From Liolophura sinensis (lineage: Eukaryota; Mollusca; Polyplacophora; Chitonida; Chitonidae): a DNA stretch of 64,000 nucleotides. Below the pieces are notes generated by a model. That model was given only the letters and a program-made list of their open reading frames with translations, made no database searches and had not been told where the DNA came from. The position numbers and the translations under genes were made by a program. The DNA lies in assembly GCF_032854445.1 (NCBI RefSeq), contig NC_088297.1, positions 12,757,039 through 12,821,038 of the forward strand, given 5' to 3'. This document shows positions 1 through 64,000 of the stretch, in pieces. Every line of letters begins with the position of its first letter. Position 1 is the stretch's first letter.

Positions 1-1089
1 ACCTCGGCCACCTCGGCCCCATGTCATATAGCAGATTGGTGTTAATGCTGTATAAACCAGGGTTATGCTTGTGGACTAAGCATCCTAGAGGACTGGTCCC
101 CTTTGTATTGGTTTAATGTTTTTGTACCTTAATTGCCATGACAGCACAGAAATTTGAGCCATTCTAGACCAGGTGTTTTTTTTTTTACCCAATTAAGCTT
201 AAACCATGATATGAACAGTAGGAAAGCCTAACTTAAGTAATGTGACAAGTGGCCGTTGACCATTTGTAAATTATCACATTATCATCACAATGTAATATTT
301 CACCCTCTATGATGTAATCTATATCAGAGAACTACACCCTTACCCCTTTTATACATTATAAATGTATAAGTGTCATTTATCTACAGATAAATGCATTCTA
401 GCCCAAACTGCGACAGCATATTTGACTGTAAAAATTATACCCCTTGTTATTACAGTCAAAATACGTATTTTTCACATTTAACTAGCATGTGAAAAACACA
501 CCAGCTACGACCTCAACCACGCAAGCGTGTCCATTCTCGTGTTATGTCACTGCAACCCGACTTCAGAGCAATCGTTTTCGTTTGATCAACGGAACTCGAG
601 AGTTCAGTGCACTCAACGTAAGCATGTCAAGTCTTGTTCTTTCACGAACAGTTGGCGCCACCTACACATAATCGTTCCAATAGCAGTAGGTGTAAGGCAG
701 AAGATCTTCATTTCTACCTGGAAACCATGGAAATCAATGCAAGTACCAGATTCTCCTTCCTGGGTTTCAACGGCAACTATTTCCTCTCAGAACGAGAATA
801 CCGTTTCCATGACAACGACAAGGACGTACAGAGTTAACTATCTCACCGACAATATTTCAACAACCTGATATTGATTAAGCTTTTATCTTTCATGTTTTAC
901 GCCGAGTAAATATTGCCACCTGAGAAACGTGCTGTGGTTGGGCCTAGATGATAAGAATTTGTGTGGTAAAGGGTCGACGGAATTTGCCCAGGTCTTCCAG
1001 GCCGCGGTTGCCAGATCGTTCTATTGTGTATGTACATATTTAACAGATTATTCCGAAGTCTGGGATTTATGGATTATTGATGCCGTACA

Positions 1090-1435
1090 TAATGTCGGTA
1101 TTACATTCGCACGTTCGTGGTTCACGTGCGTCTTAAGCTAAAACGTTTAACACTTTTGTTTACTGATCGATTCAACTTTGTTTCCCATTATGTCATAAAA
1201 TACAATGCTTCGAGCTGCAAATATTTGGGTATTTACCGAAGCGAACGCATTCGTTAGAGCGAAAGAAAAGATAATTTGTCACATTTTCGTCACATCGGCA
1301 TTAAATCCGCACGTTCGTGGTCCACAGGCGTTTTAAGCACTCCATATTCACTGATTCAACTTTATATTTGTTTCACACACTTTCATAAAATACAATGCCT
1401 CGAGCTGCAACCGAAACGAACGCATTCGTTGGATA
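1090..1435 (+). repeat. Local tandem duplication, about 170 bp, two diverged copies
   Basis: Copy 1 (about 1,105-1,258) and copy 2 (about 1,295-1,435) share CGCACGTTCGTGGT, then TGATTCAACTTT, CATAAAATACAATGC, CGAGCTGCAA and GAACGCATTCGTT in the same order. Confidence 0.7.
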
Positions 1436-4400
1436 ATACCTTTGATATAGCGGCTCATTACTTTTGCTTCCAGTTAAGGCTAATTGTTCCTTTCTTTGCT
1501 AATGACTCATGCTATTGGGCTTCCTCGGTCCTCTGGGTTTATTGAAGACTGTCCCGAGGGAGGTGCGTCTGACACACTTCACATCCACAGATAGTCTAAT
1601 CACTGCATGTGTGCATTATTTAGAGAGCTTTAATTGAAGCAGTGTCAGAAATATCGTCTGTTGTCATTGTGACAAACAACTACGTCAGGAACAACCCACG
1701 GAGAATATATTTGAGAAGCATGGCCGATAACATATCACTGTTCTTTCTGCCGGTACGTGGGAAGGTCTGTCAGTAACCTGCGGATGGTCATGGGTTTTGT
1801 CAACAAAATGGCTACGTTGGAAATATGAATAGTTCCAATCAAAACGCCACTAATACACATATTCAGATAAACGACAACTTACGGACTAGGATAGTGCAAG
1901 ATTTGAATATTAATTTTTTTTCATTCGGCTAGAACATTTTTTGCGTCTTTCCTTCATCATTTAAAAATGTTGCCTGCTTCTCTATGCATAACGTTCAAAT
2001 TTCTTTCTTTATGTAGGCACACTTTCTTAGCCCCCTGGACTTTAATGGCAGATAAAATACCCAGCCCGGCGTAATTAGAATCCAAATCCCACTGATACCT
2101 GGCGAAGGGCATGGATCTGTATAGAAACTCCGGTTGCTTAACCAATAATCATCACTGACTTCGTAAAATAAATTAAGGGTTCTTTAACACGGCGTTAAAC
2201 TCCAATGAATTGAATAAATATAATTAAAGACCAACAGCTCAGAGAGTGAAAGCAGAGCAACGACGATACTGTGACTGTTATCAAATGGTCGCATGTAACC
2301 TGTGAAATGCGACCACTTCATTTACTATAATTATTATTAGTAATAGTAGCATTAGTATTATTATTTAATTGATTAAATCCTGCAGTTTGCACACACACTC
2401 TTTAAATAGTCCTTCTAACGGGACGCTCTTTGCCCTCCACATGAGACATTTGCACCACTACAGTATGGTAGTAGCACCAACGTTCGCTGTTTACTCAAAT
2501 TGATTCCGAAAACAAACGGTGTAATTGCAAAGCTTTTGAAGCGAAGATAAATTGTCATCGACCAATATAGAGAATAACATTCTCCATAATCGAATCGATT
2601 GCAGTCTCCGTTCTTTGTAACGGTGCCAGATTGTGTGCAAAACAATTGACACAATAAATGTGTGAAAATGTATAATGGAACGTGAATGTGGCGTCCTCCT
2701 TGTCGACTATATAGAGATAATGACGTCCGCATGGCCAAAGGTTTTGACATTGGAGCAGAACTGTACAACAGATGTACGATTTATGTCAAGATAATCCACT
2801 TTGCAATACGTGTGTGGGTGCCTGCATATAGGATTAATCACTTAAAGACACACCAAAAACAGACTACTATATGTTTTTTAATACATGAACCAATATGATT
2901 AAAAATTAATATATTACAAATTGAAATGAGATCACGTTCGGTTGTTTATTTGACAGATTAAAATAAAATCCATTATTGATGCGCCAGTGTTACAAGACAA
3001 AAACCTGCAGTGTGTATAGTACGCCAGAAACGTTTAAATGAACGTTTAGAATCGCCCATAGAAACACCGTTTAACCAGAATTAGGTAAAAAAAAACAAAA
3101 AACAACGCTATGATGTTAACTGAAATTCTTTAGACGTCACAAGTCTAGAATTACACAAACTTCTATATCGTCATTACATTTATAAAACACGAACAAGAAA
3201 ATAATGCTAAGGAACTAGGTGCTTACGCCACTAGCAAAATCAAGGCGCCTAGATATTTGGCCGAAACTATCTAGACTGTAAATGGCAAAACAAATGTATA
3301 GATCTTTCTGCGGAAGGCGTAAAATGATGCTGATATTTTGTCCAGAGCCAGTCTGATCTTCCTATGCAAGGTCTCAAGGCATGTTAAAGTTTTGGCCAGA
3401 ATCAGTCGGAAATTCGTAGTGTCAAATGTTTCAGAACGTGTGGTCTTCTTAATCGTCATGGAAGGTGACAAACCATGTTGATATTTTATCCAAAATTAGC
3501 CATCAAGGCTCCAAAAGAAGTGAGTGCAGGAGAATCTTCCAAATTCCCTGTGCAAGGGGGGATTTGAAACCCTTATCTTGCGTGCAATTGAATCACTCGC
3601 CACGGCCCGCTTTGGCATGACTATTTGAAGGTTAGAAACTAGCAGGACAATGACATGTGTCAGTTAGCAGAAGATGAGACGAAAAAAAGTGCGGAAGAAA
3701 GCTTACCTGATTGAGCCATGCTGATGTATCAGATCTAGTTTAGGAGAAGTGTGGCTTTCTTGCAGCAGTGCTGAATCGACAGCCTCTTTCTTATGCTTGT
3801 CTGTTTGCGACTTCGGCTCCACGAGAGAATTTCACTTGGCTATAATCATGTGTCTCTATAGAAGCGATTGATTGGAAAGAATGGAAGTACACCTGGATCC
3901 TCGTCAAATAGCGAGGGTGGTTTGGGGAGTGAATCTCTGCCGTGTCAGAGATCTGGTCACAAGCTGTCTACCGAGATGATGAATGCGACGCAACCGCTGC
4001 CGAGTTTACGTCGCCGCCCTAGCCCAAAGTCCGAAGCAAGCATGCAGATATGCGTTTGTGTCGGTATGTGGGACGCCAGTTCCGTCTGGAAAGCCCGTTG
4101 TCAGCCCTGAATTAGGTGGCTACCTGGTTAAAAGCTATATCCCCAACAAAACTATATAGCTTATGCTTTTGCTATCTATTGGCGATCGTGCAGACCCAAT
4201 AGTGTATGCCGATATGAGTACAGACAGGGCTTCCGCGACCACTCGGGAAGAGAGTGTGATTATTCCACTGGTTGCCTGGAAATATAGGAACCAATGTTGG
4301 TTCAGCACTGAGGATACCTGTCTAACTGAGCGGATGGCTTAACAGCACTTCCGCGGGTGATAGGATGCGCTCGACGGCAAGCTTGCTGTAAGCTACACTC

Positions 4401-5075
4401 AAATCCTTTGTCACAAGAGCTTGGGAAATACGGGAGGTGGCGTCAGGTGCTTTAGAACGACTATTCTGCCACAGCCAATTAAGTCCAGTCGTACGAGCTA
4501 TTCTGGTTGCTGTTATGTCCGTGTTCCTGGTTGTATCAAGTCCGTGCTAATTATTTAGCACTCTGTCAGTGACCTTTTCACCCAACGAATTGATGGCGAA
4601 TGCAGCAATGAAAGACAGAGTAATCTTTATAAAGGTATTGCCGATTTTCACGACGACCAGTTCAAACTCTCACGTTCCCAAATTGGCGTTTATGTAAATC
4701 GTGTTATGAAATAAGCCGCGATTCCATAAATATCTCTTCTCTGTTATATAGTCGAAAAGGAATGCTTTTATCGGGAGAAACCTGCTCGCCACAGTAAGCC
4801 CGCTAGAGCCGATTCCGGATGAAGATGACGTAAGACGGAGGGCTATCGTATCTATATGCAGACTGCAGACTGGCTTGCGAGCAAATTAAAAGTATCGCTT
4901 TCTGGGCGCACTGAGTGATAATTTCGGTATAAAATCAAACCTCTACCAGACGTTAATTAATATAACGACACCTTGTATAACAAATGAAGCGAATAAAAAG
5001 GTGTCTGACAAATTAATGGTATCGCTTCCTGGACACATTGCTCCCATAACTGCGGGATAAAATTAAACCTATACC

Positions 5076-5076
<1 letters not shown>

Positions 5077-5133
<57 letters not shown>
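5077..5133. repeat. (AT)n microsatellite
   Basis: Pure TA dinucleotides broken once by TATTATA, giving a self-complementary tract. Confidence 0.95.
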
Positions 5134-5138
<5 letters not shown>

Positions 5139-6624
5139 TCTTTTATGTGGAAAACATTGGAAAGTCTTCATGTACAGTTTTACGTTAAAGATAAAATAAA
5201 TCAATAAAATTTCATATTTTAAAATGTACATAGTTTACGCACCTTACTCACCGGTCTTACTCTGTGTGCACAAGCTTGCCGAAGTGTGTCCAGGAAATGC
5301 AGTTTTATTCAATATATTGTTCTGTTAAAAATGAGCCCGAAAATTGTTTGTTAAAAGATGCAATGACCAGACAAGTAAAGTGACAAGAGGAGGGAGGAGA
5401 AAGGCAAAATATAAAGACAGAAAGAAACAAATGAAGAAAATAAAACCACAAATAATGTGTTGGCTTTGTCCAACACATTTTCAGTACGTTTTCTAATGGC
5501 TTTGAATTTTAATCAGTTGCAGATGTATATGGCCCGATTGTTTTCTCTGATATACTCAGTCGTAAATTTAATAAGCAAACAAACCAAACACCACCAGCAA
5601 ACTATAATTATAGAATCCGTATGTAGGCGTAGAAGCTCGCAATCATGGACTGTAACATTCCATGCAGACCAACGATGGTAAGGTAGCGAATCGGTTGCTG
5701 TGCATGGACCTATACGTATCTCAAGAATCGAAGCTGAATTGTTGCTATGCCTGCCAACTGCTGACACTCGCACAAGGCCCATTTGCTGGCTATTGTCTTT
5801 AACAAGTTTCTATATGACAATCAAGTGAACTGCGCTCAAAGCAAGTACTGAGGCGCGTTTATAGTGTATCCGTTTTGGCACTGTATAAGTCATGTAACGA
5901 AAAAGGATATTTCTTGGAACTCGCACCTCGAATGTCCCAGCGATCACATGTTGAAAGATAGGATGTCAACAATTTTAGCGATTGATCGGCCGACTTAAAG
6001 ACCGAAAGACAAAGAGACACACAACTAAATAACTATCGCAGCTAAAGAAATTCACATCATCTAACAACTGATACAATATAAATGACATTTCATGTTATAA
6101 AAGACGACATGTTGGACAGCAAAATCAAAACAGCGATTTATGATGCACATAAACGAAGCTGGCAAATGATAGAAAACGGACCTCTTTCAAATTTACCTCA
6201 TTTAGCGTTTTACACTTACTCTTCATGCGAGATTAGAACAAGTAAACAGGACAGGTTGGCTCATTGACAGTATACATGTAATGCTAAAGAGTGAGGTGTA
6301 CATTGATGGCATGAACTCGCTATGCCACAAGAAAATGCAGTACGCACAGGTAATGACCTCTTGTCATGTGACTGAAATATTCTTAAGTAGCCAAGCATAC
6401 ATACATACTAACTTTTCATATAAATACGCACCAGTAGTAACACTTCAAGCTGCATTATTGTTTACAGATTACATCCTCGATTGCTATTCTTAACATTACA
6501 CCCAACACCACCCTAAACCACCCCACCCCACCCAACCACAAACACACGCAGTCTACCCGAAAACTGAACCCAACAATTTTCTTGTCAAAGCATATAATGA
6601 GATAGGAGAAGAAGAGGATTTAGT

Positions 6625-6881
6625 CGATTGGTGTTTTACGCCGTATTTCACTTATACGACGGCGGCCAGCATTATGGTGGGTGGAAACCAGGCAGAGCTC
6701 AGGGGAAACCCACGACCATCTACAGGTTGATGCCAGACCTTCCCACGTACGGCCGGAGAGGAAGCCAGCATGAGCTGGACTTGAACTCACAGCAACCGCA
6801 TTGGTGATAGGCTTGTGGGTCATTACGCTGCGATAGCGCGCTAACCGACTGAGCCACGGAGGCCCCCTGGCGGCTAAATAG
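6625..6881 (-). mobile_element. SINE-A, near full length, minus orientation
   Basis: In reverse orientation: tRNA-like head (GTGGCTCAGTCGGTTAGCGC and GTGAGTTCAAGTCC as A and B boxes), body with GGCCGTACGTGGGAAGGTCT, and tail GGCGTAAAACACCAATC. The 5' extension (CTATTTAGCCGCCAGGGGG) is shared with the 23.2-kb copy. Confidence 0.85.
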
Positions 6882-7351
6882 GTGGGGCTGCCATCACAAG
6901 GAAGACAGTACTCTTCTCTAGTCCGCAGCAGTGACAACCAGAAGACGAGGTACAAGATACCATGGGGAGGTATACGAAATGAACAGGAAACGATATTTTG
7001 AGAATTAGGCCGAGGCTTGATAATAACAAGAAATTATGGTATGTTAGACAACAGAACAATCAAAACAGCGCATGTAAATTGTGCACCCCGACAAGTCTTG
7101 AATTTATGTCGCAGAGAATCAATGTTGTTTTAGCTTGCATATTATTTTGATAATGTTTTTACCCGCCATGTCCACACGAGTAAAGTTCCTAAGCGCGAGT
7201 AAATGTTTGCGACCTCGAAGATCAGCGGAATCAGTTGTCAACCTGCTGAAAATGAAATAGTGGGAAGAATACCACGTGGCTGTGTGGGTATCTGCTACAT
7301 GATATGGGTATTTGTATATTTCTAATAATTTATTTATCTGTGATATATTTA

Positions 7352-7410
7352 TAATCAAGAATATTTTACTTATACGACGGCGGCCAGCATCATGATTGGA
7401 GGAAACCTGA
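7352..7410 (-). mobile_element. SINE-A 3' tail fragment
   Basis: Contains AATATTTTACTTATACGACG and GCGGCCAGCAT, the conserved tail of the SINE-A family, with no head. Confidence 0.65.
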
Positions 7411-8190
7411 GTATTTTTATATAACAAAGTTCGGAGGACTTTAGTGTTGCTCATATCTTGTAGACGATTCATGAAGCATTGTAAATTTTCTTTAATGAAA
7501 CTCAAAAAATGTTGACAAAATTTCCACTATTTTTATACCAAACATGCATCTCCTCACCAAAAATGGCCATCTAGCAGCAAAGAAGGACCTTATACCCTAA
7601 AATTATATTCGTCGTACAAAGCGGAAGAGGTACTTGGAAAAATCTCTATAACCAGTTTGAACACACGTTTACTTGATGTAGCGCCAACAATGGGTAGTGA
7701 GGCACGTGTTAGAATTGAGTAGAGGCACCTCTCAGAATGGAGAGACTTGTAAGCAGTGAAATATAAGTGTACTCAAATGGTTTCATCTTTATACTATCCA
7801 TATTTCTGCTTTGTCTATGCCTTTGGTCATATATGAGTATCTTTGCGCATTAACAGATGTTAACCAGTGTAGTTGTCATAAGTACTCTATCATAACTATT
7901 TTCAACCATTTTTTATTTTCTTCATATTGTATGCAAAATATTGTTGAAAGAAAATTAAACCAAATACTTTTTCTTTTCGCTGTAGTATGACAAGTCGTAC
8001 AAGAGTTCATTTAAATATAAAAGGCCACACTTAGATTTTGTCAAAATTCGTCACACACCAATGTGCAACAACATCATTTTCTACCATTATTTTTCAAACT
8101 TCAAGCAAATACTACCTGATTAACAACACCAAACAGTTTTAAAACTTACCAAGAAATGCGAAAAAAATTAATATTTCTTTTTAAAAATAT

Positions 8191-8196
8191 TTTATT
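8191..8196 (-). terminator. Polyadenylation signal of the SMPD1-like gene
   Basis: AATAAA on the minus strand, about 80 bases past the stop codon. Its distance and orientation suit a short 3' UTR. No transcript evidence is available here. Confidence 0.55.
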
Positions 8197-8273
8197 ACAA
8201 ACATGAATCCTCTTACAATCTATATTTTTCTTCCTGTAACAACCATAGCTTTTATATTTCAGCATTTGAATTT

Positions 8274-31835
<23,562 letters not shown>

Positions 31836-31964
31836 TTTACGCTAGTTGACGAGACTTTCACTGATAGCCTTTCGTTTATCGTCTCTTGATAGGTTAATAC
31901 ACATTCTGCATTTACACTGTTAAAATGTGCGGACAGGCGGTTTTTAGCCAGCCTCTTTGGAATA

Positions 31965-32056
31965 TTTATTTATTTCATTGGTGTTTTGCGCTGTACTCAA
32001 GAATATTTCACTTATACGACGGCGTCCAGCATTATGGTGACGGAAACCGGGAGGAG
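31965..32056 (-). mobile_element. SINE-A 3' fragment
   Basis: CATTGGTGTTTTGCGCTGTA, CTTATACGACGGCGTCCAGC and GGAAACCGGGAGG; head missing. Confidence 0.75.
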
Positions 32057-32124
32057 ACAATCAGAATCCTATGATGTCATTTCCGTTACATATTATTTAT
32101 TTTAGACTTTTTACAAGTTCTTGG

Positions 32125-33260
32125 ATTGGGAGTATGTGTGCTTGTTTGCTTTGCAAATGTTTTTGGCTGCTTTGCTTTCTAATGGTGAATGGCTGCTGGC
32201 TTTGGAATAGTGTGTGGCTGCTGGCTTGTGAATGTGTCTTGGTGCTTGCTAGACAGTGCGTGTGGCTGCTTACTTTGGAAATATGTGGCGATGCTTCTTT
32301 TGTAAATGTGAACCTGCTTAAAAGTACTATGAAAATTATGTCACCTCTTATTTTAAAATGTCTCGCTGCTTGCTTTGTTTATTTGACTGGTGTTTTACGC
32401 TGTACTTTCACTTATACGACGGCGGCCAGCATTATGGTGGGGGGAAACCCGGGGGAAACCCACGACCATCCGCAGGTTGCTGGCAGACCTTTCCACGTAC
32501 GGCCGGAGAGGAAGCCAGCATGAGCTGGACAAACTCAGAGGGACCGCATTGGTGAGACGCTGCTTGCATTGGAAATATGACTCGCTACATGGTTTGGTAA
32601 GGATAACTTTATATACTGTCTTAGTTCTTCGGTTGTTTGTGTTATGTGCCGTTTTAGGAATTAACCTTGCTATTATTGACCTGTTACGTCCTTATTGGCT
32701 GATGGCTAGTATACGAATGTCTGTTTCAACGCATAGATTCTCCCTGCTTGTTTTTGCAATGTTTCTTGCCACTTTCTTCGGAAATACTTCCTCAGCTTGC
32801 TTTGCAAATGTTTCTCGTTACTTGCTTTGCAAATGTTTCTCGTTACTTGCTTTGAAATTGTGTCTGTTTGCTTTTTAAATATTTCTCATTGCTTGCTTGC
32901 ATGGGAAATGCTTCTCTCTTCTTGTTTTGGAAATGCTTCTCCTTGCTTACTTTTGCCAATGCCTTTCACTGTTTGCTTAGAAAATGTTTCTTCCTACTTG
33001 CTTCGCAGATGTGTTTCACTGTTTGCTTTGGGAATATTTCTCACTGATTACATGGGAAATGCTTTTCTCTTCTTGTTTTGCAAATATCTCTCACTGCGTG
33101 CTTTGGAAATGTTTCTTTCTACTTGCTTTGCCAGTGTGTTTCACCGTTTCTTTTGGGAATATTTCTCACTAATTGCCTGGGAAATAGTTTTCACTACGTA
33201 GTTTGGTACGATTTTTCGCTGCTTGTTGTGGAAATGTGGTTCACCAGTGACGTCTATTAA
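32125..33260 (+). repeat. Degenerate 25-27-bp tandem repeats, block 1
   Basis: Dozens of diverged units around TTGCTTTGGAAATGTTTCT or CTGCTTGCTTTGGAAATGTG, interrupted by a SINE-A at 32,382-32,556 and about 200 bp of other sequence. Periodicity leaves long open frames on the plus strand, but they encode only Leu/Cys/Phe repeats and are not taken as genes. Confidence 0.75.
32382..32556 (-). mobile_element. SINE-A inserted in the repeat block
   Basis: GACTGGTGTTTTACGCTGTA to GAGCTGGACAAACTCAGAGG and ACCGCATTGGTGAGACGC; the tRNA-like A box is lost. Confidence 0.8.
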
Positions 33261-33381
33261 GTTGCAATTAAAATCACTGCATTTTTTTTCTTACTTCTGC
33301 TTAAGCCATAGAGCTAGAGGGCATGTAATTTGCTACTATTTATGAACTTACATGAACAGTTAGAATAAAACCCTAACTTTT

Positions 33382-33419
33382 AAATATGGCCTGTGGTAAA
33401 TTTACCACAGGCCATATTT
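33382..33419. repeat. Perfect 38-bp palindrome
   Basis: AAATATGGCCTGTGGTAAA followed immediately by its exact reverse complement, with no spacer. It sits within a dispersed repeat (about 33,315-33,460) whose relative at about 49,080-49,205 lacks the palindrome. Confidence 0.97.
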
Positions 33420-33469
33420 TACCGGTTACGGGTGATCATTTGCCAGCTATCACAATCTGTACGTCTTCA

Positions 33470-33790
33470 TTTTATTGCCTGCTTTGGGAATATGGTTTTC
33501 GCTATTTGCGTTGGTAATGTGTTTTCTGCTGCTTGCTTTGGAAATGTGAATTTCTGCTTGATTTGGGAATGTGACCTTCTGCTTCCTTTGGGAATGTGAT
33601 TTTCTGCTTGCTTTGGAAATGTTACTTTCTGCTTGCTTTGGGAATGTGACCTTTGCTTGCTTTGAGAGTGTAACTTTCTGCTTGCTTTGGGAATGTGACT
33701 TTCCGCTAGCTTTGAGAACGTGTCCTTATGCTTACACAAAAAATGTGCCTCGCTACTTGTTTTGAAAATGTGCCTCGGACTTTGTCTCGA
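33470..33790 (+). repeat. 25-bp tandem repeats, block 2
   Basis: Better preserved units of TTTCTGCTTGCTTTGGGAAT plus GTGAC, about 12 copies. Same family as the block at 32.1-33.3 kb. Confidence 0.88.
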
Positions 33791-34189
33791 AATGGATAAA
33801 TAATTATATTTGTCGTATGTGGAAAAGTCTTATGCATTAGCGACGTAAAACACAAATCAAACCAAATAAATAAATAAATAAGGACACCTTAGATCCTTGT
33901 GGATTTACTACTTCAAATTTATCCGTCTGTGGAATTCATTCGTCTATGATAAACATATACTTGCCGTTCAGAGTATTATAAAACAGGGCGTCTCAATACT
34001 CCTACACTTGTGCAAACTGAAATTTACTCTTATTCAGCCGAGGTAGGTATATTTTTAACAGTGTATCAGTAATTGATTCTGGAAAGGAGGTCGATTGATA
34101 ACGGCATAGCTTTGCCCTTTGTACTTTGTCGCAGTACCTTGAAAAGTCTGTATTAATTATCTGTCTGTATATAGCCTCAGTATATGTAT

Positions 34190-34440
34190 GTATGTATGTA
34201 CGCTTGGGTTTTAACGTCGTACGTACTGATTGTTCATTCATATGACGACGAGGAGTCGTTCGATGTGTGTGTAATGTATCTTCTAGTGGCAGAGCGAGTC
34301 CTTGCAACAAAAGTGCTTCCGCTACTGAAGTACCATGTCGAAGACACCAGACATGACACCCCGTTCAGTCACATTATACGGAGACCAGGCCAACCCATCC
34401 CTATTTCCATGCTCAACCTTTTTATGTCCTTAGTATAATC
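34190..34440 (-). mobile_element. SINE-B copy, minus orientation
   Basis: In reverse: GGTGTCATGTCTGGTGTCTT, CATGGTACTTCAGTAGCGGA, and tail CTCGTCGTCATATGAATGAA ending GACGTTAAAACCC. The tRNA head is missing. Confidence 0.7.
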
Positions 34441-34633
34441 CGACCTGATTTTAATCTCAAATTTCCCGACATCCCGCCATTGCATATACATGTAATAGTC
34501 AGACAAAATTTCCCTATGTAAAGCTCAGGACATCGGCTGTGCAGATCCCACGTTGAAATCATAAAGTGAACCATAAAATATTGCAGCAACACATTTGATG
34601 AAAATAATCGTGTTTGTCTGATCAATGATTTAT

Positions 34634-34857
34634 TTATTTATTTGATTGGTGTTTTAAGTCGTACTCAAGGATATTTCACTTATAAGAGGAACCAGGCAGA
34701 GCCCGGGAAAAACCCACACCCATTCGCAGGTTGGTGACACATACGGCCGGAGAGGAAGCCAGCAAAAGCTGGACTTGAACTCACGGCGACCGTATTGGTG
34801 ACGCTCCTGGGTTATTGCGTCACGCTGGCATGCTAATCCCTCGGCCATGGAAGCCCC
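34634..34857 (-). mobile_element. SINE-A, minus orientation
   Basis: GATTGGTGTTTTAAGTCGTA through AGCTGGACTTGAACTCACGG to a diverged head. The CGGCGGCCAGCATTATGG block is deleted. Confidence 0.8.
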
Positions 34858-35741
34858 TTGTCTGATGAATGAGGGAGTAGGTTCGAATCCAGCCAGGGAG
34901 TTTCAAGTTCGACCTCTTTAACTTCAAAGGGTGGGAAAAAAGTCCTACTGGACCATGTGACATCTCAGAAATGTGAAAAAATTATTTCTTGATTCCATTT
35001 ACTATGATACTATGACAAGTAATCAGTAAAAATGTCATTATAAGTTGCCTCAAACGTCTTTACTCCAAGTTTCTTAATTTTTACACTGAGGTTAATTCTC
35101 CCTGTAGTAAATATGAACAGAGCGTTCAGAATCTCTGCCGTTCTGCCGCATGATTGTGTTTTTATTCAGCTTGGGGCTGTATATTCATCGTGTTAAATTA
35201 GGTCGCCACGTTGGATATATGAACAGTAGCAATCAAGGCGCGACTGAGACACACATTTTGTTATCAACAACTTAAATTCAAACACGGTTTGAAAACTGAT
35301 TTTACACAGTCGCCTAGAACATGCCTTGAGTCTTTTCAACATCACTGAAAACTGTTGACTGCTTTTCTTTTGCATGATTCCGTCCTACTTTCTCAGTTTG
35401 TTTGGTGGTTTGTGTTATCAGTCGTTTTGGGAATTGCATTTATTGAACTCGGACGTCTTGACGGCTGGTATACGAATGTCGTTTTCCGATGCATAGACTC
35501 ACACAATACAATTCATAATGTTAAACTGCAATAAGCTTGTTTCGACACCATTGAACTCATTGCCGTGAGTGTAAGCCACAACAGTCTGGCGATAGTTGAA
35601 TTGAGCATTGTTGATTATAACTAAATTGTTTCCTGAATCTCTAAAACGCGTCATATTGCCTTGGCGCAAGTCATTCCACGTAATAGAATCTCCATGTAAA
35701 CTAGTATATGCACGTTAGGAGACTGCGCGATTTCCTCCTCC

Positions 35742-35756
35742 ATATTATATATATAT

Positions 35757-35813
<57 letters not shown>
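35742..35813. repeat. (AT)n microsatellite
   Basis: About 70 bases of AT dinucleotides with one ATAATAT interruption; self-complementary. Confidence 0.95.
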
Positions 35814-35816
<3 letters not shown>

Positions 35817-36928
35817 TTTTTCTTTATCATTTCGTGGAACGATTCCCACAATGCAATACAGTCGGTCGTCCCAGAAACGCGACATACACCCGCGTATTGT
35901 GCAAATACGATTTTACTTGTTCAGCGAGTGAACCGCACTATCACCCATGCCCCATCAAAGAAGCGCGTGGGACGGGCACGGACAGACTTCCCAGCATGAG
36001 AACGGGCATTGTCCAGCCGTCAGGTATACATTATTGTAGCGGGACATTGATTAGCAGCCCCGTGATACGCCTGGACTGGTTACCTGAGCCAACAGTACGC
36101 CTCAGACAGGGCAGGTGTGTGCTTGAAGTAGCCGTACACCTGTGTCCGTAGGGGTCTCACAAATCTAGTCTCGTCCAGCCAGTAGTCTAAGTACAGCTGG
36201 AGGTGAAGGCGTATGTATTGCAGATAACTCGACGAAAAAAAGGACGGCCATTCCCTGCACAAATATATAGGTAGGTCAATCTTATGTTTCCCCGTCTTCC
36301 TTTGTTGTTCGTCGCTAGGCCAGATATGCATGGGTGACGGAGACCATGACAGTCTATACATACTGCACTATACACGGTTCGCTCTGCCCATTCCCGATCG
36401 ATCAACCCCAGGGCCCCGTTCGTTTACCACTACGGTGGGTGTGGACTAACTTTAAGGGATAACAGTCAGAGTCTATCAGAGCGCATATCTCAGAACCAGA
36501 CTATAAAAAATTCCATCGAATCGAAAGTAGCAATCACGGGAAGAAAAGTCTCAACATTATTATTTCATTTAACATCAATCGAGGTAAATTTTATACACAA
36601 ACTACGATACCTACTATGATATTCTTCGAGTATATGTCGTTTACACTCACCGCCGTCCTATATCAGAGCCCCATAGAACATCATATCAACATATTTGGTG
36701 AAAAGAACCCAAAAGGGAATTTGGAGTTCGAACTCTTTAGTTTCAAAAAGTAGAGAGATGCCCTGCTGCACCATGTGAACCATCTATCAGAACCGTTAGA
36801 TAAACTAGTTTTTGATTCCATTTACAATAACATGGGCGTCTGAAAAAAGTTTCACCTAAATTCATAAAGAAAATGAACGACGGGAAAACTGCGGAACTGA
36901 ATGGTTGTGAACGTAAGAAGTTCCTGTT

Positions 36929-36975
36929 GGAAAGAGATGTTATTTGTTCTTAGGGAACAAATGACATCTCTTTCC
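36929..36975. repeat. 21-bp-stem inverted repeat
   Basis: Arms 36,929-36,949 and 36,955-36,975 pair at 20 of 21 positions around a 5-base loop (GGAAAGAGATGT...ACATCTCTTTCC). Confidence 0.9.
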
Positions 36976-37159
36976 ATATACTGGAAACGTACATATACTG
37001 CGAGACAGGTGATCTTGAAAAGTTGCCCCGCATGATACATTAGAACTTTTATGACCTTTAGCGACAAAAAAGTTTGATCTCAAGCTCTCTTATTGCTAAA
37101 GAATTGGGGCCTCCAGTTCCACTAATGCCATCGATTTTAGCATGTTTTCCATGCAAAGA

Positions 37160-37862
37160 TATAAAGTGTATTCGCTTTCTTTAACATAGAGAGCCTGTAT
37201 AATGTCTTCGACAGATAGCCTGTTTCACGACATCTTACTATAAACTGTATTCGCTTGCTTTAACATATAGAGCCTGTATAATGTCTTCGACAGATAGCCT
37301 GTTTCACGACATCTTACTATAAACTGTATTCGCTTACTGTAACATATAGAGCCTGTATAATGTCTTCAACAGATAGCCTGTTTCACGACATCTAACATAA
37401 ACTGTTTTAGCTTGCTTTAACATACAGATCTTGCAATAATGTCGTCCACAGATATCCTGTTTCACGACATCTTACTATAAACTGTATTCGCTTACTATAA
37501 TATATAGAACCTGTATAATGTCTTCAACAGATAGCCTGTTTCACGACATCTAACATAAACTGTTTTAGCTTGCTTTAACATACAGATCTTGCAATAATGT
37601 CGTCCACAAATATCCTGTTTCACGACATCTTACTATAAATTGTATTCGCTTACTATAATATATAGAACCTGTATAATGTCTTCAACAGATAGCCTGTTTC
37701 ACGACATCTTACTATATACTGTATTCGCTTTCTTTAACATATAGAGCCTGTATAATGTCGTCGACAGATAGCCTGTTTCACGACATCTTACTATAAACTG
37801 TATTCGCTTGCTCTAACATATAGATCTGGCAATAATGCCGTCCACAGATAGACTGTACATAG
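37160..37862 (+). repeat. 79-bp minisatellite, about nine copies
   Basis: Unit: TGTATTCGCTTGCTTTAACA, TATAGAGCCTGTATAATGTC, TTCGACAGATAGCCTGTTTC, ACGACATCTTACTATAAAC. Two variant types alternate: an A type with GAGCCTGTATAATG, and a B type with CATACAGATCTTGCAATAAT. A-B pairs appear to have been amplified together. Confidence 0.93.
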
Positions 37863-37999
37863 CATGATATCTTCCTGAAGGCTGTGCTCCCTTGTGACAA
37901 CAAATATGATATCCTTAAACCATAACGATATAATTAAAGTCAAGGACAGACAGACTACATGTTTATAGCATAGCTTCTTGTTGTCAACACTCAGTATAT

Positions 38000-38225
38000 G
38001 ATTCTGTTAGTTTTAATCGAAAGTCTGTTGCCCGAGTGATGCTAGAATGTATTCAGTTATTAAAACATATTAAATGTTGTGTTATATTCAACATAATATC
38101 CTGCAAGTCTAAAACAATCTTGATGAATTAAACAGGATATATTCTGTTACATGTGCAATAGCAGAATACATTCTAGCATAACTCAGACAACAGATTTTTC
38201 TGTTAAAATTAAAAGACTATTTTTT
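38000..38225. mobile_element. MITE M1 copy
   Basis: Left arm GTCTGTTGCCCGAGTGATGC then TAGAATGTATTC; right arm GAATACATTCTAGCATAACT then CAGACAACAGA. Non-coding, AT-rich interior. Confidence 0.82.
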
Positions 38226-38604
38226 TTTTTGTTTTTTTTGTTGTTGTTTTTTCTTTGGTTTAGTGAAGACGTTTCACTTGGTTTAATATGTATACGTTAT
38301 CATCTTAAAAACCTCAAGAGTATGTACAAAACTGCAGAGTATGTATAACCTGGTCTCGCTCCACTGAACAACACATGCAACCTATCTATATTGTGCTAAA
38401 TGTTGGATTAAATCACGAAGCAGCATGTTTTGTTTTTATATTAAAACACATTGTTACGTTAGAAATGGCACTCAGACGACCCGTGCCAAGCATTTTTTTT
38501 TTCTTTTTTACTTTACACGCCCCCAGCCCCATCCCAGCACACTTACGACGCAGTGCTCACTACATCTGATGAAAACCAAGCAACATTAAGAGGCCACCCT
38601 TCTA

Positions 38605-38900
38605 CTGAGTACCGTGTACACTAAAAAAAATAAATGAACTAAAATAAACTAAATATAACACCAACGGTGCTGTCTGAGTAATGCTACAATGTATTTTGCT
38701 ATACTGCCGGTATAGCGCATTGCTGTGTTATCGCGGCAGATTATTCTTTTAAGTATAGCACACATATTGTAGTAAAGCAGCGGAAAGACAAAATTAGGCT
38801 ATCAGGATATTATGCTGGTTATGACGCAGCCTTATGTTATAATAACAAAATACACTCTACTATCACGCGGCAGGTCTGTAATGAGAACGTTACGGTGTTT
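38605..38900. mobile_element. MITE M1 copy, diverged
   Basis: TACACTAAAAAAAATAAATG at one end, then CTGTCTGAGTAATGCTACAA, and AAAATACACTCTACTATCAC on the other side. More diverged than the 38.0-kb copy. Confidence 0.65.
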
Positions 38901-40203
38901 TGTTTCTTTTCTTGTTGTTTTTTTTTTTTTTTTTTTTTTTTTGTCTGCCCTTGGGTAAACACTTGCGGGCAATACACTTACCTTTTAATGCTCCAGGGGT
39001 TATACTGTATCACATGTAGACTTAAATTAGGCTCTGAGTTGACCACAGATCGGTTTAGTTTTCCCTATGTTTTCTTACCTCACCTTAACAGCTAAACTTG
39101 AAAACTCCTATGAAAACCCCCATCGCACCAGAGATAACACGAACACTCCACAATTTTATATACGCAAATAATACAGTTGAAATAAATAAATAAATAAACT
39201 TGATTTTCGTTCAGGAATTTAAACTTCAATTTTTTAGCAAAAACTGAAAGTTATATGCTCCCAATGCGTAGAATTAAACCAACTCAAATGCCCAGTACTT
39301 AGAGAGGGAAGAATTCCCACTGTATGAGTCGTGGGGATTTACTACTGACAATAAGCGGTTGGCGACGCCTTATGTGACCGTTTGTGAAGTCTATAACATA
39401 TGTGAATGGCTGAATTTTGCGATAACTGTATGTGTTACATACATATAACAATTATATATATATATATATATATATATTGTTATATTTTAATATATATGTT
39501 TTGTGTACATACAGCACACTGAGTCGCCATGTGTATAGCAGTACATGCTGTCTGTATACAGGGTACGCGTCAAAACAAATCTAGGGAAGTCCTGCCTGGT
39601 TCATTGATTTTACTTTCTCGATTTACTGCATTTGTCGAAACTGGTTAACACATGGCGAGTACAGGGTATAGCAATGTCTGTTTAACAGATCTATCCATTG
39701 TAGGGTACTATCCATTATAAACCTTACAGCCCCATATAGCACAAAATATGTTCTCGTAACAGTCGTACAGTGATGGAATGTTATTGTTTTCTGAGAATAA
39801 ATATACTGAATTAGGCCAGTCCGCGTTTCGAACCAGCTACCTCAGAGTCAGACACCTCAGGGTCAGACAGCCACCAATCTGACAAGGGTTTGACGTCAGT
39901 TATATGCATGTAGTTAGGTTTCCGTTAGTTTTATTATTCGTCTAACCATTTGAATTGATCCCTTAACATCTCCTATATCCAAGTAGAAACAATTGAGCCA
40001 ATCGCATTACTAATACAGGCCTATTATAAATTATCTTCTTACTAAAAAAGAAAATATTATATACACGCCACAGCGGCATATACATGCAAATGAACAGTCA
40101 CAGGAAATCGCTGGAAATCTGCTGCACATTAGCGTTTATTTATGTTTTTTTTTATTTATTTAGTCTCCTCATTATTCAGTAGGAAAGGCACGGGCAAAGG
40201 TAA

Positions 40204-40380
40204 ACTACCCCCTCTCCGGCCGTAAGTGGGAAGGTCTTCTAGCAACCTGCGAATGGTCGTGGGTTTCCCCCCCGGGCTCTGCCCGGTTTCCTCCCACCAT
40301 AATGTTGGCCGCCATCGTATAAGTGAAATATACTTGAGTACGGCGTAAAGCACCAATCAAATAAATAAATAAATAAATAC
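40204..40380 (+). mobile_element. SINE-A, 5'-truncated
   Basis: Starts CCCCCTCTCCGGCCGTAAGT and runs to ACCAATCAAATAAATAAATA. The head is absent. Confidence 0.85.
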
Positions 40381-42107
40381 ATAAGTAAATAACATAAATA
40401 AATATCTGGTATGTTCGTCTCAATGGTATCTAAACTATCTCAGTGGTATGTTCGTTTTCAAGAACAACAACAACACTTTCATATGTAGAGCCAATTTTAC
40501 CCTGGGGCACGTTGTATTGTAATTATTGTAATTGTACCGGCGTTTTGTTTTCAAAGCAAGGCTGCCGTTATATACGCTAATATCTCGGCTTGTATGTACT
40601 TTTTTTATTCACATTTTGACTAGTCTATATGTAGGCCAGTGTTTCTAATCAGCCAGGCGTAAACCCACAGTAGTCTTTTATGTATGCATTAGCCTATATA
40701 CGCCTGCGGAAAAAATGTAGGAAGTCACCTCAGTATCTATATACAACTATTGAACTCGGCACGTAGAATATCTATACATATGCCTCTCTATTATTTCGTC
40801 CTTTTCTTCATATACACTGTATATTTAATGGTTTTCACAACATATGTTGACCTGGTTATAATTTTGCCAAAAAATCTTGCCCTTGGAGTGTGTCTGTTTT
40901 GTTGCATAAATGAAAGCACATGTGAGCCTAAGTATGCCTATACGCAGCTTATAAGACGCCATAGAAGCTGTATGTCATAGAGTACGGATGTTTTCAAACA
41001 ACTGCGAAGTCTAATGACAAAATCTTGTGTGATTGCATTCTAGAGAAAACTTATGTATGAAGAAATTGTTATATCAGTTTGTGGCATTATTCATTTGAGA
41101 ACAGCTCTAGTACATTTATATTTGCCATGGGGGTTTTCATGAATGGACACATAACAATTCGCATGTCCATATTTCATGCAAATACTGTTAATCATGTTTA
41201 GAGTATAATATTTGTCATGTCTTATTTGTGTATAATTTATTTATTTGATCGGTGTTCAACACCATTTTAAAGAATTTCTGACCTATAATGAATGAAGGTA
41301 GTTTTGAAGGTTTATGAGTTGAGAAAACAGGAGTGCCCAGACATCATTATCTGACGGGTATTTGACAGGTGCGAGAGAATAAACACACATATATGTATAT
41401 AATATTACCATATATATATATTTATCATATATATACCTATCTATCTACGGCATCCGATACAAGACATCTGATACCGTTACAAAGTTTTGTATCAGATGAT
41501 GACGTCAGCACTCATTGGGGGACTACTTTGAACACCCTGACCTTGTTTGCGCCGTCTGCTGGGGAAACCCCATAACTACATTTGGGATGTGCAATGCTGA
41601 CAATCATATGAGAAATAAAATGTTCCCGGCGATCCTGCGAATTCGTTCCAAGATGAAATTTGTTGAGAACTGCAGTAATCGTATTTTTTATTCAAGTTGG
41701 TTCAGTCATATTCCAGTTCGACATTTGATTCATCCGTTTTGGTGCTGCAAAGCTGCACGGTGACGTCAGCACTGTTTATGGGGATTCCGTCTGGCGTAGT
41801 GATTCCGAATGAAAACGTGGTGATATTGCTGAAGACTATCGTTATTCGTCAGACATCTTCGAGTAGAAAATTTTGGACTATTTCCTAATAAGCGTTAATC
41901 AGTTTTAATGTCTGCATTCACTTTCCCTTGAGTAATTTAATATTTATTACGAACTACGCTTGTTTGCGGTTTTACGAGTGACGTGATCGGGCACCTCGGC
42001 ACCATGGTTGAACTTGTAACTTTGTCATTTCTTTGTTGATTTCGTTGAATGAAGATGTATATGATAAATAGATCATTAAGACGGTGCATGTTGCGCGAAG
42101 TTGTATC

Positions 42108-42179
42108 AACATCTCGTTGTCAGAGGTCGGGCTGTCGCATCAGCCGAGCCCGACACCCGACCTCAGACAACTCGATGTT
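42108..42179. repeat. Imperfect 24-bp-arm hairpin with inner stem
   Basis: Arms 42,108-42,131 and 42,156-42,179 pair at 21 of 24 positions (AACATC...GAGGTCGGG). An alternative inner 8-bp stem GTCGGGCT/AGCCCGAC (42,127-42,134 with 42,147-42,154) competes with it. Confidence 0.85.
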
Positions 42180-42387
42180 ATTACATCATCGCGGATCACG
42201 CACCGCCTTGATAATCCGTGTGTATTTCACACTCTCTACAATCTGGTAACGGTTCAGTGAACATCCATGGCAAACATGTATACCCCACCCCTATGCTCTT
42301 CCAAAAACGGTATGTTTATACACGCGCGTGCACAACAAAATGAACAGCTTGGTCGAAGATATGCGCCGTGTTAGCCTACTTGCCACT

Positions 42388-42677
42388 ACAGGGGCCTCAG
42401 TTGTTCATTTGGTTAGCACGCTAGCGCAGCGTAGTGACCTAGGGGTCTCTCACCGGTGAGGTCGCTGTGAGTTCAAGTCCAGTTTATGCTGGCTTCTTCT
42501 CCTGCCGTACGTGGGAAGGCCTGTGGGGAAGGTCCACAGGAAGGCAACCTGTGGATGGTCGTGGGTTTCCACCAGGCTCTGCCCGGTTTCCTCCCACCAT
42601 AATGCTGGCCGCCGTCGCATATAAATGAAATATTCTTGAGTGCGGCGTAAAACACAAATCAAATAAATAAATAAATT
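42388..42677 (+). mobile_element. SINE-A, full length
   Basis: Head CTCAGTTGTTCATTTGGTTA, B box GTGAGTTCAAGTCC, tail CACAAATCAAATAAATAAAT. A short insertion near GGCCTGTGGGGAAGGTCCAC duplicates part of the body. The likely target duplication is TTGCCAC on both sides. Confidence 0.9.
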
Positions 42678-43214
42678 GCCACCACGGACCCTCGTATTGA
42701 TCCAAGCCCCGTCATATGCTACTACATGTGTATACAGAAAGACAAGGTCGGAAGTTTTACCGATTTTAGAAAGAACGCTTTTCTTCGCTAATTTTGCACT
42801 CATCTGTACTTTCTGGTGTTCTGTGAGTCTCGCGACGGCATTAGTTTGTCAAATGTATCCGAAAGGTAGACATAATGCCTCAAAAAAATTTACCGTTGAT
42901 TAGTGAATTATCTGGACACAGTTTCATTGTTTTCAAACGTTTCCGTCCCATAATATCACTTACGCCATGTTTTGTGAATAAGCAACCTTTGGTATATTCC
43001 GCTCAACCCCAACTCAATTACAGTAGACACAAACAACATAACGGCCATCGCATTCAGGGTGTTAGTTTCCCTTGTCCTGTAAATCAGTTCAGAAGTCGAT
43101 AATTGCCTGTTCACGTTCATGCGTTTGCTTCGTACATGGCTGAACGTGTTGTGGTTAAAGTTCTGTGCGTCCATGCATGTTCACTGAAAGGCAAATTTCG
43201 TGTAGATATAGGGA

Positions 43215-43625
43215 CCTTCGCTAGCTCTGATAAAACACTGTGACTGCCAGACACTTAAACAGTGAGGTCGCGTGTTCGAATCCCGTTCTCGCTGCTTCGG
43301 TTTTAACTTAGACTATTCGTCAAGTACCTGCTTGGCGAAAGGGGGTGGTTAATTCCTGGCACTACCTTTTCCTCCACTCACAAACTTGACCAACACCATA
43401 TATAAGCGAACACCTCTTCAGTGTGGCGCTCCGGCCGTAAGTGGGAAGGTCTGGCAACAACCTTCGGAGGGTCGTGGGTTTTCCCCGGGCTCTGAACGCT
43501 TTCCTCTCACCATAATGCTGGACGCCGTCTTATAAGTGAAATATTCTTCAGTATGGCGTAAAACATCAATGAAATAAATAAATGAAATAAATCAGTGTGG
43601 CGCTAAATATTAATCAAATAGATAA
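43215..43625 (+). mobile_element. tRNA-derived SINE-E split by a SINE-A
   Basis: SINE-E: GAGGTCGCGTGTTCGAATCC (B box), CAAGTACCTGCTTGGCGAAA, CCTTTTCCTCCACTCACAAA, tail GTGTGGCGCTAAATATTAAT. It is interrupted at 43,431-43,591 by a 5'-truncated SINE-A flanked by the 13-bp duplication TCAGTGTGGCGCT (43,418-43,430 and 43,592-43,604). Confidence 0.88.
43431..43591 (+). mobile_element. SINE-A, 5'-truncated, nested in SINE-E
   Basis: Starts at CCGGCCGTAAGTGGGAAGGT, ends AAATAAATGAAATAAA, with a 13-bp target duplication on both sides. Confidence 0.92.
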
Positions 43626-44859
43626 ATAGAATGAACTGTTTGCCGTGTACACGAAAAAAGTTCGGATATGCTGCCGTTATGGCTGCCTGAGACACGAAAT
43701 AATCGAAATTTGTTTGTTGTCTTCAACTCATGACATATGTAAATAATTTTTGTCACGTCGTTGAAATAGCATAGCTGCATCTTTCATGTTTGACCACAGT
43801 GGCGAATTTCCGGAAACTGATGCACAGCTAGCCTTAAGATGTACGCGAGGGCATGTATATAGACGTAGAATATTTTCATATATTCGTTGGCGTTTTCAGA
43901 TTTTGTTTTATGCATCCTGCTATTTACACTCTTTTATGTTTCTTTTATTCTGTCAGTCTTACACACTATCAAAATTGCCTTTCATCAGTGACACGTAACA
44001 CCAAGATATATAATGCTATCTTGAGCGCCTATATCACGCATTGCAATGAAAATGTAATTAGAGTAAGTCTATTTTGTTCTAAATTGTAACTTTAAACTTC
44101 ATAAGCTTACTTTGTTTTAGACAAGGCTTCGTTGTGAGACTTGGAAGACGCCATCTGAAGACCACCCGGTGTTTTTATCAAAGACATCGCCGTTTGTCAA
44201 TCATATAGAGATTCCCCATTTGTGCCGAATCGTTGTTTTTCATGAAAATACCACTGTCTTATGAAACTGACGTCTTATTGATAAATAAAAAGATCACTAA
44301 TTTCTAATTATAACTACGGCTGCTATCCGTTTAATTCAACATCGTTATCTGTGCTCTAAAACAAAACCCGAGCTGAAGCTTTTTCTATTTTTAGTATCGC
44401 CTGGTCTGTTTACCTTGTGGCTGCATGATGTTTCCATAGTAACGCCGCTGTCACGTGGTAAATACACCTATAGGGATTTGGTGCATAGAAAAGAATAATG
44501 CCGTGGTTACAAGTATGTAACAAAAATACGGAAAAGGACTTTATTCTGTACAGAGAAATACAATTCGTTGATATGTTTTTTTTTTTTTTTGGGTTTTTTT
44601 TTTTGGTTTTCCTTTTTGGTTTATTCATAAGAATCTTTGTCTGGTTTGAGAACTTCAATTCAAACAATCAATTCAAATAAATGAAGAAATAAGTTCATCT
44701 TTCCGTCTGTCGGAATAGCTAATCTTCATAGATTTAGAGCACACCTTTAATATATGCACATGAATAGCCTGAGATGTAGACTTAAAAAGAAACCTGTAAA
44801 GTGTAAATATAGGCAGGACAATATTGCGAACAGCTCAACACTGCTGTATACTGCTTTGT

Positions 44860-44997
44860 CTGTGTCCCATGACAACGGTAGAGTACACTGACGCCTACGT
44901 CTGTTGGTATTGAGCAACACCAGTTCTGTGTCCCATGGCAACGGTAGAGTACACTGACGCCTACATATTTTATATGCATGGTATTGAGCAACACCAC
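44860..44997 (+). repeat. Tandem duplication, 66-bp period, two copies
   Basis: Both copies hold CTGTGTCCCATG-CAACGGT, AGAGTACACTGACGCCTAC and GGTATTGAGCAACACCA. The second has an extra TATTTTATATGCA. Confidence 0.92.
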
Positions 44998-45484
44998 CCA
45001 TCGAACATACATTAGGTTTACCCATGAAAGTTCACGGGGTCGACTCTGATTGCTTACAATGGAGAGGTAGGCTTTCCTAGTTTAAACATATTTGTCGGAA
45101 GCAGTATGGCCGGTACCGCTATTCATCATATATAAAAAGCGTAAAAAAGAAATAAATAAAGAAATAAATCAAAATTAAAGTCGAACCAATCCAGTGGCGA
45201 CCAGTAAAATAAAGGCACACACACACACGTGCACGGTATGCCGTATAAGTACATTGAACTACTATGGGTCCATCGTGAAGAATAAAAACCGCGATCTCAG
45301 GGCATATCCATCCGTCAAGCATCCCGGAGCTTCCGGGGCCTAGTCGGCCTCTCACCACTTTCAAATTACTTCCGATGCGCCCGTTTCATAATGCGCCCAA
45401 CGTCACGATTTGTGACAACGTTTGTGTTTTAATGTATGTATGTGTGTATGGATGGATGAATGTATGGATGAATGTATACATGTA

Positions 45485-45838
45485 CATATGTATGGGGTTT
45501 AATGTCGTATTTAGCAGTTTTTCATATGACGACGAGGAGTCATTAGGTGTGTGTACATATATTGTGTCTTCTGGTTGGGCGAATCCATGCCGGTAAAGTG
45601 CTGCTGCCACTGAAGTATCACGCCGAAGACACCAGACATGACACCACACCCAGTCATATTGTAGTGACACCGGGCCAACCAGTCATGTTTCCTTGTTTTA
45701 ACCTCTCAGTGATGAGCCCAAGCAAGACAGCAGGAACTAGCATTTTTAAAATCTTTGGTATGCCCCGGTCTGGGTTTTATCCCGGGGTCTCCAGATTTCG
45801 ACGAGGGCGCTCTAACCATTAGGCAACCGCAGCGGTTG
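45485..45838 (-). mobile_element. SINE-B, near full length, minus orientation
   Basis: In reverse: tRNA-like head GCGGTTGCCTAATGGTTAGA and GGGATAAAACCC, GGGGCATACCAAAGATTTTA, CATCACTGAGAGGTTAAAAC, GGTGTCTTCGGCGTGATACT, and tail CGTCGTCATATGAAAAACTG. This is the best-preserved B copy in the window. Confidence 0.85.
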
Positions 45839-45884
45839 TGTTTATCTTTTAGCCATCTATACGGACGTGGGGTGCGGTTGACGC

Positions 45885-46090
45885 CACATGATGTTTCTGA
45901 TTTCTCTAACATGGCTTATACCATGGTCTAGTAAGAAATGCAGACTGAAAGTTGATTTATAGAGTCACCAAACACTTCACAGCGAAATGGTCATTGCCGT
46001 TTAGTTCTGTTTCCATCCCTCATCTGAAATAACGAATGATATGTTATTTATTGTCTTTTATTTTAAATTCATCTTGGCTCTTGTCAATCC
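45885..46090 (+). repeat. Direct repeat upstream of SLCO exon 1
   Basis: Shares TCTCTAACATGGC-TAT, AAAGTTGATTT-AGAGT, GCCGTT-AGTTCT-TTTCCA-CCCTC and ATTTATTG-CTTT with 47,045-47,245, about 1.15 kb downstream. The pair brackets exon 1. Confidence 0.65.
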
Positions 46091-46235
46091 TTCCCAAAAA
46101 TCACGATTGTTTATTCATTTTATAAATATGCAAATGTATTCGAGATTGATTTTTTTAAGTTTATGGTATCATTAATATTGACCTGTAATGAGCAACAAAC
46201 TGCATCTCAATCATGTTTATTAACAGTGAACTAAG

Positions 46236-46437
46236 ATGGGCACACAACCTGCATCCACCAATGGACATGTTCCACACAGCAACGCAGATGTCAAAAAGCA
46301 AAAGTACGCTGATTTGGAAAGTGACAGTGCTATGGATTTTCGGTTTGGATACAGAAAGTATCGCCCCAAATGGATGCAGATTTTCAACAACCCTAAATGT
46401 CTGTGTGTTTTACTCAGCGCCTTTACCTTCATACAGA
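46236..46437 (+). CDS. SLCO exon 1 (start codon, cytosolic N-terminus)
   Basis: ATG at 46,236 opens a 67-codon polar N-terminus ending [18 protein letters not shown], the typical entry into OATP helix 1. The donor CAGA/GTAAGT is phase 1. TTAACAG ten bases upstream of the ATG could be the acceptor of a 5'-UTR exon. Confidence 0.9.
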
Positions 46438-49400
46438 GTAAGTATTTATTTATTTGATTGTGTACTTAACGCGGTATTAAAAAATTCACTTATACAAGGG
46501 CGGTCTATATTGTGGATAAAGTGTCAGAGGAATACAACCGACCATTGGCAAGTTACAGATGAACTTTCTCACATGTCACGCACTGATAGCAACAACATAT
46601 TGATGGTATTCCACGAACTTCAGACTGAGCAACTGATGATTTGAACTGTCGACAATTTATTGTCGCATATTGTCCGCAATGTGAGCTGGGGAATTCACAA
46701 ATTTCCTGTCCAAAGCCGGGTTTTGAACAGCTTTGAACACAGTATGCTTAAAAGAGAAGACAGGACTTGGCCATATGTATGTATGCATCCATAAGTATCC
46801 CACGGGAAATTTGAACGGCATATCCTTTTGTTTTTATGATGTAGTACAACCCAGATTTCGCAGTTGAAAATAAGGAAAATTGGGTGCATTGAGACAATGT
46901 GCAGCCCCGTCATGTTATCAGTTTTAACAAATCAGGCGCGAGATATTTCAATAACCTGAGAACGCAGCTGTTTCTGTCTGCGCCGTCCGGACCCTTTTTT
47001 TTTTCCCTATTAACCGTATGATCGTGAGGAACCATATGACGCAACAACGTGTTTAAAGTTACTCTAACATGGCGTATCCAAATGACCCGTAAAAATTCCT
47101 GATTAAAAGTTGATTTTCAGAGTTAATAAGCACGTCAGAAAAAACGTATGTGGCCGTTCAGTTCTCTTTCCAACCCTCTTCCGCAATAACTGAAGTTATT
47201 TTATTTGTTGCCTTTCCTTTTAAGCTCTCGTGTATTTTGACAAGCAAACCTTGGCCCAGCTTTACAAAGAGTGAGTGAGTGAGTGAGTGAATGAGTGCTT
47301 GGGGTAGTTTCACAAAGATGCCGTGCATGTGCGATAATTGCACATATGGTAATAGTGACGTGCAAAATATCGTACGACAAATGTTCGATAAGAAAATGTC
47401 TTGCGTCGCTTTTTGAATATGGGCCAAGGTTATCAGTTGTGACCGCATGACATTACAATGTGATAAGTTTGATCTCAGCTCTGTCTTGTTTCTTTAAAAA
47501 ATTGAAAACAGATATTTCCTTGTGTTTTTCTATACCAGAGCATAATGCTTTTTGATAGCACTATTTACTATAGATGTCTGGAATTTTCCTTTAATAGGTT
47601 TTGTCGTGAACGGCATAAACAACGTAAATACGACGTCATACGAGCGACGGTTCGGTCTTCCCAGTTCTCGTGTCGGAATCATCTCTAGCGCCTATGATAT
47701 CTCTGCTGGAATTCTCGTCCTGCCAATCACCTACTATGCCCTGCGAGGCCATAAACACATGATGTTAGCGGTGTCGGCTGGAGTTATGGCCCTTGGCTCG
47801 CTTCTCATGGCGCTGCCTCACTTCACAACTGGGCGGTATGAGTGGGGTGAAGGGTCAACGAATATGTGCCCTACAGGTAAAGTACTCACCATACGCGTTG
47901 GTATCATCGACAGTTTAGACGAACTCCTAAGGACAAATTAATTCTGAGTAATGTGTTTGCGATTAGTATTTTGTTTAATATATATATACTGCCTCATCTC
48001 TATCACAAAATATTTATGAAGAAGTTTTTGATTTGACGTAATATTTTGGGTTTTTTTTTTTTTTTTTTTTTTGTTAGGCGCCTCCAAGTCGGGAGATCCG
48101 GGATCAAACCCGGGTAAGGTCATACATATAAGACTTTAAATGATGTTGATGCATGGCTTGGCTTAGGTCATACCAAAGACTTTAAAAATAATACATGTTG
48201 CTGCATCGCTTGGCGCTCAGCACTGAGAAGTTAGAGCAGCGAAACAGGACTGGTTGGCACAGTGTCAGTAAAATGTGACTTGCGGGGGTGACATGCCACA
48301 AGAAGACACAGTATATGTACAACGCTAAGACAATATGTTCATGGGTGACATGAACAGAAAATATGCATAAAATAGAGGGGTAATTAAAAGATATAAAATA
48401 TACCTTAAAAATGATTCCTGTTTTTTTTTTTGTCTTCTTTGCAGGCAACGCTACGACTTGTATTCAGACGAACAACGCGGATCTATCTTATTACCTATAT
48501 GTATTAGTTCTAGGACAGCTACTGCACGGGTTTGGGGGCACTACTTTTTATGGCGTTGGTATTTCCTGCATGGACGATTGTGTGTCTGCCAAGAATTCCC
48601 CGGTATATGTGGGTAAGAATATATCTGCTCCAGTCTCAAATTCACAATATTACTTTTGCGATATAAGGTATCTAATGAAAAAAAAAATTATAATTATTGA
48701 ATCGGAATAAATATTTTCTTCATGAAATTCGTGTTAAACGAATTTTCCATTTTTATTTCAGCCGTCCCATAAGTGAAATATTCTTTAGTTGGGTGTAAAA
48801 TACCAATCAAAATAAATAAATACTTTTTTTTATTGGAGGCCGACTTGTGTTTACAATTTCGAAAATTTTCATTTGTTTATTTGAATTGAAATGAAGAACT
48901 CCAGAGCGGACAGTGGTTTGTTTGTATGTGGATGGGAATCCGTAACAATTATATTACGTTAGTAATTCAAGTCAAATATAGTTTCAATAAATAACGTGGT
49001 CATCTGTTCACCTGTTTTGTGTGATAAAACGATGCATATACTGTAATAAAGGAGAGCGGTGCCCTTTAACATTATGGAGAGATGTAATATGCCTTGCTAT
49101 ACTATTTAAGCATTTGCATGAACAGATGGAACAAAACCTTATCTGAGGTAAATTTACAAGAGACCGTACTTCACGGGTTACGTGTGACGATATGCCAACT
49201 ATCACTTTGTCGTCGCTGTTATGGACCGACTTGGATAGCACAATTTGTAGAGCGTCCGCCTCTGGAGCGGTGGATTCAGGATCAATCCTTGGTCGAATCA
49301 CATCTAAGACTTTAAAAGAGGAAGTTTTAACTTCCTCGCTTGGCGTTCAGCATGAAGGGGATAGTATCAGTATAATGGCTCGGGCGGGGGCGGCTTACTT

Positions 49401-52400
49401 GCCTTCGGTGAGTCGTCACAGTGAAGCTAGATAAGAGAGCGGTGGAAATCCGTCCTGCGACAAGGAGGCACATTACATACGCTTTAAGGATTCCTTCGTA
49501 GTCATATGACCGAAAAATTGTTGAGTATGACGTTAAACCCCAACCATTCCCTCACTCACGCGCTGTTATGGCTTTGCTTTCTATACGGTGTTCTTTTATA
49601 TTCCTTAGTTATGTTTTGTGTGGCAATGTAAAAGATTCCTCAAATGCATGTCATTTCATTCCAGGTATTTTATACGCCTTCAGCGCTTTAGGACCTGCCG
49701 TCGGTTATTTACTCGGGGGCTATCTTGTGGATATATACGTGGATTTTGAAACTGTTTCCAGGTAAACACTTACTTTTCATTTTTTTTTTAATATTCTTGG
49801 AAACCATTGATGTCTTTATGCAAATTATGGTGTTTTAGCCCTTGGTGAATACTTTTTCAAAGCCTTGGGGAGGGGCAATTTATTTTGTGAACTGATCAAG
49901 CCTTCTTCGTTAGGTAAAAATATTCATTTCATCACAGCTTCACGAGTAAAACATAAATGTCCACGGTTACTGAGAACGATTGAAACGACGAAACCCGTAG
50001 TTAGTTAAAATCCGTCTTTATCAGACTCACCACAGGAAACTGTATTTAGAAATAGATTTACTTACGTTTTTGAAAGACTTAAATTCATTTAAAAACTTGA
50101 ATTCTGAGGTTGGCTTTACGGTGCATATTAAAAGGCTACTGTTAGGCATCATATGGTGTAAACGGAAAGTGTAATAGATATCTTTAATGGTCGAGATGGC
50201 CGGATTGGTCGGAATTGGGCAATAATTGAGGTACCAGCACAGTGGCGACCCACGTCCAAGCTAGGTTGACCATGCTGTTACAGTACATGAGCACCAGGTT
50301 ACCGATCGTCATGGTAAAGACAGGGATCAACTGTAGACACCACAGCTTTGGCTCGAATCCCTTCAGACGGTGAATGTGTTTCATGTCTCAAGTGCCAATT
50401 AATAAACCAATTGATACATTTTTTTGTGCAGTGTACCACTTACCACATCGGACCCAGGTTGGGTAGGAGCGTGGTGGCTGGGATTCCTTATCTCCATGGT
50501 GATGGCGTTGCTGTTGTCTGTCCTTCTGATGGGTTTACCCCGTGAGTTACCTGGTGAGTATAGCGCGTCACGCCCATAACACCTCCTCCTACCAACTCCC
50601 ACCCCTGCTACGCATTGACTCCCTTCATCCAAAACACCGCTAAATCTCCAACATAATGTCCGTGACATCCTCACTTTCGTGTGTTATATGGCAACATGAT
50701 TTACCGGCCCTATACAAAGAGGAAGCAAATGTTGCGACTCATAAGACATCAGTGCCATCTAGAGAGACGAATAACAACAGTGATTTCAATAACAATATAA
50801 GTGAATTGTTAGCTAATGTTATATGAGTTCAAATCCACGCTCATACTGACTTCCTCTCCGGTCGTGGAGACCCCACGAATGGTCATTTTGTGAGTCGCCC
50901 CCTGGTTCTCTTCGATTTTGTTCCTACATAATGCTGGCCGCCCTACTATAAGAGAAATATTCTTGAGTGCAGCGTAAAACCCCAGTGAAATACATAAACT
51001 AAGTTACGTTATTCAAGTAGGTAGAGAGCGCTGATGTTTTACTAGTGTTGAACAACTGACGTGTTTGTCCACCTTTAATGCCCAGATTATTACTCGCAGA
51101 GTGAGCCCAGTCTGCACGCCATTGTAGTAGACCACGTAAATGGATATAGGGCATACAGTAAGCTCAGTGGACCAACTTTTGTTCTCCAGTAGAATGAAGG
51201 CTGGAGATTCTCTGTTCTCTGGCTGGGAGTGAACGTCGAACGCGGAAAAGTGTGTTTTAAAAGGTGGTTTAATCCAATAATAATGAATTTGATTGTCATC
51301 GTGGAAAATTAAAATTGAAATTAAATAAATAAATGAATAAAGAAAATTACTGTTATTTAATTTCTATATTATTATTATTTCTAGGAGCCCGGGAGATCAG
51401 AGCCACGCGTGTTTCAGAAGCTCACCAATCCGGTAAGGGAAAAACGAAGACACCTGGATCTTCTTTCAAGGATCTGCCCCAGGTCACTATGATGCTGCTA
51501 AAGAACCCCACGTTTATGTTAATGGCCCTGGCCGGATCTTCCGAGAACCTCGTCGTCAGCGGCTTCTCCACATTTACCGCTAAGTTCATCCAGAACCAGT
51601 TCGGACAGACCGCCGGCTTCTCGGCTATTTTAATGGGTGAGTGTAAGACTATTTGAATGGCCCTCGACAGAGTTCTGATGATTAAACACTCGATCAGACC
51701 GAATGTTAAAATTAAATGGACTGGTCCTTAACTCAAGGCCAACCTGCGCACAAAACTTTACTATAATCCGTCAATAGCCTTTCCGTGAAGTATTGCTTAT
51801 AAAAAGACACACAGACAAACAAATGAACGCCGTCAAAAACATAATTTCCGTGGTAGAAGTTGTAAGCGATACATGTAAAGGTCGTAATATAAATCCGTAA
51901 ACCAGTCGTCAATCGTAAAGGATTGTCAAGGTCATTAATCATAAGACCGGTTTCTAAAATAGCGGTCAACACAAATCACCAAATGGCTAAGAAAGCATAC
52001 CTATTTAAAGTAAAAAATCAGAACGAAGTCATGTAAATGGAGGAAGATAACAGATGCCCGGGAAGGTGCAATGAATGTTATGTTGGTGCGTAAATCTAAT
52101 CAGTATGATGTAACATGTTAGTTCAGAAGTTAATTAAAACTAAAAAGTTAAATGGTCATATATCCAACTTGGCGATTTTATTCAATTCGATGGACAACCA
52201 TGCTAGAACTGGAATATAGGGCTTCTTTATGTGTAATCGTTTTTCATGCAGCTGATTTGTTTGACAGGTTGATAAACTGTAAAAATACATAAAAAATAAT
52301 CCTATTTGTTACAGGTGTAATGGCGGTTCCTGGTGCTACAGGAGGCTTCCTTCTCGGTGGGGTGATTTGCCGAAAGTTCCAGTTCACAGTCCGCGGGAAT

Positions 52401-55400
52401 CTGCGACTGTGCGCATGTGTGTCACTGCTCTCTATGGCAGCGGCAGCGACGATGTTCGCCAGATGCGATGAGACAAAGATCGCCGGAATTTCTGTCTCAT
52501 ACGAGAACGGGTAAGCCCATAAGTGGTTGGTGCAAAACAGTAAAACATTAGATAATCACTGCGTAGAGAACGACCTATACATCATTCATTCTCTGTATTT
52601 CTGGGCTTTCAAGGTACAGCTGACCCCATTATCACAGATGTGGCTAAAGGTGTATTGGTCGTTCTTTACGTAGTGAATGTAGTGCAACCACACCATACCA
52701 TTATATTAGTTAATATGAGATAATCAGGGTATTCCTCAGTTGGATTAAAGTTGTGGCAGAGATAAATCTAATACATCGAAGAAGCGATTGGATAAGGTGT
52801 TTCCCTTTCAATCGCCAAGCCACGTGAGACGTGATTTCAGTATCATTAAGGGACAAAGTACAGTCGCTCCAAAGTGTATTAAAAGTTAGACACAGCTTAG
52901 ATATTTATGGAAAGGTCTAATACAAAACTAATGGCGGTTTATTCCAGACTAAAGTTAATGCCGGCGTTAACTGTTAATACACTTTTGTAACAACTATTTT
53001 TCAATATGCCCCAGCTTCGCTTGTCCTCATGACCATGTTGGCAGTAAGCGGTCGACAATGTGATTTCGTGTACTGTTACATGAAGTTCTCTGGGAACCTC
53101 TTTCCTTCCACCAATATATACGTCACATGTCACACGTGGGAAAATTCGCCAGCATAACGTGCCAAGATTCTGTGGTTTACTCCTGGCACTGAGATTTTCC
53201 TTCACCAGCCATGGTATATTTATGGTTCAGATGGTTAAGGCGATTGTTAGCTCTTGTAATCGTGACTAATGAGAGAGTTTGTTTGAATCCAGCTCTTGCT
53301 GTTTCAACTGCGGCTTTAGGTCAGGAGGTTTGTAGGGTACCTGCCGAAGGGCGGTGGTTTATTCTTGGCTGTCCCGTTTCCTTCGTCCATCAACCAGGCT
53401 GCCGTGTATATATGTATAAGTGTTGTACATGTATATGAGTGAAAACCCTTTGACATGGCGTTAAAGTTAAAGAAAGCTAAAATATGAAGTAAGGTAGACA
53501 ACTGAAAACTATGCGTAACAACACTTTCTTTTAATTTTTTATTATTTTTTTGGAAGGGTGTTGAAAGGCATTCAGATATTTAAATTGTATGATGGGCTTT
53601 ACGAGCCATACTGACAGTATCTAGGAACCAGAAGGAAAGAGTTTTTGAGAACAGTATCTCAGTAGGCTTTTACTCATGGGCGAAAAGAGTTATTCCAACA
53701 TTCAATGTCGTGATTAGAGTTGGAAAAAATTCCTGTGACGTCAGAGTCCCTAATCTCTAATAGCATGGTCCTTAAAGCCCAAATTAGAATTCAAACGTTT
53801 GAACGCTTTTAACTCTCTTCACAAGAATTATAAAAAATAAATGAAAGTACATTTATGCATAGTTTTAAGTGGTCTATTAAGTGATCCCCACTTCGATTTT
53901 TAGACGTTTTAAACACCAATTAATTAAATAAATGAATAAATCTTTCTGCAGCCATACGGCGCCATCCGTGCCTGACCTCTCGTCCAACTGTAATGTCGAC
54001 TGCCACTGTTCTCAGGAGAGTTATCTTCCTGTTTGTGGTCCAAATGGAGTGCAGTACTTCTCGCCCTGTCACGCGGGATGCAGCGAGAATGTTGGAGAGG
54101 TAAGTGTCTCATTGTATCGGAGGCTCAGGAACCGAGTCCACATTGTCATTTCTGATCCTGAAGTCTAAACCGGAAATGCAGTTTTAGAGATTGCTTTTGG
54201 GATTATAGAAATCGACATTTTTTGCTGCTGATAAAAAATTAATGAAGGCTCACAACAAAACTCTTCAGAGGCCTCAAAATTGGTACGCCTGCTCATTTTC
54301 TCTGTTACAACAGATTTACATTTGTATCAGGATCTTCACGCACCCCTGTATTTTTGTTTTGTTACAACAAAACTACCTCTCATGCAGGTGTATTAACAAT
54401 ATGTCATTATCTAACTGCGTATTTCCTGTTACATCAGACTCACCGTATAGTAAAGTGTTTCTCCGTTTCAACAGAATCCTCACGTGCCCCTGAATTTTCT
54501 CTTTTACAACGGAATCCTCACGCGCTCCTATAGTTTCTCTTTTACAACAGAATCGTCACGCGCCCCTGTATTTTCTCTTTCACACAGGAATCCCCACGAA
54601 CCCCTGTGTTTTCTCTTTTACAGAGGAATTCTCACGCGCCCCTGTATTTTCTCTTTTACATAGGAATCCCCAAGAGCCCCTGTTTTTTCTCTTTTACATT
54701 GGAATCCCCACGAACCCCTGTATTTTCTCTTTTACATAGGAATCCTCACGCGCCCCTGTATTTTCTCTTTTACATAGGAATCCTCACGGGCCCCTGTATT
54801 TTCTCTTTTACATAGGAATCCCCACGAACCCCTGTATTTTCTCTTTTACATAGGAATCCCCACGAACCCCTGTATTTTCACTTTTACATAGGAATCCTCA
54901 CGCGCCCCTGTATTTTCTCTTTTACGTAAGAATCCCCACGAACCCCTGTATTTTCTCTTTTACATAGGAATCCTCATGGGCCCCTGTATTTTCTCTTTTA
55001 CATAGGAATCCCCACGAACCCCTGTGTTTTCTCTTTAACATAGGAATCCCCACGAGCCCCTGTATTTTCTCTTTTACATAGGAATCCCCAAGCGCCTCTG
55101 TATTTTCTCTTTTACATAGGAATCCTCACGCGCCCCTGTATGTTCTCTTTTACATAGGAATCCTCATGGGCCCCTCTATTTTCTCTTTTACATAGGAATC
55201 CCCAAGCGCCCCTGTATTTTCTCTTTTACATAGGAATCCCCAAGAGCCCCTTTATTTTCTCTTTTACATTGGAATTCCCACGAACCCCTGTATTTTCTCT
55301 TTTACATAGGAATCCCCACGAGCCCCTGTATTTTCTCTTTTACATAGGAATCCTCACGCGCCCCTGTATTTTCTCTTTTACATAGGAATCCTCGCGCTCC

Positions 55401-58151
55401 CCTGTATTTTCTCTTTTACATAGGAATCCCCACGAACCCCTGTATTTTCTCTTTTACATAGGAATCCCCACGAGCCCCTGTGTTTTCTGTTTTACATAGG
55501 AATCCTCACGCGCCCCTGTATTTTCTCTTTTACGTAGGAATCCCCACGAACCCCTGTATTTTCCCTTTTACATAGGAATCTTCACGCGCCCCTGTATTTT
55601 CTCTTTTACATAGGAATCCCCACGAACCCCTGTGTTTTCTTTTTAACATAGGAATCCTCACGCGCCCCTGTATTTTCTCTTTTACGTAGGAATCCCCACG
55701 AACCCCTGTATTTTCCCTTTTACATTGGAATCTTCACGCGCCCCTGTATTTTCTCTTTTACATAGGAATCCCCACGAACCCCTGTGTTTTCTCTTTAACA
55801 TAGGAATCCTCACGCGCCCCTGTATTTTCTCTTTTACATAGGAATCCTCACGCGCCCCTGTATTTTCTCTTTTACATAGGAATCCCCAAGAGCCCCTGTA
55901 TTTTCTCTTTTACATAGGAATCCCCACGAACCCCTGTGTTTTCTCTTTTACATAGGAATCCCCACGAACCCTTGTGTTTTCTCTTTAACATAGGAATCCC
56001 CACGAGCTCCTGTATTTTCTCTTTTACATAGGAATCCTCACACGCCCCTGTATTTTCTGTTTTACATAGGAATCCTCACGCGCCCCTGTATGTTCTCTTT
56101 TACATAGGAATCCTCATGGGCCCCTGTATTTTCTCTTTTACATAGGAATCCCCAAGCGCCTCTGTATTTTCTCTTTTACATAGGAATCCCCGAGAGCCCC
56201 TGTATTTTCACTTTTACATAGGAATCCTCACGCGCCCCTGTATTTTCTCTTTTACATAGGAATCCCCACGAACCCCTGCATTTTCCCTTTTACATAGGAA
56301 TCCTCACGCGCCCCTGTATTTTCTCTTTTACATAGGAATCCCCACGAACCCCTGTGTTTTCTCTTTAACATAGGAATCCCCACGAGCCCCTGTTCTCTTT
56401 TACATAGGAATCACCAAGCGCCTCTGTGTTTTCTGTTTTACATAGGAATCCTCACGCGCCCCTGTATTTTCTCTTTTACATAGGAATCCTCACGGGCCCC
56501 TGTATTTTCTCTTTTACATAGGAATCCCCAAGCGCCTTTGTATTTTCTCTTTTACATAGGAATCCTTACGCGCCCCTGTATTTTCTTTGTTACCACAGAA
56601 CTACCACTCATGCAGCTGTATAAACAGTACGTCCTCCGTCAACCAGACCGCCGTGAATGGAGTCTGTGAAACGAACTGTCCAATGCTCTATTTCTTCCTA
56701 CCCATGTTCTTCATCGTGATGCTGCTGACTTTCGTGGCCGCTACACCTCTTACGATCAGCACCTTGCGGTAAGTTAATTCAAAACTGTTGCCATTTTTTG
56801 TGGCAGCACATTACGGTAAGTCAGTAAATGCTGTTCACTTTAGTGGGTAGAGAATCCGTTTTGGGGGTAGTAGATCCAGGATCAATCCTGGGTCGGGTTA
56901 CACCTAAGACCTTAAAAAAGAGAAAGTTATAGCTTCTCGCGTGGCGTTCAGCATTAAGGAGATAGTTCAAGGAGAAGGCGTACTTGCCTTCGGTAAGTAA
57001 TCTCAGTGAAGCAGCGCTAGATAAAAAAGGGGTGGATACCCGTCCTGCAACAAGAAGACACATTACACGTACAGACACTCTAAGGACTCCTTCTTCGTCA
57101 TATGACTGAAAAAATTGTTAAGTTAAACCTGAAGCACTCATTCACTCACCTTTGGGTCCGTTATACCGGTAAGCCAGTCAGTGTTACCGACTTTTGTGGG
57201 CGCTACCCCTCTCACGATCAGCAAATTGCGGTAAGTTTTGCTAGTGACGTTTGTGGTCGATGTACCGCTCACGAGCAGCACCTTACATGGTATGCCAGTG
57301 TAGGCTGCATTTTTCTGTAAGGCAATCAGTGTTTCAATGAATCCGGCCGCTACACGTCCCACGATTAGAAATTTGCGGTACCCTAATCAGAGCTGTTGAC
57401 GTTTGTGGCCGCTGACACTTCATGGGTGGTTTCCTCCACCCATGAAACTAACCGCCACAGTGTGTGCTAAAATTCTTGATGATAACGTTGAATCACAATC
57501 AAAAAAATAAATAATTTAGCTTAAAATTGATACTTGTATTATTTTACAGATGCGTGCCGGTGACACATAAAACGTTCGCAGTGGGTGTAATGTGGGTGTT
57601 TGTTCGCTTTTTGGGTAAGTGTTGAGAAAAACTAAAGTAAATTCTACAAATATTATTTCAGCCTGTTTTTTTATGCAAAGCATTTACTTGAGATATGTTG
57701 AATCCCCTGAATATTTTCCTTTCTCAATACAGTTTTACTCTTAAATAAGAGGTGGCGAATAAAATTTTTTGAATTCTCCTTGATCCCTTGAACAGGAACA
57801 GTCCCCGGGCCTATTTTCTTCGGCGTAATCATCGATAGTGCCTGTGTGATATGGAAGAAAAGCTGCGGAAGCTCTGTGAACGAATCTTGTTGGATTTACA
57901 ACAATGAAACCATGGGGAGAAACTTTTTTCTAGTTGCTCTTGGTGTGAAGTTTTTATCAACATTTTTGTTCGGTCTTGGTAGCATTGTCTACAAAGCGCC
58001 ATCTATAAACAAGGAGAATAACCTTGACATTGCTACAATAGAAGTTGAGAGCAATAGATCCAAAGTTACTGACCCACTAAGTAATACTGAATCATATAGA
58101 AGCCTCAACTCAGAGAAAATGGGAGTTGACAATCCAGGGTACTTGTCTTAA
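46236..58151 (+). CDS. Organic anion transporting polypeptide (SLCO/OATP) gene, 11 coding exons
   Basis: The product would be a 12-helix plasma-membrane carrier for amphipathic organic anions (sodium-independent in characterised OATPs). Eleven exons join with GT-AG borders and correct phase into 684 codons ending in TAA, a normal OATP length. Evidence: NPKCLCVL then VVNGINNV (helix 1 region), [52 protein letters not shown], and the superfamily signature [10 protein letters not shown] at residues 258-267. A Kazal-like cysteine-rich loop follows (C-H-CSQE-Y-PVCGPNG-Y-SPCHAGC plus [12 protein letters not shown]). The signature has DPGW where most family members have DxRW. Which SLCO subfamily is not decided, so no symbol is given. 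No AATAAA was seen close downstream; ATTAAA at 59,485 is one candidate. Confidence 0.95.
47045..47245 (+). repeat. Direct repeat downstream of SLCO exon 1
   Basis: Second copy of the repeat at 45,885-46,090, diverged by substitutions and small indels. It lies in intron 1. Confidence 0.65.
47598..47876 (+). CDS. SLCO exon 2
   Basis: Acceptor TTTAATAG/GTTT, donor ACAG/GTAAAG. Encodes [20 protein letters not shown], then [20 protein letters not shown], ending in an extracellular loop ([15 protein letters not shown]). It covers helices 1 to 3 of the OATP fold. Phase 1 at both ends. Confidence 0.94.
48078..48345 (+). mobile_element. SINE-B copy, plus orientation
   Basis: GGATCAAACCCGGGTAAGGT (B box), GGTCATACCAAAGACTTTAA, CTTGGCGCTCAGCACTGAGA, CACAAGAAGACACAGTATAT. 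The centre of the family is deleted. In SLCO intron 2. Confidence 0.72.
48445..48612 (+). CDS. SLCO exon 3
   Basis: Acceptor TTTGCAG/GCAA, donor GTGG/GTAAGA. Encodes [20 protein letters not shown] then [20 protein letters not shown], matching the LGQ-L-G-G-T-GI-Y-DD-V-K-SP-Y pattern around helix 4 of OATPs. Confidence 0.94.
48763..48816 (+). mobile_element. SINE-A tail fragment
   Basis: GCCGTCCCATAAGTGAAATA, TTCTTTAGTTGGGTGTAAAA, TACCAATCAAAATAAATAAA; only the last 50 bases of the family. Confidence 0.75.
49230..49558 (+). mobile_element. SINE-C, near full length
   Basis: Head ATAGCACAATTTGTAGAGCG, then GGATCAATCCTTGGTCGAAT, CTTACTTGCCTTCGGTGAGT, GCGACAAGGAGGCACATTAC, tail CGTAGTCATATGACCGAAAA. 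In SLCO intron 3. Confidence 0.85.
49665..49761 (+). CDS. SLCO exon 4
   Basis: Acceptor CATTCCAG/GTAT, donor TCCAG/GTAAAC (phase 2). Encodes [20 protein letters not shown], the conserved GPA-GF-LG helix of OATPs, followed by [12 protein letters not shown]. Confidence 0.94.
50184..50384 (-). CDS. Unidentified hydrophobic open frame antisense in SLCO intron 4
   Basis: A 66-codon frame whose composition looks protein-like: a polar start, then [20 protein letters not shown] and a second apolar stretch ([20 protein letters not shown]). I do not recognise the family. It could be an exon of an unannotated gene or a decayed gene fragment, or chance. Splice sites are not convincing on either side. 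Confidence 0.25.
   Translation of the reverse strand: MKHIHRLKGFEPKLWCLQLIPVFTMTIGNLVLMYCNSMVNLAWTWVATVLVPQLLPNSDQSGHLDH
50432..50553 (+). CDS. SLCO exon 5: OATP signature
   Basis: Acceptor TTTGTGCAG/TGTA, donor CCTG/GTGAGT. Encodes [20 protein letters not shown] then a helix ending [18 protein letters not shown] is the diagnostic superfamily signature between helices 5 and 6; the Gly before W replaces the usual Arg. The correct frame differs from the longest open frame over this stretch. Confidence 0.95.
50824..50998 (+). mobile_element. SINE-A, degraded, headless
   Basis: GAGTTCAAATCCACGCTCAT (B box), GACTTCCTCTCCGGTCGTGG, TGCTGGCCGCCCTACTATAA, tail GCGTAAAACCCCAGTGAAAT. In SLCO intron 5. 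Confidence 0.75.
51385..51636 (+). CDS. SLCO exon 6
   Basis: Acceptor TTTCTAG/GAGC, donor ATGG/GTGAGT. Encodes the large cytosolic loop ([15 protein letters not shown]), then [20 protein letters not shown] and the helix 7 region [27 protein letters not shown]-type loops at this place are normal for OATPs. Confidence 0.94.
52315..52510 (+). CDS. SLCO exon 7
   Basis: Acceptor TTGTTACAG/GTGT, donor ACGG/GTAAGC. Encodes [20 protein letters not shown] (GxxxxPGA-G-LGG, helix 8) and [20 protein letters not shown] (helix 9), leading into the extracellular loop. Confidence 0.94.
53215..53475 (+). mobile_element. SINE-E copy
   Basis: TGGTTCAGATGGTTAAGGCG (A box), GTTTGAATCCAGCTCTTGCT (B box), GGTACCTGCCGAAGGGCGGT, tail TTTGACATGGCGTTAAAGTT. 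Homologous in order to the split copy at 43.2 kb. In SLCO intron 7. Confidence 0.75.
53952..54099 (+). CDS. SLCO exon 8: first half of Kazal-like loop
   Basis: Acceptor TTTCTGCAG/CCAT, donor GAGAG/GTAAGT, phase 0 at the end. Encodes [20 protein letters not shown] then [20 protein letters not shown], the cysteine-rich Kazal-like extracellular loop 5 of OATPs. The loop is completed in exon 9, 2.5 kb away across a minisatellite. Confidence 0.95.
54361..54411 (+). pseudogene. Decayed copy of the start of SLCO exon 9
   Basis: GTTACAACAAAACTACCTCT, then CATGCAGGTGTATTAACAAT and ATGTC align without gaps to the true acceptor and first bases of exon 9 (56,589 onward) at most positions. The acceptor AG is changed to AA, so it should not splice. 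Even the upstream CACGCACCCCTGTATTTT context is shared. Confidence 0.8.
54474..56586 (+). repeat. 38-bp minisatellite of 3'-splice-site-like units, about 55 copies
   Basis: Consensus unit ACATAGGAATCCTCACGCGC plus CCCTGTATTTTCTCTTTT. Across each unit boundary it reads TTTTCTCTTTTACATAG/GAAT, a pyrimidine tract plus AG. The earliest units read TTTTACAACAG/AATC. Units alternate among sub-variants (CACGCG, CACGAA, CAAGAG, CATGGG). It fills most of SLCO intron 8 up to a few bases from the exon 9 acceptor. Confidence 0.97.
56599..56768 (+). CDS. SLCO exon 9: second half of Kazal-like loop and helix 10
   Basis: Acceptor TTACCACAG/AACT, donor TTGCG/GTAAGT. Encodes [13 protein letters not shown], then VCETNC and a hydrophobic helix ([20 protein letters not shown]). 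Its first bases have a decayed copy at 54,361-54,411, and its last bases have several decayed copies in the next intron. Confidence 0.95.
56793..56824 (+). pseudogene. Decayed copy of the end of SLCO exon 9 (copy 1)
   Basis: TTTTTTGTGGCAGCACATTACG/GTAAGT resembles the last bases of exon 9 plus its donor, with an internal deletion. It starts 25 bases after the true donor. Confidence 0.55.
56830..57140 (+). mobile_element. SINE-C, near full length
   Basis: GTAGATCCAGGATCAATCCT, GGTCGGGTTACACCTAAGAC, TACTTGCCTTCGGTAAGTAA, CCTGCAACAAGAAGACACAT, tail TTCTTCGTCATATGACTGAA. In SLCO intron 9, between decayed exon 9 copies. Confidence 0.82.
57190..57386 (+). pseudogene. Three or more decayed copies of the end of SLCO exon 9
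   Basis: Copy 2 (57,190-57,230) translates as [14 protein letters not shown] beside the true [14 protein letters not shown] and keeps the donor TTGCG/GTAAGT in the same phase. Copy 3 (57,247-57,289) reads CGTTTGTGGTCGATGTACCG to CACCTTACATG/GTATGC. Copy 4 (57,343-57,376) reads GGCCGCTACACGTCCCACGA to TTTGCG/GTACCC. A further partial copy follows at 57,397-57,417. None has an obvious acceptor. Confidence 0.8.
57550..57614 (+). CDS. SLCO exon 10
   Basis: A short exon: acceptor ATTTTACAG/ATGC, donor TTGG/GTAAGT. Encodes [20 protein letters not shown], equivalent to the RxV---KSFALG-Q-----LG segment between helices 10 and 11. Confidence 0.9.
57796..58151 (+). CDS. SLCO exon 11: C-terminus and stop
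   Basis: Acceptor TTGAACAG/GAAC. Begins [20 protein letters not shown], the conserved IPGPI-FG--ID--C--W block, followed by the last helix ([20 protein letters not shown]) and a polar cytosolic tail ending NPGYLS then TAA. The tail is rich in Ser and Asn. Confidence 0.95.
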
Positions 58152-58439
58152 CTGGACTTATTTTCCGCAACCTTCCTTCTATGGGGGAGAGTGTAAGTCG
58201 GGAGGTGTTAGTAATGCTAAGCCCGGACCCCGACCTATGAGCATGGCTGTCGGCCGGCCGCAGACCTAGGTCGGAACTCTCGGTGTGTTGCTTCAACCGT
58301 CTCCAACCGTCCCGGAACCCATCAAGCGCTGAAGATGAATGCTGCTGAATTCTGTGCGTCAAAGAGAAAAAATTTGCAAAACTCGACGTGATTCTTGATT
58401 CGCCGTGAACATTCCAATCATTATACACAAATGCTAATG

Positions 58440-59330
58440 AAAATGCTATGAGCCAATGCCAAAATGCTTTACAAAGTGACATGTGGTTCTTGATTCGCTA
58501 TTGTTCCAAGGGTCTGTCCAAGCATTCGGCATAAACACTGCTGAGCGTTGGATGAATACGATGCCTATTTCGTCACGGTTCTTGGAGTCTTTCAGCCAAG
58601 CAATGTATGCAATATTCGGCTGAAATTCAACGAAGCTTCTACAGCAATGCTGTGCATGTTCCATACATTATGTGATTCACGTTTCGCCATGGTTACAGAA
58701 GTTTATGTGGTATTGTGCATGGAATATGGTGAAAATTCCAGAAATGTCTATATGTCCCAAGCATTGTATGATTCATGATGCGTTATGGTTTGTCAAGCAT
58801 TGTACATGAATAATGCTGAAAATTCCAGGAATGTCTATATGTCCCAAGCATTGTGTAACTCACTATTCGCTATGGCTCCAGGAGCTTGTCAAGGGTTGTA
58901 CATGAATAATGCTAAAAATTCCAGGAATGTCTATATGTCTCATACATTCTGTGGTTCACGATTGGCTATGGCTCCAAGAGCTTATCAAGTATTGTACATG
59001 GATGATACCAAAATTCCAGGAATCTGTACATGTCCCATGGGTTGTGTGATTCGCTCTATGGCTCCAGGAGCTTGTCAAGTATTATACATGGATGATGCTG
59101 AAAATTCCAGGAATGTCTACATGTCCCATGGGTTGTGTGATTCACAATTCGCTATGGCTCCAGGAGCTTATCAAGTATTGTACATGGATGATACCGAAAT
59201 TCCAGGAATCTGTACATGTCCCATGGGTTGTGTGTTTCACTCCATGGTTCCAGAAGCTTGCCAACTATTGTGCATAGACTATGTTGGATTGTCTACATGT
59301 ATACCAACCATTATGTGATACCAGATTCGT
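58440..59330 (+). repeat. Degenerate 96-bp tandem repeats
   Basis: Unit: GCTATGGCTCCAGGAGCTTG, TCAAGTATTGTACATGGATG, ATGCTGAAAATTCCAGGAAT, GTCTACATGTCCCATGGGTT, GTGTGATTCAC. About seven recognisable units from 58,680 and weaker ones on either side. A 177-codon frame exists only because the unit length is a multiple of three. Confidence 0.88.
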
Positions 59331-60407
59331 GATGGTTCCAGGGACCACGAAGCATTGTGCACCATATATGCGAAAAAAAGAATACATGGTGATTCTAATA
59401 CTCTCCAAACTCATGCTGTAAATAATTCATGATTCCATGAATATTTGCAAAGCGTTTTGTGATTCATGGTGGTATCTGGATTCTATTAAACATGACACGT
59501 AAATGTTAGTGAAAGTCCCAGGAATGACTACGACACCCCATGTAATTTATGATTCACAGTGGTTCCGAGACCAGACGAAGCATTATGCAATGATTATGCT
59601 GAAAATTCCAGGGATGTTTTCACAAGCCATTCATACTTCAGGGAAGTGTATTTTATAATTATAAATACATAGAAGATGGAATTCCATGACGATTGTATCA
59701 ATTTATTTTATGTGTACAATTAGGCTGACATTCTCTGACAGTTTTTACTAAGTTATTATATGTATGCAAACTGGAACTAAAATTCCATCACTTCTGCGTC
59801 AGCCTGTTGTATACTATTGGAAGATGAACCTGTATAATAGTTTATCAAGCTACAACCTTTCTACATTCTGTTATATTCCAACTGCAGTTTCAAACTTCAT
59901 GTTATTTTCAAGGAATATTTGTGATATATATATGTATGTATGTATACATATAGCATAGTGATTTTCCATGACATTTGTTCTAAGCCAGAATTTACTCAAA
60001 AATTGAATTCCACGATAATTGTATCGATGCAATATACACACGGAAATGAAAATCCCATACAAGTTCTGCTAAGACATTCCTACACAGTTGGAAAATGGCA
60101 TTCCAGGACAATTTTTCCAAGCGCTATGTATGATGTACATACATATACAAGCTGAAATTGCACGACAATACATGAAGAAAATCATTCAAATGATCCTCTA
60201 CGATTTGAACTGCCAAACAGTTGACTTACATGTGGCTTAATATAGAGGTCTAAATTTATCATCTCAGATTTATTCAAGTCATAGTTTATTGATGTCTATA
60301 GCTTCGAATTAGCTATGTGTCCCTCTGAAAGTGTTTCAAGTTCTCTGAAATCCGTTTGTTAATTATCGTACGGTCATCGATCCCTGGTTTTACTCAACAC
60401 TACTGTC

Positions 60408-61138
60408 ATTTTTATGTTGTATGGTTGTTAGTCATCAAGTGATGTATGCAAATCACTTTTTATGTTGTATGGTTGTTAGTCATCAAGTGATGTATGCAAA
60501 TCACTTTTTATGTTGTATGGTTTTTTAGTCATCAAGTGATGTAGGGAAATCATTTTTTATGTTGTATGGTTGTTAGTCATCAAGTGATGTATGCAAATCA
60601 CTTTTTATGTTGTATGGTTTTTTAGTCATCAAGTGATGTAGGGAAATCACGTTTTATGTTGTATGGTTGTTAGTCATCAAGTGATGTATGGAAATCACTT
60701 TTTATGTTGTATGGTTTTTTAGTCATCAAATGATGTGGGGAAATCACTTTTTATGTTGTATGGTTTTTTGGTCATCAAGTGATGTATGGAAATCATTTTT
60801 TATGTTGTATGGTTGTTAGTCATCAAGTGATGTATGCAAATCACTTTTCATGTTGTATGGTTTTGTAGTCATCAAGTGATGTAGGGAAATCATTTTTTAT
60901 GTTGTATGGTTTTTTAGTCATCAAGTGATGTAGGGAAATCACTTTTTATGTTGTATGGTTGTTAGTCATCAAGTGATGTATGCAAATCACTTTTTATGTT
61001 GTATGGTTTTGTAGTCATCAAGTGATGTATGCAAATCACTTTTTATGTTGTATGGTTTTTTAGTCATCAAGTGATGTATGCAAATCACTTTTTATGTTGT
61101 ATGGTTGTTAGTCATCAAGTGATGTATGCAAATCACTT
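60408..61138 (+). repeat. 47-bp minisatellite, about 15 copies
   Basis: Unit: TTTTATGTTGTATGGTTGTT, AGTCATCAAGTGATGTATGC, AAATCAC. Two variant types, GTTGTTAG...TATGCAAAT and GTTTTTTAG...TAGGGAAAT, are interspersed. Confidence 0.96.
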
Positions 61139-61163
61139 TCGAACAATATTTCGTCCATTCATG

Positions 61164-61648
61164 TACGATGCTAGGATTTATACTGTTACTATAAGGCAAT
61201 GTTTATTTATTTATTGATTTGATTGGTGTTTTACGCCGTTCTCAAGAATATTTCACTTATACGACGGCGGTCAGCATTATCGTGGGAGGTAACTGGGCAT
61301 ATACCGGGGAAAACCCACGACCATGCGCAGGTTGGTGAAGACCTTCCCACGTACGGCCGGAGAGGAAGCCAGCGTGAGCTGGACTTGAACTCACAGCGAC
61401 CGCATTGGTGAGAGGCTCTTGGGTCATTGCGCTACGCTAGCTTGCCGACCAACTGAGCCACGGAGACCCCTATAAGGCAATGTCGTGTCATATTCAATAT
61501 AATTTCGTGTTATTCTAATAGAATCGTTATCTTGAATTAACAGAATTTGTTACTTTTAACAGAATAATCTGCTGTAATAACAGAATACATTCTAGCATTA
61601 CTCATATAACAGACTTTCAGTTAAATTTAACAAATTATTTTTTGAGTG
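61164..61648. mobile_element. MITE M1 interrupted by a SINE-A
   Basis: Left part (GATGCTAGGATTTATACTGT) and right part (ATATTCAATATAATTTCGTG to CATTCTAGCATTACTCATAT and TTTTTTGAGTG) together match other M1 copies. The right end is followed by TA. The 21-bp sequence AACAATATTTCGTCCATTCAT occurs exactly on both outer flanks (61,143 and 61,683). Confidence 0.78.
61203..61469 (-). mobile_element. SINE-A, full length, nested in MITE M1
   Basis: Complete minus-orientation element with a 14-bp perfect target duplication CTATAAGGCAATGT at 61,189-61,202 and 61,470-61,483. Confidence 0.95.
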
Positions 61649-63534
61649 TAGTTATCAGTTGCTATATCGAAATTACTGTCAAACAATATTTCGTCCATTC
61701 ATAATATATACGAAAAGACTATAGATATATATAAAACATATGTGATATACTGCAAACTTTAAAAGTCTAGCGTCATGCAGCTGATTTTAACGATTCCTTT
61801 AGTACAGGTCGTCTGGGACGAAGATATCGTTATATTATGGCGTTTATATATTAGTGTAAAGTGTATGGTAAAAATTTCGAAGGTACTGGAAGTATTTTCG
61901 ATTAGCAAGCTGCTCCGTAAACAGATTAAAAGCGAAGAACTCACTAGCATGAAGTACAATCAGATAAAAAAAAAAACATTAAATATTGTCCGCGAAAATA
62001 TAATGAAGTAAAATGCATTTAAAATTTTGGAATCTACTCTGGCCTTTTCTGACCATTTTGGGACCAGTAATGTCGCGTAGTCTTTTTGTCACTTGACACA
62101 CATAGATTGCTATTTCATCACTTAAAGTGCATCTTCATTTAGAGCTATGAAGGCGTTCAACAAATGGACCTTGAAACGAACTATTTCAAGCCAAAAACAT
62201 TGCTGTGACGTCAGAGATACCCTTTGGGTCGCGTCAGACCACCATAGAGTGTTGTGTTTTATATGCATTTTAGTCGGTTAGAAAAATTCTAAAACAATAA
62301 ATCCAGCAAAAATAAATTTTCCTGGACAGTGTTTAATGGTTATCTGATCAGTACTTTATTTTAGTGTCTTCTTAGCCTTTAAACAATTGTATTCTTTCTC
62401 GGATAATTTATCACTATTTATTGAAAACTCTGTTGACCTTCTAATGCTGTACATACCATTTGATGCTTTGATGAAGATATTTTATAGTTCATGTGATGTA
62501 TATGGTGTCCATTTCATGTTTTGCGTTTTGCACGTTGTACAGCTATTTCTCTTACGTAGTGCTATATTGCAAATACTTCCATTTCCACTTATAAGCCTTG
62601 CGTAGGGTAGTTGGAGCAAGTCCAACAAATGAAACAAAGGATTAGATGATTAAATACTCTCGGTTTACAACAAAAAACCGAAGTATTGTTTCTTGGAGAC
62701 CACATTTGTCTATATACCTTATATAATGTTCGTTTTACGTGTAAATTTTATTTTATGTGTCCCATGTATAAAACTTTGGATACAGAACTTTTCGGTGTTT
62801 TGAATACCCAGGAGTCCTTTTATTTTCCTGTTTCTTCAGGTATGACGTCACCGAATCATGTGCTTAGCACCTCCTCTTCAGAATAAACATGTGAGAACCA
62901 CACGAATAAGTGACGTCATGCCCAAAGCCAGTGTGAAATCATACCCCTTAATGCTTTCTATGCGTTCGCTTACATCAGTGTTACCACTAGCGAATTTTGT
63001 GCAGGAATCTTGAACGACGCCAAGGTCACTGAGGACTCGATGGGGAAGGAGGAAGGAATTGATAATTAGAAAAAAAAATATGTATTCGCGGCCGATTCCC
63101 CAAAGCCATTTCTGACTTAAGTCAAAATCCGAAATGCAGTCTTAAGATTGTTATCGACTTTAGAAATTGAAATTATGTTCACCTCGTTAGCGTTATCTAA
63201 AGACAAATCTGTCTAAAGTTTAATTTTCCTGTGCCGAAAACATTGTGAAGAATTTTCAACTTTGATTTAGTCATAAACGTTTTGACTTAGTCACAAACGG
63301 CTCCTGACATTTTTCCAACGTACAACTGGATCAATTATACAGTGCATGTATTAATGAATGCCGATGCTAATTTAGCCTAAGCCGCATGAACTCCGAAGGT
63401 CAAACTCATGTAATGGTTGTCGTAAGGTTAAGGGAAGATAGCGAGCGGTGAATGCGCTGTAAGGAGTATGTTGGAAAAGTACGCCCTTGATGACCCTTTC
63501 AGTGTGCCATGTCACCGTTATATCGTATAATGTC

Positions 63535-63995
63535 TAGTGTTACCATTTTATTGTATGATATGAAGTTGTGCGTTTTTATTGTAACATTACAAGTTGTGCC
63601 GTTTCATTGTAGCAGATCTAGTTATACCGTTTTATTGTAACATTTCATGCTGTATCGTTTTATTGTAACATATCCAACTGTACAGCTTTATTGTAACATA
63701 TCAGGTTGTACCGTTTTATTGTAACATATCCAGTTGTACAGCTTTATTTGTAACATATCAAGTTGTACCGTTTTATTGTAATATTTCAAGTTGTACCGTT
63801 TTATTGTAACATATCCAATTGTACAGCTTTATTTTAACATATCAAGTTGTACCGTTTTATTGTAACATTTCAAGTTGTACCGTTTTATTGTAAAATATCC
63901 TGTTGTACCGCATATACAGTTGTAGGCCTACAGTTTTTTCTGTAACGTGGCCAGTTTGTACTGCTTTTTTGTACCATATACAGTTTTATTATTTA
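63535..63995 (+). repeat. 28-bp minisatellite, about 15 copies, reaching the window edge
   Basis: Unit: GTACCGTTTTATTGTAACAT plus ATCAAGTT, with a CAGCTTTATTG variant about every second unit. The array runs to the end of the window and may continue. Confidence 0.93.
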
Positions 63996-64000
63996 TACAT

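Follow-up and report, generated by a model that had tools for sequence, protein, structure and literature searches.

The window, as the 64,000-nucleotide stretch of the chiton Liolophura sinensis genome analysed here is called below, contains an SLCO/OATP gene whose 11 coding exons join into a single frame of 684 residues with an OATP domain and a Kazal-like loop. Several of its exons match PF03137, and the product of exons 8–11 matches SLCO2A1 chains (best E 2.4e-29) as well as SLCO1C1, 6C1 and 1B chains. The preliminary description had assigned a long tandem array to intron 8 of an SLCO gene, and the 684-residue frame, the PF03137 matches and the SLCO2A1 match bear out that assignment. The features around intron 8 are as follows.

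53952–54099, forward strand: exon 8, the first part of the Kazal-like loop, with the phase-0 donor GAG/GTAAGT (gene model, homology)
54329–54405, forward strand: fossil copy that joins the 3' end of intron 8 to the opening 35 nt of exon 9, the latter at 54371–54405 (BLAST 82%, E 4.6e-11)
54474–56559, forward strand: the 55 decoys, 38 bp each save one of 34 bp, with a pyrimidine tract followed mostly by ACATAG (TRF, unit alignment, AG scoring)
56522–56559, forward strand: the decoy unit nearest to exon 9, with its AG at 56558–56559, the sole in-frame, stop-free alternative acceptor (+39 nt)
56560–56598, forward strand: terminal 39-bp unit, with a branch-point-like CTTAC motif (A 31 nt from the unit end), a pyrimidine tract, and CCACAG as the true acceptor
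56599–56768, forward strand: exon 9, 170 nt, with the donor GCG/GTAAGT (gene model), matched at 100% identity by the locus's second copy
57182–57237, forward strand: fossil of the exon 9 3' end and donor (BLAST 88%, E 2e-9; exon part scoring 62 against a shuffle maximum of 31)
57239–57292, forward strand: second fossil of the exon 9 3' end (score 50, shuffle maximum 26)
57345–57398, forward strand: third fossil of the exon 9 3' end (score 55, shuffle maximum 30)

Away from this intron, the window holds dispersed repeats of about 160–275 bp that are 85–95% identical to one another (6644–6884, 13366–13619, 22732–22991, 23149–23415, 30748–31018 and 61202–61470) and partly open in several frames. 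Exon-like open frames also lie on the minus strand at 24179–35714; by eye they resemble a saposin-domain sphingomyelin phosphodiesterase. Elsewhere in the genome, eight functional-unit matches in tandem mark a mollusc haemocyanin locus (G000:C8:37880506-37891931). This locus agrees with a mollusc source; a lancelet was considered and rejected, a search for GFP-family proteins having given no match (a weak negative, since no control gave a signal), and an annelid marker likewise had no match, again with a silent control.

In the window, TRF reports a 38-bp tandem array at 54474–56593 (55.9 copies, 88% matches, score 3141), which wraparound alignment resolves into 56 head-to-tail units filling 54474–56598. 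Unit 51 is only 34 bp long, and the terminal unit, at 39 bp through one extra C, is itself the true exon 9 acceptor. The last two bases are AG in 50 of the 56 units and something else in the remaining six, and a branch-point-like yUnAy motif is found 18–45 nt before the unit end in 25 of the 56, the last one included. According to the unit alignment, the 38-bp units contain no exon 9 sequence and stop at the junction. A single match to the donor-type motif GTRAG was found inside the array, at 54926. An array of some 55 units, each with a pyrimidine tract and an AG, standing directly before a real 3' splice site, had been noticed at the outset, and TRF and the unit alignment agree with that reading.

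Where did the unit come from? Derivation from the 3' end of the same intron, as originally proposed, is upheld by the fossil upstream of the array and by the distribution of the unit, which among the best candidates scored in the genome is confined to this array and its counterpart in the duplicated locus. The upstream fossil (54329–54405) matches 56558–56633 and has AA in place of the acceptor AG. Its exon part starts at base 1 of exon 9, and this coding part alone scores 50 against a shuffle maximum of 42, a score reached by 0 of 500 shuffles; the fossil is present in the second copy too. On the other side of exon 9, the fossil at 57182–57237 keeps an intact GTAAGTT donor. No duplicates of this type were found at three other exon–intron pairs of the SLCO gene that served as controls. 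One detail of the original proposal does not hold, namely that the first units are the nearest to the true site. When entire units are compared, units 1–3 rank 26th, 38th and 18th of 55, and the closest are units 8, 24, 36, 37, 47, 49 and 53 (87% identity). When the comparison is confined to the last 18 nt, the best match is unit 31, and units 1, 3 and 4 tie with others.

The locus is found twice. About 15 kb (51393–66096) is repeated downstream on the contig at 66363–79331 in window coordinates, mostly at 95–98% identity, with a gap of 200 N between the copies. The first block stops right at this gap, the second continues further, and the 66 bases directly behind the gap have no match. The array has 56 units in the first copy versus 21 in the second, a difference of 35, and the last decoy and the true acceptor have the same layout in both. 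Exon 9 is identical in the two copies, and across exons 8–11 there are four nucleotide changes, two of which change an amino acid. Exons 6 and 7 of the second copy, near the contig start, carry 1-nt indels, which may be errors or decay. A gap of 200 N and a block that ends at it form the pattern of two overlapping haplotype contigs, and the second copy is probably the other haplotype, left beside the first when the contigs were placed side by side. A real tandem duplicate is nevertheless possible, since the copies diverge by 2–5% outside the array, which exceeds the 1.24% heterozygosity given in the chiton assembly paper, and since only 0.9% of BUSCOs are listed there as duplicated (PMC11068029; the species named in that paper has been corrected to Liolophura sinensis, PMC12441733). 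The unmatched 66 bases and the indels in exons 6 and 7 also speak against the two-haplotype reading.

The array lengths bear on the suggestion that unit number could tune exon 9 inclusion. That suggestion is unsupported: a copy with 21 units has an identical exon 9 and the same acceptor layout, which argues against such tuning and makes it look unlikely.

How strong are the units as acceptors? AGs were scored with a small matrix, built from the nine real acceptors of the SLCO gene (exon 9 excluded) and a prior; this matrix is not equivalent to MaxEntScan. With the two blended, 49 of the 72 decoy AGs at 54474–56598 score at least as high as the true acceptor of exon 9, and with the prior alone 35 do. 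The remainder of the window yields 82 such AGs among 3231, or 1.3 per kb versus 23 per kb in the array, and 100 mononucleotide shuffles of the array gave a mean of 5.7 and a maximum of 13. With so many decoys scoring at or above the true site by this matrix, the units resemble competitive 3' splice sites, and their description as splice-acceptor-like decoys stands.

The reading frame was followed for every candidate site. Starting at the exon 8 donor and counting the true acceptor, there are 91 AGs, and only the true site and the AG at 56559 leave the frame open; the remaining 89 lead to a premature stop. Likewise, 2 of 48 AGs keep the frame open in the second copy. The idea that the array could insert short peptides thus fails for 89 AGs and is possible, frame-wise, for 56559 alone, the use of which would add 39 nt, or 13 residues. 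The insert, ESSRARVFSLLPQ in its second-copy version, differs between the copies at two of the 13 residues. In the alignment, the SLCO2A1 chain 9qzo_A has six extra residues no more than one residue from the exon 8/9 junction, which makes a short insert at this point structurally plausible. The locus may be described as a splice-boundary array, perhaps with leaky +39-nt splicing.

Variation among the units gives no sign of selection on the unit AG, which is altered seven times among the 55 decoys (five times at the A and twice at the G), these positions being no less variable than the pyrimidine tract. In the first copy, the tract has a mean of 1.6 changed units per position versus 5.3 in the upstream half (of 55 units); the corresponding values in the second copy are 0.5 and 2.3 (of 20). 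The quietness of the tract could be a hint of constraint, or could merely reflect a few two-state positions upstream, which account for much of the variation in the upstream half.

Related arrays occur in other members of the gene family. In the same intron of the SLCO paralog L040, an array of 20 copies of 89 bp (4257–6031) repeats the last part of exon 8 together with the donor; its first copy sits in the true exon, and the result is a series of decoy donors, the mirror image of the array in the window. The paralog L030 has, on the minus strand at 1840–2300, 6.8 copies of a 68-bp unit that spans an acceptor, made of the intron end (mostly CAG; TTCAACAAGGTCCAG) plus a few exonic nucleotides (in the best copy, eight to nine). 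In L042, also an SLCO paralog, a pyrimidine-rich array with periods of 25–50 bp (2598–3202) ends about 16 nt before exon 8, and its consensus unit is without an AG. No array of three or more copies was found across the stretch from exon 7 to exon 11 of the closest paralog, L039.

Are arrays in this genome drawn to splice boundaries? Counting overlaps, 39 family loci (130 kb) hold 32 arrays, 31 of them distinct; these loci partly overlap, since L019 and L031 share one array and L036 lies within the window, and L043 and L044 were left out. Six neighbourhoods of an array and an exon were inspected in sequence (L030, L057, L021, L033, L053 and L060). The L021 array overlaps a profile match only because that match extends into the intron, and in L033, L053 and L060 no boundary copies were found by eye. 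(In L057, a 47-bp array at 1672–2009 begins about 15 bp past the donor of an ABC-transporter exon, the donor not being included.) Among 56 SLCO boundaries, five of them placed by hand correction, six have a local duplicate, five a duplicate that reaches the junction and three one that spans it, and of the five that reach it two belong to exon 9 itself and one (L041 E10d) looks like a T-rich chance match. The corresponding counts for 400 random intron points are 116, 112 and 103. By this comparison, 5 of 56 versus 112 of 400, local duplicates are no more frequent at splice boundaries than at the random points, because intron interiors are full of arrays. A count of seeds gives three of nine arrays in 26 introns touching a boundary where 1.13 are expected (P 0.049), a marginal, post hoc figure that includes the array in the window. 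The simplest account would be a minisatellite-rich genome in which some seeds happen to land on splice boundaries. Further minisatellites of the window, with periods of 25–186 bp, lie at 32738–33772, 37160–37824, 58790–59275, 60409–61139 and 63541–63910.

The closest known parallel is provided by the "mirages" of lancelets, minisatellite-like duplications at exon–intron boundaries described for Adh3, troponin C, the globins BflGb6 and BflGb9, and PGBD5 (PMC3087553, PMC3902484). Mirages lie on the acceptor or the donor side and many of their copies carry splice signals; that of BflGb6 has six units on one haplotype and three on the other, and they are reported to leave regular splicing undisturbed (PMC3087553, PMC3902484). 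The chiton array is likewise a tandem repeat at an exon–intron boundary with copies of splice signals. Whether its 56 and 21 units are allelic lengths depends on the second copy, which is probably the other haplotype but diverges from the first by more than the published heterozygosity. The 38-bp unit of the array is intronic, and the fossil at 54329–54405 is the only piece that spans the boundary; since the unit ends at the junction, the array is better regarded as a variant of the mirages than as a member. The arrays of L040 and L030, by contrast, do span a boundary. The chiton array differs also in its mollusc host, in being known from sequence alone, and in its 56 units, more than in the globin cases quoted.

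Other systems are more distant. In the minisatellite of human IFI6 (6-16) there are multiple donors, and two downstream units are said to be used (PMC4526556, citing Turri et al. 1995); minisatellite units act as splice sites there, and those of the chiton are acceptor-like by sequence, but the IFI6 sites are donors and are reported to be used. Tandem duplication of an acceptor boundary can also create introns, and such a duplication similarly copies a putative branch site, tract and AG; the outcome in that case is a new intron, whereas the array here lies inside an existing one with no sign of a new exon. Human variable internal tandem repeats show that minisatellite expansion, sometimes at exon–intron boundaries, alters gene structure (PMC2812944), but these have about four units of 30 bp and occur in recent primate duplicates, and half of them lie in coding sequence (PMC2812944). 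Among the matches listed in the non-subscription literature, boundary minisatellites named as such come from lancelets only, beside work on human tandem repeats, plant intron gain and IFI6.

The most probable reading, to which a probability of about three in four may be given, is that of a tolerated splice-boundary minisatellite, akin to the lancelet mirages, in a minisatellite-dense genome. A small tandem duplication would have taken in the 3' end of intron 8 and, in one instance, the beginning of exon 9 as well. Unequal exchange or slippage would then have multiplied the 38 bp of intron, giving 56 units on one copy and 21 on the other, and the units would have an AG and a pyrimidine tract because they were copied from a working acceptor. 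Exon definition would allow the array to be tolerated: the acceptor unit that touches exon 9, 170 nt from the donor, would win, and the upstream units would be used rarely. Splicing to the farther AGs would run into a stop and probably lead to nonsense-mediated decay, and occasional use of the nearest decoy would place 13 in-frame residues beside the point at which the SLCO2A1 chain has a longer loop.

Could the nearest decoy instead be a real, regulated alternative acceptor? Two forms of exon 9, with and without 13 residues in the Kazal-like extracellular loop, would then be made. The 39-nt spacing is in frame and free of stops in both copies, the decoys are of similar matrix strength, and 9qzo_A has its additional residues near this very junction. 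However, the frame would be kept by chance one time in three, and the insert, at which the copies differ in two residues, is without other coding support, so that a regulated acceptor appears unlikely. An extended version, a working multi-acceptor in which the nearest unit gives the second SLCO isoform, the farther units give transcripts that decay and the number of units (56 versus 21) sets the ratio, appears improbable. If it were true, the array would serve a single transporter as an analogue dial, produced by a boundary-minisatellite process that recurs in the gene family. Decoys might also act as a length-dependent brake on splicing, either by titrating the U2 auxiliary factor or through decay transcripts that lower SLCO output with copy number. 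Decoys as strong as the true site, the premature stops behind 89 of 91 AGs and the two array lengths are in keeping with such a brake. On the other hand, the two copies share their layout next to the exon, and lancelet mirages are reported, in the accounts given in PMC3087553 and PMC3902484, without disturbance of splicing. A brake of this kind is, on balance, decidedly improbable.

Two remaining explanations concern the array as transcript and as assembled sequence. Once transcribed, it might soak up a PTB-type splicing repressor, a binder of pyrimidines, in the manner of a sponge: YUCUYY motifs, which are PTB-like, have a density of 44.6 per kb in the array versus 3.3 per kb in the other introns of the gene. 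However, this density arises because one pyrimidine tract is repeated, CUCUCU is absent from the array and only one gene is involved; a sponge is exceedingly improbable. As for an artefact of assembly that inflated or collapsed the unit count, coverage is low, at 14x with a mean read of 8,347 bp according to the assembly paper (PMC11068029), and a contig-level duplication adjoins. On the other hand, a HiFi read of mean length exceeds the 2.1 kb of the array, and the same architecture appears in two copies of the locus; the chance of such an artefact is very small.

The array appears to add a mollusc to the lancelets as hosts of splice-boundary minisatellites, with donor-side and acceptor-side arrays in one gene family. 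Of most interest is whether splicing ever goes to 56559, the only decoy that keeps the frame open. With dozens of near-identical acceptors of equal score ahead of the true site, and with arrays of two lengths occurring naturally, the locus would lend itself to asking how one 3' splice site is chosen over its equals by virtue of lying close to the exon and to the exon's donor.
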